A stretch of 64,000 nucleotides of DNA, taken from Vulcanimicrobiota bacterium. GTDB lineage: Bacteria; Vulcanimicrobiota; Xenobia; Xenobiales; JADMJV01. The DNA lies in NCBI GenBank assembly GCA_019637395.1, contig JAHBVR010000001.1, forward strand, positions 248,001 to 312,000. Reading direction: 5' to 3'. The translations under genes and the position numbers were made by a program. Shown here piece after piece: positions 1 through 64,000 of this stretch (position 1 is the stretch's first letter; each line of letters starts with the position of its first letter). The notes under the pieces were generated by a model. It did no database searches and had not been told where the DNA came from. It worked only from the letters and a program-made list of their open reading frames with translations.

Positions 1-1236
1 GCTGGTGCAGGCCAGGCGGCGGGCACCGGGGCGCACATACTTGGAAAAGTGGCCGATATAATAGTAGCTGTTCTGGTAGTGCAAAGTGCCTTTGCGTGTG
101 TCCGCATGCACCGGTGCGAAGCAGAAGTTTTTCACGTGGTTGGGGCCGCCTTCTTCGTCGAGCAGCACATTCCAGTCGGTCCAGCCGGTGGCCCAGTGAT
201 TGAAGTCGTTAATCATGGAGTGCCCGTAGTTCTCGCCCCACTTCCAGTCAGCGAAGGTGGTCCAACTGAACGGGTAGTTGCAGCCTTCGCTAAAAAAGAT
301 GGCCTTGTCTGGGAAAGCATCGTGCAGCCGGGACAGGGTTTCGAACATATCCCCCACATACCAGTGAAAGGCTGTTCCCCAGACGTAGCGGGCGGCTTCG
401 GGATCGCTGAGCACGATGGCTCCACGCTGATAAGCCAGCCCGCGGTTATGATCCCAAACCATCAGCTTGACATCTTTCCTGCCCGCCTTGTGCAAGGCCG
501 GGCCCAGAAAGTCGCGTACGAAGTCGCGCTCCTCTTCGGCGGTGAAAATACATGACTCCCAGGTCTGGGCGGCCATCGGCTCATTCTGCACGGTCAGGCC
601 CCAGATGGGCACGCCCTCCTCTGCATAAGCCTGAAGGAAGCGCACATAATATTGGGCCCAGGCCGAGCGGAACTCAGGCAGCAGCTTGCCGCCGTGCAGC
701 ATGTCCTGGTTACTCTTCATCCAGGCCGGCGGGCTCCAGGGTGAAACGAACATGGTCAGCTTGGGGTTGCGCTCCAGCACTCGTTTGATGAAGGGAAGCC
801 GGTATTTCCGGTCGGGCTCGATGGAGAAAGTCTTGAGCTCTTTGTCGCCCTCTTTGGTGTAGGTGTAGCTCCCGCTGGAAAAGTCGCAACTGTGAATGTG
901 GGTGCGCCCCAGGGAATAGCCGATCCCCTTGTCCGGGTCATAATGGGCGGTCAAGAATTCTTCCTGTTTGTCGGGCGGTAGACGGGCGAACGTCTCGGCG
1001 GCGGCGTCGGTCAGGGCACCGCCGATCCCCACAATCGTCTGGAACCGCTGCGCCGGGTCGACCATCACCGTGAAGCTGGCTTCCTCAGGCTGCTCCAGGG
1101 CGCGGAAAAGCAAGGGCGGCTGTTCACTCAGACGATTCTGGGTATCTTTAGCGGTGAGAACGAAACGGGCCTTGTCTTGAGCCAGCGCGGGCAGGCTTAA
1201 GGCCAGGGCGAGGATAAACAAAGTTCGAGTTTGCAT
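1..1236 (-). CDS. GH30-family glycosidase (glucosylceramidase-like), 3' end cut by window edge
   Basis: Translating the minus strand from the ATG at 1236 gives 412 codons open to base 1, so the C-terminus lies outside the window. Residues 1-20 form a Sec signal peptide (LALSLPALAQ), so the enzyme is exported. The catalytic barrel shows the family's early SPWSPPAWMK segment (about 165-174), the acid/base glutamate in LTVQNEP (E219) and the nucleophile in FFSEGC (E317). GH30 enzymes hydrolyse beta-glucosidic or beta-xylosidic bonds; I cannot tell the substrate. It is transcribed away from the cvpA-like gene, whose start is 58 bases away. Family assignment is secure; specificity is open. Confidence 0.9.
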   Translation of the reverse strand, partial: MQTRTLFILALALSLPALAQDKARFVLTAKDTQNRLSEQPPLLFRALEQPEEASFTVMVDPAQRFQTIVGIGGALTDAAAETFARLPPDKQEEFLTAHYDPDKGIGYSLGRTHIHSCDFSSGSYTYTKEGDKELKTFSIEPDRKYRLPFIKRVLERNPKLTMFVSPWSPPAWMKSNQDMLHGGKLLPEFRSAWAQYYVRFLQAYAEEGVPIWGLTVQNEPMAAQTWESCIFTAEEERDFVRDFLGPALHKAGRKDVKLMVWDHNRGLAYQRGAIVLSDPEAARYVWGTAFHWYVGDMFETLSRLHDAFPDKAIFFSEGCNYPFSWTTFADWKWGENYGHSMINDFNHWATGWTDWNVLLDEEGGPNHVKNFCFAPVHADTRKGTLHYQNSYYYIGHFSKYVRPGARRLACTS

Positions 1237-1294
1237 CGCCGGGCGTTCGCTATAACTCCAGGAGGGACCCTGTTTTTAGGGAAACATCCGGCCT

Positions 1295-2206
1295 ATGATC
1301 AACCTCATTGGATTGCTCCTCATCGCTCTCTTTGCCTTCAGCGGCTATAAACGAGGGCTGGTGAGGATGTTTGCCTCCCTGTTGGCCCTGGCCGTGGCCG
1401 GCCTCATCTGCCAGCCTTTCAGCGGCCTGGGCGCCATCTTTCTGCCCGCCAGCGTGCCCAAAGTGTTCGCTCCTCTGGGAGGCGCCCTGGTGGCCGGCAT
1501 TTTTCTCTTTCTGGTGATCGATTTTTTGATTGGCATTCCGCTCAAGAAGCAAGCCAAAGCCCGTGAAGAAGCCGGGGAACCCAAGGTTTTGCCCTGGGAA
1601 GCCTATACCGGGTTGGTCTTCGGCATGCTCTGGGGACTGGGCATCAGCGTGCTGATATTCTCGGGCATTGCCGCCATCGGCCGAGCCCAGCGGGCGGTGC
1701 GCCGCTCCGAGGCCATGGTGACCTACCGCGAAAAGCACCCCGGACCCTGGGGCACCATCATGGAGAAGGATCTTAAGCAGGTGCTGCAAGTGGGCCCGCC
1801 GCCCGAGCAAGGGGAAGCCTGGGCTGAAATGGTGGAAAGCTCGGTTTTTGCGCCCGTCGTCAACAAGGTGAATCCACTCGATGAAAAGATGGAGAAGACC
1901 CTGACGGATCTCTCGGTGGTATGCAATGATCCCCAGCTTTTTATGCTCTTCCAGGCCCATCCCAAGATTCAGCAGTTTATGGCCAATCCGGTCATGATCG
2001 GTCTGGCCCAGGACCCGCAAATTGCCGAATCCATCCGAGCCGGCAACTACAAAGCGGTGATGGACCATCCGAAGATTTCCCAGGTAGCCCAGGACCCGGT
2101 GTTGCGCCAGCAGCTCAAAGAACTGAAAATCGACCAGCTGCTGGCCGATATTCGCGAACAAAGCTACAAATTGCCTCGAAATGCTACGCGACGCCACTAT
2201 CGCTGA
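1295..2206 (+). CDS. CvpA-family membrane protein with C-terminal extension
   Basis: A protein of 303 residues. The first about 130 residues hold four hydrophobic segments; the N-terminal stretch INLIGLLLIALFAFSGYKRG is typical of CvpA/colicin V production family proteins, inner-membrane proteins of poorly known role. The remaining about 170 residues are soluble, contain repeated NDPQ/AQDP-type turns and are longer than in classical CvpA (about 160 residues). The last 26 bases overlap the start of the following acetyltransferase gene, so the two are probably one operon. The start is an ATG with no strong ribosome-binding site. Function unknown beyond the family. Confidence 0.75.
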   Translation: MINLIGLLLIALFAFSGYKRGLVRMFASLLALAVAGLICQPFSGLGAIFLPASVPKVFAPLGGALVAGIFLFLVIDFLIGIPLKKQAKAREEAGEPKVLPWEAYTGLVFGMLWGLGISVLIFSGIAAIGRAQRAVRRSEAMVTYREKHPGPWGTIMEKDLKQVLQVGPPPEQGEAWAEMVESSVFAPVVNKVNPLDEKMEKTLTDLSVVCNDPQLFMLFQAHPKIQQFMANPVMIGLAQDPQIAESIRAGNYKAVMDHPKISQVAQDPVLRQQLKELKIDQLLADIREQSYKLPRNATRRHYR

Positions 2207-2693
2207 CGCCGAGGCTATTGCCCGCATCCAGCGCCAGTCGGTGGAAGCGATGGACTCGACCATGGCGGCGCCGGCCACTCGCGAAGACATCGTGGAGCAA
2301 CTGCGAGCCATGGGCCCTCGCGAAGTCTGGCTGGTGGTTGAGGTCCCGGAGGGAGTGGTCGGCTGGGGGGTGGTCAAGAAATACTCGCCCCGACCTGGCT
2401 ACGACCTGTGCTGCGAGACCTCGATTTTTCTGGATCGTTCCTTGGTGGGCCGCGGCCTGGGCCGGCCGCTCCAGCAAGAATTGCTGAAGCGAGCCGAGGC
2501 TCTAGGCTACCATCATGTGGTGGCCAAAATCTGGGCCGCCAATGCCGGCTCGATCCGCTTCCACGAACGCTTCGGTTACGAGATGGTGGGAGTGCAACGC
2601 GAAATCGGCCGGGTCGGCGACAAGTGGCGCGACGTCGCCATCATGCAGAAGATTTTCACGGAAAAACCCGGGTTGGCACCGGTTCGGGACTGA
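2181..2693 (+). CDS. GNAT N-acetyltransferase (phosphinothricin-acetyltransferase-like)
   Basis: A 170-residue single-domain GNAT protein. The acetyl-CoA-binding motif A is VGRGLGRPLQQELLKRA (about residues 90-106), followed by the typical AANAGSIRFHERFGYEMVG motif B region. The arrangement resembles phosphinothricin/methionine-sulfoximine acetyltransferases, which acetylate small amines, but the true substrate is unknown. It starts inside the end of the cvpA-like gene (26-base overlap). Its last 38 bases overlap the end of the SpoIID-like gene on the other strand, so the two convergent genes share coding DNA. Confidence 0.85.
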   Translation: MLRDATIADAEAIARIQRQSVEAMDSTMAAPATREDIVEQLRAMGPREVWLVVEVPEGVVGWGVVKKYSPRPGYDLCCETSIFLDRSLVGRGLGRPLQQELLKRAEALGYHHVVAKIWAANAGSIRFHERFGYEMVGVQREIGRVGDKWRDVAIMQKIFTEKPGLAPVRD

Positions 2694-4617
2694 ACAACAC
2701 GGTGCCCGGATAGTAATGCGAGAGCAACTGCCGGTATCCCTGGCCGGCTCTGGCGCGGCCGGCCGCGCCTTCCTGGCACAGGCCCACCCCGTGACCCCAG
2801 CCGCCGCCTTTGAAGCGAATGGTGCGCGCCTCCCCCACTCCCTGGATATCCACATAAAACAAGCTGCTCTGCAAACCGCCGGCGCCGATTTTGCCACCGC
2901 TGGTCAGCCAGCGCACGCTGTCTCCGCCCAAAGACAGATCCACCGGCTCGGCACTGAGCTTGAGTTCGGCCACCCGACCGGAGCGGTCTCGTTTGGAAAC
3001 TTCAACGTTCTTCAAAGTGGTCAGGGTGGCGTTGGGAATCAGCACCGGAACCGAGTCCTTGAGTTTGCTCTCGAACTGGGTCCAGGCCATGGTTTCCTCC
3101 CAGCGAAAACGACCGGCGGCCGAACAGTAGGCCGGGAAGCGCCCGTCCAGCCAGCCGCGAAAGGCGGCTTCCTGCGTCAAATCCGCCTGGGGCGAGGCCG
3201 GCAGTTGATCATAAGTACCGGCCAGGTAGGTCTTGTCGCTCATACCCGGCCAGGTGTCCTTGGCGTCTACCCCATGCCCCCCGCAACAGGCGTGGAACAA
3301 GCAGTCGGCGGGTTTGTCGTGAAACTGGAGCAGCTCGCCACGGGTAGCCACGATGGCGGCGCTGGTATAGGGATGCTCGGCGGCCAAACCCCGGTAGACC
3401 TGGCAGTGCACTTCACTGCACACGTCAAAACCCTCGGCGTGATGCCTCCCAAGGTGGCTGAGCGCATAGGTTCTGGCCACCACCGCCATGGCCTTGAGCG
3501 CTTCGCTCGGAAAAGTAAAGGGGACTTCGCTGGGGATTACCCCGGCCAGGTAGCTGTCGCTGGGTAGCTGATTGATGGCCGTAATGCCGGTGGTGCCGGC
3601 CTTGAGAGTAAGGGTCCCGCGGTAGGCCGACCAGCCTACTGTGTCATTGGCGTTCTCTTGCCAGCAGTTCAAATAAGGCGAAGCCGACAGGGTCAGCTCC
3701 GGCCCCAGTTTGATTTCCTTGCCGGGAAGAACCTGGTAAAGTTCTCCCTCTTTCATCACCAGGTGCAGATGCTTGCCCAGCGGTTTATTCTTCTCGCTAA
3801 GAATGGTGCGGCTGGCACTGAAATCCAGGGCGCCGTCCTGGGCCACCAGCGTGCCCAGGCCCACTTTGACCATGGTTTCTCCCGGTTGCTGAGGCAGCGG
3901 TGTGAAGGAAAGCTGCGGGACCACCAGGGGCGGACTGGACTTGGGCAGACTCAGGCGCAGCTTGGGGTCGAGGCGATTGAGCAAGCCGGCCACCAAGCCC
4001 AACACTTGTTTGCTGTGGCTGTTCTCCGGCACCAGCAAATCCTCGCTCAGGTAGATGGCGCCCCCCTTCTGCACCACGCTGGGCGCGTCGGCGGGCTTGT
4101 CCCATTGGGCCAGAACGTAGCTTTCCGGCGAGGCTTCAACGATCATGGCCTGGTGGCGGGCCAACGGAACCAACCCGTAGGGAGGAGCCAGCTTGAGTGC
4201 CTCCGTCTCGCCGGCAGTTCCGTTCCACCTGAGAAACTTGACTCCCAATTCCGGACCCAAGGCCAATCCGTTGGGGTTCCAACTGGAATTATCCGCCCTT
4301 TTGTAGGACGTCTGGTAGCTGGCCAGCAGCTTGCCGCCGCCTCCGAGGTGTTTGCGGATGGAGGCCAGACTGCTTTCCTCCAGGTTGCGGGCGTTGCACA
4401 AAACCAGCACGGGCGTGGGAATCTTGCCCAACTGGTTCTCGTTGACCACTTCCACCTGCAGGCCCAGATGCTCCAGGGCGGTCTTGGCGCCCAGCCACTC
4501 CCAGCGCGACTTCCAGCCCAGTTGTTTGAAGGTATTCTCGCTGCGCAACAGGCTGACTTTGGGCTTTTCCGCCCAGACCGGAGCCAGCAGAGCCAGAGCC
4601 AGTAGCCATTTCTTCAC
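2656..4617 (-). CDS. SpoIID/LytB-domain secreted protein
   Basis: 653 residues with an N-terminal signal peptide (LLALALLAPVWAE). Residues about 20-230 form an alpha/beta region of unknown type. The SpoIID domain follows: SYLAGVIPSEVP, then FPSEALKAMAVVARTYAL, and the C-terminal glycine-histidine motif GGGWGHGVGLCQEGA. SpoIID proteins are peptidoglycan lytic transglycosylases or amidase enhancers; in sporulators they act in engulfment, but many non-sporulators carry relatives. It starts with GTG, overlapping the murQ stop by four bases (GTGA), so translation is coupled. Pairing with MurQ suggests cell-wall remodelling and recycling. Its 3' end overlaps the convergent acetyltransferase gene by 38 bases. 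Confidence 0.88.
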   Translation of the reverse strand: MKKWLLALALLAPVWAEKPKVSLLRSENTFKQLGWKSRWEWLGAKTALEHLGLQVEVVNENQLGKIPTPVLVLCNARNLEESSLASIRKHLGGGGKLLASYQTSYKRADNSSWNPNGLALGPELGVKFLRWNGTAGETEALKLAPPYGLVPLARHQAMIVEASPESYVLAQWDKPADAPSVVQKGGAIYLSEDLLVPENSHSKQVLGLVAGLLNRLDPKLRLSLPKSSPPLVVPQLSFTPLPQQPGETMVKVGLGTLVAQDGALDFSASRTILSEKNKPLGKHLHLVMKEGELYQVLPGKEIKLGPELTLSASPYLNCWQENANDTVGWSAYRGTLTLKAGTTGITAINQLPSDSYLAGVIPSEVPFTFPSEALKAMAVVARTYALSHLGRHHAEGFDVCSEVHCQVYRGLAAEHPYTSAAIVATRGELLQFHDKPADCLFHACCGGHGVDAKDTWPGMSDKTYLAGTYDQLPASPQADLTQEAAFRGWLDGRFPAYCSAAGRFRWEETMAWTQFESKLKDSVPVLIPNATLTTLKNVEVSKRDRSGRVAELKLSAEPVDLSLGGDSVRWLTSGGKIGAGGLQSSLFYVDIQGVGEARTIRFKGGGWGHGVGLCQEGAAGRARAGQGYRQLLSHYYPGTVLFSPEPVPTRVFP

Positions 4618-5426
4618 AACTGCAGGGCTTTTCGCAAATCTCCCCCGGCCGCTTCCAGCCGCTGCTCCGCTTCCTCCCAGGGAATGCTGGCGCTCTGCGA
4701 GAGGATGCGCAGACTGCGAATTTTTAGCTTCTCGCAGGTAGGAGTGAGGTCGGCCATGAGGTTGCCCAGGGTTTTGCCGAGCAAGACCATCACCCCGGTA
4801 CTCAACATGTTGAGCGCCATTTTGGTGGCCGTGCCGGCCTTGAGGCGGGTGGAGCCGGCCAAAATTTCCGGCCCCACCTGCAGCAGCACCGGATGACGGG
4901 CGGCCGTCTCCAGCGGTGAGCCGGGATTGCAGTAGATCGAGCCGGTCAAGGCGTGGCGCTTGTGGGCCTCTTCCAGGGCTCCCAGCACGAAAGGCGTGCG
5001 CCCGGAGGCAGAAATACCCACCACCACGTCCAGCTCTCCGACCTGGCGCTGCTGCATTTCCTCGGCCCCCACCTCAAAACGGTCCTCGGCGTGTTCCACC
5101 GCTTTGAGAAAAGCGCCCTGGCCGCCGGCCAGAACAGCCTGCACCATTTCGGGGGGGGTCCCGAAAGTGGGCGGGCATTCGGCCGCATCCAGCATGCCCA
5201 AGCGTCCGCTCGTTCCGGCACCCACATAGAAGAGCCGGCCACCCTGAGCCAGGCGCCGGGCGGTGGCTTCCACCAGCGGGGCCAGCCAGGGAACGGCTTT
5301 GTCCACCGCCTCAATGACCTTCAGATCCTGGCGATTCATGAGCTGGAGAATTTCGGCGGCGCTCATTTTATCCAGGTTGGCGCTATCCGGGTTGGGCTGC
5401 TCGGTGAGGGCGCGATTCAGGTCCAC
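4614..5426 (-). CDS. murQ: N-acetylmuramic acid 6-phosphate etherase
   Basis: MurQ cleaves the lactyl ether of N-acetylmuramic acid 6-phosphate to give N-acetylglucosamine 6-phosphate during peptidoglycan recycling in the cytoplasm. The SIS-domain core is clear: FYVGAGTSGRLGMLDAAECPPTFG, then VVVGISASGRTPFV and GSTRLKAGTATKMALNMLST. I place the start at the GTG at 5426 rather than 5444, because AGGAGGA sits six bases before it and the product then aligns with other MurQ N-termini (VDLNRALTEQPNPDS). This GTG shares its first base with the upstream gene's TAG stop. At 270 residues it lacks part of the usual C-terminal tail (about 300 residues). Confidence 0.93.
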   Translation of the reverse strand: MDLNRALTEQPNPDSANLDKMSAAEILQLMNRQDLKVIEAVDKAVPWLAPLVEATARRLAQGGRLFYVGAGTSGRLGMLDAAECPPTFGTPPEMVQAVLAGGQGAFLKAVEHAEDRFEVGAEEMQQRQVGELDVVVGISASGRTPFVLGALEEAHKRHALTGSIYCNPGSPLETAARHPVLLQVGPEILAGSTRLKAGTATKMALNMLSTGVMVLLGKTLGNLMADLTPTCEKLKIRSLRILSQSASIPWEEAEQRLEAAGGDLRKALQL

Positions 5427-6961
5427 TAATTCTCCTCCTGCCACTCCAGCCAGGCCAGGCCGCCGGGAGGCAACACCAGATATTCTTTGTGACGACGTTT
5501 GTCGGTTTGCCGCTCCAGCCGGGCCGGCTGGCCGCTGCCGTCGACACAGGAAATGTTCTCGGGAGGCCAGTGGTGTACCTCCGGATAGGTGGTCCTGGCC
5601 GTCTGCTTGGAGAGATTGTGCAAGACCAGCAGCCGGCGCTTGCCCTGGCTGAGAAAGCGGCGTTCCACCACGGGCCAGGCCAGCACGGCATCGAGGATGG
5701 CCGGCTGGGTCATCAGCAGGCCGGCGAAGCGAATTCCAAAGCTGTGCGGGCCGGCCCGCAGCGGACGCGGTCCGTCCACAAAATCCATGTCCACATAGGG
5801 ATCGCTGGCGCCGCCCAGATTTACCTGAAAAATCTTATCGCCATCAATGCGCATCATGACCGAGACCAGGCCACCTTCCAGGCGACTTTTCAAGAAGATC
5901 AAGTGAAAGAAGTAGTCGTCTTCCCGCTCGATATCAAAGCGCATCCAAAACATCTGGTCGCGTCCGACCTTGACCATCTTGCCCGCTTCGCCGTCGGGGT
6001 AAGTGACGTCTATTTCGTCAAAGGCTTGCTTAACGGCCTTGCCCTTTTCCGCTTCCATGATTTGGTAGCTGACCGGCTCGGCCGCATTTTTAAAGTCGAG
6101 ATAGCGATTGCCTTTGGTATGAGAGCGAACCCAATCCTGAGCGGCTTTCTCGTCGGCGCTCCGGGCGGCGGCGTTGAGGCAATCGCGGGCGCTCAGACCG
6201 GCCAACAACTTGTAAGCGTCGCTGTGGGTGATGGATTCCAGTGTGAGAAAATTATCCACCGCGGCGGCCGGGCCTAAAATCTCCGATCTGCCGGTAGGAC
6301 GGGGGACAAAGGCCCAGATCCAGCGCCCGCTGGTGGCCAGATGCGACCATATTCCCATGGCCTCGACCTGCGCTTCCTCCAGCAGATTCTTGTCGCCCAA
6401 ATATTGTGAGGCGGCGGCCAGGGCCTTGACCTGATAACTGCGCTCGGGGCGCCAGAGGGCGCCCGGAGCTTTGGCGTCGGCGCCGGGAGCGTAAGCGGGA
6501 CTGTCGAGGCGAGCCGGATCGAAGGAGGTGTGTGCGCCAAAAGGGTAGTTCTGGAGATTAGGGTGATGAAGCTGGGCCAGTCCTTGGGCGAACTGATTGA
6601 TTTGCTCGCGGCGGCGCGCATCGGGGTTGGCCCGATCTAATTCGATCAAGGCCAGGGTGACCAGCGCCACCTGGTCGGCTTCGCCGTGCACCCAGGCAGG
6701 TTCGCGCTGGCCGTGCACCTCCTGAAGGCGGGGATAATCCTGCAGCCAGCTCAAGTAGGGTGCGACCAGTTGCTGAGCCTGGCCGCGCAGAGCCGGCGTG
6801 CCCGACTCGGCCAGGGAAAAGGCCAGGAAGGCATTGCTGTAGTTGGTCTGGCCGGGTTTGCTCGAAGCCACCGATTGAGGTTGAACTCGCACAGTCCAGG
6901 CGGTTTCCTGGGCCAGCACCGGGCCGCTCCAGAGCAGAGCGGCCAACAGGATTTTTTTCAT
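5426..6961 (-). CDS. Secreted protein of unknown function in envelope operon
   Basis: 511 residues with a signal peptide (KKILLAALLWSGPVLAQ). The body is rich in helices with aromatic residues and could form an alpha/alpha toroid, as in six-hairpin glycosidases, followed after about residue 290 by a beta-rich part (MFWMRFDIEREDDYFFHLIF). I do not recognise a catalytic motif and claim no enzyme function. It starts with ATG, overlapping the LptA-like stop by four bases, and ends on the first base of the murQ start. It therefore sits mid-operon in lptA-like / this gene / murQ / spoIID. The context points to envelope or sugar-polymer metabolism. Confidence 0.7.
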   Translation of the reverse strand: MKKILLAALLWSGPVLAQETAWTVRVQPQSVASSKPGQTNYSNAFLAFSLAESGTPALRGQAQQLVAPYLSWLQDYPRLQEVHGQREPAWVHGEADQVALVTLALIELDRANPDARRREQINQFAQGLAQLHHPNLQNYPFGAHTSFDPARLDSPAYAPGADAKAPGALWRPERSYQVKALAAASQYLGDKNLLEEAQVEAMGIWSHLATSGRWIWAFVPRPTGRSEILGPAAAVDNFLTLESITHSDAYKLLAGLSARDCLNAAARSADEKAAQDWVRSHTKGNRYLDFKNAAEPVSYQIMEAEKGKAVKQAFDEIDVTYPDGEAGKMVKVGRDQMFWMRFDIEREDDYFFHLIFLKSRLEGGLVSVMMRIDGDKIFQVNLGGASDPYVDMDFVDGPRPLRAGPHSFGIRFAGLLMTQPAILDAVLAWPVVERRFLSQGKRRLLVLHNLSKQTARTTYPEVHHWPPENISCVDGSGQPARLERQTDKRRHKEYLVLPPGGLAWLEWQEEN

Positions 6962-7719
6962 TCATCCACTCCCGGTAGGCGCGGTGGCGGAGCGGTGGTG
7001 GGGACTTCCATGGGGAAGGGTGGCTCCATGGGCACGGGTTCGGCCGGGCCGGGAGCGGCGGCGGCAGGTTGGGGTTTGTTCTTGTCTTCCAGCAGAGTGC
7101 GGGCGGTGACCCCGCCGTCGGCTTCAATGACGTTGGTAGCCAGATTCATGCGGGCGCGCTCGCTGGTCAGCCAGTCGCCGTCGCCCCGCTCCACGCGTAC
7201 GTTACCCTGCATATAGACCATCTGCTGGTCGCGATAATAAGTGGCTTTGTCACAATAAGCGTGACGATCGCCCTGGTCGACCTTGACGCCGCCGCGAGCC
7301 TCGCCATACCCTTTGCCCCACTGGTATTCCAGCTCATTGCCGGTCATGATGGTGGGAGCGCCGGTGCTGCCTCCCGGGCCCTTGGTGCTGATCATCTTGA
7401 CGTTTCCGGTCAATACGGCGCGCTGATCCTCGTAGAAGACTTTCATACGCTTGCCGGTCACAGTGGTGCCGTCACCCGTGATCTTCACGCCACCCTGGAA
7501 CTCGCCGATCTTTTTGTCGGTGAAGAACTCGGCGTAGGGAGCGGTCATGGTGTATTTGTCGGTAGTGATCTTGACGTCACCGATGAGGCGAACCTTCTTG
7601 TGTTTTTCGTCGAAGTCCAGCTTCTTGGAATACATCTGGACTTCCTTGGATTTGGGAGCGGCCTGCACGGCTGGCAGCAGCAGCATAGCACCGATTAGAA
7701 AGGGTAGTATTCGCTTCAT
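6958..7719 (-). CDS. LptA/OstA-like periplasmic protein
   Basis: 253 residues with a signal peptide (LPFLIGAMLLLPAVQAA). The following about 170 residues are repeating beta strands typical of the OstA/LptA fold: KVRLIGDVKITTDKYTMTAPY, GEFQGGVKITGDGTTVTGKRM, VLTGNVKM, MYMQGNVRVERGD. LptA-like proteins bridge the periplasm to carry lipopolysaccharide to the outer membrane, so the cell is probably diderm. The C-terminus is a proline-rich tail (about residues 215-253). A good ribosome-binding site (AAGGAGG) precedes the ATG. A terminator hairpin lies 50-70 bases upstream, so this operon has its own promoter in that gap or depends on readthrough. Confidence 0.8.
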   Translation of the reverse strand: MKRILPFLIGAMLLLPAVQAAPKSKEVQMYSKKLDFDEKHKKVRLIGDVKITTDKYTMTAPYAEFFTDKKIGEFQGGVKITGDGTTVTGKRMKVFYEDQRAVLTGNVKMISTKGPGGSTGAPTIMTGNELEYQWGKGYGEARGGVKVDQGDRHAYCDKATYYRDQQMVYMQGNVRVERGDGDWLTSERARMNLATNVIEADGGVTARTLLEDKNKPQPAAAAPGPAEPVPMEPPFPMEVPTTAPPPRLPGVDE

Positions 7720-7765
7720 CTTTGCCTCCTTCGCCCGGGGTTCTGGCTGGTCCCCCGGAAAAATG

Positions 7766-7791
7766 AAAAAAGGCTCACGCTGGAGCCTTTT
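7766..7791 (-). terminator. Rho-independent terminator after the yqzL-like gene
   Basis: An eight-base-pair stem, AAAGGCTC with GAGCCTTT, and a six-base loop. On the minus strand it is followed by a run of six T residues. It lies 28 bases after the stop of the yqzL-like gene and just before the LptA-like gene, so it should end the short transcript. The A and T flanks would let it work in both directions. Confidence 0.8.
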
Positions 7792-7818
7792 CCCTATTCA
7801 CTTTATCTTCGTTTCGTG

Positions 7819-7923
7819 TCAGCTGCCTGAGCGAGAGTCCAGGTTCTGCCTGTAGAGCAGGTATGCTTCAAGGGAACCAGTGGACTGAAAAAGTTTCCAG
7901 AACATTTCAGTGGTCATCGTCAT
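7819..7923 (-). CDS. yqzL: YqzL-like small protein (34 residues)
   Basis: A short reading frame starting ATGACGATG. AGGAGG lies nine bases before the first ATG, and TGA is at 7819. The product contains the core MFWKLFQSTGSLEAYLLYR, which by eye matches the YqzL family of very small proteins (about 45 residues, found beside recO or era in Bacillota). The function of YqzL is not known to me. This copy stands alone between sucD and the LptA-like gene, with its own promoter (8056-8084) and terminator (7766-7791). The whole gene lies inside a potential long hairpin of its mRNA. Identification rests on motif memory, not a search. Confidence 0.65.
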   Translation of the reverse strand: MTMTTEMFWKLFQSTGSLEAYLLYRQNLDSRSGS

Positions 7924-7972
7924 GGGGTCGTGCCTCCTGTAAGTCTAGACGCGGCAGGCTCTGCGCTCAGGC
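7825..7972 (-). other. Long-range inverted repeat enclosing the yqzL-like gene
   Basis: GCCTGAGCGAGAG (7825-7837) can pair with CTCT-G-CGCTCAGGC (7959-7972), giving 13 pairs with one bulge. This links the 5' leader to the end of the coding region of the yqzL-like mRNA. A second element, GCTGC/GCAGC (7822-7826 and 7977-7981), competes with or extends it. The ribosome-binding site lies inside the enclosed loop. Either the mRNA folds as a rod, or one strand also encodes a structured RNA. Pairing is seen directly; any function is inference. Confidence 0.4.
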
Positions 7973-8004
7973 ATTTGCAGCGTGTTTTTGCTTGGGGAAG
8001 AACT

Positions 8005-8038
8005 CGGGAAGCCCATTGTTACGGGCTTTTTTATCCCG
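8005..8038 (-). other. Hairpin near the 5' end of the yqzL transcript
   Basis: AAGCCC and GGGCTT pair around an eight-base loop, and an outer CGGG/CCCG pair can extend the stem. On the minus strand it starts about ten bases after the predicted transcription start. On the plus strand it is followed by six T residues and would look like a terminator, but I find no plus-strand gene or promoter before it. Confidence 0.45.
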
Positions 8039-8055
8039 GTCTTAGGTCCGGTCGG

Positions 8056-8084
8056 AGTATAGCACAGTCAATTTTGCATGGCAA
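8056..8084 (-). promoter_or_regulatory. Sigma70-type promoter for the yqzL-like gene
   Basis: Minus strand: -35 TTGCCA (8084-8079), a 17-base spacer, and -10 TATACT (8061-8056) preceded by TGC, an extended -10. Predicted start is near 8049, giving a leader of about 125 bases. The block GTGCTATA recurs in the tRNA-Thr promoter at 18014-18021. Confidence 0.75.
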
Positions 8085-8220
8085 GCACCCCGTCGAGACC
8101 TTTTTTGATTACTCCTTCCGAACGGCGTAATTCAAGGATCCGCGGAATATTTTTCAATTAGTCGATTGGCTCTACCAGGGCCAACCCCAGTCTCTCATGA
8201 TCGGTTCCCGTCACAGAATG

Positions 8221-8255
8221 AAAAAAGCCCGGAGACCGAGAGAGCTCCAGGCTTC
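8221..8255 (-). terminator. Rho-independent terminator of the serA-sucCD operon
   Basis: On the minus strand AAGCC-T-GGAG pairs with CTCC-G-GGCTT around a ten-base loop and runs into TTTTTT. It lies 20 bases after the sucD stop codon. Confidence 0.85.
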
Positions 8256-8274
8256 AGGTCCAGCGCGGCCAGCG

Positions 8275-9153
8275 CTAAACTTTGGCGGTGGCCATGCGCT
8301 TCTTGAGTTCGGCGACCAGTTCTTGGGTGGTGTCGAGCACGGGGACGCCGGCTTTCATAAAGGCATCGACCTTGCCCTGGGCGGTGCCCACGCCGCCCGA
8401 GACGATGGCGCCGGCGTGGCCCATGCGCTTACCAGGAGGTGCGGTGCGGCCGGCGATCATGGCCACGCAGGGGATGTCTTTGCCTTCCAGAAAACGAGCC
8501 GCCTCCTCTTCCTGGCCGCCGCCGATTTCACCGATGAGAACCAGAGCTTTGGTGGCCGGGTCAGCGAGAAACATCTCGACGCAGTCGAGGAAGCTGGTGC
8601 CGATGACGGGGTCGCCGCCGATGCCCACGCAGGTGGACTGGCCCAGACCGTTGCGGGTCAATTCGTCCACCGCCTGGTAAGTCAGCGTACCCGAGCGGGA
8701 CACGAAGCCGACCGGTCCGGGGCTGAAGATGTGAGCGGGCATGATGCCCAGCTTGCATTCGCCGGGAGTGATCAGGCCGGGGCAGTTGGGTCCGATGAGT
8801 CGGGCTCCCAGGCGCTTCACTTCGGCGGCCACCGGAACCATATCCTGAATGGGCACGCCTTCGGTAATGCACACGATGGTTTTGATGCCGGCGTGAGCGG
8901 CCTCCAGCACCGCGTCAGCGGCACCGGCGGCGGGCACAAAGATGATCGAGGTGTCGGCGCCCGTCTTGTTCTTACCTTCCAGCACGGTGTTGAAAACCGG
9001 ACGGTCGAACACGGTGGTTCCGCCCTTACCGGGAGTGCAGCCACCCACGATCTGGGAGCCGTATTCGATCATTTGCCGGGTGTGAAAACCGCCTTCTTTG
9101 CCGGTGATGCCCTGCACCAGGATTTTGCTGTTTTTGTTGATGAGAATGCTCAC
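8275..9153 (-). CDS. sucD: Succinate-CoA ligase, alpha subunit
   Basis: SucD, with SucC, interconverts succinyl-CoA and succinate with formation of a nucleoside triphosphate in the citric acid cycle. The CoA-binding Rossmann domain starts at residue 1 ([20 protein letters not shown]). The phosphohistidine loop is [14 protein letters not shown] near residue 245. 292 residues is the normal length. The start is GTG with AGGAGGG six bases upstream, 11 bases after the sucC stop. Downstream is a strong terminator. It is the last gene of infA / serA / sucC / sucD. Confidence 0.97.
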
Positions 9154-9164
9154 TGTAAACCCTC

Positions 9165-10298
9165 CTAGCGAGTAAGAGCTACGATTTTCTTCGCAGCTTC
9201 TTCCATGGTAGCGGCCACTTCGTAGCCGTTTTCAGCCAGGATGGCCCGGCCTTCTTTCTCGTTGGTGCCGGACAGGCGAATCACCAGGGGAACCTTGAGT
9301 TCCACCTGCTTGACCCCCTGCACGATGCCGTTGGCCACTTCATCGCCGCGGGTGATACCGCCGAAGATATTGAAAAGCACGCCCTTCACATTGGGGTCCG
9401 AAAGTACCAGGCCCAGCGCGTTGGCCACCAGGGCCGCGTTGGCGCCGCCGCCCACGTCCAGGAAGTTGGCCGGCTTGCCGCCTTCGCGGGCCACGATGTC
9501 GAGCGTGCCCATGACCAGGCCGGCGCCGTTGCCGATGATGCCCACTTCGCCGTCGAGCCGGACGTAGTTGTTGAGGCCGCGCTCCTTGGCGGAACGCTCC
9601 AGCGGATCTTCTTCGGCCACTTCGCGCATGGCTTCCAGTTGCGGATGGCGGTAGGTGGCGTTGTCGTCAAAGTTGATTTTAGCGTCGGCGGCCACCACGC
9701 GGCCATCTTTGAGCACGGCCAGCGGGTTGATTTCGGTCAACACGCAGTCCCATTTGCGATAAAGCTCGAAGGCCTTCTTGGCGAACATATGGACCTGCTT
9801 GAGAATTTTGGTATCCAGGCCGGTTTTGTAGAGCATTTCGCGGATTTCGTAGTCCTGCACACCCAGCCAGGGGTGGGTATGGCACTTGAAAATCTGATCG
9901 GGGTGGGTGACGGCCACTTCCTCGATGTCCACGCCGCCCATCGGGCTGAACATGATGACGTGGGTGCCGGCGTCGCGGTCCAGGGTGATGCCGAGATAGA
10001 ACTCTTTGTCGATCTCGATGCACTCTTCCACCAGCACCTTGTTGACTTTGAGGCCCTTGATATCCATGCCGATGATGGCTTTAGCGGCTTCCTCGGCCTG
10101 CTCGGGCGTTTCAGCCAGCTTGATGCCGCCGGCTTTGCCGCGACCTCCGATATGCACCTGGGCTTTGACGGCCACTTTCTTGCCGATCTCGGCGGCGATG
10201 GCTTTGGCCTCCGCCGGAGTGGCGGCCACTCTGCCCTTGGTGGTGGGGATGCCGACTTCGTTCATCAGCTCTTTCCCCTGATACTCGTGGATGATCAT
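9165..10298 (-). CDS. sucC: Succinate-CoA ligase, beta subunit
   Basis: 377 residues. It has the N-terminal ATP-grasp domain ([27 protein letters not shown]) and the C-terminal CoA-ligase domain with [20 protein letters not shown] and [13 protein letters not shown]. The beta subunit binds the nucleotide and succinate. ATG start preceded by GAGAGGAG. It lies 57 bases after serA and 11 bases before sucD on the same strand, so the subunits are made together. Confidence 0.97.
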
Positions 10299-10355
10299 TC
10301 CTTGACTCCTCTCGAACTTACGGATGGGCGATTCTTGGCTGGTGTGGCGCGTCCT

Positions 10356-11555
10356 TTAAAGACTTGAGGCCCGAACATGCAGCACGCCGTCACATTTCTC
10401 CAGGGCACTGACCACCTCGGGCCCGACGGCGTCTTCCACCAGAATGCGGACGCTGGCCGCCCTGGCCCCGGAGAACACCAGATTCTCCATTTCTTGAACG
10501 TTGACGCCGCTCTCCTTGAGCACTCCGAAAACGCCGGCCAGAACACCTACGCGGTCTTCGTGGCGGACGGTGATAGCCGAAGCGCTGGCCGGAGGTTTGC
10601 GCAGATTGACGCAGTTGGGCACCGGCTGGCCGTTGATGAAGGAGTTGACGATGCGAACCGCTTCCAGACCGGTGTCCAGCTCGGCCTGGTCGGTGGAAGC
10701 GCCGATGTGGTGGGTGCCGTAGCAATTGGCATGCTGGCTGACTTCGCTGGCGAAGTCGCCGTCTTTGCCCGCAGGCTCATGCTCGAAGACATCGGTGCCG
10801 TAGCGGATGTTCTTGCTGTTCATGGCTTCCAGCAGAGCCGCGTGGTCAACCACTTCGGCGCGGCAGGTATTGATCAGAAACGCGTCTTTTTGCATGGCGG
10901 CCAGGAAGTCTTTGCCGATCAGGCCGCGGGTATCACTCGATAGCGCCAGGTGCAGACTGATGATGTCGCAACGGCCGGCCAGATCGATAGCGTTGGGCAC
11001 GTATTCCAGACCGTGGGCTTCGGCTCTGGCCTGCGTCAGCGAGCGCGACCAGGCCAGAATCTTCACACCGAATGGTTTGAGCCGTTCGGCCGTTTCCTGG
11101 CCGATGGCGCCCAGACCGATGAGGCCTATGGTGCGGCCCTTGAAGCCTCGGGCCTTGCCATATTTGCCCTTGTTCCACTTGCCCTGGCGCAGGTCGATGA
11201 CGTTGTCGGCCAGGTTGCGGTCCAGCGCCAACATCAGGCCTACGGCCAGTTCGGCCACCGCGGTGGAATTTTTGCCCGGGCAGTTAGCCACGTAGACGCC
11301 CTTGGCTGACGCGCCCTCGACGTCGATGGTGTTATAACCGGAGCCGGCCCGAATGATAAGGCCAAGGCGGTCGGCAGCCGCGATGGTGGCCGGGTTCACC
11401 TTGGTCGAGCGAACGATCAGAATTTCAACACCCTGGATAGCGCCAGGCAGGTCATCGGGCCCGAGCGACGGCTGATTGAGCACTTCAACCCCGCTGATGG
11501 CTTGCAAAGCCTGCACCGATTGGGGATGAAGCTTGTCAGCTAAGAGAATCTTCAT
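10356..11555 (-). CDS. serA: D-3-phosphoglycerate dehydrogenase
   Basis: SerA oxidises 3-phosphoglycerate to 3-phosphohydroxypyruvate, the first step of serine synthesis. The protein has 399 residues: substrate-binding segment (SGYNTIDVEGASAKGVYVAN), NAD-binding fold (GRTIGLIGLGAIGQETAERL), and catalytic Arg (NTCRAEV), Glu (VFEHEP) and His (THHIGAST). A C-terminal ACT domain begins at ITVRHEDRVGVLAGVFGVL, suggesting feedback control by serine. The ATG has GGAGG upstream. It lies 91 bases after infA and heads the sucCD genes. A related 2-hydroxyacid dehydrogenase is the alternative; the ACT domain favours SerA. Confidence 0.93.
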   Translation of the reverse strand: MKILLADKLHPQSVQALQAISGVEVLNQPSLGPDDLPGAIQGVEILIVRSTKVNPATIAAADRLGLIIRAGSGYNTIDVEGASAKGVYVANCPGKNSTAVAELAVGLMLALDRNLADNVIDLRQGKWNKGKYGKARGFKGRTIGLIGLGAIGQETAERLKPFGVKILAWSRSLTQARAEAHGLEYVPNAIDLAGRCDIISLHLALSSDTRGLIGKDFLAAMQKDAFLINTCRAEVVDHAALLEAMNSKNIRYGTDVFEHEPAGKDGDFASEVSQHANCYGTHHIGASTDQAELDTGLEAVRIVNSFINGQPVPNCVNLRKPPASASAITVRHEDRVGVLAGVFGVLKESGVNVQEMENLVFSGARAASVRILVEDAVGPEVVSALEKCDGVLHVRASSL

Positions 11556-11646
11556 GAGGAACCTCCGAGAGTGGGGGTCGGAGGGATAGCCCCTACAACC
11601 TTTGGCGAGGTGGCGGGGGTTCTTGCGCCAGGCAGTCGCTTCCTTT

Positions 11647-11868
11647 TTATTTGTAGCGGTAGGTAATGCGTCCGCGCGTGAGATCGTAAGGCGATAATTC
11701 GACGGTCACCTTGTCTCCCGGAAGAATACGAATGAAGTGGCGGCGGATTTTCCCGGATACGTGGGCCAGCACTTTGTGGCCATTTTGCAGCTCTACTTGG
11801 AATCGAGCATTGGGGAAGGCTTCAACCACTGTGCCCTCAACCTCAATAGCTCCCTCTTTATCTGACAT
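11647..11868 (-). CDS. infA: Translation initiation factor IF-1
   Basis: A 73-residue single S1/OB-fold protein. It shows the diagnostic IF-1 sequence [54 protein letters not shown] in short overlapping blocks (for example [13 protein letters not shown] and [10 protein letters not shown]). IF-1 occupies the ribosomal A site during initiation. GGAGGTGAATGG precedes the ATG. Unusually, it is not beside ribosomal-protein genes here but upstream of serA. Confidence 0.97.
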
Positions 11869-11887
11869 CCATTCACCTCCTTGATAA

Positions 11888-11905
11888 GCGGGGTTCTTAC
11901 CCCGC
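11888..11905 (-). promoter_or_regulatory. GC hairpin in the infA leader
   Basis: A perfect six-base-pair stem GCGGGG/CCCCGC with loop TAAGAA (minus strand), ending 11 bases before the infA ribosome-binding site. It could affect infA translation. There is no T run, so it is not a normal terminator. Confidence 0.4.
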
Positions 11906-11985
11906 CGGGGAGCATACTACACATTCCTGGTTACTGCCTAGTGGCGTACAGACAAAAGGCCGGCTCGGGGGCTGCCTGAAGGGTG

Positions 11986-12540
11986 TTAGATGTCGTCTCG
12001 ACGCGGAGCTTTCAGTTGCCTGGCGGCCACCACTCCGCCGACAAATCCCCAGAAGTGCCCGGACCAGGAGATGCCCTCGTGGGGAATCAGTCCTTGCCAG
12101 ACTATGCCGCTGAAGTAGCTGAAGGTGATCAGTGAGATGGCGATAGCCAACGGCCTGCGCGTGTACAGGCCGCGGGCCAGCAGGAAGCCCATGAACCCGA
12201 AAAGCACACCGGAAAAGCCCAACGACGCGCCGGTAGAGAAGACCCAGCTGCCCAGTCCGCCCACCAGGATCGAAATCAGCATCACCGGGACGAAGGCACG
12301 CTGCATCAACATCAGGATCCCCAGGGGGATAAGCGCCAGCGTGTTGCCCAGCAAGTGCTGCCAGCCACCGTGCAGGAAAGGCGAGGAGAAGATCTGAGCC
12401 AACCCGATCTGAGTGCGGGGGTGCAGAGCGCCCAGACGGTCCAACCTGCCATGAGTGAGAAAATCAGCACCTTCAATGCACCAGAGCAGGGCCACCATGG
12501 CGAACAGGAAGAGAACCTTGGACTTCAGCATTTTCATCAT
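11986..12540 (-). CDS. Rhomboid-family intramembrane serine protease
   Basis: 184 residues with about six membrane segments. Rhomboid signatures: HGGWQHLLGNTLAL (second helix), GFSGVLFGFMG (GxSG with the catalytic serine) and SGHFWGFVGG (catalytic histidine). The active site lies in the membrane and cleaves transmembrane helices. An upstream reading-frame extension runs into the neighbouring gene and terminator, so I start at the ATG at 12540. A TATAAT box lies seven bases before it, which predicts a leaderless mRNA. Substrates unknown; the tail-anchored protein at 23995-24525 is one speculative candidate. Confidence 0.85.
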   Translation of the reverse strand: MMKMLKSKVLFLFAMVALLWCIEGADFLTHGRLDRLGALHPRTQIGLAQIFSSPFLHGGWQHLLGNTLALIPLGILMLMQRAFVPVMLISILVGGLGSWVFSTGASLGFSGVLFGFMGFLLARGLYTRRPLAIAISLITFSYFSGIVWQGLIPHEGISWSGHFWGFVGGVVAARQLKAPRRDDI

Positions 12541-12547
12541 AGGAATG

Positions 12548-12553
12548 ATTATA
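12548..12553 (-). promoter_or_regulatory. -10 box of the rhomboid gene (leaderless)
   Basis: Consensus TATAAT on the minus strand, seven bases before the ATG at 12540, so transcription should start at or within a base of the start codon. No good -35 is visible; the position falls on the T run of the upstream terminator. Confidence 0.6.
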
Positions 12554-12571
12554 CTCGCTTTCGTTGCATAA

Positions 12572-12597
12572 AAAAACAGGCCCGAGGACCTGTTTTT
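12572..12597 (-). terminator. Rho-independent terminator of the nfeD-floA operon
   Basis: AAAAACAGG pairs with CCTGTTTTT, with an inner CC/GG extension. On the minus strand it ends in seven T residues. It lies eight bases after the stop of the 89-residue gene, and its T run abuts the rhomboid promoter. The symmetric A/T flanks make it potentially bidirectional. Confidence 0.8.
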
Positions 12598-12605
12598 GGA
12601 ATGGG

Positions 12606-12875
12606 CTAGTCTTCCAGACCGGGCGGCGGGCCCAGTACCATCATCAGTTGCAGAGCGTCGGCGATGCGCTGGCGGTCCCAACCCCGACTGGGGGGAGGTT
12701 GTTGCCATTCGTCGTCCTGAGCCGGCTCCGCCTGGGGCTCCGGCATCGACTCCTGCTGCTGTTCCGCTGCAGCGCGGCGTTTCTTACGGGCCTCCTGTGG
12801 TGGGGAGGGCGGGTCGGTCTTAGGAGCTTGAGATTGGCGCTCAATCTCCTTGAGAATCTTCATCACCGCATCCAT
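12606..12875 (-). CDS. Small proline/glutamine-rich protein in the floA operon
   Basis: 89 residues. A short amphipathic N-terminus (MDAVMKILKEIERQ) is followed by a low-complexity, charged, Pro/Gln/Glu-rich linker (about residues 15-62) and a C-terminal helix-like segment (RQRIADALQLMMVLG). No known domain recognised. It follows the second floA gene by 15 bases with AGGAGG before its ATG, and a terminator follows. Probably a partner or accessory of the flotillin-like proteins; this is inference from position only. Confidence 0.6.
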   Translation of the reverse strand: MDAVMKILKEIERQSQAPKTDPPSPPQEARKKRRAAAEQQQESMPEPQAEPAQDDEWQQPPPSRGWDRQRIADALQLMMVLGPPPGLED

Positions 12876-12890
12876 GGGTCAGAAACCTCC

Positions 12891-13781
12891 TCAGGCGGGA
12901 GTCGCTTTGAAGCGGCCGTGGCGCATGGATTCAGCCAGCGCTTTGGGCACGCGGGCTTCGGCTTCCACCACCTTGGCGCGCATCTCCTCGACCTTGGCCT
13001 TCATCTCTTCCTCGGCCGCCACCGCTTCGGCGCGGCGCTGCTCGGCGCGGGCCTGGGCGATTTGCTTATCGGCTTCGGCCTGATCTTTTTGCAGTTGAGC
13101 ACCGATGTTACGGCCGATGTCCACGTCCATCACGTCGATGGAGAGAATGTCGAAAGCGGTTCCCTGGTCCAGACCGCGCGAGAGCACCGTCTGGGAAATG
13201 ATGCTGGGGTTCTCCAACACCTTTTTGTGGGTGGGGGCGCAACCGATGGCGGTCACGATGCCTTCTCCCACTCGGGCCAGCACGGTGGCTTCGCCGGCGC
13301 CGCCGACCAGATTCTGGATGTTGGCTTTTAAGGTGATTCGGCAGGTGGCCGAGACCTGAATACCGTCTTTAGACATTCCTGAGATGGAGGCGGTCTGAAT
13401 GACTTTCGGGTTGATCATCATCGAAACGGCCTCGAGCACGTCGCGTCCGGCCAGGTCGATGGCCGCGGCCGTCTGGAAGTTCAGGTCAATCCTGGCTTTG
13501 TGCGCTTCCACCAGAGCCCGAACGACGCGCTGCACGTTACCGCCGGCCAGATAGTGAGCTTCCAGGTCGCGCTCGTGGAGATGATCCACACCGGCCTGGC
13601 GGCCCTGAATCAGGGGATTGACGACAGCCACCGGGTCCACGCGCTTGAAGCGCATGGTCAGTAAGTGGAAGAGATTGATGTTGACTCCATTAGAGACGGC
13701 GTTCAAGTAGAGGCTCACCGGGAAGTAGTAAGCGAAGAACATGAAGCCGAAAAAGCAGACGAATATAATAATTCCAGTCAT
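12891..13781 (-). CDS. floA: Flotillin-like protein FloA, copy 2
   Basis: 296 residues. The N-terminus is one hydrophobic anchor ([18 protein letters not shown]), then the SPFH-type domain ([37 protein letters not shown]) and a Glu/Ala-rich helix ([28 protein letters not shown]). FloA proteins build membrane microdomains that influence fluidity and signalling. The ATG is preceded by GGAG and lies nine bases after the first floA gene. The two copies share the same layout but differ clearly in sequence, so duplication is old. This copy lacks the C-terminal extension of copy 1. Confidence 0.9.
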
Positions 13782-13790
13782 GTCGCTCCT

Positions 13791-14783
13791 TTACGCCAAC
13801 CGGGCCGTTTCGGGCGCGGTGTTGCCGGCCAGACCTTCACGCATCCGAGTATCGGCGATGAGGTTCTGAACTTTGTAGTAATCGCCCACGGTGAAGTTAC
13901 CGTTGGCCAGCGCTTCGGCCAGGGCCGCGGGCACATCGGCCTCGGCCTCCACCACTTTGGCTTTCATTTCCTGCACTTTAGCGCGCATCGCCTGCTGCAG
14001 AGCCACCGCTTCCGCGCGGCGCTGTTCGGCGCGAGCCTGGGCGATTTGCTTGTCAGCGTTGGCCTGGTCGATCTGAAGTCGGGCTCCGATGTTGCTGCCC
14101 ACATCGATTTCACAGATGTCGATGGAGAGGATTTCGTAAGCGGTGCCACTGTCGAGTCCGGTGGCTTCCACAGCCTGGGTGATATTGTCCGGGTGCTCGA
14201 GCACTTCGCGGAAGTCGCGAGCGCGACCTATGGCGGTCACGATGCCCTCGCCCACGCGGGCCAGCACGGTGTCTTCGCCGGCCGAGCCGACCAGGCGGGA
14301 GATGTCCGTGCGCACCGTGACCAGTGCGATAGCCTGGAGCTGGATACCGTCCTGGGCCACCGCTTCGATCAGCTTGGTCTGAATCACGCGCGGGTTGACC
14401 GAGGTCTGCACGGCCTGGAGCACGTCACGGCCGGCCAGGTCGATGGAAGTGGCCGTGTTCCAGTCCAGCGCGATATTGGCTTTGGAAGCCGCGATCAGCG
14501 CCGCCATGACGCGGTCCACGTTGCCACCGGAAATTTTATGCTGCTGAATCTCGGAGAGATTCACTTTCACGTCGGCGAACTTGGCGGTCAGCAGCGGGAT
14601 TACCACCTCGTGCGGACTGATGTTACGGAAAACCCGCATCGAGAACAGTTCCCAGAGACTGACGCTCAAACCGGAAAGCACACAGGCGATCCAGAGCGGT
14701 ATGGGAACGAACTGCATGAAGATGAAGAGGCCGAAGAGGCCCATAAAGAAGCCGCCAAAGCCTAGACCAATAAGTGTTTCCAT
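13791..14783 (-). CDS. floA: Flotillin-like protein FloA, copy 1
   Basis: 330 residues, with two N-terminal hydrophobic stretches (LGFGGFFMGLFGLFIFMQFV and IACVLSGLSVSLWELF) forming a membrane hairpin. The SPFH-type domain has SGGNVDRVMAALIAASKA, VNPRVIQTKLIEAVAQDG and [12 protein letters not shown], followed by a long coiled coil ([20 protein letters not shown]). The layout and length match Bacillus FloA. It starts 28 bases after nfeD, with GAGGAG before the ATG. Together with NfeD it should form a flotillin membrane platform. Confidence 0.93.
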   Translation of the reverse strand: METLIGLGFGGFFMGLFGLFIFMQFVPIPLWIACVLSGLSVSLWELFSMRVFRNISPHEVVIPLLTAKFADVKVNLSEIQQHKISGGNVDRVMAALIAASKANIALDWNTATSIDLAGRDVLQAVQTSVNPRVIQTKLIEAVAQDGIQLQAIALVTVRTDISRLVGSAGEDTVLARVGEGIVTAIGRARDFREVLEHPDNITQAVEATGLDSGTAYEILSIDICEIDVGSNIGARLQIDQANADKQIAQARAEQRRAEAVALQQAMRAKVQEMKAKVVEAEADVPAALAEALANGNFTVGDYYKVQNLIADTRMREGLAGNTAPETARLA

Positions 14784-14811
14784 AACTCTCCTCTCAACGA
14801 TGGACCAAAAG

Positions 14812-15531
14812 TTATTCGACTGCTTCCACGATGAGCTGATTGCTCTCGACTCTTACCACACGGATAGGAGCGTTAGCGGGCACAAACGCTTGACTGGCGC
14901 GGCCACCATAGAGCTGACCTTCGATCATCACTTTACCGCTCGGCTTGAGGGCGGTGGTGGTCTCACCTTTTTTGCCCACATGGGCCTGCAGGGCAGCACC
15001 GGGGTCAAAGGCCGACTCGGCGGCGGTGGGAGGCTTCAGGGCTCCCAGACGGCGGCTGGGCAGATATTTCAAACCAGCCCAAAGTCCGGTTCCGAGAGCT
15101 CCATAGGCCACCAGCACGGCCTGCATTCCCTGCTGGTGGTCGGGATAGGACTTCAGAATAGCCGCGGTGATGCACACCGCGCCCAGGATGAACGGCTTCC
15201 CGAGACCTGGGACGAGCAAAACTTCGACGGCCACAAAGAAACCGCCGAGCGCGAAGATCAGGAGGGGGATCCAATCATGGGTAGCCTGGAAGCGGCCCAT
15301 GAAAAATAATGCGAAGCTAAGGGCCGAGACGCTCTCGGCAAAGCCCGTGCCCAGGCTGATCAGGGCTGGGACCAGCGTAAGCATGGCCACGGCCAGGCTG
15401 AGGAGGGAGCCCCAGTATGCTTGAGACCACCCTATCAACGTGTGAATACCCGGCCAATCGATCGGGGCGCAGGCAATGCCCAGGATGAGTAGACCGGTTG
15501 CGATGAGACAGGCTTTCTGTAGCATAGGCAA
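14812..15531 (-). CDS. NfeD-family membrane protein
   Basis: About 239 residues with several membrane helices, then a C-terminal OB-fold-like domain (HVGKKGETTTALKPSGKVMIEGQLYGGRA, ending VVRVESNQLIVEAVE). NfeD proteins are encoded beside flotillins and assist them. The frame is open to a TTG at 15564, but that codon lies upstream of the -10 box and cannot be in the mRNA. AGGGAGG (15546-15540) sits eight bases before the TTG at 15531, which I use; the ATG at 15525 is the alternative. First gene of nfeD / floA / floA / small protein. Confidence 0.85.
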   Translation of the reverse strand: MPMLQKACLIATGLLILGIACAPIDWPGIHTLIGWSQAYWGSLLSLAVAMLTLVPALISLGTGFAESVSALSFALFFMGRFQATHDWIPLLIFALGGFFVAVEVLLVPGLGKPFILGAVCITAAILKSYPDHQQGMQAVLVAYGALGTGLWAGLKYLPSRRLGALKPPTAAESAFDPGAALQAHVGKKGETTTALKPSGKVMIEGQLYGGRASQAFVPANAPIRVVRVESNQLIVEAVE

Positions 15532-15555
15532 CTTTTTATCCTCCCTTCTTTTCAT

Positions 15556-15584
15556 ATAATACAACTCTCCAGGCCTAAAGTCCA
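15556..15584 (-). promoter_or_regulatory. Promoter of the nfeD-floA operon
   Basis: Minus strand -35 TGGACT (15584-15579), a 17-base spacer, -10 TATTAT (15561-15556). Transcription should begin near 15549, just before the AGGGAGG ribosome-binding site. This decides the nfeD start. Confidence 0.6.
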
Positions 15585-15600
15585 GTGTCTGTGAAATCGG

Positions 15601-16884
15601 TCACAGCGGCTGCCAGTTTTGCAAGTCCACGGGCTGTTGCAGGCCGCTACGCAGATCCTTGATTTCCATATCCGCCTCGAAAAGTACGTAGGGAATTTGC
15701 TTGCGACTGGCATACTGCAGTTGCTTGTTTAGTTTAGCCGCCTCGTGGTAGGACTCGGTGTTGATGCCCCGGGCCCGCAGTTGGGCGGCGATTTGGCGGG
15801 ATTTGGTGGCTTCCGGCTCCAGCCAGGTGACCAGCACCCGGGTCGGTGTCGGCGGCGGCAGTTGGGCTTTGAGTTTGGAAAAAATGCGTGTGAAGCCGAG
15901 CGAGAGACCCACTCCGGGCAGGTGATGGTTGGTGTAGTTGCCGGCCAGGTCATCGTAACGCCCCCCGGCGCCGATGCTGCCCAGTCCGGGGTGCTCGTTC
16001 CAGCGAATTTCGTATACGGAACCGGTGTAGTAGTCCAATCCGCGTGTGACCGAGAGGTCGACGAGAAAGCCCTGTTGATGCTCTGAGAAAAGACGCTCCA
16101 TGACTTCGGTCAACTCTTGCAGACCCTGGCTGAGACCGGGGTGCTCGATGCCCAGGGCGGTGACTTTTTCGGCGAAAGAGAGATCGCGGGTTTGAATCTG
16201 GGCTAGAGCTAGCGCCTTGTCGGGCTGCTCCAGACCGAGTTTGACCAGTTCTTCTTTGACTTTGTCGGGCCCGATTTTCTCCAGTTTGTCCAGCCAGCGG
16301 GTGACCACGGCCAGGGGCACGTTCTCGGGAAGTCCCAGGCCCTGCAAGTAGCCTTGAGTAATTTTGCGGTTGGAGATACGGAAATCAAAGTCTCCGATCT
16401 CCAGATTTTTCAAAACTTCCCAGGCTACCAGCGGAATCTCGCCATCGAAAGATAAGGCTAATTTGTCAAGCGCGACCACGTCGATGTCACACTGCAGAAA
16501 TTGCCGGAAGCGGCCTTCCTGAGGACGTTCGCCGCGCCAGCACGGTTGCATCTGGTAGCGCTTGAAGGGAAAGGTGAGCTGGCCGAAGTGCTGGGCCACA
16601 TAACGCGCGAAGGGCACGGTCAGATCGTAGTGGAGGCCCAATTTGGCTTCCGCTTCCGCATCCGGATCCAGCCGCTGCAAAAGGAACATCTCTTTGTCGG
16701 TGTCCCCACCTTTGGCCAGCAAGACTTCCAGGCGCTCCACGGCCGGAGTTTCGATGGGCGTGAAACCGTAGAGTTCGAAATGGCGGCGAATTTTGTCCTG
16801 AAGCTGCTGAGCGGCGCGCTGCTCGGCGGGGAGATATTCGGCAAAACCGCTGATGCTCTGGGGACGAACGAGATTCTTGGACAC
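15601..16884 (-). CDS. hisS: Histidine-tRNA ligase
   Basis: HisRS charges tRNA-His. The product has 427 residues, close to the usual length, if it starts at GTG 16884 (AGAGGTG upstream; N-terminus VSKNLVRPQSISGFAEYLP). The frame is open further upstream, but that extension is unlike HisRS. Class II motifs: motif 1 FTPIETPAVERLEVL, motif 2 around FKRYQMQPCWRGERPQEGR, histidine-specific RGLDYYTGSVYE, and motif 3 region LPGVGLSLGFTR. A C-terminal anticodon-binding domain completes it. Confidence 0.96.
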   Translation of the reverse strand: MSKNLVRPQSISGFAEYLPAEQRAAQQLQDKIRRHFELYGFTPIETPAVERLEVLLAKGGDTDKEMFLLQRLDPDAEAEAKLGLHYDLTVPFARYVAQHFGQLTFPFKRYQMQPCWRGERPQEGRFRQFLQCDIDVVALDKLALSFDGEIPLVAWEVLKNLEIGDFDFRISNRKITQGYLQGLGLPENVPLAVVTRWLDKLEKIGPDKVKEELVKLGLEQPDKALALAQIQTRDLSFAEKVTALGIEHPGLSQGLQELTEVMERLFSEHQQGFLVDLSVTRGLDYYTGSVYEIRWNEHPGLGSIGAGGRYDDLAGNYTNHHLPGVGLSLGFTRIFSKLKAQLPPPTPTRVLVTWLEPEATKSRQIAAQLRARGINTESYHEAAKLNKQLQYASRKQIPYVLFEADMEIKDLRSGLQQPVDLQNWQPL

Positions 16885-16957
16885 GGGGCACCTCTTCTGT
16901 TGGTCTGGAGTTCGTGCCGTTCGCAGCCAGACTCGAGGATTCCGCCTTCGGGTCCAG

Positions 16958-17965
16958 TCAGACCCGCAAAATGCGCCGGGCGATTTGAGCGGCGCCGTCC
17001 TGGGGAGGAGGCGGCAGCTTGGGCCGTCCGGTGCGGGCTTGCTCCAGGCTCTCAAACCAGTTTCCCGTGTACAGATCGCCGGGTTCGATGCGGCTGTAGG
17101 CCGTGTATTTCCGAATGGCCGCCTCAAGCAGGTAGGCCTCGCTGAAGTCAGCGCGCGGCACGTAGACGAGGGGCTTATCGTTGGCGATGCAGTCGGAGAC
17201 GATGCCGAAGCCCGGTTTGCTGACCACCACATCGGCTGAAGCCACGATGTCGCTGAAGGCCGCCTGGCTGTGGCGCGCCTGGGGCCAATCCATGCTGGTG
17301 AACAGCTCGTAAGGCAGGCCTTCCAAGCTACGCGGGTCCAGGTCCAGTTCGTGAAACCAGACCACCGCCCAAGGTTTGCCAGGGTCGGCGCCCGTTTCGG
17401 CCGCGATTTCGGCGCGCCGGTTGCTTCCGGGCCGGGCCACCAGCGGCACCGTTTCGGCTCCTTCTTTGATAGGCGCCGAGAACGGGTATTGCAGAGCCAG
17501 GGTGGCCTGGTGGTAGCCGGCCTGGAACCAGTCGCAAACTTCGTTCCAGGCGGATTCTCGTTGGGCGAACGGCCGATAAATGTAGTCCCAACCGAAGCTG
17601 GTCAGGGCCACGCCAGGGATTCCGGCCGCCCGGGCGGCCTGCAGGGGCAGCGAGGGCGAATCGACCACCACCAGGCGCGCCTGGTCCAAGAACTCGCGCT
17701 CCTTTTCCAGCAACCTCCCCGACTGTGACATAATGCCCTGAATTCTGCCCAAAGTGGCGAGAACATCACCGCGCACGGAATCCTTCTGAATGAGCCCGCA
17801 ATCAAAGGCCTGGCGGCGATACCCGCCTTGAAAGCGCGGCCGAAAGAACTCCTCGGGGACCTCGGTCACAATGGTAACCGGCTCATGCTTCTCCAATTCA
17901 GCGATGACTTCGAGCGAGCGGCCCGCGTGCCCATAACCGTGGGCCGTGATGTAGAAAGCGATCAT
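16958..17965 (-). CDS. Putative glycosyltransferase (MurG/GT-B-like)
   Basis: 335 residues. The N-terminal glycine-rich motif ITAHGYGHAGRSLEV resembles the start of MurG/UGT-type GT-B enzymes and the N-terminal part of some L-arabinokinases. The C-terminal donor-site region has SADVVVSKPGFGIVSDCIANDKPLVYVPR. It would transfer a sugar from a nucleotide sugar, acceptor unknown. I use the ATG at 17965, since the upstream TTG lacks a ribosome-binding site. It lies 73 bases before hisS on the same strand and is divergent from the tRNA-Thr gene. Confidence 0.7.
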   Translation of the reverse strand: MIAFYITAHGYGHAGRSLEVIAELEKHEPVTIVTEVPEEFFRPRFQGGYRRQAFDCGLIQKDSVRGDVLATLGRIQGIMSQSGRLLEKEREFLDQARLVVVDSPSLPLQAARAAGIPGVALTSFGWDYIYRPFAQRESAWNEVCDWFQAGYHQATLALQYPFSAPIKEGAETVPLVARPGSNRRAEIAAETGADPGKPWAVVWFHELDLDPRSLEGLPYELFTSMDWPQARHSQAAFSDIVASADVVVSKPGFGIVSDCIANDKPLVYVPRADFSEAYLLEAAIRKYTAYSRIEPGDLYTGNWFESLEQARTGRPKLPPPPQDGAAQIARRILRV

Positions 17966-17994
17966 GGCGCGGCCGCTTCCTCTCAAAACTCGTC

Positions 17995-18023
17995 TTGCCT
18001 GCCCCGAGTGCCTGTGCTATATT
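17995..18023 (+). promoter_or_regulatory. Promoter of tRNA-Thr
   Basis: -35 TTGCCT, a 17-base spacer, -10 TATATT preceded by TGC (extended -10). Predicted start is near 18030, ten bases before the tRNA. The spacer and -10 resemble the yqzL promoter (shared GTGCTATA). Confidence 0.75.
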
Positions 18024-18039
18024 GCCTCTGCAAAATCTT

Positions 18040-18114
18040 GCCGTTTTAGCTCAGGGGTAGAGCAACTCACTCGTAATGAGTAGGTCCGGGGTTCGAATCC
18101 CCGAAGCGGCTCCA
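18040..18114 (+). tRNA. tRNA-Thr (anticodon CGT)
   Basis: A complete cloverleaf of 75 bases including an encoded CCA. Acceptor GCCGTTT pairs with AAGCGGC (one G-T pair), the D arm is GCTC/GAGC, anticodon stem ACTCA/TGAGT holds loop CTCGTAA with anticodon CGT (decodes ACG), and the T arm has GGTTCGAATCC. Its 3' 45 bases are repeated, with two differences, at 19106-19149, so it served as an attachment site. Confidence 0.96.
18070..18114 (+). repeat. Left copy of tRNA-Thr 3'-half direct repeat (attL-like)
   Basis: From the anticodon loop to the CCA of tRNA-Thr. It matches 19106-19149 at all positions except one A/T change and one missing C. The two copies are 1,036 bases apart and enclose the MntA/HepT pair. 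Confidence 0.85.
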
Positions 18115-18315
18115 ACACTCCGTCCCTTATTCTGTAAGGGTTGGAAATCCCGGCCGGGAGGTTGCAACTCCCAGCCGAGGAAACTGGTCCCTCAGTGCGG
18201 TTCCCAAAGCCGCCCGAGGGCATTCAGTTATCAAAGACTCACAAACGGCCTCCGCCAGCCGGCAAGCGACAAAGGGGGCTGTTTTTGTTAGGAAAGTTGC
18301 CGGCGAAAGGGCCTT

Positions 18316-18621
18316 GTGGACGAGCAATTGCAGGAGCGAATTCCCCTCGACGAACTGCTGGCTTGGTGCCGGCGGGCACCGATCAAGAAGCTTTGGGTTT
18401 TCGGTTCGGTTTTGGGAGACTGGAAGCCTGATAGCGACGTAGATCTGCTGGTGGAGTTCACTCCCGGTCAGGAGCCTGACCTGTTCGGGTTGCTCGATCT
18501 GCAGGATGAATTGGAACTCCTCCTGGGTCGGCCAGTCGACCTGGTCCCCCAGGCGGCGGTGACAAACCCGTTCCGGCGCAAGCGAATCTGGGATACCCGT
18601 CGGGAAATCTATGCGGCTTGA
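18316..18621 (+). CDS. mntA: MntA-type nucleotidyltransferase antitoxin
   Basis: 101 residues of the minimal nucleotidyltransferase (MNT) fold. The motif VFGSVLGDWKPDSDVDLLVEF has the GS...DxD signature of active NTases (about residues 29-49). MntA antitoxins of this class inactivate the HepT RNase by adding AMP to it. The start is GTG with AAAGGG five bases before. It overlaps hepT by 11 bases. The pair lies between tRNA-Thr and the duplicated tRNA 3' half, so it is probably horizontally acquired. There is no integrase between the repeats. Confidence 0.88.
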   Translation: MDEQLQERIPLDELLAWCRRAPIKKLWVFGSVLGDWKPDSDVDLLVEFTPGQEPDLFGLLDLQDELELLLGRPVDLVPQAAVTNPFRRKRIWDTRREIYAA

Positions 18622-18970
18622 GGACGATGACCAGGCGTTCCTGTGGGACATGCGGGAGGCCGCCAGTGACATCTCCAGGACCGTGCTCGAGCTGAGCGCG
18701 GATGAGTTCGCCAGCAACAAATTCACCCGCCTGGCGGTCGAGCGCCTGGCCATCATCTTGGGGGAAGCAGCCGCGAAGGTCTCGGAGTCCTATCGCCTGG
18801 CTCACGGGGAAATTGATTGGCGCCGAATCCAGCGGCTGCGCAACAGCATGGCCCACGAGTATGGAAGCAGACTGGCTCTAGGGTTTTACCGGACCTGCCG
18901 TGAGTTCGTCGTTCCCCTTTCTCTTCAGCTGGACACTCTCTGCCCACAACCACCAACGGAGGGACTCTGA
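18611..18970 (+). CDS. hepT: HepT-like HEPN ribonuclease toxin
   Basis: 119 residues, all helical. The HEPN RNase motif RX4-6H is present as R77-NSMA-H82, followed by the usual tyrosine (HEY). HepT toxins are RNases, some of which cut tRNA, kept silent by the MntA partner just upstream (11-base overlap). All expected active residues are present, so the toxin looks intact. The stop codon sits in a 17-base palindrome. Confidence 0.9.
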   Translation: MRLEDDDQAFLWDMREAASDISRTVLELSADEFASNKFTRLAVERLAIILGEAAAKVSESYRLAHGEIDWRRIQRLRNSMAHEYGSRLALGFYRTCREFVVPLSLQLDTLCPQPPTEGL

Positions 18971-18984
18971 TCACCTGGTGATCA
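18968..18984. repeat. 17-base palindrome at the hepT stop
   Basis: TGATCACC-T-GGTGATCA, a perfect inverted repeat around one T that begins with the hepT stop codon. It could be a protein-binding site; the arms are short for a terminator and no T run follows. Confidence 0.4.
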
Positions 18985-19105
18985 CCGACAGTTCCCAATA
19001 GCCTGGAACAGGCTCGGATGCCCCTTGCTGACACAGCCCCGTAAATCCTTATTTCATCGAGTTTTCCAGAAACTCTGGAACAGTTTGAAACACCGTCCTG
19101 TGTCC

Positions 19106-19149
19106 CTCGTATTGAGTAGGTCCGGGGTTCGAATCCCGAAGCGGCTCCA
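19106..19149 (+). repeat. Truncated tRNA-Thr remnant (attR-like)
   Basis: CTCGTATTGAGTAGGTCCGG and the following bases through GCGGCTCCA repeat the 3' part of tRNA-Thr (anticodon loop to CCA). The acceptor 5' half, D arm and 5' anticodon stem are absent, so it cannot be a working tRNA. This is what is left when an element integrates into a tRNA 3' end. It marks the right border of the MntA/HepT segment. Confidence 0.85.
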
Positions 19150-19196
19150 GTCAGGACCTCGGTTTTACCAGGGTCCGCCGGGGATGGGACGCGACT

Positions 19197-19613
19197 TCAG
19201 GCATCGGGCAAGAAGGGGTTGATCACCCTGACCCCGCCATAGTCTTGACCGTGCCTCAAGTCCTCAGAGAGTACGGTGCGGCAACCGAAAGCTCTGGCGG
19301 CTTCAATGATGGCTGCATCCCAATAGGACAACTGAAACGGTCACGGCAGTGAAGTGCCGTATCCAATAAGTCCAGCGTGAGTTCCACCACGGGGAAACGC
19401 CGGAATGATTGAATCAACGCGCAAGCTTGTTGGTGGGTGAGAGGGTCGGGACGTCGCTGATGGGTAGCCTGAACGTAAAATTCTTGCAAGACCTGGACGG
19501 ACAAAACCAGGTCTTGAGCTGTCAATATTTGCAGGGCGGCCCGGGTTTTGTCGCTCTCATCAATGGCGGTGGCTACTGCATAAAGCAAAATGTTGGTATT
19601 AACGATACCTCAC
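19197..19613 (-). pseudogene. Decayed VapC-type PIN-domain toxin
   Basis: Three frames together spell a VapC protein. GTG at 19613 gives a start resembling MRY. After one extra base the next frame reads VNTNILLYAVATAIDE and on to LLDTALHCRDR. A base missing near 19336 moves the rest to a frame reading QLSYWDAAIIEAARAFGC, then VLSEDL and a normal end (NPFLPDA). So there are two frameshifts, and the first catalytic aspartate (DTN) has become Asn (NTN). VapC toxins are metal-dependent RNases; this one should be inactive. It lies just outside the tRNA remnant, beside its equally damaged antitoxin. Confidence 0.75.
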
Positions 19614-19833
19614 GGCGAGAGTGAACATCCTCTCTAGAGAGACGATAGCCGGCACGAAACTCACGGATAGACGCAATCGTCTGGGCTTGCAGCTTTACCA
19701 GTCTTTCGAACTCGCTCTCTTCGTCGGCGAGTTTCATCAGAAACTCCTTTAACCGAAGTATTTGGCTGGGCAGCCTTATTCTAGCCTTTCGGTAAACCTC
19801 TTCCGGCACAGCTACTGTGATATTAGTCTCCAC
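19573..19833 (-). pseudogene. Damaged VapB-like antitoxin
   Basis: From the GTG at 19833 the product begins ETNITVAVPEEVYRKARI, a ribbon-helix-helix antitoxin start. The middle (RLPSQILRL) only makes sense in the next frame, which reads AAQPNTSVK as expected of the family; the original frame returns at KEFLMKLADEESEFE. Two opposite frameshifts thus scramble about ten residues while keeping the frame open. The C-terminus (SREDVHSRREV) runs 41 bases into the vapC remnant. Confidence 0.55.
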
Positions 19834-19876
19834 ACTGAAGTCAAACCGGTTGGGGTAGGCGCGACTCCGCGGGAGT

Positions 19877-20599
19877 TCAATCCCCGGCATAGAGCGTGGA
19901 CTCCAGAAAGCGTAAGGCCCGAACCCCGAACCAACTGAAGCTCTCTCCATCCACGAAAGCATAGGGGAAACCCAGCCCCTCGAGCCCCTGCCGCTTACGC
20001 AAGAACGGATAGGGCTCCGAAGAAAAAAGCAACAGGGTCGAGTCCCGGTCGAAGCCCGAAAGGTCCACGACCGGGTATTTCTCCGAAAATCCATGCACGG
20101 GGTAGCCCGTCTTACGCAAAACCGAGCCGATGAAGGTGTCCGGACCCACGGCCATCCAGGGGTCGCGCCAGATCACGTAGACCACTGAACGCACCTCCCC
20201 TTGCGGCCGCCTCCCCCACTCCACAATTCCCGGCCAGCCGGCGCAGGGCTCAGCCACCGCCACTTCAGACCAGCGCGCGGCCCACTCAGCCAACCGTCCA
20301 CAGCCCAAGACGAGCGAGAGGTCGCGGAGCGCCGGCCCCACATCCCCCACGCTCAAAATGTGACTGGCCCACACCGGCAGCCCCGAGTCCAGGGACATAA
20401 AAAGCGGGTTCTCCTCCTTATCCAACACCAGCAAATCCGCCCCCAGCGACAACACCCGAGGCAAATTCCAGTCCTTGGTGCCCCCCACTCGGACCACCGA
20501 AGAGGGCGGGTGCACGCAGAAACGGGTTCTTCCCACCACTTCCACCCCGGCTTCCAGCAAGGTTTCCGTCCAGGAAGGCACCATGGAAATGACTCTCAC
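19877..20599 (-). CDS. BtuF-like helical-backbone metal/cobalamin-binding protein
   Basis: 240 residues. The N-terminus [24 protein letters not shown] matches the start of vitamin-B12/iron-siderophore binding proteins, followed by [22 protein letters not shown] and a C-terminal lobe. There is no signal peptide, so this is not a standard periplasmic receptor. It begins with GTG and is divergent from icmF with only 36 bases between start codons. A role in B12 handling for IcmF is a reasonable inference. Somewhat shorter than BtuF (about 265 residues). Confidence 0.75.
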
Positions 20600-20635
20600 G
20601 ATTCAAGTCCCGCCCGGCTGGGTAGCAAGGAGCCA

Positions 20636-23600
20636 ATGACGCTCACAATTGCCCCCACCACATACCCTATCCGCCTGGTCACGGCCGCCTCGCTGTTTGA
20701 CGGCCATGATGCCGCCATCAACATTATGCGCCGCCTCATGCAAAGCGCCGGAGCCGAGGTCATCCACCTCGGGCACAACCGCTCGGTCCAGGAAATCGTC
20801 AACTGCGCCATCCAGGAAGATGTGCAAGGAATTGCCATCACTTCCTACCAGGGTGGCCACGTCGAGTATTTCAAATACATGATCGACCTCATCCGCCAGG
20901 CCGGCGCCAACATCAAGGTATTCGGGGGGGGCGGCGGCACCATTCTGCCCGACGAGATCGAAGAACTCCACCACTACGGCGTCACCCGTATCTACTCGCC
21001 CGATGACGGCCGCCAGATGGGTCTCGAGGGCATGATCAAAGACCTCTTGAAAAGCTGTGATTTCGAAAAACGCAGCCACGACTTCAAGCCGTTCCTGAAC
21101 CAGAAAACCCAGGCGGAAACGGCCGCCCTCATCACCATCGCGGAAAACCACCGTGAGGTGGCCGATCAGCTCAAAGCCAGCTTGAAGCCCAACCAGGCCC
21201 CCGTGCTGGGCATCACCGGCACCGGTGGCTCCGGTAAATCCAGTCTGGTGGATGAATTCGTGCGCCGCTTCCTGGCCGACCAGCCCGGGAAGAAGGTGGC
21301 CGTGCTCTCCGTCGATCCCTCCAAGCGCAAGTCCGGCGGCGCCCTGCTCGGCGATCGCATCCGCATGAACTCGATCGACAGCCCGCGCGTCTTTATGCGC
21401 TCGCTGGCCACCCGCCAGTCCAACCTGGCCCTCTCGCGCCACATCGGCGACGCCGTCCAGATCTGCCGCGCCGCCGGCTATGACCTGATCCTGCTGGAAA
21501 CCTCCGGCATCGGCCAGTCGGATACGGAGATCACCGAATTTTCCGATGTCTCCCTCTACGTCATGACGGCCGAATACGGCGCCGCCACCCAGCTCGAGAA
21601 AATCGACATGCTGGACTTCGCCGACATCGTGGCCATCAACAAATTCGACAAACGGGGCAGCCTGGACGCCCTGCGCGACGTGAAAAAGCAGTGGCGCCGC
21701 AATCACAACGACTTCCAAAGAGAAGACGTGCCCGTTTATGGCACCATCGCCAGCCAGTTCAACGACCCCGGCATGAACGAACTCTACGGCGCCATCATGG
21801 ACAAGCTCGAGTTCGGCCACCAGCAATTGACCACCGGTTCCAGTGAAAAACACTGGATCATCCCACCCGAGCGCAGCCGCTACCTGGCCGAAATCGTGGA
21901 GACCTGCGAAGCTTATGACGCCCGGGTCAAAGCCCAGGCCCAGATCGCCCGCCGCATGTATCAACTCAGCGGCACCATCCAAACCATTCGCGCCACCGTC
22001 GGTCAGAAGCGCCTGGACATCGTCGAGCCCAAAGGCCCGGACGACACCGTGCATGTCACTCAGCGCATCGAAGGAGAACCGGACTACCTCAAAGACCTGG
22101 AAGAGCTCTACAAACAGTTGGAAAGCCAGCTCCACAGCGATTGCAAGCTGCTGCTGCAGGAATGGCCGGCCACCCAACGCCGCTACGCAGCCGCCAAATA
22201 TCAGTTTGACGTACGTGGCAAGACCATCGAGCTGGACCTGGTCAGCGAAACCCTATCCCACTTGAAAATCCCCAAGGTGGCCCTGCCGAAATACGAAGAC
22301 TGGGGTGACCTGCTCACCTGGTTGATGCGCGAAGCCCCGCCCGGGCAGTTCCCTTTCACCGCCGGCGTCTTCCCGCTCAAGCGCGAGAACGAAGACCCGG
22401 CCCGCATGTTCGCCGGCGAAGGCGGTCCGGAGCGCACCAACCGAAGATTCCACTATCTCTCCCAAGGCATGCCGGCGGCCCGCCTGTCCACCGCCTTTGA
22501 CTCGGTCACCCTGTACGGAGAAGATCCCGATCAACGCCCCGACATATATGGCAAAGTGGGCAATTCCGGCGTTTCCATCGCCAGCCTGGACGACGCCAAA
22601 AAGCTTTATTCGGGATTTGACCTGTGCGATCCGAAAACGTCCGTGTCCATGACCATCAACGGCCCGGCTCCCATGCTGCTGGCCTTCTTTCTCAATGCCG
22701 CCATCGACCAGGCTTGCGAAAAATACATCCAGGCCAACAACATCCCGTTTACTCCGAGCGGACCCACCTACCAGGGCGAACTACCCGAGGGCAACAATGG
22801 TCTGGGTCTGATGCTACTCGGCACTTCGGGCGACCAGGTCCTGCCCCCCGACGTCTACGCCAAAATCAAAGCCGACACGCTCAAGGCCGTGCGCGGCACG
22901 GTCCAGGCCGACATCCTTAAAGAAGACCAGGCCCAGAACACCTGCATCTTCTCGACCGATTTCGCCCTGAGGCTGATGGGCGACATCCAGCAGTATTTTA
23001 TCGATCACAAAGTGCGCAACTTCTACTCCGTCTCCATCTCCGGCTACCATATCGCCGAAGCCGGGGCCAACCCGATTTCCCAACTGGCCTTCACCCTGGC
23101 CAACGGTTTCACATTCGTGGAATACTACCTGAGCCGGGGCATGCATATCGACGACTTTGCCCCGAACCTTTCGTTCTTTTTCTCCAATGGAATGGACCCG
23201 GAATACACCGTCATCGGACGGGTGGCCCGGCGCCTCTGGTCCCGTGCCATTCGTGACAAATACGGCGGAAACGAACGTAGCCAGAAGCTCAAATACCACA
23301 TCCAGACCTCGGGGCGCTCGCTGCACGCTCAGGAAATCGCCTTCAACGACATCCGCACCACTCTGCAGGCGCTGCTGGCTCTCCAGGACAACTGCAACTC
23401 GCTGCACACCAACGCCTACGACGAAGCCATCACCACCCCCACCGAGGAAAGCGTGCGCCGCGCCCTGGCCATCCAGTTGGTCATCAACAAGGAATTCGGC
23501 CTTTCCAAGAACGAGAACCCCACTCAGGGCTCATTCGTAGTCGAAGAATTGACCGATCTGGTGGAAGCGGCGGTACTCCAGGAGTTCCGTTCACTCTCCG

Positions 23601-23992
23601 AGCGCGGCGGCGTGCTGGGAGCGATGGAGCGCATGTATCAAAGGTCAAAAATCCAGGAAGAATCACTCTACTACGAGACCCTCAAGCATGAAGGCAAACT
23701 GCCCATCATCGGCGTCAATACCTTCCTGGATCCGCAGGGCTCCCCCACCATCATTCCTCCCGAAGTGATCCGCGCCACCAGCGAAGAAAAGGACTACGCC
23801 ATCCGAGCGCGCGACGCATTCTGGAAAAAACATGAACAACAGGCCAAACAACGGCTCAAGGAAGTTCAGCGTGCCGCCATCCAGCACGAAAATCTCTTCG
23901 AAAGTCTGATGGAGGCGGCCAAAGTGTGCACTTTGGGCCAACTCTCCGCGGCCCTCTATGAAGTGGGCGGCCAATACCGCCGCAACATGTGA
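20636..23992 (+). CDS. icmF: Fused isobutyryl-CoA mutase IcmF (B12-dependent)
   Basis: 1,118 residues, the normal IcmF layout. The B12-binding domain comes first ([17 protein letters not shown]22, H24). A MeaI-type GTPase chaperone follows with P-loop [12 protein letters not shown] (about 192-203) and [20 protein letters not shown]. The mutase barrel comes last (for example [18 protein letters not shown] and [20 protein letters not shown]). It rearranges isobutyryl-CoA and n-butyryl-CoA; some members take pivalyl- or isovaleryl-CoA. I chose the ATG at 20636 (AAGGAG upstream, though close), since the longer frame overlaps the divergent gene. Linked to branched-chain acyl-CoA metabolism; the sucCD genes supply nearby succinyl-CoA chemistry. 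Confidence 0.95.
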
Positions 23993-23994
23993 CC

Positions 23995-24525
23995 TCAGCG
24001 TCTGCGCAGCAGAAACCAGACGGCCAGACCCAGGCCCGCCAAGACCAGGCCCCCCAACCCGCCGGCACCAGCGGACGCGTGGCGGCGACGCTCGTAAATC
24101 GGGCGCACATCGCCGCTGATCAATTCCTTTTCGCTGGCCGCCCGCAAACCCAGCAGCGCGGGTAAAGCCAGCACCCGGCGGCAAGTGCGCTCATACTCGG
24201 CTGAAGTCTCGGGATGATATTCGAAATACTCCTTGGCCCTCTCCTGAAAGGCCATGGCAAAGTCCCCTCGTGACAGATACACCGTATAAAAGTGATGGGT
24301 CTTGAGATCCCCCATCCTCTCGTAGTGGTCCACCACGAACTCGTCCAAGGAATCCAGAGATAGCGTGATCTCCGGCCCCTTCAAGGACGGACCGGTGACC
24401 GTTCGGGCCCTCAAATCAAAACGCACGCGCCCTCCTGAAAAGGGCACGTAAAGCACCTCATCTTCCAGCCAGGCGTCCGAGAAGTAGACGGAATGGGCGG
24501 CGTCGCGCATCAACTGAGTCAACAT
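23995..24525 (-). CDS. Tail-anchored protein of unknown function
   Basis: 176 residues. The soluble part (1-150) has no recognised domain. The C-terminus is a Gly-rich stretch, a hydrophobic segment and an Arg cluster (GAGGLGGLVLAGLGLAVWFL then LRRRR-like end), which resembles a GlyGly-CTERM tail but without an N-terminal signal peptide. The ATG at 24525 has AGAGGA eight bases upstream. It converges with icmF, two bases separating the stops. Confidence 0.6.
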   Translation of the reverse strand: MLTQLMRDAAHSVYFSDAWLEDEVLYVPFSGGRVRFDLRARTVTGPSLKGPEITLSLDSLDEFVVDHYERMGDLKTHHFYTVYLSRGDFAMAFQERAKEYFEYHPETSAEYERTCRRVLALPALLGLRAASEKELISGDVRPIYERRRHASAGAGGLGGLVLAGLGLAVWFLLRRR

Positions 24526-24614
24526 CCCCGTCCTCTTCTCCAAAGTACCTTCATCCCTTCGAACATCAAGAGAACAAGTCTAAACTGAGCTCAGAACCTG
24601 AAGGGACACACACT

Positions 24615-24797
24615 ATGTTACGTTGGGCACTTTTCTTCTTTCTGGTCGCGCTGGTGGCGGCCATGTTCGGCTATGGCGGCTTTGCCGCGTTCTCGGCCGA
24701 TATCGGCAAAACGCTATTAGGCGTCTTCCTAGTGCTGGTCTTGCTGGCCATCGCCTTAGGTGGCTGGGGCTACAATCGTTTCTTTGGCAGCCGCTAG
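24615..24797 (+). CDS. DUF1328 (YtjA-like) small membrane protein
   Basis: 60 residues, two membrane helices: MLRWALFFFLVALVAAMFG and TLLGVFLVLVLLAIALGGW. This is the DUF1328 pattern, small inner-membrane proteins of unknown role, often stress-linked. ATG start with GAAGGG upstream. Its last 42 bases overlap the 3' end of the convergent PurA-like gene. Confidence 0.85.
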   Translation: MLRWALFFFLVALVAAMFGYGGFAAFSADIGKTLLGVFLVLVLLAIALGGWGYNRFFGSR

Positions 24798-25958
24798 AGC
24801 CCGTTTGTGGTTCGCGCCTGGTCCCCAGGACTCGAACCACAAAGGCGCTCCCAAAGCCGCCACGTAGCTCTCCAGCTCAAACGGCTCATAAACCGGTGCG
24901 CAGCCCCCCAGGAGCCGGGTCAGAGTCTGCTGATATTCCAGGTCCTGAAACGGCCCCGGCTGCAGTTCTCCGCCAGCGTATGAGACACACTGCAACCAGT
25001 CCGGCCCGACCCGATCCAGGTGCGTGATGGCCAGCCCGTCCACGCCTCCGCAACAGGCCAGGGCGTAGCGGCCCAAAACCGCGTCCGCCCAGCCGGTGCG
25101 AAAGGCGCCCTGCCAGGGACCGTGCACATTGTCCGGCTCGTCCAACCCTAAATCGCAGGCGCTGGGCAAGGGCCCGTTACCATGCCTCGTCATATAACTG
25201 CGCAACACCCCCAACCGCACCACCTCACCGGCATACCCCTGCAACAGCGCCAGCGCGTTGTCAAACGTGCAGGTCGACCAGGTGGTGTGCGGATGAAAGC
25301 CCCGCCATTCATCCAGCAATACCCCCTGGGCGCCTTCGAACACCACCGTTTCACGAAAGACGTCCTCGGCCATGGCCACCCCCAGGGACCCCACCAGCGC
25401 AATCCACTCCTCGATCAGCGTGCGGCTTTCCAGCACCGGATCCGGCCCCAGTTCCGCCCACTTGCGCGACTGGATCCGCAGCAGCTTGCGCCGCAACAGC
25501 GCCGCTGAGGATAAATCGCAAAAGCGAATGGCATCCTCAGGAAAAGCCAGCGAATCGGCCACCGTCTCCCCCACCCCCAGGCCGCAGGACCCGTGGCGCA
25601 AGCGCCGCTCGCGAATGTGGTTGGCGGCCACATGAAAGGGAGTGGTCACCAGCGCCTCAGGAGCGACCGTAATTGCGGACAGCCCGCAGCCCAACACCTC
25701 GGCTTCCCGCAGCAGACCCCCCGGATGGACGATCATGAAACGAGACAAATGAGTGCGCACGCCCGGCACCAGCGAACCGGCGCCGAACTGAGAAAAGGTA
25801 TGTTTCCGACCGTCCGGAGCCACCACCGTGTGCCCGGCCTGGGCGCCGCCATTAAAACGCACGACCAGGCGGGCATCCAGTTCCCGCACCAGGTAGTCGG
25901 TCATCGTTCCCTTGCCCGAATCGCCAAATCCGAGGTCGACAACGATGACCGCCTTCAC
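24756..25958 (-). CDS. Divergent adenylosuccinate synthetase-like protein
   Basis: 400 residues, PurA fold recognisable throughout: P-loop VDLGFGDSGKGTMTDYL (canonical GDEGKG), FNGGAQAGHTVV with the catalytic His (H43), YMTRHGNGPLPS, GAFRTGWADAVLGRYA and LAITHLDRVG. PurA joins IMP and aspartate using GTP. The catalytic Asp (D13) is kept, but the next Glu is Ser and the Arg-rich IMP loop is reduced. It is shorter than PurA (about 430). The GTG start overlaps the VWA gene stop by four bases. In an operon with a kinase-like and a VWA protein, it is unlikely to be the housekeeping enzyme; a related nucleotide-amino acid ligase is possible. Confidence 0.8.
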   Translation of the reverse strand: MKAVIVVDLGFGDSGKGTMTDYLVRELDARLVVRFNGGAQAGHTVVAPDGRKHTFSQFGAGSLVPGVRTHLSRFMIVHPGGLLREAEVLGCGLSAITVAPEALVTTPFHVAANHIRERRLRHGSCGLGVGETVADSLAFPEDAIRFCDLSSAALLRRKLLRIQSRKWAELGPDPVLESRTLIEEWIALVGSLGVAMAEDVFRETVVFEGAQGVLLDEWRGFHPHTTWSTCTFDNALALLQGYAGEVVRLGVLRSYMTRHGNGPLPSACDLGLDEPDNVHGPWQGAFRTGWADAVLGRYALACCGGVDGLAITHLDRVGPDWLQCVSYAGGELQPGPFQDLEYQQTLTRLLGGCAPVYEPFELESYVAALGAPLWFESWGPGANHKRALAAAKETIVAPAT

Positions 25959-26875
25959 GGCATCACCGGTTCCAAGGCGGGCAGCGGCTCCAGCGTGGCG
26001 GCAAAACCGCTCACCGCCGAAAGAATGCGGCCCACTTGCTGGCGCTCCAGACCGCCCGCCACCAGGCGCCGAGTCACTTCCTGTAGAGACGCGCCTTCGC
26101 AGAGAGCCACCAGGGCAGCCGCCACCAGGCAGGTGTCGGCGGAGCCTTCCATGGCGATGACGTGGTCACCGAAGACCTTTTCCCAGGCCGATCCGCAGCG
26201 CCCGACCCGACCCTTATCGGGAATCAGGAAGAACGGATGGTAATGACGGGACAACTCCTCGACGATTTGCTCCAGCGGCAGGTCGGCCGTCAAATCGTCG
26301 CCGATCAGATCCCGCACCCAGGTCTTGGAGACGGTCGGATACGGATTTTCGTCACCGGTCATGAAGAAGTAGCCGCGCTTACCGCGCCTGGCCGCTCGAT
26401 CGTGGTCGGTGTGGCGAGCCGCGAAATACATGGCCAGGTCATACGACTCGCAACCGTTGCCGCCGCCGCCCCCCTCCAGCCAGCTCCAGGTCAACCAGCG
26501 ATCCATATCCTCGGCGCTGGACTCGAACTGGCCGACCTGCAGCGGGCCCTGATCGTGGGCGGCGTCGCCTATGAACAGAAAGCATACCTGCGGATCGGCC
26601 ACGCCCGAATCGAGCAGCGTCTTCATGAAGCGCGGCAATTCCTGACGTGCCAGTTGTTCGGGGATCTCTCCCATCGAGCCGGTCACATCCAGCGCGAAGA
26701 GGATGGGAATGGAGTTGGGATGCTCCTGGCTGTCGCGGCTTTCACGCATGCCGACTCCCAGGGGGTTCATGAGCGGATGAACCCTGGACTGCTGGAAAAC
26801 CTCGGAGCGACTCTGGGTCGAGCGGGCTCTGGTGATATTCTGATGTGATTCGTAACTATAGGAACCATAACCCAT
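25955..26875 (-). CDS. VWA-domain protein with intact MIDAS
   Basis: 306 residues, no signal peptide or membrane helix, so cytoplasmic. After a Tyr/Ser-rich N-terminus (about 1-50) the von Willebrand A domain begins with PILFALDVTGSMGE, a metal-ion-dependent adhesion site (D63, T65, S67). Later comes DPQVCFLFIGDAAHDQGPLQ and GKRGYFFMTGDENP. A C-terminal helical part (200-306) completes it. VWA proteins usually scaffold multi-protein or chaperone assemblies. The ATG has GGAGG nine bases before; it sits 15 bases after the kinase-like gene and overlaps the PurA-like start by four bases. Confidence 0.82.
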   Translation of the reverse strand: MGYGSYSYESHQNITRARSTQSRSEVFQQSRVHPLMNPLGVGMRESRDSQEHPNSIPILFALDVTGSMGEIPEQLARQELPRFMKTLLDSGVADPQVCFLFIGDAAHDQGPLQVGQFESSAEDMDRWLTWSWLEGGGGGNGCESYDLAMYFAARHTDHDRAARRGKRGYFFMTGDENPYPTVSKTWVRDLIGDDLTADLPLEQIVEELSRHYHPFFLIPDKGRVGRCGSAWEKVFGDHVIAMEGSADTCLVAAALVALCEGASLQEVTRRLVAGGLERQQVGRILSAVSGFAATLEPLPALEPVMP

Positions 26876-26890
26876 GGACTGTTACCTCCG

Positions 26891-27682
26891 TTAGCGTAAT
26901 TGGGAAAGAGGGCAGAACTTAGGCGGTCCGAGAACCGCCGCGCTCACCCGTTTCAACTCTTCATTGACCTCCAGGGCGCTGCCCCGAGCGTTGCCCAGCA
27001 ACCGCTTCAGCGGCGCGGGCGCCCGGGCAACCAGAGTGCCGGCAATGGCCTCTAAGCCATCCGCCACATCCGACCCCTGACCCGGCCGGCACTGCGACCA
27101 ACCGCACAACCTCAGACCGTGGGCCTCGCTGTGGGCCAGCATGTGCTCGGCGCGCAAGTTGCCGTGCTGGAAGCCCAGCTCGTGCAGCTCGTGAAGCTGC
27201 TCCAGCAGGCGATGACTCAGCCAAACTCCGGCTTCGGCCGGAACACGCCCCGCATAGCTGGCCAGGGTGCGCTGAAATTCGCGCCGCCAGCGATAGACCA
27301 GCACGCGCTTTCCGGAATCGGAGAGCGCGCACTGGACCGGCTCGGGCAAATGGCGACCCAGGAAGCGTCCGGCACACAGGCGCTGCAAGGCGCGCATCCG
27401 CTCCCACTCCGCCCGCACCTCACCCACCTTGAGCACGACCATTTCCGTCAGCGGCGTATCGCGCCGCGCCAGGAAAATGCCGGGAGCCAGGCGGCCGTGC
27501 ACCAGATAGCTCAGGTCACCAACCCGGAAGCGGCCCAGAGAAGCAACACGTGAACGCGGAAGATCTCGAGGGATTCTCCAGGAAGGCAAGGGCCCTGGTA
27601 GCGAATCGCAGTATTCACAGGGCAAAGCCCGAGACTGCAACGGTCCGCCGCAGTTTTTGCAACGTTCCAGCATAATACTCAT
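26891..27682 (-). CDS. Zinc-ribbon pseudokinase
   Basis: 263 residues from the ATG at 27682. A zinc ribbon comes first (C8, C11, C22, C25). A protein-kinase-like domain follows: MVVLKVGE carries the ATP-site lysine, and GFQHGNLRAEHMLAH occupies the catalytic loop, where the HRD aspartate is replaced by Asn (HGN). The DFG position reads CGW. It should therefore be a pseudokinase or a weak, atypical kinase. Upstream in-frame TTG and ATG codons overlap the -35/-10 region; the ATG at 27682 lies seven bases after the -10 box (leaderless), with ATG 27673 as alternative. First gene of the pseudokinase / VWA / PurA-like operon. Confidence 0.7.
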   Translation of the reverse strand: MSIMLERCKNCGGPLQSRALPCEYCDSLPGPLPSWRIPRDLPRSRVASLGRFRVGDLSYLVHGRLAPGIFLARRDTPLTEMVVLKVGEVRAEWERMRALQRLCAGRFLGRHLPEPVQCALSDSGKRVLVYRWRREFQRTLASYAGRVPAEAGVWLSHRLLEQLHELHELGFQHGNLRAEHMLAHSEAHGLRLCGWSQCRPGQGSDVADGLEAIAGTLVARAPAPLKRLLGNARGSALEVNEELKRVSAAVLGPPKFCPLSQLR

Positions 27683-27719
27683 TTTGAGCATTATGCTGGA
27701 CAAGTAAGTGTCTTGTCAA
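27667..27719 (-). promoter_or_regulatory. Promoter and palindromic operators of the pseudokinase operon
   Basis: Minus strand -35 TTGACA (27719-27714), an 18-base spacer, -10 CATAAT (27695-27690), ATG seven bases later. A large palindrome (27667-27699; CCAGCATAAT...ATTATGCTGG with inner CTCA/TGAG) covers the -10 and the start site. A second inverted repeat, GACAAG/CTTGTC (27699-27717), covers the spacer and most of the -35. This is a typical layout for repression by a dimeric regulator. No regulator gene lies beside it. Confidence 0.7.
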
Positions 27720-27738
27720 CACCCAGGATTTCCAGGTC

Positions 27739-29118
27739 TCAGTAGAGGCCGGTCAGACGGTAAATCGCGATCACCACAAAGACGGCGGCCGTCTTCAGGC
27801 AGGTAATCACAAAAATATCCTTATAGGAATCCTTGTGGGTCAGCCCGGTCACCAGCAGCAAGGTGATCACCGCCCCATTGTGCGGCAAAGTATCCATACC
27901 CCCGGAGGCCATGGAGGCCACCCGGTGCAAGACCTCGGGCGGCACCTGCCCGCCCTCCTGAAACTGCTTGCCCAGTGCGGCCAAAGCCAGCGACAATCCC
28001 CCCGAGGCCGAGCCGGTGATGCCGGCCAGCACGTTGACGGAGACGGCTTCATTCACCAGCGGATCGGAAAAAGCCCCACCCAGGGCATTCTTGACCCATA
28101 CGAAGCCGGGCAAAGAGGCGATGACGCCGCCGAAACCATACTCGGAAGCCGTATTCATGGTGGCCAGCAGAGCTCCGGCCACGGCCGCCCGCAAACCTTC
28201 CTGCAGACTGCGCTGAATGTCGCGAAAACCCACCGCCAGACAGGTCAAGATTCCGGCGCACAGGGCTATCTCGATCGACCAGATGGCCGCCACCGTCTTG
28301 ACGATCACCGCTCCATCCTCGGGCAGGCCGATGGACGCAAAGTCATAGGTCTCGCCGTAGACGCGGGCCAACCAGGGACCGAGCAGATAGTTCAACACGG
28401 CCACCACCAGCAGCGGCAGCATGGCCAGGAAGAAGGGAGGCAACACCCGTTCGCGAGTTTCCTCGACGGCGTGTCCCCCATAGCCCTCGCCGGCCAGAAA
28501 GGCCCGATTGCGCTCGCGCGCCAGATACAGCATGCCGGCCACGAACACGAACACGGCCCCGCTGCAGCCCAGCACCGGAGCTGCGTAGACCGTGGTGCCG
28601 AAAAAGGTGGTCGGGATCACATTCTGGATTTGCGGCGTGCCCGGCAGGGCGTCCATGGTAAAGGTAAAGGCGCCGAGGGCAATGGTACCGGGAACCAACC
28701 GTTTGGGAATATCCGCCTGATAAAACAGGTTATTGGCCAGCGGATAGACCGCGAAAGCCACCACAAACAGTGAAACGCCTCCGTAAGTGAGCACGGCGCA
28801 GGCCAGCACGATAGCCAGCATCACCTGACGCTGTCCCAGGCCGCGCACGATAGTGGCCGAAATAGAGGCGGCCGCCCCCGACATTTCCACGAACTTGCCG
28901 AACACCGCCCCCAGCATGAAAACCGGGAAAAACTTGCGCACAAACTCGACCGCCTTGACCATGAAGACGTCGGAATAAAAGGGCAGCACGGCCGCCGGGC
29001 CGAGCGACAGCAGCACCGCCAGCAAAGCGCAGAGGGGCGCAAAAAGCACTACCGAGAGTCCCCGGTAGGCGACCCACATCAGCAAAAAGAGAGCCAGCAG
29101 TACGATCAAAAGTTGCAT
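27739..29118 (-). CDS. GntP-family organic-acid permease
   Basis: 459 residues with about 12 hydrophobic segments, beginning QLLIVLLALFLLMWVAYRG. Family-type sequences: LTYGGVSLFVVAFAVYPLA, ALPGTPQIQNVIPTTFFGT, and near the end ASGGMDTLPHNGAVITLL. GntP transporters bring in gluconate or related hydroxy acids with protons. I start at ATG 29118; the longer frame from GTG 29172 lacks a hydrophobic start. Ribosome-binding site weak. It is divergent from the PLD-like gene and upstream of the pseudokinase operon promoter. Confidence 0.85.
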   Translation of the reverse strand: MQLLIVLLALFLLMWVAYRGLSVVLFAPLCALLAVLLSLGPAAVLPFYSDVFMVKAVEFVRKFFPVFMLGAVFGKFVEMSGAAASISATIVRGLGQRQVMLAIVLACAVLTYGGVSLFVVAFAVYPLANNLFYQADIPKRLVPGTIALGAFTFTMDALPGTPQIQNVIPTTFFGTTVYAAPVLGCSGAVFVFVAGMLYLARERNRAFLAGEGYGGHAVEETRERVLPPFFLAMLPLLVVAVLNYLLGPWLARVYGETYDFASIGLPEDGAVIVKTVAAIWSIEIALCAGILTCLAVGFRDIQRSLQEGLRAAVAGALLATMNTASEYGFGGVIASLPGFVWVKNALGGAFSDPLVNEAVSVNVLAGITGSASGGLSLALAALGKQFQEGGQVPPEVLHRVASMASGGMDTLPHNGAVITLLLVTGLTHKDSYKDIFVITCLKTAAVFVVIAIYRLTGLY

Positions 29119-29189
29119 GGGGCCACATTGCAGAAGTTTTTCAGGGTGTCCTCCTAGACTGAAACCATTCACTCGAGGAGGGTCCCAAC

Positions 29190-31403
29190 ATGTCCTTTAC
29201 CATCGGTAACAACAAGGTTGACAGCCGCCAGGTCAACCCCGAGCTGGTGCGCAAGTGGGCCGACAGCGCCAAGCGCATCGAGGTGGAGGGCAACGCCTCC
29301 AAGGATAGTTGGGAAAAACTGGCCCAGGGCGCCGAGAAGAACAGTGCTCTCAGCCAGGCCGACATGGACCAGATCACCAACCTGGGCAAAGCCTGCTTCA
29401 AGTACCACAAGCAACTCCATTCGGATTTCAAGGCCAGTGGTTACAAAGACATGGCCATCAAAGACAAGCTCTCCGACGTGCACGTTTTCACCACCGGATC
29501 GGACGCCATCAAGAAAGCCGTCGCCCGCAGCCAGGCCCTGCTGGCCGTCGAAGCCGCCGCTCCCGCCAGTTTTGGACCCACTGGCGTGGTGGCCGCATAC
29601 GCCGCCGCCGCCCGCCTGGATGATGAAAGCCTGAAAGCCCTGGTCGACTCGGTGTCCGGCATGCGCGCCGGAGAAAGCAATCTGGTCTTCGGCGGCAACT
29701 CCATCAAAGGTTTCCACTGCGAAGAAATCTGGGCTCAAATGAACCGAATGCTGGACAAAGCCGCTGAAAACGGCCGCTCCGGTCAACCCCAGGAAGTCAA
29801 CTCCCAGTATTACGAACTCACCAACCAGCAGATCGTGGGCAAACTGGCCCAGGCCGCCGAAGCCGGCAACAAAGTGCGCGTCAACGTCGATGCCGGCCGC
29901 CTGGTGGCTTACAAGGGCAGCCACGTGGTTATCGACGAGGTGCCCGACAAGCTGCGCGCCATCATCCAGCTCAACAGCACCAAGGGTGACATCGCTGTTT
30001 CCGCTTATCCCGTCCCCAAGCAGCTGGGCGACCCGGGCAACCTCATGCACCGCAAAGGCCTGCGCGTGGGCGAAGAATTCTTGCTCTCCGGTATGAACGC
30101 CAACGAAGGCTCCGGTGAAAACATCGACGCCGGCTACGTCATCCAGGGACCGGCCGCCAAGAAGCTGGTGGCCAACTTCTCGCGCGACGTGCAACAGTCG
30201 GCCGGCGCCAGCAACGCAGAAATCTACGGGGAGAAGCCGCTGGCCGGCTTCATGGACGGCGACATCAACATGGGCACGCGCGGTCTGGCCGCCATGATCG
30301 ACACCGTGGCCGGTCCGGCCAAGGCGGGCAACTCCGTGCCCCGTTTCAAGACCTTCGCCCAAATCGAAGAATTCGCCAAACAGAACGGCCAGAAAGCCGC
30401 CGACTACATCAATGTCAAGCCGGCCGAAGCCGAGGAGCTGCTGGCCAGGGGGGAAGCCCTGCCGCTCAGCAAAAAGGGTAAGGAAACCTTCATGGGCCTG
30501 GTGGATCGCGCCCTGGGCGGCTGCCGCACCAAGGAGAACGTCGCCCGTCTTAAGGACATTTCGCTCCCCGAGGGTAAGAAGGTGGGCAAGGCCGACGTGG
30601 CCCTGGCCGACTTTCCCACCGACCGCGAAACCCTGATGATCACGGCCATTCAGGAAGCCGAAAAGTTCATCTACATCCCCGCCTTCGTGATGACCGGCAC
30701 CATCGCCGAGATGCTGGTGGCCAAGAAAGAAGAAATGGAAGCCGCCGGTAAGCAAATCGACATCCGCGTGCTGGCTGACCCGGGCGTCTACCCGGACGGA
30801 GGCACCCCCAACGAAGCCGGCATGGAGCGTCTGGAAGACGCCGGCATTCCTTGCAAATGGGCCAACCTGCCCCGCTCCGGCTGGCACGACCGCAAGATCC
30901 ACGCCAAGGAAATCCTCACCGATAAGGGCGAGTTCTTCGGCAGCACCAATTTCTCCAAGAAGGGCCTGCGCGAAAACTGGGAGCACTCCGGCTACGTCAA
31001 GTTCGACGACAGCAACCGCGACGAGCAAGCCGCCTCGGTGGCCCAGTTCAACAACCTGTGGGAGAATGAATCCTTCGAACTCAACAGCCTGGAGCGCGGT
31101 AAGAAGCTCAAGAACCGGGATCGCGAGCGCATCGACTTTGCCGAACTGGTGGATGAGTCCCGTTACGGAACCACCCGCGACATCATCAGCGGCATCGAGA
31201 AAGCCGAAATCGACACCGGCACCTTCACCGAAGAGCAGGCCAAGGATCCCCAAACGGCCGCCCGCGTGGCCGAACTGGAGAAAGCCGGCTACGACGAAGG
31301 CAGCGCCGTCATTATGGCCGTCCAGGAGAAGCTGGGCAAAGCCGAATATTACAAGGCGCTCAACGAACTCCCCGGACGCAAAGAACTGAACGGGCTACAT
31401 TAA
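29190..31403 (+). CDS. Phospholipase D-like (double HKD) protein
   Basis: 737 residues with no signal peptide. Two HxK motifs are spaced like the halves of a PLD enzyme: HRKGLRVGEEFLLSGMNAN (H287, lacking the final Asp) and KIHAKEILTDKGEFFGSTNFS (H571, complete HxKx4D). PLD-family enzymes attack phosphodiesters (lipids, nucleic acids, cardiolipin synthesis). The N-terminal about 250 residues and the charged C-terminal about 100 are unfamiliar. A strong site (GAGGAGGG) precedes the ATG. Substrate unknown. Confidence 0.78.
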   Translation: MSFTIGNNKVDSRQVNPELVRKWADSAKRIEVEGNASKDSWEKLAQGAEKNSALSQADMDQITNLGKACFKYHKQLHSDFKASGYKDMAIKDKLSDVHVFTTGSDAIKKAVARSQALLAVEAAAPASFGPTGVVAAYAAAARLDDESLKALVDSVSGMRAGESNLVFGGNSIKGFHCEEIWAQMNRMLDKAAENGRSGQPQEVNSQYYELTNQQIVGKLAQAAEAGNKVRVNVDAGRLVAYKGSHVVIDEVPDKLRAIIQLNSTKGDIAVSAYPVPKQLGDPGNLMHRKGLRVGEEFLLSGMNANEGSGENIDAGYVIQGPAAKKLVANFSRDVQQSAGASNAEIYGEKPLAGFMDGDINMGTRGLAAMIDTVAGPAKAGNSVPRFKTFAQIEEFAKQNGQKAADYINVKPAEAEELLARGEALPLSKKGKETFMGLVDRALGGCRTKENVARLKDISLPEGKKVGKADVALADFPTDRETLMITAIQEAEKFIYIPAFVMTGTIAEMLVAKKEEMEAAGKQIDIRVLADPGVYPDGGTPNEAGMERLEDAGIPCKWANLPRSGWHDRKIHAKEILTDKGEFFGSTNFSKKGLRENWEHSGYVKFDDSNRDEQAASVAQFNNLWENESFELNSLERGKKLKNRDRERIDFAELVDESRYGTTRDIISGIEKAEIDTGTFTEEQAKDPQTAARVAELEKAGYDEGSAVIMAVQEKLGKAEYYKALNELPGRKELNGLH

Positions 31404-31603
31404 CCGAAGGCATTCGTTCCTCTCAGAGCGGGAGTCAGTTCGCAGGCTCGCCTGGCAGTTACGCGCTTGAAGGCGCGCGCTTCGGTCTTACCAAAAGTGA
31501 AGGATAGTCGATGATTGTTGAGGGTCTGCTCATAAAATCGGCAAAAGCGCTCGATCAGCGGAAGGTAAGCCTCTGGGGGTTGGCAATCAGGGCAGTGCAA
31601 CAA
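31400..31603 (-). CDS. Possible small protein after the pseudopilin genes
   Basis: A 67-codon frame starting TTG, 12 bases after the third pseudopilin gene. The product has a CxxC pair near its start (LHCPDCQ) and a mixed composition that looks protein-like, but there is no ribosome-binding site and no family match. A 15-base string in it (TTGGCAATCAGGGCA) recurs at 35108 in non-coding DNA. Low confidence that it is real. Confidence 0.25.
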   Translation of the reverse strand: MLHCPDCQPPEAYLPLIERFCRFYEQTLNNHRLSFTFGKTEARAFKRVTARRACELTPALRGTNAFG

Positions 31604-31615
31604 CTGCGTTAGCCG

Positions 31616-32347
31616 CTAGTTATTAGTTCTAATTCCAAATCGTTCCGTAATAGTATAGCTAGAGCGGGCGAGTGGAACCTGGCCGAGAGCGATGTGCTTT
31701 TGGGCATCTCTGAGAGCGACTGCGCTTAACTCAAAGGACCACAGTGGTCCAGTTTTGAGGATCCTGAAGCCCAGCATTCGCTCAGCCACCAGTTTCTGAC
31801 CCGCTGGCAAAGTGGTGGAGCCTGGCTGAACCAACCAACTGTTCCAGCCGGCATTAAAAACAGAAACACCGGTGTCGACCCTGCGGATCAGCCACTTAAA
31901 AGGATTTTGCTGTTCATAGCCATTGGCGTCAGCCGCTCCACCCGTTACGCTCACCCCATTAGGATTTGGCACAGCCGGAACGACAAGATAATAGGTAATC
32001 TGGCTCTGAAACTGGGCTCTGCCATGCGGGTCAACCGTCCAATTGGCGAGGTTGGAACCACTATCGCTGCTCAGAAAGCTCAGGGCCGCCCCGTCGTAGC
32101 CCGGATTTCCGTGAGGACCGACCTGGGCCACGCCGACCTCGCTGGGTTTGGAGGAGGCGTTCATCAAATCGCGGGCCAGCGCCGAGCGAGCCTTCAACAA
32201 CTGGCGAATCACATCGTCTTTGGCGTCGGCCTTACGCCATAGGTCGGTGACATTCTTCAATACCACCACAAAGACCACCGACATTAACGCAAAAATCGAA
32301 AGAGAAATCATCAATTCCACTACGGTAAATCCGAATCTACGGCGCAT
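31616..32347 (-). CDS. Type II/IV pseudopilin (PulJ-like)
   Basis: 243 residues. The prepilin leader RRRFG is cut before FTVVELMISLSIFALMSVVF, with the conserved Glu at mature position 5. The soluble part is a minor-pilin domain (for example WLIRRVDTGVSVFNAGWN). It would enter a type IV pilus or type II secretion pseudopilus after a prepilin peptidase. It overlaps the preceding gene by 11 bases. Base composition is more AT-rich than the neighbourhood. Confidence 0.85.
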   Translation of the reverse strand: MRRRFGFTVVELMISLSIFALMSVVFVVVLKNVTDLWRKADAKDDVIRQLLKARSALARDLMNASSKPSEVGVAQVGPHGNPGYDGAALSFLSSDSGSNLANWTVDPHGRAQFQSQITYYLVVPAVPNPNGVSVTGGAADANGYEQQNPFKWLIRRVDTGVSVFNAGWNSWLVQPGSTTLPAGQKLVAERMLGFRILKTGPLWSFELSAVALRDAQKHIALGQVPLARSSYTITERFGIRTNN

Positions 32348-32750
32348 AAACCAACCTGCTGATGCTTACCCGCTGTTGGCCTTGTCCGGCCACGCCATTC
32401 CAAGTGACATTGACGGTGCAGGTCAACAAACCACTTAAAGCACCTGTGCCGGGCTGCAAGAAGAGTTGAGCCTGGTAGGTTTTTGTACCTAACTGAGTTT
32501 GGTCTTGTAAGTAGGGAGCGGCAAAACTGGTCTGAGTCCAGAGGGGGCCTGTAAGGGGGGGTAAATCATAGACGAACGCTTCCATGAATTCCCCAGCATA
32601 AGATTGCGCGACCACCACGTCGCTCGATTTCTGCATTCCGCGCTGAGCGGAAATGGCCAAAGCGATGACGGTGAGCAGGGCGACGGCGCAAAATCCCACC
32701 GAGAGAATGACCTCAGCCAGCGTTAAGCCGTTTCTTAAAACTCGTGCCAC
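32337..32750 (-). CDS. Minor pseudopilin (PilV/GspI-like)
   Basis: 137 residues. Prepilin motif NGLTLAEVILSVGFCAVALLTV: the leader ends in Gly, with Glu at mature position 5. The remainder is a small beta domain. Starts with GTG, 16 bases before the end of the upstream pilus gene, and overlaps the next by 11 bases. The tight overlaps show one operon. Confidence 0.82.
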   Translation of the reverse strand: MARVLRNGLTLAEVILSVGFCAVALLTVIALAISAQRGMQKSSDVVVAQSYAGEFMEAFVYDLPPLTGPLWTQTSFAAPYLQDQTQLGTKTYQAQLFLQPGTGALSGLLTCTVNVTWNGVAGQGQQRVSISRLVYAP

Positions 32751-34927
32751 GAAAGTATATCAAGATCGAAAGGTCCAGAAGAAAGCAAGCTGGCCAGATA
32801 GGCGGGGTCATAAGTCAACGACATCGAAGCTGCTTTCAGGTTCGCCTTTCCCTGGCCGGCGGCTACTGAAGTTTGAGACGGGTCTCCCCCATAGGCCACC
32901 AGGCCGCCACGCAAATTGAAAGTTCCACCCCCGCTGGAATCGCCCATCAGGACGTTGACATCATTCCAAGCGTAGAGGATACCGCCGAGGTTGAAAGAGC
33001 GGAACTGACCGCCGGAACTGTCTAATTGAAAGGCGTCGATCGTTATATTTCCTTGGGCATACAAATTCAGTCCGAGTTGCGTGCCGGGTGAGGAACTCAA
33101 GTCGGTGCTCGTTCCGATCAGCGCGATATCACTCTTGCTGACCAAGGCTGAACTGGTCCCCTTTATTTGGGTGCCAATCGTAATCGCTCCATCATTAGCC
33201 AAAGTGAGTCCTGACGCTCCGCCGTTGAGCTGCAATTCCACATCTTTAGGCTTTAGACCGGTTGGATTGCCACCATTATTATTATTGTTGTTGTTTTGGA
33301 TTTCTGTGGCGGCCATATCCGCCCCGGCGCTGACAATGAGCGACTGAAATTCAGTGCTGTGGGTCTGGCTTTGCAGAAACGTAGTAAACTCTTGGTTGGC
33401 CGCCTGTTGTCCGCCCCCTTCCATCCAAAGGTAGACGGGCCCGTGCACGGATACAGACATAGGCACGTAGAGCGGCTGCCCGCCGGGCATTAAGAACGAC
33501 TTGTAAGTCACCGAAGTATCGGCGTTCCCTGGTGGGGTTGCATTGTTGCTGAGCAGAGTAAGATGGTTTTGAGCCAAATTCAACAGGTCAGTGAGCGGAG
33601 CAGAAGTTAAGGGAGCCGAGTTGCTTCCGCTGACCGGGTCAAAATAGTATGCCGCTATGGTCGCATAATTGACCACCTGGGGAGGTGGCGGGGGTGGACT
33701 GGGATGGCCGCCACCGTAGCTCGCAGATTGGTCAGCTCCGCCGTCGGGCACGAGCGCGAAATCCGTCACGCCCCCACTCTGCCCAATCTGCACATCGCGA
33801 TTGACGGCAAGAGTGAACCTGGGTGCTGGCTCAGCATTGGGTCCCGAAATACTCATGCCGCTGGGCAACGTAAACGGGTTTCCGGTGGGTCGGGGGTTAG
33901 CCGCCACGTAGTCCGCGTAAGACATATTGACATAGTGGATCTGAGGAGCGGTAGTGCCGCTAACCACATATACACCCGCTGCCAAACTGATAGGCGAACT
34001 CGGCTGCTTGACCTTATTGGCCGGTATCTTGAAAAAATCTGAGTTCCCATCGGTAGCAACGGTTACTCCAGTGGTCGGCCCGCTCACGTTCTGGCCTTGC
34101 AGATATAGAATCTCGCCGTTGGTCGACAAGGCGCCGCCCGTGAGGGAAACGCTTTGTTTGGTGCGCATACGAGCTTTCTCTCCGGGCTGCGCATTCAGGG
34201 CCAGCGGTTGATTGACCTTGATATCCAAGTCACCATTCACCATCGTGACTGCTTCCAAAATGGGTTGGCTGGAACCGAAACGCAGAACGGTTTGGGCTAC
34301 CTTTTTCTGATAACCCCCCAGAAAGCGATCGGGGTATTGGCCTGCAAATCCAACGTTTCTTCCACAGGCACCCTCAATGCTCAGGAGTAGACAGTGTGCC
34401 GGCAAATCTAGCTGAGTGTTGCCCCAAGCCGCAGGGCTGCTGTAATTTGTGCCCGACTCCGCTATGGGAATCTGGCGAGGCGAAGGACCCATGAGATTGT
34501 TGCAACTAACATACGGAAAGTCTGTCCAATCGACGGACGGATCATCCAGGCCATCGCTATTGACGGCCGCGCTGGCGGGCCCGTCCTGGTAGTTAAAACG
34601 TAGTCGGAAGCGCGCCCACCCTCCGTTGTCCTGAAGCCATCCGGTCACCTGGCCATCACCTTCGACTACGTGCAAGGTGCCCTGGTCGAAGGTTGCGGCC
34701 GTCTCTGCATTCCATCTCGGGTCGCTGCTCAGGCGGAGACGAGCCCAATCCAGCCCGCTACGCGCGGCGCGTGTGGAAGCGGAAAGGGCCGAGTCATGAG
34801 CGCTACGGAGAAATCCACTCGGTGCCAATGCGAAAGCCGCCCCCACAAACATCAATACCAGAACACTAAAGAAAAGGACGGTTACCAGCATAATTGCTTT
34901 TTTTGGGTGGCGGCCGGATCGTCGCAT
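32735..34927 (-). CDS. Large PilX-like pilus-assembly protein
   Basis: 730 residues. It begins with a short basic stretch and one hydrophobic helix (AIMLVTVLFFSVLVLMFVGAAFAL), as in PilX/GspK-type minor pilins, though without a classical prepilin cleavage glycine. The long remainder is beta-rich, Ser/Gly/Asn-rich and resembles an exported adhesin-like domain. It holds a proline run (PSPPPPPPQ) and seven Asn in a row. First gene of the pseudopilin operon; a TATAAT box six bases before the ATG suggests a leaderless mRNA. Such large partners may sit at the pilus tip; this is inference. Confidence 0.7.
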   Translation of the reverse strand: MRRSGRHPKKAIMLVTVLFFSVLVLMFVGAAFALAPSGFLRSAHDSALSASTRAARSGLDWARLRLSSDPRWNAETAATFDQGTLHVVEGDGQVTGWLQDNGGWARFRLRFNYQDGPASAAVNSDGLDDPSVDWTDFPYVSCNNLMGPSPRQIPIAESGTNYSSPAAWGNTQLDLPAHCLLLSIEGACGRNVGFAGQYPDRFLGGYQKKVAQTVLRFGSSQPILEAVTMVNGDLDIKVNQPLALNAQPGEKARMRTKQSVSLTGGALSTNGEILYLQGQNVSGPTTGVTVATDGNSDFFKIPANKVKQPSSPISLAAGVYVVSGTTAPQIHYVNMSYADYVAANPRPTGNPFTLPSGMSISGPNAEPAPRFTLAVNRDVQIGQSGGVTDFALVPDGGADQSASYGGGHPSPPPPPPQVVNYATIAAYYFDPVSGSNSAPLTSAPLTDLLNLAQNHLTLLSNNATPPGNADTSVTYKSFLMPGGQPLYVPMSVSVHGPVYLWMEGGGQQAANQEFTTFLQSQTHSTEFQSLIVSAGADMAATEIQNNNNNNNGGNPTGLKPKDVELQLNGGASGLTLANDGAITIGTQIKGTSSALVSKSDIALIGTSTDLSSSPGTQLGLNLYAQGNITIDAFQLDSSGGQFRSFNLGGILYAWNDVNVLMGDSSGGGTFNLRGGLVAYGGDPSQTSVAAGQGKANLKAASMSLTYDPAYLASLLSSGPFDLDILSWHEF
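33275..33295 (-). repeat. Trinucleotide repeat encoding poly-Asn
   Basis: Plus strand (ATT)4 followed by (GTT)3; on the coding strand AAC/AAT codons give seven Asn. Length change would be in frame, so slippage would vary the linker and not switch the gene off. Confidence 0.7.
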
Positions 34928-34933
34928 ACAGCA

Positions 34934-34939
34934 ATTATA
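34934..34939 (-). promoter_or_regulatory. Extended -10 box of the pseudopilin operon
   Basis: TGATATAAT on the minus strand: consensus -10 with the extended TGn. The ATG at 34927 begins six bases later, so transcript and start codon should nearly coincide. No good -35 is seen, which an extended -10 can compensate. Confidence 0.65.
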
Positions 34940-34942
34940 TCA

Positions 34943-35268
34943 TGAACTTCTTGGAGATCCCACTTCTTCTTGGCTGCACGCTGCCTTTGTGCAGACCCTC
35001 ACAGGTGTCGGTAGTCCCGCCCGGTAGCTTCTTGGCCAGCGAATGGCTCAGGACCTTACAAGATGGACAGACCCGGGTTTTGCAAGAAATGGAACCGCCA
35101 TATGAATTTGGCAATCAGGGCAAAAGAGGGAACCGTGAGATTTCCGTAGCGAGAGAGCCATAAAGTCTGAGCAATTCCTTCCCGTGATCGGCTGGAAATC
35201 TTCCGGAGAAATTCCCGTTGACGAGACAGCGGGGCTTGAGCACCGGCGACGGGTGATGAACTGACTTT
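34943..35268. other. Intergenic region without a supported gene
   Basis: 326 bases between the pseudopilin promoter and the end of the binding-lipoprotein gene. Open frames are present on both strands, but without ribosome-binding sites or protein-like motifs. I see no terminator with a T run and no riboswitch I can name. Confidence 0.4.
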
Positions 35269-36453
35269 TCAAGGCAAGGTTACCGTGGTCTTGGGCACGA
35301 ACACCCCGCCCTCGACCCGGTAGAGAGTCACCACCTTGTTACGCGTATCGCCAAAAGCGTCGAAACTCAAAGGTCCGGTCACTCCTGTGCCACTGATGCC
35401 CTGTACCTCCGCAACGACACCGGTCCGGTCAAAACCGCGCCGGTCCACGGCAGCGATAATCAAGCCGGCCGCATCGAAGGCGTAAGGTCCAAAATCGCTG
35501 GGCGGCTCGGCGAAGCCGGCCGCCTGGTAGGCGCTCAAAAATTCGGCTCCACGCGGCTGGTTGGCGATGGGCGCCCCTACCGAACTGGCATAATCTCCGT
35601 TGCTGGCCGGGCCGGCGCCGGTGATGTAGGCCTGGTCCTTGATGCCGTCGCTGCCCATCAGCGCTACGGTCAGTCCCTGCGCGCTGGCTTGCATCCGGAA
35701 AGGGGCGGCGGTGGCGTATTCACCCCCGAACACGATCAGATCCGGACCGACCTTTTTCACGTCGTCGATGATGCTGGTGAAATCGGTGGTCCCATCGGGG
35801 AACACCGAGCGGATAGCCACTCCACCGCCCAGGCCGGTGAATTTATCGGTAAAAGCGTCCACCAGAGCCAGACTGACAGCTTTGTCCTCGCTGACCACGG
35901 CCACGTTGCGCACATTCAGTACATTGTAGGCATAGGCGCCCAGCTCCGACCCCTGAATGGAATCGGGCACCACCAGCCGGAAGTAGTTGCTGAAAGGGCG
36001 CACCGGACGACTCGGGTCGGGCCCCAGGGTCAAAGTGGGGTTGGTGTTGCCCGGCGAAATCATGACGATGCCGGCGCTGGCCAGCACCGGCTGCACCACC
36101 GCCGCCACACCCGAATTATAGGTGCCCACCACCCCGATCACCTGAGGATCAGCGGCCAGAGCCTGGGCCGAGGCCTGGCCCACGGCCGGAGTGGAAGAAT
36201 CATCACGCGCGTCCACCACAAAACGCACCGAAAAGCGGCCTGAGGCGTTGGCCTGATCGACGGCCAACTGCACCGAGTTGCGGATGCCCTTGCCGAAGTC
36301 CACCAGACCCGCCTGCAACGGCGCAATCACGCCGATCTTGACCACCGGCAAGTCGCCTCCACCCGAACTAAAGTTGTTGCTGTCGCTGCCACCGCAGCCG
36401 AAAACGGCCAGGGCCGCCAAAAGAAGGAAAGAATTTCGCATAAGGCCGGCCAT
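35269..36453 (-). CDS. Branched-chain amino acid-type ABC binding lipoprotein
   Basis: 394 residues. A lipoprotein signal (LLLAALAVFGCGG) anchors it. The periplasmic-binding-protein type 1 (LivJ-like) fold is clear: VKIGVIAPLQAGLVDFGKGIRNSVQLAVDQANA, VIGVVGTYNSGVAAVVQPVL, MISPGNTNP, VAVVSEDKAVSLALVDAF and YAFDAAGLIIAAVDR in sequence. It should bind an amino acid or other small ligand. I use the ATG at 36453 (GGGGA eight bases before); ATG 36441 is possible. No permease or ATPase genes are adjacent, so it may be a solitary receptor. Confidence 0.88.
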   Translation of the reverse strand: MAGLMRNSFLLLAALAVFGCGGSDSNNFSSGGGDLPVVKIGVIAPLQAGLVDFGKGIRNSVQLAVDQANASGRFSVRFVVDARDDSSTPAVGQASAQALAADPQVIGVVGTYNSGVAAVVQPVLASAGIVMISPGNTNPTLTLGPDPSRPVRPFSNYFRLVVPDSIQGSELGAYAYNVLNVRNVAVVSEDKAVSLALVDAFTDKFTGLGGGVAIRSVFPDGTTDFTSIIDDVKKVGPDLIVFGGEYATAAPFRMQASAQGLTVALMGSDGIKDQAYITGAGPASNGDYASSVGAPIANQPRGAEFLSAYQAAGFAEPPSDFGPYAFDAAGLIIAAVDRRGFDRTGVVAEVQGISGTGVTGPLSFDAFGDTRNKVVTLYRVEGGVFVPKTTVTLP

Positions 36454-36526
36454 TTGACGCTTCCCCGGAGAGAACCCTGCCGGCCGAGCAAAAGGCAAAC
36501 CACCCGCCCAGCTAGAAAGGTAGTGG

Positions 36527-38842
36527 GTGAACCCCCTTTCGCGACTTTCGCCCCTGCAGCAACGTAGCCTGGTGAACACGGCGCGCCTGCAAAAGTCCGA
36601 GGGTGAAGCGGTAGCGCTGCCGCAAGACAGCGCCGAAGTCAGCCAGCCGCAGAAGAGCGCCACCCGCCGCCTGGTCAAATGGAGCGCCGCCACCGGCCTG
36701 GCGGTGGTGGCCGGTTCCTCGCTGTTGGGAGGCATCGCTTATCACGCCAACTACGCCGCCCTCCAGCAAAAACCGACGGTCCAAATCGTGCCACAAAAGC
36801 TGCCCGTCAGCCAGAAAGAAACCCCAAAACTGAGCGCTCAGGTGAAGGCCGCCCAAACTCCTACCGTGGCCAGCGCCAAGGGCGGGCCCATGCGCGTCTT
36901 CGTGCCGCCGGCCACCCTCACCCAGCTCTCCCACGAAGTACAGAGCACCTCTCAGTTCAAACAACTGAACGCCGCCGCCGTGACCCAAGCCAGCCACGAA
37001 GTAGGCCAGCAGCTGGCTGTGCTCAAAGTCCCCGACTCCAAGGTGCTGCTCGACGTGAGCATGCCGCTGCCCACCAGCGACCGCCCCTTCTTGCACATCG
37101 GCAGCCTCGATCTGCCTTCCATGGGGATGCGCGCGCTTCAGTCAGAATCGGTGCCGCTGGCCATGGACTATACCACCCAACCCATTGCCACCGGCCTTCA
37201 AGTCCAAATCAAGAACCTCGAAGCTCCCCCAGGCACGAAAGGCCCCGGCCTCCTGCTGGGGGCGGTGCAGGTCAGTCTGACTTCGGAAAGCGGCAAAATT
37301 CCCGTGCAGGGCATGCTCAATCTGCATATGGACCTGGATGGCCAGGCCAGTCAGGAGCAGATGGCCAAACTCAAGGGCGTGCCCGGCCAGGAATCGCTGG
37401 TCAAGCATCTGCAGCAGCGCCTCCAACAAGGCCGGCAACTGAAGGAGAAAGTCGGACAGCAGGGCCTCGAGGGAATGCTGCAGGACGGCTTCGACCAGAA
37501 ACTCAAGTTCGAGGCGCAGGTACTCACCGGCAAAGGTCCGGTGGCCCGGTCCACCCTGTATTTGTGGGGGGTTCCCGACAAGACCGGCGACGGCCGCATG
37601 GACATTCAGGTCACCCAGGTCAACGACGACACCGGCATCGCCAACCTCTCCCTGGAAATGACTTCACTGGAAAACGTAGGGAAAACACCCGATGGCCTGG
37701 CCGCCGGCCAGCTTCACAGCCAGGTTAAGAGCGCTTTGCTCAAGGGCATGCAAGAAAACCTAGGCAAAGTCACTCAAGATCTGCAGCGTATGGCCCGCGA
37801 GCGGGCCGAGAAAGAGTTCGCCCAAGGCGGTCCGCGCCTCGAAGAAGTGGCCAACATCCAACTCAGCAAGATTTATGCAAGCGGCCAGAACGTCAAATAC
37901 GAAACCGGCAACGCCCTGGCACCGCTGCTTTCGGCCAAAGTCGGCAAGGTGCAGGTAGCCCAGGGAGGCCTGCTGGTCGACCTGGCCACTTCGGCGGGCG
38001 GCAGCGGGCGAGCCGACTTCACCGGCCACCTGGACAACCTCAAGCCCGGCCAGTTCGGAGCCGCCATGGATCTGAGCGTGCTCAACGGCCAGCTCAAGAA
38101 AGTAGACTGGAGCCCCACCCTGGCGGCGGTCAAGCAAAAGGCGGAGCTACGTGGACTCGAGTTCGCCAAAGGCGGGGCTCCACAAATCTCCATGCAGAAC
38201 GGCAAGCCCACCGTTTCCTTCGAAGTGATCGTGCACGCCAACGGCCTCAACGCCACCAAGGGCGTGACCGGCGTACTCAGCCACGCCACCGGCGGCCTCG
38301 ACAAGGGCATGGGCAAGTTGCAGAAAAACCTGAAGAAAGAGGCCGGCGGTTTGGGTGAGGTGGTGGGCGGCGTGCTGCGCGCGCCCTCCTTCTTGCTCGA
38401 CAAAATCGTGGGCGGCGGCAAAGCCGTGCTCGACAATACCGTGGGCGCCGTCACCGAAACGGCCACCCGCCCGACCGTGCACACCCACATCAGCGTGCCG
38501 CTGACCTTCCAGACCGAAAACGGCCAGCTTAAGATCGGCCTGGACGGCAACAGCGTGGAATTCAAAAAGGCCCAGTCGCAAACGCCCTTCGATCTGCTGG
38601 ATTTGCTGCCCACCCGCCTGATCTCCAACGCCATCGCGGGAGCGGTGGCCGACGCCCAGGGTCCTGAAATGGTGGGCAAGCAACTGCAACAGCAAGGCCT
38701 GAACGTGGACCTGCAAAAGGGCCTGGGACTGGCCTTTGACGAAGTGCGCGTGGCCAAAGACGGTGACCTGACGCTGATTATGCATACCACTCAGCAGACC
38801 GCCAACTGGGTGGGCGAGCATCTGCCTCATCCCCCGAAGTAG
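36527..38842 (+). CDS. Large anchored protein of unknown family
   Basis: 771 residues, GTG start with AGAAAGG upstream. A cytoplasmic N-terminus (1-50) precedes one membrane helix (GLAVVAGSSLLGGIAYHANY), so most of the protein is outside. The exported part is beta-rich with repeating blocks that resemble lipid- or ligand-binding strands (LLLDVSMPLPTSD-like, QVSLTSESGKIPVQGMLN, ARSTLYLWGVPDKTGD). Helical Gln/Lys-rich stretches fall near 275-320, and a GGGL-type linker near 600-650. No known domain recognised. The regular pattern suggests a repeated envelope fold, perhaps lineage-specific. Confidence 0.6.
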   Translation: MNPLSRLSPLQQRSLVNTARLQKSEGEAVALPQDSAEVSQPQKSATRRLVKWSAATGLAVVAGSSLLGGIAYHANYAALQQKPTVQIVPQKLPVSQKETPKLSAQVKAAQTPTVASAKGGPMRVFVPPATLTQLSHEVQSTSQFKQLNAAAVTQASHEVGQQLAVLKVPDSKVLLDVSMPLPTSDRPFLHIGSLDLPSMGMRALQSESVPLAMDYTTQPIATGLQVQIKNLEAPPGTKGPGLLLGAVQVSLTSESGKIPVQGMLNLHMDLDGQASQEQMAKLKGVPGQESLVKHLQQRLQQGRQLKEKVGQQGLEGMLQDGFDQKLKFEAQVLTGKGPVARSTLYLWGVPDKTGDGRMDIQVTQVNDDTGIANLSLEMTSLENVGKTPDGLAAGQLHSQVKSALLKGMQENLGKVTQDLQRMARERAEKEFAQGGPRLEEVANIQLSKIYASGQNVKYETGNALAPLLSAKVGKVQVAQGGLLVDLATSAGGSGRADFTGHLDNLKPGQFGAAMDLSVLNGQLKKVDWSPTLAAVKQKAELRGLEFAKGGAPQISMQNGKPTVSFEVIVHANGLNATKGVTGVLSHATGGLDKGMGKLQKNLKKEAGGLGEVVGGVLRAPSFLLDKIVGGGKAVLDNTVGAVTETATRPTVHTHISVPLTFQTENGQLKIGLDGNSVEFKKAQSQTPFDLLDLLPTRLISNAIAGAVADAQGPEMVGKQLQQQGLNVDLQKGLGLAFDEVRVAKDGDLTLIMHTTQQTANWVGEHLPHPPK

Positions 38843-38924
38843 CCTGCTCGATCGGCGGCGTTATACTATCGGCCAAGCTCTTTCAGCCTGACGCCCAGCG
38901 CGGATTCAACCGCCCCGCCTTGAT

Positions 38925-38952
38925 TTGACAAGGAGTTTTACGACCCTATACT
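38925..38952 (+). promoter_or_regulatory. Promoter of the GT-C gene
   Basis: Perfect -35 TTGACA (38925-38930), 16-base spacer, -10 TATACT (38947-38952). The ATG begins eight bases later, so the mRNA has almost no leader. The in-frame TTG at 38925 belongs to the -35 and cannot be the start. Confidence 0.8.
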
Positions 38953-38960
38953 CTGAGGCC

Positions 38961-40829
38961 ATGAAATGGGGCAAGCTAGGCAGGAGACTTCTGTCGGTAT
39001 TGGTCCTGGCAGGGGCTATGGGAATCAGGGAGTTTCTACAGCGCGATCACGCCACCATCTCGACCTTTCCCTGGATGGCAATCTATAACGCCCCCTTCCA
39101 GCCGTCGCGATTCTTCCACGATATCCTGGAGAATCTCTACCGTTCCGGTTTGGGGTGTCTGGGCACGGCCTGGCTATTGTTGCTGGCCGTCTGGCTCTGG
39201 CAAGGCAGCGGCACCGCCAAAATTCTCGAATATTTTAAGAGACCCTGGTTTTGTCCTCTGCTCGCTTTTGTGCTCGCGCTGCTCGTGCGCGCCTATGCGA
39301 TGTTCAACTTCGACGCCATCAGCGATGAAGCGGGATTCACCTTTCAGGCGCAAGTCTTCTGCAGCGGACACTGGACGGCTCCCGCTCCGCCCAGTTACGA
39401 GCACTTCGCCCACCCCGCTTTCAGGATTTACCGAGATCGATGGGCCTATATCGGAGCACCCGGTTGGTCTCTCGTTCTAGCGCTCGGACACCTGTTATCC
39501 ATCCCTAATTTAATTTCGCCTCTGATCCTGGCCGGCACGATTCTCCTGATGCAAGCGCTCAGCCGCCGCTGGCATGGCCCCGAAGCGGCGGCCTGGACCG
39601 GGGCTTTAGCCCTGGGAAGTCCGACCATCATGCTGAGCGGGAGTAGCAATTTCAGCCATCTGGCCGCCGCCTTTTGGGCGATGGCCACATTGAACTGTCT
39701 GGAACGGGTCCGTCCCGGCAACTTCAGCTGGAGTTTTGCCAGCGGCCTTTGCCTGGGGCTGACCTCCAGCACTCGGATGGTCGAAGGGGCGGTTCTGTGC
39801 GGGGTGCTCTTCGTCTGGCGAGTGATCTTGCCCCCGGCCACCTACCGGCGGCCTTCTTTCGCCCAAGTTCTGACTTTGGCCGCGGGCCTGGCATGCGGCC
39901 TGTTCCCTCTGCTGGCCCAAAATCATGCCATCACGGGCCATCCCCTGGTGTCAGCCTACGAAGTCCACGGAGCCGTCCGCAGCTTCCAAGAAGTGGAACT
40001 TTCCAAGCGATTCCACCTGGCCTTTCTGACTTTGAACAGAATGATGTTCTGGGCCTCTCCCCTGCTCTTGGAGCTCACCGTGCTGACGTGCTGGCGGTCC
40101 GACCGCCGAATCTGGTTTATCCTGTTGTTCCTGGCCCCCAACGCCTGGCTCTTTGCTCACCCGGAAATGATCGGGATCGGCATTCGCTATGTGCTTCCTT
40201 GCCTGGTCGTGTTAACCAGCGCGGTCGGCTCTACCTGCTCCACGCTTTTCTCGAGATGGCGCGAACAGTTGGGTAGTCTGCTACCGTTCTATTTTTTGTT
40301 TGTAAGCGGAGCCGTGTATCCCGATTACATTCGAGCCTGCTCCTCCGTATACTCCGACCGGTTGGCCCTCGACGTCTGGCTCAGGCAGGCCATCGGCCCG
40401 GATGGAATCGGCATCTTACGTTTCGACCCCATCAATCTCGGCATGGGCTTCACGGTCAATCGGCCAGACTTGCAGGGGCCCATCCGGGTGGTTTCGCTAG
40501 GACCAGAGGAAGACGCCCTTTTAGCTCGAGCCTTCCCCCATCGAAGAGTGATGTACCTGGATTTCGACCAGCAACGGAGGCAACTCGTTCCAGTTCCCTT
40601 TGATCGAACGCAAGATGACTTCACCCGACTCTGCGGCGGGGCCCATTATGCCAATGAAGTCGAGAACCCGCAAAAGGCGCTGGAGCTGTGGCGTCAAATT
40701 CCCCAGGAAAGCCCGTGGAAACAAGCCGCGCTGGGCAACTCCATCCGAATTCTCAAACGCCTGGGTCGCGAGCAGGAAGCTCGGGCTACCGAGGAACAAT
40801 TGAAGGCTTACCAGCAGGGTCCGACTTAA
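38961..40829 (+). CDS. GT-C membrane glycosyltransferase (ArnT/PMT-like)
   Basis: 622 residues with about ten membrane segments. The first extracytoplasmic loop has the acidic motif FNFDAISDEAGFTFQAQVF typical of GT-C enzymes that use polyprenyl-phosphate sugars. FAHPAFRIYRDRWAYIGAPGWSLVLA follows. After about residue 500 a soluble part ends with a TPR-like segment (ALELWRQIPQESPWKQAALGN). It would glycosylate lipid A, protein or another envelope acceptor; unknown which. The start is set by the promoter. Confidence 0.75.
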   Translation: MKWGKLGRRLLSVLVLAGAMGIREFLQRDHATISTFPWMAIYNAPFQPSRFFHDILENLYRSGLGCLGTAWLLLLAVWLWQGSGTAKILEYFKRPWFCPLLAFVLALLVRAYAMFNFDAISDEAGFTFQAQVFCSGHWTAPAPPSYEHFAHPAFRIYRDRWAYIGAPGWSLVLALGHLLSIPNLISPLILAGTILLMQALSRRWHGPEAAAWTGALALGSPTIMLSGSSNFSHLAAAFWAMATLNCLERVRPGNFSWSFASGLCLGLTSSTRMVEGAVLCGVLFVWRVILPPATYRRPSFAQVLTLAAGLACGLFPLLAQNHAITGHPLVSAYEVHGAVRSFQEVELSKRFHLAFLTLNRMMFWASPLLLELTVLTCWRSDRRIWFILLFLAPNAWLFAHPEMIGIGIRYVLPCLVVLTSAVGSTCSTLFSRWREQLGSLLPFYFLFVSGAVYPDYIRACSSVYSDRLALDVWLRQAIGPDGIGILRFDPINLGMGFTVNRPDLQGPIRVVSLGPEEDALLARAFPHRRVMYLDFDQQRRQLVPVPFDRTQDDFTRLCGGAHYANEVENPQKALELWRQIPQESPWKQAALGNSIRILKRLGREQEARATEEQLKAYQQGPT

Positions 40830-40929
40830 TACCGCCTGGCGCTCACGCGCCTCCCACTCTCCTCTGAGCCGCACCCCCGCCACTCCGGACCGGCTCCCAA
40901 TCCGAAGACGGCGTTCCATAACCATACCA

Positions 40930-40983
40930 GGCCAGCGGTTCCGACGGATGATAAGTCACCGGGCAAGATTCCCGTCCCTGGCC
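40930..40983 (+). promoter_or_regulatory. Structured leader before tex
   Basis: GGCCAG (40930-40935) pairs with CTGGCC (40978-40983), and inside it GACGG (40943-40947) pairs with CCGTC (40972-40976). An in-frame ATG (40948) lies in the loop. This may be an mRNA leader fold affecting tex expression. It matches no riboswitch class that I recognise. Confidence 0.3.
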
Positions 40984-40998
40984 AAGAAGTCCCGCCCT

Positions 40999-42957
40999 AT
41001 GATCGAGCAACTGGCCCAGCGTCTCCAAATCCCGACCCGGCAGGTGGAGCCCACCGTCAAACTGCTGGAAGAAGGCAATACCCTTCCCTTCATCGCCCGC
41101 TACCGCAAAGAGGTTACGGGAGGGCTGGACGAAGAGCAAATTCGCCAGCTTGAGGCCGAGTGGAAGAGCTTGAAAAATCTGGAAGAGCGCCGCCAGAGCA
41201 TTCTTGCAACCATCCAAGACCAGCTCACGCCCGAGCTGCGCCAAAAGTTTGAACAAGCGCAGTCCCTGACCGCACTGGAGGACCTCTACCTCCCCTACCG
41301 GCCCAGGCGTAAGACGCGCGCCACCCTCGCCCGCGAAAGAGGTCTGGAACCGCTGGCCCGGCTGCTCCAGAAGCACGCGCCCATCGGAAATCCCAGCCCG
41401 GAGGAACTGGCCGGTGCCCAGGACATCCTGGCCGAGGAAATGGCCGAGAACCCCGAGATTCGCTCGGCCGTGCGCGAAAAAGCCCTGCGTTTCGGCAAAC
41501 TCAAGAGCAAGCGCGCCAAAGGCGCAGACGAAAAGCAGGTCTATGCCCACTACTACAGCTTCGAGCAGCCGGTGGCCCAGCTCAAAGCCCACCAGATCCT
41601 GGCCCTCGACCGCGGCGAGAAGGAAAAGGTCCTCTCCCTGGACCTGGTTCTGGAAGAACGCGACTGGCGCCCCCCCGTGTGGAACGCCTGCCGACCGCGC
41701 AACGCCCAGCACCAGGAAGCGCTGGAGGACGGCGTCAAACGCCTGCTATTGCCGGCCATCGAGCGCGACGTGCGCCGCGAACTCACCGAATACGCCCAGC
41801 GCCAAGCCATCGCCAGCTTCGCCGCCAACTTGCGTGGCCTGCTCACCATTCCGCCGCTCAATGGCTATACGGTGCTCGGCCTGGACCCGGGCTTTCGCAC
41901 CGGTTGCAAACTGGCCGTGGTCGATCCCACCGGCAAAGTGCTGGCCACCGACGTTCTCTACCTGCACCAGGAAAGCAACGCGCTCAAAACCCTCCAGCAA
42001 CTCTGTCAAAAATACCGGGTCAACCTGATTGCCATCGGCAACGGCACGGCCAGTCGCGAAAGCGAGCAAATGGTGGCCTCTTTCCTCAAAAACCAGCCTG
42101 CTATTCGCTATCTCATGGTCAGCGAAGCGGGTGCCAGCGTCTACTCGGCCAGCCCGCTGGCGCGAGCGGAACTACCAGACCTGGACGTGAGCTTGCGCGG
42201 CGCCGTCTCGATCGCGCGACGCGTCCAAGATCCACTGGCGGAGCTGGTCAAGATCGAGCCCAAGTCGATCGGCGTGGGCATGTACCAGCACGATCTGGAA
42301 GAAAAGCAACTCAACACGGCCCTGGCCGGCACTATCGAGTCGGTAGTCAACCAGGTGGGCGTCGATCTCAACACCGCTTCCCCAGCGCTGCTCGCCCACG
42401 TGGCCGGCATCGGTCCCAAGCTGGCCGAAAAAGTGGTGGCCCACCGCAACCAGAACGGGGCCTTCAAGAATCGAGCCCAACTGCGCAAAGTAGCCGGCTT
42501 CGGGCCCAAGGCCTTCGAACAGTCAGCCGGATTCCTCAGAGTCCGCGGCGGTGACGAGCCGCTTGACGCCAGCGCCATCCATCCCGAAAGCTATGCCATC
42601 GCCCGCGCCCTCCTCAAGGATCCCAACCAGCAGTTGGAAGTCGGCGAATTTACCAAAAGAGATATTCTCGAACAACTCCAACGGCCCGGCCGCGATCCCC
42701 GCGAAGACCTTCCCCCGCCGCTGTTGCGTCAGGATGTGCTGAGCCTGGACGACCTGACGCCCGGGTTGGTTCTGCACGGCACCGTGCGCAATGTGGTGGA
42801 CTTCGGGGCCTTTGTCGACCTGGGCGTCAAGCAAGACGGCCTGCTGCACCGCAGCCAGCTGGTGCGCGGACAACATCTATCGGTAGGCCAGGTGGTGGAA
42901 GTGGAGGTGCTCGAATTCGACCGCCAGCGCGGCCGAATTTCTCTAAAGCTGGCCTAA
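40999..42957 (+). CDS. tex: Tex-like RNA-binding transcription accessory protein
   Basis: 652 residues. Order of domains: N-terminal helical part (LEEGNTLPFIARYRKEVTGGLDE), YqgF/RNase H-like domain (VLGLDPGFRTGCKLAVVD), helix-hairpin-helix (VGVDLNTASPALLAHVAGIG, KVAGFGPKAFEQSAGFLRV) and C-terminal S1 domain (LVLHGTVRNVVDFGAFVDLG). Tex binds RNA and the transcription machinery. It is somewhat shorter than most Tex (720-780 residues). The start is ATG 40999 because ATG 40948 falls in the leader fold; the alternative adds 17 residues. The stop overlaps the stop of dabB on the other strand. Confidence 0.92.
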   Translation: MIEQLAQRLQIPTRQVEPTVKLLEEGNTLPFIARYRKEVTGGLDEEQIRQLEAEWKSLKNLEERRQSILATIQDQLTPELRQKFEQAQSLTALEDLYLPYRPRRKTRATLARERGLEPLARLLQKHAPIGNPSPEELAGAQDILAEEMAENPEIRSAVREKALRFGKLKSKRAKGADEKQVYAHYYSFEQPVAQLKAHQILALDRGEKEKVLSLDLVLEERDWRPPVWNACRPRNAQHQEALEDGVKRLLLPAIERDVRRELTEYAQRQAIASFAANLRGLLTIPPLNGYTVLGLDPGFRTGCKLAVVDPTGKVLATDVLYLHQESNALKTLQQLCQKYRVNLIAIGNGTASRESEQMVASFLKNQPAIRYLMVSEAGASVYSASPLARAELPDLDVSLRGAVSIARRVQDPLAELVKIEPKSIGVGMYQHDLEEKQLNTALAGTIESVVNQVGVDLNTASPALLAHVAGIGPKLAEKVVAHRNQNGAFKNRAQLRKVAGFGPKAFEQSAGFLRVRGGDEPLDASAIHPESYAIARALLKDPNQQLEVGEFTKRDILEQLQRPGRDPREDLPPPLLRQDVLSLDDLTPGLVLHGTVRNVVDFGAFVDLGVKQDGLLHRSQLVRGQHLSVGQVVEVEVLEFDRQRGRISLKLA

Positions 42958-44627
42958 GCTTCCAGCACGGGCGCCCAGCGGCCCCACTCTTTGCCCAGAA
43001 ACATCCGAGTGAAGGTGCGGGCCAGCACGATGCCGTTCATAATGAAGAGCACGGTGAAGCCGATAGCCACGCCGCCGCTGAGATGAACGGCCGACGAAAG
43101 CAGCAAATCTTCGCCGAAGAAGGCGGGCGTGATGGGAAAGCCGCTCATTCCCAGAAAGCTCAAGAACAGCAATCGGGCCGCCACCGGGTACTGGCTGGCC
43201 ATACCTCGGGGGCGGTCCAGCACCAGATTACGTTTCTCGGCCGGCATCTGAAAGATACCGATCACGCCGATGGCATACGAGGCCAGCAGGCCGGAGAGGA
43301 AAGGAATGGCCACGTGGGAGCTGCCCAGCCCGGCGGTGATGCCCAGCACCAGCGCCAGGGCAATCACCACCGAGCGCGTCCACACCTCAAGCAGCGTCTT
43401 GTTCTCCCCGAAGATGTGCCGGGCCAGCCACTGCGGAAACCAGAAGACCACCCGATTGAGAAAAGTCTCCATGAACGCTTCCTGCGAAGCCAAAACAAAC
43501 AGCGAAGAGCGCAGTTTGTTGGGCAATATACGTTCCAACGCGAAGTCGGAGAATCTGGCCTGGTGCGAAGCGGTGCTCTGCAGTTTGAGCAGGTAGGCCA
43601 CCACCGACGGAGAGACCAACAATTGATAACAACGCAACGAGGCATTGCCGACGAAGTGCAACAACACCAGATGGTTCAGACCCAGAGCCAGCTCCACGAA
43701 CATCAAACCTACCTGGGTCACCGAGCCGTAGCCGATCTGGCCTTTGATGTTGGACTGCACGTGCCCCAGCAAAGTGGCCAGCAAAGCCGTCACCCCACCC
43801 ACCAGACCGATGCACAGGCGGGCCGTAAAGGAGTCCTCCCAGAGCGGCATGGTGCGCAGCAGCAAGAAGACTCCGGCGTGAATGGAGAGCGCTCCATAAA
43901 AGATGGCCGAAGAGGGCGTAGGTCCCTCCATGGCTCGCGGAATCCAAAAGGAGAACGGAAACTGGCCCGACTTGCCGGCGGCGCTCAACAGCAGCAAAAG
44001 AGCTACGGGCAAGGCCACCTGAGCGGGCAAAATATCGCTGGCCAACAGATGAAAGTCGGTGCTCCCCAGAGCGTGATGTTGCAGATAGGCACCCACCAGC
44101 AGGCCGATGTCGCAGATGCGGTAAACGGTGTAGACCTTGAGCGCGTTGCGCACCGGGAACTCGCGATGGCGATAGAATCCGATAAGCGCGAAGGAACTGA
44201 TGCCCACCAGCTCCCAGCCCATGAACAAAGTATCGATATCACCAGCCAGTTCCACCGCCGCCATGCCCGCCAGGAAGAGCATCAAGGTCGCGAAAAATCT
44301 GGTCTGGCCCGGCTCCCGATGCATATAGCAGTGGGAAAAGCGCACCACCAGCGCCCCCAGGATGGCGGTCACGCACAGAAAAACGGCGCTCACTTCATCC
44401 ATGTGCAAACTGAAGTCGAACTGATAGCCATCCCAGTGAAAGAGCGGCTGCTTGAAGTCCAGCGCCGCTCCCTGCAGCCAGCGCAGCACCTCAAAAACGG
44501 TCACCGCATTGAAAAGCACGACCCCGGTCATGGCCACGCGATTGATGGTGAGTTCGCGAAAGCGTCCGAACATGATGAACAGACCGGCCAGGAACGGAAC
44601 CAGCGGAATCCAGTAGACGGGAATCAT
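42954..44627 (-). CDS. dabB: DabB, membrane subunit of the DAB inorganic-carbon pump
   Basis: 557 residues, about 13 membrane helices of the NuoL/MrpA proton-channel family (for example FSHCYMHREPGQTRFFATLM and SAAGKSGQFPFSFWIPRAMEGPTPSSAIFYG, the segment with the key Lys and helix-breaking Pro). Paired with DabA it is not part of complex I but of the DABs accumulation system, which uses the proton gradient to convert CO2 to bicarbonate inside the cell. The ATG overlaps the dabA stop by four bases. Longer upstream frames lie inside dabA and are rejected. Confidence 0.9.
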   Translation of the reverse strand: MIPVYWIPLVPFLAGLFIMFGRFRELTINRVAMTGVVLFNAVTVFEVLRWLQGAALDFKQPLFHWDGYQFDFSLHMDEVSAVFLCVTAILGALVVRFSHCYMHREPGQTRFFATLMLFLAGMAAVELAGDIDTLFMGWELVGISSFALIGFYRHREFPVRNALKVYTVYRICDIGLLVGAYLQHHALGSTDFHLLASDILPAQVALPVALLLLLSAAGKSGQFPFSFWIPRAMEGPTPSSAIFYGALSIHAGVFLLLRTMPLWEDSFTARLCIGLVGGVTALLATLLGHVQSNIKGQIGYGSVTQVGLMFVELALGLNHLVLLHFVGNASLRCYQLLVSPSVVAYLLKLQSTASHQARFSDFALERILPNKLRSSLFVLASQEAFMETFLNRVVFWFPQWLARHIFGENKTLLEVWTRSVVIALALVLGITAGLGSSHVAIPFLSGLLASYAIGVIGIFQMPAEKRNLVLDRPRGMASQYPVAARLLFLSFLGMSGFPITPAFFGEDLLLSSAVHLSGGVAIGFTVLFIMNGIVLARTFTRMFLGKEWGRWAPVLEA

Positions 44628-47143
44628 GCCGACACCAACGAGGGGCTGAGAGCCGGAGGGGAAGCGGGGACCGGAGGAGGCGGCGAGGGCGCGAAGCCCA
44701 TGCGGACCATGGTGCCGTCGCGGTACTGATAAATCTCGTAAGTGCCGGGAACGATTGCGAAGTAGAGCACCCAGCCGTTGAGAATCCACTCAAAAACGGC
44801 AGGATTCTTCTGAGCGGCCTGGAGAGCCGTTGCCGGCGTCTGCTGCACCAGCAGAGTCAGTCGCACCGGTTCGTGCACTTCGGTCATCTGAGTGGGCAGG
44901 CCGGTCAACAGGTCCCCTTCGGTGCCGTTCATCACGCCGATCAGGCCGTTGATGTTATGCGGCAGCTTGCTGCCCGCGCCATAGACCCGGCAATCGAGCC
45001 GGGAAAAGTAGTATTCGAGATTGATGCCCCCGCACACCGGCACCACCGCTCCCAGGATGCCCGCCAGAATATCTCCCGAAGGATCCAGGTCGGGGTCATA
45101 GGAGTTCAAGAACATGCGCCGATCGAAATTCAGCCCGCGCGTCAAGGCTCGCCGGCCCACGATGGTGGCGGCGTTGGTGGCGTGGTTCAGTTCAGGCCGC
45201 GGCTCAAAAATACCGGTGGAACGGCGGCGCACCTCCTCGCGCGCCTGCTCTGGCGAAACATCCGGGTCGATCAGCGCGAATTTGAGGCAGCGTTCTTTGG
45301 CGTTGCGCCCCAACGCCTTCTCCATATCCGCCTGAAATTTGGCCAGCTTGGCCTGCAGATGAGCGGGCACCCGGTCGGTTTCATAGTATTGCACCTCATC
45401 GCGGGTGGTATCGTGGAGAGCGCCCACGAACCAGGTTCCGTCCGGGATGTCAACGCCTTTTTCGCGCACCAAGGCGCGCACGTCGGGGCGGTTGGCCATC
45501 TTGGCGAAAGCGCGCGCGTTGGGAGCACCCGGCTTGCCCGAACACGCCCCGCAATCATAGGCAGCGAAATAAGGATTATTGACACTGCTGGCGCCGTGGC
45601 CGAAGAAGACCAGCAATTCCGCCAGCGGGCGCGCGCTGGCTCCGGAAGCGCGCAGCAGAGTGAAGACGCGGTCAGCCATTTCGGGTACCGAGTAGCCCAC
45701 CAGATACCCGTCTTCCGGCTCATCAGAAGTGCGCTCGATGAGCAGTTCGGCTTCCTGGTCCACGCGCCGCAGCGAACTGGCCGTGAGCGGACTCATACTG
45801 GGACGAAAAATCGAAAAAGCCAGGCGTAGCGCCGAAGCCAGCCCGAGGGTCTGACTGATGAGCAAACCACGCACCAGCGTGTGGGACTTGGGATCGCTGT
45901 CCAGCTGCAACAAACGCGAAAGCCAGCCACTCTGGGAGCGGACCGGATTGGTTCTGATCTCTTTGATCATGTGCTTGGGCTGCACCGGTACCGGGCAATG
46001 TTTGAAGGAGAAAGCGTCATCCGCGCCCTGAAAAACGCAGTCGATTCCATAGAAGCCGGCCCAGGCGAAGGTCTGCACCGCCGGAGCCACCTCTTCGAGA
46101 TGGCGGCGCATCGAACATTCTCGGTCATCAATGCAGAAAAAGGCCTGGACCGAGGGCTCGCTGAGGGCGGACCGCCCCTGGTGCTCACTCACTTTGGCCA
46201 GCACGCCCAGGTAGTAACTGCGCTCGTAGGCTTCGTGCCAGACCTTCTGCAATTTCTCGGTTTCCGTCCACTCCAGCACGTATTCGGGGTCCACCGGCAG
46301 AGGCGGCAGTTTTTCCCCCGGCTCCAGCAGCGGCTTGAAGTTCTCGCCGAACCTGGCGGTCACCACCGCGTGCTCGGCGATCAGTTCCAGCGCGCAAAAC
46401 TCCAGCAGGCTGACCTGGCGGCGCAGCACCAGTCCGTGGGGCTCGGTTTCGATCATGTGGACCATTCCGGACCAGCCGGCATGGGCCAGCGACATTTCCA
46501 AAAGGTAACGCTCGAAGTACTGCTCATCTCCCACAAACTGCCGCAGAATCTCGAAAATCGCTTGCTGCGGCTCCATTTCCAAGAAGCACCGCGAGCGCGG
46601 CGTCGAGTAGGGCACCAGGGGCACCCAGGACTCCCGCACAATGCGCCGGACCGACTCGTAAAGAGAATACTGCGTGTGCGGCATGCGCCAGATAGAAATC
46701 CCCTGGTCGAGAAACTGGCCGATCAAGCGGAAAAGGATGGGATGGGTTTGGAGCTTCAAAGCCAGATGGCGCTCCTCGCGCCAGCGGGCCCGCAAACCTT
46801 CCTTGGCAATCCCGCGCGGCAACGTCTCGTCGGGAACCTGGGCGTGCAGCAGGCGCTCCTTTAGCTGGGCGGCGGCCGCCTCATGATTGTTCGCTTCCTC
46901 GAGCAACACTTGGCGCAAAGCGCTCTCCAGAATACGTCCGCTATGATAATAGCCTCGATACTCAGACAGGGGCAAAAAAGCCCGCGAGGCGTACATGCGG
47001 GAAGCGATCAGGCAGCCCTCATAAAAGGGATAATTTTGGTAGGCGTGCAGGGTATTGTGATGGACGAATTCCTTGATGGGTCCTTGGGTGGGCAGCCAGT
47101 GGGCAACGCGTTTGACGAGTCCCACTATGTCTTCCGCAGTCAT
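44624..47143 (-). CDS. dabA: DabA, zinc subunit of the DAB inorganic-carbon pump (DUF2309)
   Basis: 839 residues. DabA is distantly like beta-carbonic anhydrase. The zinc ligands are all present: FFCIDDRE gives C337 and D339, LVFFGHGASS gives H516, and AAYDCGACSG gives C531, with the same C-x-D and H-14-C spacing as the Halothiobacillus enzyme. Other family blocks include FVHHNTLHAYQNYPFYEG near residue 27. It is cytoplasmic at the membrane with DabB. It ends with a proline-rich tail. ATG start; the downstream dabB is translationally coupled. No Rubisco or carboxysome genes are in the window, so it may serve carboxylases in a heterotroph. Confidence 0.95.
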   Translation of the reverse strand: MTAEDIVGLVKRVAHWLPTQGPIKEFVHHNTLHAYQNYPFYEGCLIASRMYASRAFLPLSEYRGYYHSGRILESALRQVLLEEANNHEAAAAQLKERLLHAQVPDETLPRGIAKEGLRARWREERHLALKLQTHPILFRLIGQFLDQGISIWRMPHTQYSLYESVRRIVRESWVPLVPYSTPRSRCFLEMEPQQAIFEILRQFVGDEQYFERYLLEMSLAHAGWSGMVHMIETEPHGLVLRRQVSLLEFCALELIAEHAVVTARFGENFKPLLEPGEKLPPLPVDPEYVLEWTETEKLQKVWHEAYERSYYLGVLAKVSEHQGRSALSEPSVQAFFCIDDRECSMRRHLEEVAPAVQTFAWAGFYGIDCVFQGADDAFSFKHCPVPVQPKHMIKEIRTNPVRSQSGWLSRLLQLDSDPKSHTLVRGLLISQTLGLASALRLAFSIFRPSMSPLTASSLRRVDQEAELLIERTSDEPEDGYLVGYSVPEMADRVFTLLRASGASARPLAELLVFFGHGASSVNNPYFAAYDCGACSGKPGAPNARAFAKMANRPDVRALVREKGVDIPDGTWFVGALHDTTRDEVQYYETDRVPAHLQAKLAKFQADMEKALGRNAKERCLKFALIDPDVSPEQAREEVRRRSTGIFEPRPELNHATNAATIVGRRALTRGLNFDRRMFLNSYDPDLDPSGDILAGILGAVVPVCGGINLEYYFSRLDCRVYGAGSKLPHNINGLIGVMNGTEGDLLTGLPTQMTEVHEPVRLTLLVQQTPATALQAAQKNPAVFEWILNGWVLYFAIVPGTYEIYQYRDGTMVRMGFAPSPPPPVPASPPALSPSLVSA

Positions 47144-47237
47144 TCAGGTCGTTCCGTTCTTTGGCGATGCCAGGTTAAGGTATCAATCCAGCCCCCACTC
47201 CAGGATTACAACTTTGCAAGGTGGAAAAGGCGGGCCC

Positions 47238-47855
47238 ATGCTGGCATCCTTCATTTATCGCCTGGCTCTCGTCTGCATGCGCGCGCTGGGCTGGAAATTT
47301 AAAGGCCAAAAGCCGTCCGAGAAAAAATTCGTGCTGCTAGGCGCGCCCCACACTTCCAACTGGGACTTTTTCATCACTCTGGCGCTTATCGGCCATTTCG
47401 ATCTGCCCTTACGCTATATGGTCAAAGATCAGGTCTTCAAGGGTCCCTGGGCCGGTCTGCTCAAAAGCCTGGGCGCTATTCCCATCGATCGCAGCCGGCG
47501 CGTCAACGTGGTTGATTCCACCATCGAAGCGATCCGAAAAAACGACGAAATCGTCATCGGCATCCTTCCCGAAGGCACCCGCAAACGCACCGAATACTGG
47601 AAATCTGGTTTTTACCACATCGCCTTCGGCGCCGGCGTGCCGGTGGTGCTGGCCAAAGTAGACGGCCCCAGCAAGACGCTCACTCTGGGTCCGTCCCTCA
47701 GATTGACCGGCGACATCGAAGCCGACATGGCCAAAATCGCCGACTACTACAAGGACGCCGTGGCCATCTTTCCCGACTGCTTCGGCCCGGTCAGGTTAAA
47801 GGGGGAAACTCCCCAAAGTTCGCCTGATAGCGCTCCACAAACTGATCCATCGTAA
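47238..47855 (+). CDS. PlsC-like 1-acylglycerol-3-phosphate acyltransferase
   Basis: 205 residues. The acyltransferase motif HX4D is shifted to HTSNWD (APHTSNWDFF). Later blocks are GAIPIDRSRR and ILPEGTRKR (motif III, EGTR). These enzymes put the second acyl chain on lysophosphatidate in membrane lipid synthesis. ATG at 47238, divergent from dabA. The 3' end overlaps the convergent PfkB gene by 65 bases. A short member (usual about 240). Confidence 0.87.
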   Translation: MLASFIYRLALVCMRALGWKFKGQKPSEKKFVLLGAPHTSNWDFFITLALIGHFDLPLRYMVKDQVFKGPWAGLLKSLGAIPIDRSRRVNVVDSTIEAIRKNDEIVIGILPEGTRKRTEYWKSGFYHIAFGAGVPVVLAKVDGPSKTLTLGPSLRLTGDIEADMAKIADYYKDAVAIFPDCFGPVRLKGETPQSSPDSAPQTDPS

Positions 47856-48750
47856 AGCGGTGTCCCTGGGTGCCCACGGCTTCCAGCACAAAAGCGGAAG
47901 CCGTGGAACCGAGCCGCGCGCAAGTCTCCCAAGAGAGGTGGCGCAGCCAGCCGAGCCCGAAGCCGGCACGGAAAGCATCGCCAGCTCCGGTCGAGTCAGC
48001 CGCTTCGCTGTGCAGGGGGCAAGCCGGCACGGCCACCGGAGCCAGGTCCCGAGCGTAGAGGGTGCAGCCCAGCTCGCCCCGGGTCACCGCCGCCAGCGGT
48101 ACTTGATCCAGCAAATGCGCTAAGTCCCATCCGGTCTTGGCGTGGAAAACCGACAATTCGTACTCGTTACACACCACCGCCTCGGCGCCCAGCACGCCTG
48201 CCTTCAGTTCCTCCCCACTCAAGCCGGAAACCTGAGAACCGAAATCAAAAATGAAGGGCAGCCGCAACTGCCGGCACTGCTCCGCGAATTTCAACATGGC
48301 CGGTCCATCGTCGGGAACGATGATGCAACCAAAGATATTTTCGTCAACGGCCTCCGGCACTTCCAACTGACTGGCCAGGTCGGTGGCGCCTCCGAAGAAG
48401 CCGACCACACGATTCTGCGAATCGTCGGTGATAATGACGCAGGTGGCCGTGTGCAGATGCTCCACCCGGCGCACGTAGGAAAAATCCACGCCCATGGCGG
48501 TGAGGTGCTGCTGATACTCGTCCGCATCGTCGCCGGCGATGGATAGCAAGCGTGGCCGCTCCCCGAAGAGGGCCAGGGTGTAGACCACGTTGCCGCCACA
48601 GCCGCCGAAATAGCGGCCCATGCTACGGGCCTGCAGGGTGATGTTGCAACCATCCCGGGTACGCAGTTGCCCCAGGCTACTCCCCAGCAAGCCGGGGTAG
48701 CCCAGGATGTAATCGTAAGCCAGGCTCCCCGCGATCAGCAACTGCTTCAT
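47791..48750 (-). CDS. PfkB-family sugar or adenosine kinase
   Basis: 319 residues from ATG 48750. N-terminal LLIAGSLAYDYILGYPG and GGCGGNVVYTLALFG (substrate side), and the C-terminal ATP/catalytic motif DSTGAGDAFRAGFGLGWL with the base Asp. The close resemblance to adenosine-kinase-like bacterial PfkB proteins suggests a nucleoside or sugar substrate. Its C-terminus overlaps the convergent plsC-like gene. Confidence 0.88.
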   Translation of the reverse strand: MKQLLIAGSLAYDYILGYPGLLGSSLGQLRTRDGCNITLQARSMGRYFGGCGGNVVYTLALFGERPRLLSIAGDDADEYQQHLTAMGVDFSYVRRVEHLHTATCVIITDDSQNRVVGFFGGATDLASQLEVPEAVDENIFGCIIVPDDGPAMLKFAEQCRQLRLPFIFDFGSQVSGLSGEELKAGVLGAEAVVCNEYELSVFHAKTGWDLAHLLDQVPLAAVTRGELGCTLYARDLAPVAVPACPLHSEAADSTGAGDAFRAGFGLGWLRHLSWETCARLGSTASAFVLEAVGTQGHRFTMDQFVERYQANFGEFPPLT

Positions 48751-48867
48751 CTGGGCAAACGCGTTCTGTCGTGGGCTCGCCAATCCTGTGCAAACAGCGC
48801 GGGATTAGTGCACATCCTGGCGAGCCGGCCAGCCGGGTTTTCCCAACCAATGGCGAAGGCCCCTCTC

Positions 48868-49269
48868 ATGAAGAAACTGCTTATCATTCTAATGTTAGCG
48901 ATACAGGCCGTGGCTCAAGGACGAGTGCCGGCCGAATTATGCGGCCGCTGGACCTATTTTTCCAGTGGCGGCACCTACACCGGTGGCAGTTACTCAGTGG
49001 AACGCTGGGTGGTGCTCAACGCCAACGGTACCTACGAATACCAGGGCGAGAGCTCCAACTCCGGCGGCAACGGCCAGTCCTACGGGAACGGCTACGACCA
49101 CGGACAGTGGTGGATCCAGGGGGAGACCTTATGTGGCAAAAGCGCCCTGACCGGTGAAGTAACCCAGTATCCTTTGGAACTGCGCAATAACAAGAATGGC
49201 GATCCGATGATCATCATCGATGGCGACGCCTACGTCACCGCCACCCAGCGCGCGCCCTGGCCCTGGTGA
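48868..49269 (+). CDS. Small secreted protein, lipocalin-like
   Basis: 133 residues. Signal peptide MKKLLIILMLAIQAVAQ, then a beta-rich domain starting ELCGRWTYFSSGGTYTGG, with WVVLNANGTYEYQG and GQWWIQGETLCG. This pattern (GxW, polar Gly/Ser loops) is common in small lipocalin-like secreted proteins of unknown role. ATG 48868 has GAAGG eight bases upstream; ATG 48850 is possible. Two cysteines (C31 and one near 90) could form a disulfide. Confidence 0.65.
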   Translation: MKKLLIILMLAIQAVAQGRVPAELCGRWTYFSSGGTYTGGSYSVERWVVLNANGTYEYQGESSNSGGNGQSYGNGYDHGQWWIQGETLCGKSALTGEVTQYPLELRNNKNGDPMIIIDGDAYVTATQRAPWPW

Positions 49270-49270
49270 G

Positions 49271-49669
49271 CTAGCCGACTTCGTTTTGTAGCGCTTCCAC
49301 TCGCCTGGCCGTTTCGAAAAATAGAGCCTCCAGGGTCTCGTGACCCTGGCGGGCGGTATCCAACGCTTGATCGGCCAGACTGTCATCCCCCGTGGCCAAA
49401 AAATCGCGCATGATAGCCGAGGCCTCGCTGAAACACTCCAAACCCTGGAAGGATCCGTTCAGGGTTTCTTCCCCGTCGGGTAGCACCTGCGGCTGCACTG
49501 GAAGGGCCATCAGCCCTTCATTCCATTGCTCGACAAAAGCATCGAAAATATCCAGCGAGCGAGCCACATCCTCGGGAGTGCGCTGCCCGTTGCGATATTC
49601 GTCGAGTAACCTTTCCAATACGAAGTAAGGACTGCCCGGAAAATTCATGGCTGACCCTTCGCGACTCAT
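49271..49669 (-). CDS. Small helical protein of unknown function
   Basis: 132 residues, acidic, predicted mostly helical (FVLERLLDEYRNGQRTPEDV, IMRDFLATGDDSLADQALD). No known domain. ATG at 49669 has GGAG seven bases before; ATG 49648 (GAAGGG) is equally good. It follows the Gly-rich peptidase gene beyond a terminator and ends one base from the convergent lipocalin-like gene. Confidence 0.6.
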   Translation of the reverse strand: MSREGSAMNFPGSPYFVLERLLDEYRNGQRTPEDVARSLDIFDAFVEQWNEGLMALPVQPQVLPDGEETLNGSFQGLECFSEASAIMRDFLATGDDSLADQALDTARQGHETLEALFFETARRVEALQNEVG

Positions 49670-49691
49670 TGCCCGACTCCCACCACCAATG

Positions 49692-49728
49692 AAAATGAGG
49701 CGGGCGGTTCCCCGCTCGCCTCATTTTT
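49692..49728. terminator. Bidirectional terminator
   Basis: AAAATGAGGCGGGCGG pairs with CCGCTCGCCTCATTTT around TTCC, with one mismatch. It follows the Gly-rich peptidase gene (minus strand); the A/T flanks allow function either way. Confidence 0.8.
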
Positions 49729-49733
49729 AAGAA

Positions 49734-50600
49734 CTAACCCTTGGTATAGTAAACGCCGGAGTTGGGATCCTTGGCGCGCTCGGAGATGCGCTGGAAGCCC
49801 TGGCGAATGTTGTTGGAACCGATGGTCTTGCGGCCGCCGGCTTCGGTCACCAGCTCGGTATGACCGCGGGAATGGTTCATCCAGACGTCACCCGGCTTGG
49901 CCTGGCTGGCCGGCACCTGGCGGTAACCCTGGCGTTTCAGAGCCTGCTCCAGAGCGCGCACGCCCACGAAGTGGCCTTTCAGCTGACCGGTGCTCTCCAG
50001 TGCCGAACTGACGAAGTCGGCGCAGTTGTTGGTCTTACCGCCCGCCGCGGTGAAGTGATTCATCTGGCCCTTGAGAGTATAGGAATCGCGGCCGTTGAAA
50101 CGGCGCGCGTAGTCCACCGCCGCCTGGTTGCCCTGGCCGGCCGGCCCGGTCGGCACGGGGCCGGTGACACCGCCCCCGGGTACGCCACCAAAACCACCGG
50201 GGTTAAAGCCGCCGCCACCAGGCACGCCGCCGAATCCACCTGGATTGAAGCCGCCGCCGGGGAAGCCGCCCCCACCTGGGAAGCCACCGCCACCTGGGAA
50301 GCCACCGCCACCGGGAAAACCGCCCATGCCGGGCATTCCAGGCATTCCGCCCATCCCGGGCATGCCCAGCATATCGCCCAGGCCGCCGCCGCCCATCATC
50401 ATGGCCATCATGTTGAGCATTTGCTCCATGATTTGCAACTGCATCATCATCATCATGCGGGGATCTCCGCCACCACAACAGCCGCCGGGACCTCCCATCA
50501 TACCGGGACCCAGGCCTCCACCCAGCGCCGGGTTGAAGCCACCTCCCGCAAACATCGGATTGAACCCGCCGGTCATCGGCACACCAATCGGTTGGAACAA
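49734..50600 (-). CDS. Gly/Met-rich repeat protein with C-terminal cysteine-peptidase-like domain
   Basis: 288 residues. The first half is low complexity: Gly, Met, Phe and Pro repeats (GGGGFPGGGG units, MPGM units, MMMMMQLQIMEQML). The C-terminal about 120 residues resemble NlpC/P60 or CHAP amidase domains: TNNCADFVSSALESTG with the cysteine, AKPGDVWMNHSRGHTELVTE with the histidine and IGSNN. So it may cut peptidoglycan or be a catalytic surface protein. The start is TTG at 50600 with AGGAGG seven bases upstream. No signal peptide is seen, so how it leaves the cytoplasm is unclear. Confidence 0.68.
   Translation of the reverse strand: MFQPIGVPMTGGFNPMFAGGGFNPALGGGLGPGMMGGPGGCCGGGDPRMMMMMQLQIMEQMLNMMAMMMGGGGLGDMLGMPGMGGMPGMPGMGGFPGGGGFPGGGGFPGGGGFPGGGFNPGGFGGVPGGGGFNPGGFGGVPGGGVTGPVPTGPAGQGNQAAVDYARRFNGRDSYTLKGQMNHFTAAGGKTNNCADFVSSALESTGQLKGHFVGVRALEQALKRQGYRQVPASQAKPGDVWMNHSRGHTELVTEAGGRKTIGSNNIRQGFQRISERAKDPNSGVYYTKG
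50260..50313 (-). repeat. Three tandem 18-base repeats in the Gly-rich coding region
   Basis: GGGAAGCCACCGCCACCT-type units (plus strand), nearly identical, encoding GGGGFP repeats. Unit-number changes would be in frame. Confidence 0.7.
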
Positions 50601-50777
50601 GGGAACACCTCCTGTAGGTCTTTGGATCCATTGTCTATGCCGCCCCGATCAGTAGCTACGGGCAAAAGTTAGCAATTTGTAAAGAATGTTAAACCTTTTC
50701 TCAAGTCTGTTCAGAAATAGCTATCTGTTTACCGAGAAGTCACAAACCCCGCCAGCCGATTCCTGTATTCTGAGATT

Positions 50778-51461
50778 GTGAAAATCTGCAAAACGCCCAC
50801 CCCGCAGAACCTCCCCCAAACCCGGCTACCGCCTCCCACCAAGGAGCATCAATTGCACGACGGCGTGCAGCTGGGTCACAACCTCTCCTCGGTGGGCGAG
50901 GCTTCGGGCGTGCTGGGCGAAGTTACCCGCGAAGAAATGGTGGAGATGCGCAGCCTGGTGGCGCGTGAATCCCGCCAGGCGGCCATCCTGGGCGAAGCTT
51001 CGGCTCCCCACACGGCTCTGCGCGCGGGCGCGGCCGGACTCAACGTGCTGGTCGCCGCGGGCGCCACCTGGCACGCCCTCGAGTTACTGCGCCGTCCCGA
51101 CGGCTACAGCAAAGCCGAAGGCGCCAGCCATTTGCTGATGGCGGCCGGCTGCGGCCTGACCGCCGGACATCTGGGCCTGGCCAATCCCGGCCTGGGCGAA
51201 CTGGGCGGCAAGTTCCTGCTGGCCCACGGGGCCGCCGAAGTCGGCCTGGGCGCCTATCGCGCCATCAAAGGCGACAAACTCCTGGGCGGACTGCAGGCGG
51301 CCCACGGCGCCTGCCTGATCGGCGCTGAACTTTTTCCCGCCGCGGCCCTCCCGCTCTGCGTCGGCATGGCCGCTCTCACCGGTATCCAGATCTGGCAGCA
51401 TCACCGCCATCCCGGCCACGGACAAGGTCAAGCCCACCCCGCTCCCCATCCCCACCATTAG
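50778..51461 (+). CDS. Ala/Gly-rich protein with histidine-rich tail
   Basis: 227 residues, GTG start. After a charged N-terminus, residues 75-215 are hydrophobic, Ala/Gly-rich helices (ALRAGAAGLNVLVAAGATWHAL, LLMAAGCGLTAGHLGLANPG), possibly membrane-associated. The C-terminus is histidine-rich (HHRHPGHGQGQAHPAPHPHH), which suggests metal binding. No family recognised. TATTCT lies six bases before the GTG, consistent with a leaderless mRNA. Confidence 0.6.
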   Translation: MKICKTPTPQNLPQTRLPPPTKEHQLHDGVQLGHNLSSVGEASGVLGEVTREEMVEMRSLVARESRQAAILGEASAPHTALRAGAAGLNVLVAAGATWHALELLRRPDGYSKAEGASHLLMAAGCGLTAGHLGLANPGLGELGGKFLLAHGAAEVGLGAYRAIKGDKLLGGLQAAHGACLIGAELFPAAALPLCVGMAALTGIQIWQHHRHPGHGQGQAHPAPHPHH

Positions 51462-51575
51462 GTCGTAAAAGATTTCCGATCTGTCACACCGTTAGCAAAC
51501 TTTTAACCTGCTTGGCATGGTTGGCAATGACCTCTCAGTGTATAAAGAGGCAACCAATCCCTGGAGGTACTCCCG

Positions 51576-52247
51576 ATGCTTTTCTTCTCCGCCCCGCCCG
51601 TGGTCGATCTGGTCGATCTCAAACGGAACCAGGTCGTGTTCACTTCCAAAAAGGCGTTGCGCGTCGGCCGAGATACCCCCGTTCGCCTCTCGCTGCAGGC
51701 CCCCGAAGGAGACTTGCAACTGGTAAACTCGCGCATCTTCGTGCAACAAGCCCGTCCCCTGGCCAGCGGCCAGGTGGCCTACGTGGGCACGCTTCAGACC
51801 GAGTTGCCGTTCCAGCCGCTGCCGGCCAACAACGCCGATTGCGACGCTCTGCGCCGCGGCGCTCGCCACGACCTCAGTCTGCGCGTAATGTCGCCCGACC
51901 TGCCCGACTTCGGCGGCGTCACGGTGGACTTCTCGCTCACCGGCCTGCAGTTGGAGACCCGCAATGCCGTAGCCACCGGCTCGGTCGTGCGCCTGACTCT
52001 CGACACCAACATTGAAGAACTCGAATACATCACCGTCAGTGCCCGTGTGGCCTGGTGCCGCCCGGAAGGTCGCAAATCACACCGCTCGGGCCTGGAGTTC
52101 CGCGACCTTACTCCCGAAAGCCGCGCCCAGTTGGAAGAGCTCAGCCGCTACCTGCGGGCTCGCGAGTCGGCCAACCTGACCCAATTGGTTCTCGAGCGCG
52201 CCGACCGCTATCTGCTCGGTTACCCGGTGGTGGCCGCCGCCGAATAA
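51576..52247 (+). CDS. PilZ-domain c-di-GMP effector
   Basis: 223 residues. An N-terminal YcgR-like flanking domain (1-85) precedes the PilZ domain, with RRGARHDLSLRV (RxxxR) and VDFSLTGLQLET (D/NxSxxG), the c-di-GMP-binding motifs. YcgR-type proteins tune motility, secretion or polymers. ATG with GGAGG upstream. A strong terminator follows. Confidence 0.85.
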   Translation: MLFFSAPPVVDLVDLKRNQVVFTSKKALRVGRDTPVRLSLQAPEGDLQLVNSRIFVQQARPLASGQVAYVGTLQTELPFQPLPANNADCDALRRGARHDLSLRVMSPDLPDFGGVTVDFSLTGLQLETRNAVATGSVVRLTLDTNIEELEYITVSARVAWCRPEGRKSHRSGLEFRDLTPESRAQLEELSRYLRARESANLTQLVLERADRYLLGYPVVAAAE

Positions 52248-52256
52248 TTCCAAGCG

Positions 52257-52290
52257 AAAAGAGCCCCGGCTAGAAGCCGGGGCTCTTTTT
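52257..52290. terminator. Strong bidirectional terminator
   Basis: AAAAGAGCCCCGGC / GCCGGGGCTCTTTTT with loop TAGAA. It ends the PilZ transcript. On the minus strand it also contains the stop codon of the FG-GAP gene. Confidence 0.92.
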
Positions 52291-52804
52291 CATTTCCGGG
52301 GCCCCTTCCGCTGTGAACAGAGGGGTTAGAATGCTCAGCCCCTGGCCGTCGCCCTGCAGCACAGCCACGCCGCCTTCGGCCTCCAGCGTCACCAGCAAGT
52401 CCAGCCAGCCATCCTCATTGACATCCCAGGCCACCAGGCAGTCCGGCTTGGCTCCGGCCGGCGTATTGAGCGGACTCCCCAGCAGGTAATGGTGCCGTCC
52501 TCTTCATTGGCCACGGCCACATCCAGCTTGCCGTCGCCGTTAAAATCGCCGCCCGTCAGGCCGAAAGGCGCCTGGCCCACGGCCAGCGTCTGACCCGCCA
52601 CAAAATCGCGGGAACCAGCGTAATTGAAAATCGAGACCGAGCCGGAGCCAAAGTTACGTGGGTGACCGTAAAGTCACTCGGCAGCGGGTCACCGGGCAAG
52701 GAATTGCGCTCCACCTGACCGCATCCGATCAAAACCAATCCCCACAGCCAGGGAGGCGAACCAGGTTCCGGGAGTCCCAGTCTGCTCCTGCCGCCCGAAA
52801 GCAC
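52270..52804 (-). pseudogene. FG-GAP/VCBS repeat lipoprotein gene, two frameshifts
   Basis: Three frames join into one sensible protein. GTG 52804 begins a lipoprotein signal with WLWGLVLIGCGQ. After about 50 residues the sense moves frame near 52655 to NFGSGSVSIFNYAGS, then through GDFNGDGKLDVAVANEEDGTIT. A second shift near 52490 leads to LLGSPLNTPAGAKPD and NEDGWLDLLVTLEAEGG, ending at TAG 52270. Each break fits one missing base. FG-GAP repeats are calcium-binding beta-propeller blades. Either a pseudogene or two sequencing errors. Confidence 0.7.
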
Positions 52805-52819
52805 AGAAGGGCCCGGAAG

Positions 52820-53056
52820 CTAGCGGGCGTAGTCGATACCCTGCTGCACCTGATCGATAGCCTCATCGATCAATTCTAGGGCGCGCTCTCGGTGACCACC
52901 CTTGTTGGCCTCGGCCATGCGCAGCTCCTCGCGGGCCAAGCGCAGGTTTTCTTTAGCGTTCTGCATGTGGGGCTGATCGGCCATCACCTGGCTGGTCAAC
53001 ATTCCCAGCAGAAACAGGCTGCCGCCCAGAATGACTTTACCAAAATTCTTCTTCAT
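52820..53056 (-). CDS. Small secreted helical protein
   Basis: 78 residues: signal peptide (KVILGGSLFLLGMLTSQVMA) then two amphipathic helices (ENLRLAREELRMAEANKGGHRERALELIDEAI in parts). Resembles a widespread family of small periplasmic helical proteins of unknown role. GGAGGGT precedes the ATG. It precedes the broken FG-GAP gene by 15 bases on the same strand. Confidence 0.7.
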   Translation of the reverse strand: MKKNFGKVILGGSLFLLGMLTSQVMADQPHMQNAKENLRLAREELRMAEANKGGHRERALELIDEAIDQVQQGIDYAR

Positions 53057-53109
53057 TTTTACCCTCCAAATTCAATTTGACGAAGCTGCCGAGAGCTCGG
53101 CTGCCAGTC

Positions 53110-54510
53110 CTATTCGTGCGCGCCAATCTCATTTTCCTCGTCATTCGCGGGCAAAATCAGATTCAAAGCGGCCGCCGCCAGGGTTCCCATGGCCATTCCC
53201 GATTCCAGCAAAACCTTGAGCGCCTCTCCCAATCCGGCCGGCACTCCCAAATCCAGCAGGCCGGTGCGCAGAGCCTCCAAAGCGGCCGGGGAACCCTGGA
53301 CCCCGATGCCCAGACCTAAAGAACAGGCCAGGATAAACTGGTTGCGCCCGCTCAACCCGCCGCGGCCGGCTATCTGTAAGCCGGCCGCGGCCACCGTGGA
53401 GAACATCAGGAAGGTAGCTCCGCCCAGCACCGGCTTGGGAATCACGCTAATCAGGGCGGCCAGTTGCGGGAGCAGGCCGCAAATGGCCAGCATGACGCCA
53501 GTGGCAATACCGACACGCCGAGAAGCCACGCCGGTTAAAGCAATAATTCCGTTATTCTGAGCAAAAGTAGTTTTGGGTAAGGCGCAAAACAGGCTGCAGA
53601 AGATGCAGCCGACCCCATCGGCCAATAGCCCCCCACGCAGGCGCGATTCGAATAAAGGTCCCTCCACCGGTTCCCGGGATACTCCCGAGGTGGCCGTTAA
53701 ATCGCCGATACACTCGAGAGCGACCAGCAGATAAGCCACCAGCCAGGGAACCAGAAAGACCGGATTAAAATGCAGACCGTAGCGTAGCGGATACGGCAAT
53801 TCAAAGGCCGCGGCCTGGGAGACGGGGCTAAAATCGACCCGGCCGGCAGCCGCCGCCACCAGAGTGCCGACCAGCAATCCCAGAGCGATCGAGGTGTTGC
53901 GCAGCCAACCCTGGCCCCAGGCCTGGCCGGCTACGATGAAAGCCACTACCAGAAAACCCAGCCCGAAGTTGAGCGGCGAGCCGAAGCCGGGAGTGCCGGG
54001 AAACCCGGAGATCTGAGAAAACCCCACCCCGATCAAAGTCACCCCGATGAGCGTGATGGCGATGCCCGTCACCAGTGGCGGAAACAAACGCCGGGCCGCT
54101 TTCAAGCTAAAGGCGACCAGCATGGGCACCCAGGCCCCGGCCAGAGCCAGTCCAAAAACCATGCCCAGATCGCCGCCCGCCCCGGTGGTGATGGCCAACG
54201 GCACGAAGGCAAAACTGGGGCCGGTAACACTCAACAAACCAGAACCCAAAGGTCCCAATTTGTGCACTTGCAGCAAAGTGGTCAGCCCCGACGTAAATAA
54301 AGACATGCTGACCAGGTAAGCCGTTTCCCGGGGAGGCAGCCCCAGTTGGGAGCCCACGATCAACGGCGGAGTCACGATGCCCACGAACATGCCCAGCAGG
54401 TGCTGCAAGCCCAGACTCAGAGCCAACCACCAGGACAGCTTTTCCTCGACCGAATAAAAGCGGGAGACAGTAAGCCGAGCCTGCGACGCGTCTGTCTCCA
54501 AACGGCTCAC
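53110..54510 (-). CDS. NCS2-family xanthine/uracil permease
   Basis: 466 residues, about 14 membrane segments. Signature blocks: GLQHLLGMFVGIVTPPLIVG, TGPSFAFVPLAI, LVALECIGDLTATSGVS (NCS2 motif with Glu) and FAQNNGIIALTGVASRRVG (second substrate-site block). It likely imports xanthine or a related purine with protons. The GTG start overlaps the xdh stop by four bases, so import and oxidation are coupled. Confidence 0.92.
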   Translation of the reverse strand: MSRLETDASQARLTVSRFYSVEEKLSWWLALSLGLQHLLGMFVGIVTPPLIVGSQLGLPPRETAYLVSMSLFTSGLTTLLQVHKLGPLGSGLLSVTGPSFAFVPLAITTGAGGDLGMVFGLALAGAWVPMLVAFSLKAARRLFPPLVTGIAITLIGVTLIGVGFSQISGFPGTPGFGSPLNFGLGFLVVAFIVAGQAWGQGWLRNTSIALGLLVGTLVAAAAGRVDFSPVSQAAAFELPYPLRYGLHFNPVFLVPWLVAYLLVALECIGDLTATSGVSREPVEGPLFESRLRGGLLADGVGCIFCSLFCALPKTTFAQNNGIIALTGVASRRVGIATGVMLAICGLLPQLAALISVIPKPVLGGATFLMFSTVAAAGLQIAGRGGLSGRNQFILACSLGLGIGVQGSPAALEALRTGLLDLGVPAGLGEALKVLLESGMAMGTLAAAALNLILPANDEENEIGAHE

Positions 54511-57152
54511 CGCCAGGTGGCGCGCTCCCCGCGAATTCTTCCCACCGACATGGCCTTGCCGGCCGGGCTTTCCTTCATCGGCAGGCGATAGCGGGTCTCT
54601 CCATCATAAGCGTATAGAGCAGAAGCCACGGCCGCGGCCGTGGGCACCAGTCCAATTTCGCCCACACCCTTGGCGCCCATCGGGCCTTCGGCCGAGGGCA
54701 CTTCGAGCAGAATGATCTCCATCTTGGGCATATCCTGGGCACGCAGGACCCCGATGTCGCGTAGTTTGGTAGTGACGGGCATGCCATCCAGGCAGGGCAA
54801 CTCCTCGCTGAGCGCATAGCCCAGGCCCATGTGCAGGCTGCCTTCCAACTGACCTTCGCAGAGCTGTGGATTGACTACTTTGCCCACATCGTGAGCGGCG
54901 ATCAATTCGGCCACTTTGCCATCCTCATCGAGAATGCACAACTGAGTGGCGAAACTGTAGGCGCTGTGCGTCTTGGGCGGCTTACTCTTGTCATAAAGCG
55001 CGGTGGTGTCGTCGACCAGGATGTCGGCGGCGAAGATCTCGCCTTGCAACGCCTCCAGGCGCTTGCCTGACTTGAGCGCCTCACCCAGTTTGGCGGCCGC
55101 GCTCATGACCGCCTTGCCCACGAAGAAAGTTGCGCGCGATCCGGTGGTCTGGCCACTCCCCAGCTGGAACTTGGTATCCACCTTGGGCCGGAATATATGG
55201 GCCGGCAGGCCGGTCATTTCCACCGCGAACTGGGTGGCCACGGTCAGCAGCCCCTGGCCCATCTCGGTATAGCCGATGTAAATCGAAACCGTCAGGTCCT
55301 CTTCCACCACCAGCCGGGCTTTACCCCATTCGGCCACGCCGTTGCCGATGCCGGTGTTCTTGAGTCCGCAGGCGATACCGACCTTTTTGCCCGCTTCGAG
55401 AGCCTCGTAATAGCGACTCTTGACCGCTTCCAAAGTTTCAATCAGGCCCACGCCCTCTTTCAAAACCTGGCCGGTGGTCACCATCTGGCCGTTCTCCAGG
55501 GCGTTGCGCCGCCGGATGGTCCAACCGTCGATGCCGACTTTGGTGGCCAGTTGATCCAGGCAGCCCTCCATGGCGAAAGCCGACTGATTGACGCCAAAAC
55601 CGCGCATGGCGCCGCAGGGCGGGTTGTTGGTATAGACGGCGAAGGCTTCGATCTCCACATTCGGCACCACATAAGGACCGCAGCAATGGCCGGCGGCGCG
55701 TTCCAGCACCTTGCCGCCCACCGAGGCGTAGGCGCCGCTGTCACCGACCATGCGAGACCATACGGCAGTCAGCTTTCCTTCAGCGTCACAGCCGACTTTA
55801 TATTGCATCCACAAGGGATGGCGCTTGGGATGCATACGCACCGATTCCTCCCGGCTCAGCGTCAGCTTCACCGGCTTCCCGGTCAGGTATGCCATGAGGG
55901 CCGTCTGCGACTGCACCGACATATCTTCTTTGCCACCGAAGGCACCGCCGTTGGGCAGCAACTCGACCTCGATGTCCTCTTCCGGCTTGCCCAAGAAAGT
56001 AGCCACCTGGCGCCGGTCGTCAAAGATACCCTGGCCCTGTGTATAAAGCTTCATGCGGCCGCCCTCCAGAGGCACGGCCACACACGATTCGGGCTCCAGG
56101 AAGAGGTGCTCGATACGCTGCGTTTCCCACTTACCTTCCACGATATGGGCCGAGTTGGCGAAAGCGGCTTCCACGTCGCCGCGCGAGATGTGCGAATGCG
56201 ACAGCAGATTGTGGCCCTTGGGATTGCGGGGATTGACCACGGGCGCCTCGGGCAACATTCCATATTCCGGGTCGAGCACGGCCGGCAACACTTCATACTC
56301 GACCTGCACGGCTTTGGCCGCTTCGCGGGCCTGAAAGCGGGACTCGGCCGCCACCACCGCCACCACGTCGCCCACGTAGCGAACCTCCTCACCTTCGGCC
56401 ACCAGGCCCGGCCAGTCGGCCAACAGGAGCCCATAATACCGGTCGCCCGGCACGTCTTTATAGGTGGCCACCCGCACCACTCCGGGAAAAGCTTCGGCAG
56501 CGCCGGTGTCGATGGAGATCACTTTGGCGCGAGCGTGAGGCGAGAGCACCATAGCTGCGTAAAGCATGCCGTCAATGTGCACGTCGTCCACGTAAGGGCG
56601 GGCGCCGATGGCCGTTTCACCGGCCTGATAGCGCACCAATGACTCGCCCACCTTGCCGGCCACCCCATGAGCGCCGGGCTTCCACTCGCCACGCCGGGCC
56701 CTGGCCATCAAAGCGACGGCGTCCTGAATTTTTTTGTAACCGGTGCAGCGACACAAATGTCCGTCCAGCGCCTTGACGATCTCGGCCGGCTGCGGGTCGG
56801 GGTTCTTCTCGAACATATGGTGGGCGCGCATCACGATACCGGGAATGCAAAAACCGCACTGCAATCCGGCCGCCTCGGCGAAGCAGGCGGCGTAAGTGGC
56901 GCGCAGGTCGGCATCAATGCCCTCCAGAGTGACCACGCTCTTACCCTCAGCCTTGGTGGCCGGCAACGAACAAATGGTGATGGCCCGCCCGTCCACCATG
57001 GCCAGACAGCAACCGCACTGCCCCTGCGGACTGCAACCGTCTTTCACCGAGCAATTGCCGGTCCGGTCGCGCACTGCGTGAAGCAGGGTTTCCGTAGCAT
57101 CGACCTCAAGCTGGCAGGGCTTTCCGTTGAGGGTGAAATGCAGGGTGCTCAT
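54507..57152 (-). CDS. Fused xanthine dehydrogenase (iron-sulfur and molybdopterin domains)
   Basis: 881 residues. The N-terminal [2Fe-2S] domain has CSVKDGCSPQGQCGCC, the second cluster has CGFCIPG and CRCTGY. The large molybdopterin domain follows (GARPYVDDVHIDGMLYAAMV, GGAFGGKEDM, PCGAMRGFGV), with the catalytic Glu in GAKGVGEIGLVPTA. There is no FAD domain, as in the selenium-dependent molybdenum hydroxylase type. It would hydroxylate xanthine or related purines. ATG 57152 taken because the extended frame lacks a family N-terminus. Operon with the NCS2 permease. Confidence 0.9.
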   Translation of the reverse strand: MSTLHFTLNGKPCQLEVDATETLLHAVRDRTGNCSVKDGCSPQGQCGCCLAMVDGRAITICSLPATKAEGKSVVTLEGIDADLRATYAACFAEAAGLQCGFCIPGIVMRAHHMFEKNPDPQPAEIVKALDGHLCRCTGYKKIQDAVALMARARRGEWKPGAHGVAGKVGESLVRYQAGETAIGARPYVDDVHIDGMLYAAMVLSPHARAKVISIDTGAAEAFPGVVRVATYKDVPGDRYYGLLLADWPGLVAEGEEVRYVGDVVAVVAAESRFQAREAAKAVQVEYEVLPAVLDPEYGMLPEAPVVNPRNPKGHNLLSHSHISRGDVEAAFANSAHIVEGKWETQRIEHLFLEPESCVAVPLEGGRMKLYTQGQGIFDDRRQVATFLGKPEEDIEVELLPNGGAFGGKEDMSVQSQTALMAYLTGKPVKLTLSREESVRMHPKRHPLWMQYKVGCDAEGKLTAVWSRMVGDSGAYASVGGKVLERAAGHCCGPYVVPNVEIEAFAVYTNNPPCGAMRGFGVNQSAFAMEGCLDQLATKVGIDGWTIRRRNALENGQMVTTGQVLKEGVGLIETLEAVKSRYYEALEAGKKVGIACGLKNTGIGNGVAEWGKARLVVEEDLTVSIYIGYTEMGQGLLTVATQFAVEMTGLPAHIFRPKVDTKFQLGSGQTTGSRATFFVGKAVMSAAAKLGEALKSGKRLEALQGEIFAADILVDDTTALYDKSKPPKTHSAYSFATQLCILDEDGKVAELIAAHDVGKVVNPQLCEGQLEGSLHMGLGYALSEELPCLDGMPVTTKLRDIGVLRAQDMPKMEIILLEVPSAEGPMGAKGVGEIGLVPTAAAVASALYAYDGETRYRLPMKESPAGKAMSVGRIRGERATWR

Positions 57153-57211
57153 GCGGCCCAATTCGCAATCGCCACCCAGGAGCCTCCCAGGCCTCCCGGA
57201 ACACACTATGC

Positions 57212-57754
57212 ATGAGCTGGATGGCGTGGCTGACTCAGCATGGGCTGGGCAAACTCTTCTTTGTATTGAGCCTGGGCTGGTTCACCCTGGGCTGCTGGCG
57301 TTGGCAGGTGGCCCGCAAACGACTGAGCAGCCTGGACTTGCCGCCCCTTTTGCCGCCCTTGCTGGCGGCGGTGGCGCCTTTCCTGATGATGCAGGGCTTC
57401 ACGGCCGGTTGGGAACGCCTCGACAAGGAACTCAACCACCTGGACAACCTCTCCCCCCTGGATGGGCTGCGGGCCATCGAAATCGTGCGTCACGCCCTCA
57501 ACAGCTTCTGGAACTGGAGCATCCCGCCGGCCAGTGCCGGCGCCATGGCTCTGCTCTGCGCCTTGCTCTTAGGTATGGCCCATATGCTCTGGAGTTTCGA
57601 TCTGTTCCTCAACCGCCGCCGCAAAAAACCCGATGAACTCGAGGAGATCCGCCGCGAACTGGCCGAGGTCAAGCAATTGCTGATGCTCCAGGCAACGCAA
57701 AGAAGCCCGGAGTTACCTCCGGGCTCCTATGCCCAGCTATCAGCCCCTAGCTGA
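57212..57754 (+). CDS. Small membrane protein of unknown function
   Basis: 180 residues with three hydrophobic segments: FFVLSLGWFTLGCW, LPPLLAAVAPFLMMQGF and GAMALLCALLLGMAHMLWSF. A C-terminal charged coiled coil follows (DELEEIRRELAEVKQLLML). No family. Divergent from xdh by 59 bases. The end contains the hsp20 terminator hairpin, and its stop overlaps the hsp20 stop region by eight bases. Confidence 0.6.
   Translation: MSWMAWLTQHGLGKLFFVLSLGWFTLGCWRWQVARKRLSSLDLPPLLPPLLAAVAPFLMMQGFTAGWERLDKELNHLDNLSPLDGLRAIEIVRHALNSFWNWSIPPASAGAMALLCALLLGMAHMLWSFDLFLNRRRKKPDELEEIRRELAEVKQLLMLQATQRSPELPPGSYAQLSAPS
57698..57725 (-). terminator. Terminator of hsp20
   Basis: AGCCCGGAG pairs perfectly with CTCCGGGCT around TTAC. 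On the minus strand it runs into TTCTTT. It lies within the coding end of the convergent membrane-protein gene. Confidence 0.7.
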
Positions 57755-58160
57755 TAGCGATCTGGCGGGGCTTGGCCGACTCGAGCTTGGGCAGAGTCAG
57801 AGTGAGCACTCCGTCGTGGTATTCGGCCTGAGCCTTCTCGGCATCCACCGCGAAGGGCAACCGGAAGGTGCGGCTGATGCTGCCATGGCCGCGCTCCTTG
57901 AGCAAAAACTTGCCGTTCTCGGGAGTTACTTCGGCGGGAACCTCGGCCTTGAGGGTCAGGATGTCCTTTTCGTAGTGAATCTCGAGTTGCTCCTTGGAAC
58001 TGCCCGGGATCTGGGCTTTGACCACGATCGAATCCGGGGTTTCCAGAACATCGACGGGCATGGCCGGCAGGCCGCGATCAGGGCGAACAAAATTCTCATC
58101 CATCATACGGCTGACGGCCTCTCTCAGGCTGACTCCGGTGTTGGGTTCAATCAAGCGCAT
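57747..58160 (-). CDS. Hsp20 small heat-shock protein
   Basis: 137 residues. The alpha-crystallin domain spans about 35-125 (MPVDVLETPDSIVVKAQIPG to the end motif DGVLTLTLPK), with SRTFRLPFAVDAE. Small Hsps hold unfolded proteins as oligomers. ATG 58160 with AAGGAG nine bases before; the longer frame upstream lacks the family sequence. No clear heat-shock promoter seen. Confidence 0.93.
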   Translation of the reverse strand: MRLIEPNTGVSLREAVSRMMDENFVRPDRGLPAMPVDVLETPDSIVVKAQIPGSSKEQLEIHYEKDILTLKAEVPAEVTPENGKFLLKERGHGSISRTFRLPFAVDAEKAQAEYHDGVLTLTLPKLESAKPRQIAIS

Positions 58161-58276
58161 ATTCGTGTTCTCCTTTAGCTTTTTCATCACTGGCTTGCTC
58201 CTAGAATAGGCTGTTTGCGTTAGCTGAACGTAGAGCCAATGCAAGCGTTTTGTTAGAGCCCGCGAAGGCTGCCTCC

Positions 58277-59467
58277 ATGAAAGTTCTTATGGGAATCTGC
58301 GGCAGCATTTCGGCCTACAAAGCCCCCTGGATCGCGCGCGAATTGATCCGCTCAGGAGCGGAGGTTCGCGTCATCATGACGCCGGACGCCTGCCGCTTCG
58401 TCACCCCGCTGGTCATGCAAAACATCAGCCAAAATCCGGTCGTCATCGAGGCCTTTGATACCGAGCACCAGGAGAAAGGTTCCTGGCACGTACATTGGGC
58501 GCGCTGGGCCGAGCAGGTGCTGGTGGCTCCCTGCAGCGCCACCACTCTGGCCAAATTGGCCCACGGCATCGCCGACAACGCCCTGACCCTGGCTCTGCTG
58601 AGTCTCGCCAAAGAAACCCCATTGCGCCTGTGCCCCGCCATGGATCCGGACATGTGGCATCATCCCGCCACTCGGCGCAACCTGGCCATCCTGCAGGCCG
58701 ACGGAGCTCTGATCCTGCCGCCCGAAGAAGGTGAACTGGCCAGCGGACTGAGAGGGGCCGGCCGCCTACCCGAACCTTTGCAAATCGCCGAATGGGTATT
58801 CGCCAAGAGATCCTTGAGCGGCAAGACCGTGCTCATCACCGCCGGCCCCACTCGCGAACCTATTGATGGAGTCCGTTACATCAGCAACCATTCCAGCGGC
58901 AAGATGGGCTTCGCCATCGCGGCCGAGGCGCAGGCGCGCGGCGCCCGTGTCGTGCTGGTCAGCGGCCCGGTTTCTCTAGCGGCACCGCCCGGCGTGGAAT
59001 TGGTGCGGGTAGAGACAGCCCGGCAAATGCTGGAAACCTGCCAACAACACTATGAGAAGGCCGACGTCATCATCAAGTCGGCGGCCGTGGCCGATTTCAC
59101 GCCCGCCCGGGTGGCCGTCGGCAAGCTCAAAAAAGAACAACTGGGCCAGAACTGGACGATGGCCCTGGAAAAAACCGGCGATATTCTGTCCTGGTTGGGC
59201 CGGCACAAACGTCCCGGGCAATATCTGGTGGGCTTCGCGCTCGAAATCCAGAACGCTGAGGCCAATGCCCGGGCCAAATTGGAACGCAAAAATTGCGACC
59301 TGGTGGTGCTCAATGAAGCCAATCAACCCGACAGCGGCTTCGGCGGCGACAACAACACCATCACTCTGATCGGGCCCGACCTGCGCCAACCCTGGCCGCC
59401 GCTGAGCAAACGCCAGTGCGCCCAGCGACTTTGGGACTTCATCGAAGGTGCAACCGGAACAACTTAG
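58277..59467 (+). CDS. coaBC: Bifunctional CoaBC (phosphopantothenoylcysteine decarboxylase/synthase)
   Basis: 396 residues. The CoaC half: GICGSISAYKAPWIAREL, His near HVHWARW, and CSATTLAKLAHGIADN in place of the usual PASANT motif, and GRLPEP. The CoaB half: LITAGPTREPIDGVRYISNHSSGKMG, then KSAAVADFTP, and Lys-rich KLKKEQL near 285. It makes 4'-phosphopantetheine for CoA. ATG 58277, GAAGG upstream. It supplies CoA to the acyl-CoA enzymes here, but is not linked by operon. Confidence 0.93.
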   Translation: MKVLMGICGSISAYKAPWIARELIRSGAEVRVIMTPDACRFVTPLVMQNISQNPVVIEAFDTEHQEKGSWHVHWARWAEQVLVAPCSATTLAKLAHGIADNALTLALLSLAKETPLRLCPAMDPDMWHHPATRRNLAILQADGALILPPEEGELASGLRGAGRLPEPLQIAEWVFAKRSLSGKTVLITAGPTREPIDGVRYISNHSSGKMGFAIAAEAQARGARVVLVSGPVSLAAPPGVELVRVETARQMLETCQQHYEKADVIIKSAAVADFTPARVAVGKLKKEQLGQNWTMALEKTGDILSWLGRHKRPGQYLVGFALEIQNAEANARAKLERKNCDLVVLNEANQPDSGFGGDNNTITLIGPDLRQPWPPLSKRQCAQRLWDFIEGATGTT

Positions 59468-59544
59468 AAGGTCCGCCGCACAAGTGGGGGGTCCCAGGGG
59501 CGGCGCGCTAGCTCCCCCTGAATCATTCAGCCTTGGGGGTCAAC

Positions 59545-61866
59545 ATGTCAAAACTCGCAAAAATCATCGCTCCGCTGGTTGCTGTCGGAGGCCTGGGCGC
59601 AGCCGCCTATTACTTCTCCAGTCACGGCAGCCTGGGCGGACACAATGTCGTGGACCTGGCCCGCAACACCCCCCAGAAAGCTTTCCTCTGGGTGGCCGCC
59701 GAGATGCGCGAGGAAGCCAGCCCGAACAAGTTGACCGAGCAGATCGCCAAGGCCAAGACGGACTATAAGGGCTTCAACGAGTTTTGCACCGATTTCGAAA
59801 AAGAGAGCGGCAAAAAGCTGGAAGACATCGTCAAGACCTATGCCGCCAGCGGTTACATTGCATTCTATATCGCGGGAGGCAAGGATCATATCGAAACTCC
59901 AATCGGGTCTGAAGCTCCCGTAGAGGTAGTGCTCGACTGCCAACTCTACGATCCCAAAGCCGCCGACGAAATGCTGACCAAAGTCAAAGAAAAGGCCAGC
60001 CGGGAAACGCTGGCCGGTCAGACCGTTTACCTCAACGGCAAAGACTTCTGCCTCTCCGTTGCCGGCGACTCGTTACTGGTGACCAACAATAAAGCCACCA
60101 TGGAAAAAGCCATCCAGGCGGCCGTGCAACACAAAGGTACGCTGGCCGAGGACGAGCAGTTCAAGCAGGCTCTCTCCAAGGTGCCTGATCTCGGCCACGG
60201 CAACGGCACCGCCATGTATCTTGACCTGAATCCGGTCTGGACCTCGATAGAAAAGGCGCCCCGGGTCGGGCAATACACCGACGCCGACACCTTCAAAGGA
60301 CTGCGCAGCCTGCCCTACGCCATCGGCGGCGCCACCGTGCAGGGCGGCAAATGGACCGCCGAGGGCTTCCTCGCCGTCAACTCCCAATCGGAAACCGACC
60401 TGGCCAAAGCCTTCCTGAAAAAGCCCACTTCCGCCCATGAACTGGCCGGCTTGGTACCCGAGAGCTGGGGATTTTTCCAGGCTTTTGACACCTATTACAC
60501 CTACGAACTTCTGCAGGCCATCGTGCGCCTCGCTCCCATCGGACGAATGGGCTTGACCATGGGGTTGTCGCGCGCCGGTCTGGGAGCCAACGGCGAACGC
60601 GAACTCCAAATCCGCCAGGCCTTCAACGGTCAGACGGCCTGGGCGGTGGATATGAGCGCCCTCTCTGAAGCCGGGGCCGGGGCCCAAACCCGGGGGCAAA
60701 CCATCGCCTGCAAGTCAAATCTCAAAAACATTGCCACCGCTCTGGAAATGTACTCCACCGACTACGGCGGCCGCTATCCGGAAAATACCGGCCCGCTCGT
60801 CAGTGGCAATTACCTGAAAACCATCCCCACCTGTCCGGCCGCCGGCAAGGATACCTACAGCGAAACCTACAAATTCACCACCGACCCCGATCATTTCAAG
60901 GTGCGCTGCAGCGACACCGCTGCTCACGATCTAGCCTACGACAGCGATCAGGGCTTACTTGGGGCCGACGCCAATTCGAGCTCTCCGGCCGCGCCCGCCC
61001 CGGCCCCCAAAGTGCTGGGCACATTCCTGCTGGGTGTCAAAGACCCGGTCCTCGCCCGAGACCTGATGGCCCAGTTGGGTCCGTGGGAAAAGGTCGAGGT
61101 CGCGGGCAAAGAAGCCTACCGCCTCTCCCAAAACGGTGCCGAAGCTTACTATATGCTGCTCGACAAACCGGCCGCCCTGGCCTTCGGTTTCGGTCCCAAA
61201 GCCAAAGAGAGCCTGACGGCGGTGGCCGAGGCGGCCGCCGGCCAGACAACCTCGCTGGCCAAACGCTCCAATTTCAGCTCATTTGCCGGCAAATACTCCA
61301 AGGATTCGGCGGAAATCAGCTTCCTCAACTTCAAGGTTCTCATCGATCAGGTCAAAAAGGAAGCTCTCAAGGCCGACCAGGCAGACAAGACCGCCGCGCT
61401 GCAAATGCTGGCGCTGGTGGAAGGCCAACTATCCGACGACCTGGGCAGCATCCAGGTGGAAGCCGATGGACTCCGCTACACCAACGCAGGCACGGCCGGC
61501 GCGCTCGGCATGGTGGGTGCTCTGACCATGCCGATCCTGGTGCCCAACTTCATCAAAGCGCGCAGCCAGGGCCAGCTGACCGCCTGCAAATCCAATGAAA
61601 AGAATATCGCCACCGCCCTGGAGATGTACGCTTCAGACAACGCGGGCGTATATCCGACCGATCTGAAACCACTGATCAGCGGCAACTATCTGCGTCTGAT
61701 TCCCACCTGTCCCGCCGCGGGTAAAGATACCTATTCGGAAAGCTACCAGGTGGAGACGAAGCCCGACACTTTTAGCTTCTACTGCAAGGGCCACAATCAC
61801 GGCAATCTGCTTCCCGCCGACCTGCCCGCCTATAACGCCGAGATGGGATTGATCGACCGCCCATGA
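59545..61866 (+). CDS. DUF3352-like exported protein with two internal pilin-like modules
   Basis: 773 residues. A signal anchor (LAKIIAPLVAVGGLGAAAYYF) precedes a DUF3352-like body (for example VEVVLDCQLYDPKAADEMLT and CLSVAGDSLLVTNN). Two segments, near 385-467 and 660-765, match the globular part of major pseudopilins: CKSNLKNIATALEMYSTDYGG with IPTCPAAGKDTYSE, and CKSNEKNIATALEMYASDNAG with the same IPTCPAAGKDTYSE. The second is preceded by PILVPNFIKARSQGQ, like the end of the pilin helix, yet neither has a prepilin leader. The 3' end overlaps the rod-like gene by four bases (ATGA). Confidence 0.75.
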   Translation: MSKLAKIIAPLVAVGGLGAAAYYFSSHGSLGGHNVVDLARNTPQKAFLWVAAEMREEASPNKLTEQIAKAKTDYKGFNEFCTDFEKESGKKLEDIVKTYAASGYIAFYIAGGKDHIETPIGSEAPVEVVLDCQLYDPKAADEMLTKVKEKASRETLAGQTVYLNGKDFCLSVAGDSLLVTNNKATMEKAIQAAVQHKGTLAEDEQFKQALSKVPDLGHGNGTAMYLDLNPVWTSIEKAPRVGQYTDADTFKGLRSLPYAIGGATVQGGKWTAEGFLAVNSQSETDLAKAFLKKPTSAHELAGLVPESWGFFQAFDTYYTYELLQAIVRLAPIGRMGLTMGLSRAGLGANGERELQIRQAFNGQTAWAVDMSALSEAGAGAQTRGQTIACKSNLKNIATALEMYSTDYGGRYPENTGPLVSGNYLKTIPTCPAAGKDTYSETYKFTTDPDHFKVRCSDTAAHDLAYDSDQGLLGADANSSSPAAPAPAPKVLGTFLLGVKDPVLARDLMAQLGPWEKVEVAGKEAYRLSQNGAEAYYMLLDKPAALAFGFGPKAKESLTAVAEAAAGQTTSLAKRSNFSSFAGKYSKDSAEISFLNFKVLIDQVKKEALKADQADKTAALQMLALVEGQLSDDLGSIQVEADGLRYTNAGTAGALGMVGALTMPILVPNFIKARSQGQLTACKSNEKNIATALEMYASDNAGVYPTDLKPLISGNYLRLIPTCPAAGKDTYSESYQVETKPDTFSFYCKGHNHGNLLPADLPAYNAEMGLIDRP

Positions 61867-62642
61867 AATGGATACACTGGCTGCTGGCCTTAAGCCTGAC
61901 CACGCTCCAGGCGCAGGCCCAGACCTTCGAGGGCAAGCGGCGAGCATTGCTGCTCTGGTGTCGCGAGAATCTGGCTCAGCAGTTCACCCCCGGCTACAAA
62001 GCCACCATTACCAACTACTGGGCGGGCACCCGGCCCGACCTGGATATTTCCCAGGGACGCGTGGTCAACACCAACATCCCCCTGCATCTGGCCATCCTGG
62101 GCGAAGGCTACTTCTGCTTTCAAGATTCGCGCTACTCCCGCGACGGGCGCATGATCTTGAAAAACGATCTGATCCTGGGCTCGGCCGGCTCGCCGCTGCT
62201 GGCCTATAAGCTGGATGAGCAGGGCAACATCACCCAAAACCTCGATGTCATCCGCTTCCCCATGGATGCGGACAACAAGCTCTACCTGGGCAAATACAAC
62301 GAGTGTACTTTCGACGCCCAGGGCTACTTCTTAGGCGGCATCACCAACACCGACCCGGTGACCGGATACACGCATACGGACTACACGCCACTCTACCGGC
62401 TGGCCATCGCCACCTTTCCCCAGGCCCACCGGCTGGGCCGCGAAGAAGGCACCATGCTGTCCGCCAACAGCGAAAGCGGGGCCGCCAGCCTGGATATGCC
62501 CGGCCAACACCGGCTGGGCTTCCTGGTGCCCAGTTCGGTGGAGATGTCCAACGTGGATCCGGTCCAGCAAGCTTATATCTGGGGCCGCCTGGACGCCAAC
62601 GAGATGCGCCCCCTGCCCAAGAAACCCACTCCTAAGAAATAG
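61863..62642 (+). CDS. Flagellar-rod-like (FlgG/FlgF-type) protein with Sec signal peptide
   Basis: 259 residues. It starts with a Sec signal (WIHWLLALSLTTLQAQAQ), which true flagellar rod proteins lack. The rest follows the rod/hook pattern: ENLAQQFTPGYKATI (like NNLANVNTPGFK), ISQGRVVNTNIPLHLAILGEGYFCFQ (like the conserved LAIxGxGFF region), SRDGRMILKND, and the C-terminal VEMSNVDPVQQAYIW, which matches the family's terminal helix. No other flagellar genes are in the window. It is translationally coupled to the DUF3352 protein and may form an envelope structure with it. Confidence 0.72.
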   Translation: MKWIHWLLALSLTTLQAQAQTFEGKRRALLLWCRENLAQQFTPGYKATITNYWAGTRPDLDISQGRVVNTNIPLHLAILGEGYFCFQDSRYSRDGRMILKNDLILGSAGSPLLAYKLDEQGNITQNLDVIRFPMDADNKLYLGKYNECTFDAQGYFLGGITNTDPVTGYTHTDYTPLYRLAIATFPQAHRLGREEGTMLSANSESGAASLDMPGQHRLGFLVPSSVEMSNVDPVQQAYIWGRLDANEMRPLPKKPTPKK

Positions 62643-64000
62643 TTACTTGCGCTTATGCCAGATCACGCTGTAAAGGTCGTGGCGCCGATCATGCACGTTG
62701 AGCACGGTTCCCGAATGGCGGGCCTCGTAAAGCGTATCCAGGCGCAAGTCGGCGAAGATGACCTGCTCCACGTTGGGAGTGGTATCCGCCGCGATGCCGT
62801 CCCGGGAAAAGGCGAAGTCGCAGGGTGTGAGGATGCAGCTCTGGGCATATTGGATATCCATGGCATGCACACGCGGCAGATTGCCTACATTGCCCGACAT
62901 GACCACGTAGCACTGGTTCTCCACCGCCCGGGCCTGAGCCGAGTAGCGCACCCGCAAGTAGCCCTGGCGTTCGTCGGTGCAAAAAGGCACGAAGAGAATA
63001 TTGGCCCCCTGGTCGATGAGGTGGCGCGACAACTCGGGAAATTCCACGTCGTAGCAAATCAGCACGCCAATCGGCCCGCAGTCGGTGTCGATCACGTTCA
63101 ACTTGCTGCCGCCGGCGATATTCCACCAGAAACGCTCACTGGGGGTGGGATGGATCTTGGGCTGGATATGCACGGCCCCATCGCGCAGACAGATGATCGA
63201 GATGTTCTCGATGCTGCCGTCGCGTATCTTGGTCGGGTGGGAACCGGCGATGATGTTGACGTTGTATTTAATGGCCAGGCGATGAAATAAAGCTTTGATC
63301 TGATCGGTATATTCGGTCAGCGTGGCGATGGCTTCCTCGGGCGGCTGCTTCTCCGACTGCATGGAAAGCAACTGCAGCGTGAAAAGCTCCGGGAAGCACA
63401 CAAAATCGGAGCGATAGTCCGAGACCACGTCCACGAAGTAAGTGGCCAACTGTTCGAATTCCTCAAAAGACTTGATGGCGCGCTGTTGATACTGCACCGA
63501 GGCCACCCGCACCACCGCCTGGCGCGGAGCGCGCTGGTGGCTCTTGCTGGCCTCCGCCGCATCCACTTCCGGATTATGCCAGATCATCTGGGCGGCGTAG
63601 CCCAAAGACTCGGTATCCTCCGGTAAATAATTAGGCAACACCTGGTAGACTTCAAATCCCTGGCGCAACTGAAAACTGAGCACCGGATCCTTGATCTTCT
63701 TGGCTTTCACCAGTTCGATGTACTGCTGCACCGTCTCGGTCTGCTTGAGACGGCGGCTGAGCAAGGGCAGGCGGCCGCCAAAGGTAATGCCTTTGAGACG
63801 GTAATGCTTGCATAGATTGCGCCGCTCGCTGTAGAAACGCTCCCCGATGCGCAGACCTCGATAATGAGGGTCCACCATGACTTCCACTCCGTAGAGATAG
63901 TCGCCGTCCGGCTTGTGGGTCGAGCAATAACCATTAGCGGTCATTTCAATCCAGGTGTGCCGCTTCAGGGCTTTTTTTTCGGTGGTGCGCATGGTGGCGC
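62643..64000 (-). CDS. GNAT-nitrilase fusion (YhcX-like), N-terminus beyond window
   Basis: The frame is open to base 64000. The part seen begins inside a GNAT domain (YGVEVMVDPHYRGLRIGERFY), then a linker, then a carbon-nitrogen hydrolase with the Glu-Lys-Cys triad: FVCFPELF, QPKIHPTPSERFWW and VLICYDVEFPE. The same fusion occurs in B. subtilis YhcX. An internal ATG at 63992 is unlikely to be the start because it cuts the acetyltransferase domain. It probably modifies and hydrolyses a small amide. Ends beside the rod-like gene, convergent. Confidence 0.9.
   Translation of the reverse strand, partial: ATMRTTEKKALKRHTWIEMTANGYCSTHKPDGDYLYGVEVMVDPHYRGLRIGERFYSERRNLCKHYRLKGITFGGRLPLLSRRLKQTETVQQYIELVKAKKIKDPVLSFQLRQGFEVYQVLPNYLPEDTESLGYAAQMIWHNPEVDAAEASKSHQRAPRQAVVRVASVQYQQRAIKSFEEFEQLATYFVDVVSDYRSDFVCFPELFTLQLLSMQSEKQPPEEAIATLTEYTDQIKALFHRLAIKYNVNIIAGSHPTKIRDGSIENISIICLRDGAVHIQPKIHPTPSERFWWNIAGGSKLNVIDTDCGPIGVLICYDVEFPELSRHLIDQGANILFVPFCTDERQGYLRVRYSAQARAVENQCYVVMSGNVGNLPRVHAMDIQYAQSCILTPCDFAFSRDGIAADTTPNVEQVIFADLRLDTLYEARHSGTVLNVHDRRHDLYSVIWHKRK

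Follow-up and report, generated by a model that had tools for sequence, protein, structure and literature searches.

What role does an adenylosuccinate synthetase relative play when its gene is coupled to those of a degenerate kinase and a VWA-like protein? The question is raised by an operon in the window, the 64,000-nucleotide stretch of Vulcanimicrobiota DNA analysed here, which comes from a host genome of 7.66 Mb whose closest public relatives are Candidatus Eremiobacterota. "PurA2" is used here as a working name for the enzyme in the window and its relatives.

Operon structure and conservation in bacteria and phages

The kinase-like, VWA-like and PurA-like genes follow one another in this order as a single minus-strand operon, preceded by a promoter and an inverted repeat:

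24756..25958, minus strand: PurA2 (PurA-like) gene with a GTG start, 400 aa; based on the open reading frame, PF00709 (2.3e-47), residue table, tree and structure model
25955..26875, minus strand: VWA-like gene, 306 aa; based on the open reading frame, metal-site pattern, coupling to its neighbours and PHROG 2971 (1.5e-50)
26891..27682, minus strand: kinase-like gene, 263 aa, ATG at 27682; N-terminal zinc ribbon and degenerate protein-kinase domain
27666..27700, no strand assigned: inverted repeat, operator candidate; 16-base arms and a 3-base centre
27690..27719, minus strand: sigma-70-type promoter, TTGACA-18-CATAAT, 11/12 consensus; the spacer is 17 in L003-L007

The original prediction had drawn attention to the tight packing and unusual motifs of these genes, and both are borne out: 15 bases (26876-26890) separate the kinase-like and VWA-like genes, the VWA-like and PurA-like genes share a four-base GTGA overlap at 25955-25958, and the motifs HGN and CGW (kinase-like), DVTGSM (VWA-like) and GDSGKG (PurA-like) are all present in the window. 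Its outer boundary, 27719, coincides with the start of the -35 hexamer. The inverted repeat spans the -10 hexamer and the start ATG of the kinase-like gene, which was chosen by the conserved leaderless arrangement, and the promoter and repeat core TGCTCAnnATGAG are kept in L003-L007. In a genome-wide search the repeat occurs once, at the operon itself, and a regulon search using it returned no further site in the genome. With the -10 hexamer and the ATG inside this genome-unique repeat, and with the promoter and repeat core conserved, the arrangement points to leaderless initiation under a dedicated repressor, and the Eremiobacterota operon may be repressed by default and induced via this repeat.

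A scan of bacterial and archaeal genomes for PurA2 recovered 159 relatives, 80 of which were kept for locus counts and belong to Eremiobacterota, Myxococcota, Actinomycetota, Chloroflexota, Pseudomonadota, Verrucomicrobiota and Patescibacteria; the linked genes thus span at least seven bacterial phyla. The commonest order in the bacterial relatives is kinase-VWA-PurA2 on one strand. The VWA gene lies beside PurA2 in 72/80 bacterial loci; among the eight without it, the contig ends at most about 310 bases upstream of PurA2 in seven, and in the eighth (L022) the VWA and kinase genes sit together on a separate contig. A kinase-like gene was found in 55 of the 68 bacterial loci having sufficient upstream sequence, and none in the upstream sequence examined beside the Nocardia VWA-PurA2 pair. 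Beyond the trio, no neighbouring gene was common to all lineages in the sampled loci.

The cassette occurs on bacterial chromosomes and plasmids as well as in many large phages. A tblastn search gave PurA2 matches in 225 phage records, chiefly cluster C mycobacteriophages, a few of the matches being ordinary PurA. Mycobacteriophage Sebata encodes the whole trio as gp260 (kinase), gp261 (VWA-like) and gp263 (PurA2), and Vibrio phage Va1 and Rhizobium phage RHph_TM39 encode the VWA-PurA2 pair. Among 80 IMG/VR contigs containing PurA2, a VWA gene is nearby in 77 and a kinase-like gene in 36; the reverse query found PurA2 in 78 of 80 IMG/VR VWA contigs, both exceptions ending at the VWA gene. This two-way coupling (77/80 and 78/80) therefore identifies VWA-PurA2 as a near-obligate core and the kinase-like protein as a frequent partner. 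The concern that the trio might be confined to one genome is removed by its occurrence as neighbours in unrelated bacterial phyla and in phages. The PF00709 match at 2.3e-47 and the conservation of neighbours across phyla both exceed what chance would give. The VWA-PurA2-pseudokinase cassette is almost certainly a real conserved functional unit.

PurA2 and normal PurA occur together in 6/6 genomes of the window's own family, and PurA2 is absent from the genomes of other families within the same order. Full-length PurA2 is patchy in Variovorax (25/61 genomes). Canonical PurA accompanies PurA2 in 16 of the 18 PurA2 genomes checked, the two exceptions being a Paceibacterota genome that has two PurA2 but lacks PurA, and a Myxococcales MAG whose only such gene is PurA2.

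Conserved chemistry and replaced substrate pockets in PurA2

The host genome encodes an ordinary PurA on contig 8 (505 bits, compared with 161 bits for the window PurA2), so the PurA-like protein is not the sole adenylosuccinate synthetase. Nor does it branch within normal PurA: all PurA2 sequences, phage ones included, form one clade (100/100) separate from both PurA and PurZ, in a tree whose long PurZ and phage branches leave the deep order unsure. The window PurA2 scores below the equivalog cut-offs (NF002223, 133.8 against 402; TIGR00184, 102.9 against 395.55) and reaches 40.4 bits with the NCBIfam PurZ model, for which the cut-off is 300. Its predicted structure (pLDDT 90) has AdSS structures as best matches. 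A redundant ordinary PurA paralog placed in the operon by chance could produce the Pfam family match and the AdSS fold; yet with a canonical PurA elsewhere in the genome, equivalog scores of 134 and 103 bits where 402 and 396 are needed, aspartate-binding residues gone and a neighbourhood conserved across phyla and phages, this explanation is scarcely credible, and it was rejected on the second PurA, the separate clade and the replaced pocket residues.

The residues were compared across 86 PurA2 sequences in E. coli PurA numbering. The catalytic D13, K16 and H41 are kept in 86/86, and Q224, T239 and D333 in 85/86 each. As mapped by sequence alignment, which is weakest near R143 and in the short loop, the aspartate loop is replaced (T301 is Q in 86/86, R303 is absent in 86/86 and R305 is F in 78/86), parts of the IMP pocket are changed (N38 to Q in 85/86, T129 to C in 83/86 and V273 to H in 86/86), S240 is W in 84/86, K331 is H or C in 85/86, and R143 is not kept in the 86 sequences. 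We take N38, T129, R143, V273, R305 and K331 to have substrate-site roles, as in AdSS structures. R303 of E. coli PurA touches both aspartate and the O2' of IMP (PMC8342488), and PurZ makes its aspartate contact through the conserved tip of a loop (PMC8342488). The original prediction had stressed the GDSGKG change; the motif is real, but the change is minor, since most relatives carry A, C, S or Q there, and the telling differences lie in the aspartate and IMP pockets instead. Compared with PurA (PF00709, TIGR00184), PurA2 shares the fold, the GDxGKG loop, D13, H41 and D333, whereas the T301/R303/R305 loop and the N38, T129, R143 and V273 contacts are replaced, and it is tied to VWA and pseudokinase as a second copy beside normal PurA.

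As judged from sequence, PurA2 keeps the catalytic residues and fold of adenylosuccinate synthetase, but the L-aspartate-binding residues are gone, as are some of those that bind IMP. Because the chemistry is kept while both substrate sites are rewritten, a different substrate pair is favoured over decay, and PurA2 is probably an active ligase with changed specificity. A catalytically dead PurA relative that senses nucleotides or serves as a scaffold when VWA and pseudokinase form a signalling complex would suit the degenerate partner kinase and two pockets that are both unlike those of PurA; however, without catalysis one would not expect D13, K16 and H41 to be invariant in 86/86 sequences drawn from many phyla and from phages, which makes this reading quite improbable.

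PurZ and PurZ0, the 2-aminoadenylosuccinate synthetases of Z-genome phages, are likewise divergent PurA branches found in phages. A PurZ-like enzyme that supplies a modified deoxynucleotide to DNA, as happens in those phages, would belong to the same superfamily, and the loss of R303 with its O2' contact would suit a 2'-deoxy substrate. PurA2 nevertheless forms its own clade, keeps D13 in 86/86 where the catalytic Asp of PurZ is Ser, and has lost the aspartate-contacting loop that PurZ retains. It lacks Z-cluster partners, with no DatZ or MazZ adjoining it in Sebata, Va1 or RHph_TM39, and is known here mostly from bacterial chromosomes and large phages. Membership of PurZ itself is ruled out by the separate clade and the score of 40.4 against 300 bits, and a PurZ-like role is very improbable. 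An active ligase with its own substrates is preferred to both alternatives.

The pseudokinase and VWA partners

The kinase-like protein in the window is below the Pfam cut-off. A profile of its family reached solved kinases among PDB sequences at 6e-16, with CK2 best, and its predicted structure (pLDDT 87) has a kinase fold, with PknG the first match and TM-scores of about 0.5. In none of 60 family members are the HRD Asp and the DFG Asp present together; the former is kept in 15, the latter in 16, and the beta-3 Lys in 57. By these residues the family is a pseudokinase throughout, perhaps still able to bind ATP. The kinase-like proteins of Eremiobacterota, Myxococcota, Pseudomonadota and Verrucomicrobiota begin with a zinc ribbon, and in Sebata and most members from Actinomycetota and Chloroflexota the N-terminal segment has a J-domain HPD motif. 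Because Pfam DnaJ stays below its threshold there (9e-6 at best, 26.1 against 27.8 bits), the segment with the HPD motif is likely, rather than proven, to be a J-domain. PADLOC gave the kinase-like protein weak matches to MkoA only, and the TCAD9 kinase-like family was set aside, with weak matches only in the window's genome.

The window VWA-like protein is also below the Pfam cut-off. Its metal site is intact (D63-x-T65-x-S67, D175), and D63, S67 and D175 are present in 55/55 family members, position 65 being T or S. A pattern of this kind is a metal-ion-dependent adhesion site. The VWA label rests mainly on this invariant pattern and on weak matches to Pfam VWA_2 in 3/55 relatives; the family profile had no match among PDB sequences.

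As a three-gene set in which a VWA-like protein accompanies a kinase fold and a zinc ribbon, the cassette recalls the TerY-P triad, defined by a TerY-like VWA, a PP2C and an intact Ser/Thr kinase with a C-terminal zinc ribbon (PMC11090510). Against that description, the cassette kinase is degenerate, its ribbon is N-terminal and PurA2 takes the third place. No PP2C was found in the window operon or among the 25 of 70 families listed for 46 sampled neighbours, and the missing PP2C and degenerate kinase rule out this identity. A vWA-MoxR system was likewise rejected, with no MoxR AAA+ ATPase gene in the window operon. The same protein families as those of the cassette are annotated singly as PHROG 1211, PHROG 2971 and cluster C "PurA-like" genes; the PHROG and cluster C labels are 2-aminooxy adenylosuccinate synthetase or hypothetical protein, members in the widely used cluster C mycobacteriophages are called "PurA-like", "hypothetical" or "kinase", and no linked system is described. 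Pfam, NCBIfam, PHROGs and PADLOC hold no entry naming the set, and no description of the cassette was found in the openly licensed literature. To our knowledge, no known system combines VWA, pseudokinase and PurA2.

Genomic context and the proposed reaction

Genes related to NAD and ADP-ribose metabolism recur at part of the loci. All 19 actinobacterial loci with sufficient flank have NrtR-type or NUDIX proteins next to the cassette, two Massilia loci have an NrtR-type protein upstream, two Accumulibacter loci have an NMNAT-NUDIX protein there, and a NUDIX gene follows directly downstream on Rhodococcus and Tsukamurella plasmids. The Va1 locus includes NADAR, and that of RHph_TM39 NUDIX, PRTase_3 and HIRAN. 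As raw counts, NAMPT lies within 7 kb of PurA2 on 13/80 phage contigs and an NrtR-like or NMNAT-NUDIX protein on 10/80. From the phage side, 76 of 81 NAMPT loci are without PurA2, the 81 coming from an alignment-based scan where a single-protein scan gave three. No NAD-related neighbour lies beside the window operon, and most loci of Variovorax, Myxococcus and Eremiobacterota lack such neighbours. We propose a link of the cassette to NAD/ADP-ribose only tentatively. A dinucleotide-type substrate would fit because the IMP phosphate contacts are lost, and we speculate that the substrate has no free 5'-monophosphate.

NAD/ADP-ribose conflict networks, including ARG-centred systems, have been described (PMC9503650), and the latter resemble the cassette in that some lineages combine a vWA protein with an NrtR-type NUDIX regulator. 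For the NUDIX or WYL sensor transcription factor of ARG-centred systems, the candidate counterpart is an NrtR-type regulator, which lies beside the cassette in Actinomycetota, Massilia and some phages; none lies beside the window operon. No ADP-ribosylglycohydrolase was found in the window surroundings or among the annotated cassette neighbours, and PurA is not mentioned in the paper on ARG-centred systems (PMC9503650). A phage-host conflict module, whether bacterial defence or phage counter-defence acting on NAD/ADP-ribose products of infection, overlaps the preferred explanation and adds a biological role to it. Carriage on chromosomes, plasmids and many large phages, the patchy Variovorax distribution, and the gene types of these networks (NAMPT, NMNAT-NUDIX, NrtR and NADAR) near the cassette in some phages would all suit such a role. 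On the other hand, PADLOC has no family for PurA2 or VWA, no defence-island genes are common to the loci, and the cassette looks like a stable house function because it is kept in 6/6 genomes of the window's family; the conflict role is somewhat unlikely. The stress or defence part of the original prediction is thus not borne out by PADLOC, despite the patchy occurrence and the presence in phages, while its other part, a regulated nucleotide-modifying module, is still the best reading.

In this regulated module, PurA2 would use a nucleoside triphosphate to activate a purine nucleotide at its 6-oxo group and attach an amine other than free aspartate, the acceptor being other than plain IMP. The VWA protein and the pseudokinase, with its zinc ribbon or J-domain-like N-terminus, could assemble into a metal-dependent complex, gating the enzyme or presenting the substrate to it; more weakly, the substrate or signal could come from NAD/ADP-ribose metabolism. 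This overall model, a regulated nucleotide ligase with changed substrates, built on a VWA-PurA2 core and usually joined by a pseudokinase, is held with middling confidence. A more specific version is unlikely: a new reaction in which a purine nucleotide or NAD-like dinucleotide receives at C6 an amine that is not free aspartate, the amine possibly being a protein amino group presented by the VWA/J-domain/pseudokinase complex. If true, it would mean a new nucleotide signal or protein modification in bacteria and phages. Adenylosuccinate synthetase is central and well understood, and a widespread sister branch of PurA with intact chemistry and a rewritten pocket predicts an undescribed purine metabolite or modification. 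With its link to a VWA-like protein and, usually, to a pseudokinase, PurA2 is a candidate example, open to test, of a metabolic ligase under a dead kinase.

Distant relatives of the VWA protein in G003, G006 and G026 are each followed by a pyruvate-kinase-barrel-like gene in place of PurA2, an arrangement suggesting that this type of VWA protein has more than one metabolic enzyme as its partner.

VWA relatives beside a pyruvate-kinase-barrel-like gene

Distant relatives of the VWA protein, the near-obligate partner of the divergent PurA-like enzyme PurA2, occur in genomes of Eremiobacterota and Uhrbacteria. At each of these loci the position of PurA2, downstream of the VWA gene, is taken by a gene for a pyruvate-kinase-barrel-like protein:

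L099:4786-6653, distant VWA relative and pyruvate-kinase-barrel-like gene
L100:4163-5976, distant VWA relative and pyruvate-kinase-barrel-like gene
L101:3693-5682, distant VWA relative and pyruvate-kinase-barrel-like gene

The barrel-like proteins are ~350 aa long and match PF00224 with E-values of 1e-8 to 1e-10, and these pairs possibly represent a sister two-gene system.

Additional PurA2 and VWA copies

In Myxococcus/Pyxidicoccus, PurA2 is immediately followed by another VWA gene belonging to the same family, at L010:9442-10347 and also at loci L008, L009, L012, L014 and L016. The 0.9-Mb Paceibacterota genome G021 carries PurA2-VWA twice (at L029 and L031), and canonical PurA, the ordinary adenylosuccinate synthetase, was not found in this genome.

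Operon start and adjoining genes

A long inverted repeat (window 27666-27700) spans the kinase-like gene's -10 box together with its start codon; the repeat is kept in five relatives and occurs only once in the window's genome. The following genes surround the operon:

20201-23992 (+), fused isobutyryl-CoA mutase/GTPase IcmF (1733 bits vs cut-off 1500)
24615-24797 (+), short hydrophobic ORF of ~60 aa (MLRWALFFFLVALVAAMFGYGG...)
27739-29172 (-), GntP-type permease
29190-31403 (+), 737-aa PLD-like-domain protein

The listed start of the IcmF ORF is probably too early. The short hydrophobic ORF, convergent with the PurA2 gene and overlapping its 3' end, presumably resembles small DUF1328-type membrane proteins. 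The permease gene shares the strand of the kinase-like gene and lies 5' of it, and a GntP-type gene is likewise upstream at locus L003 of a relative. The PLD-like-domain protein shows weak similarity to DISARM DrmC.
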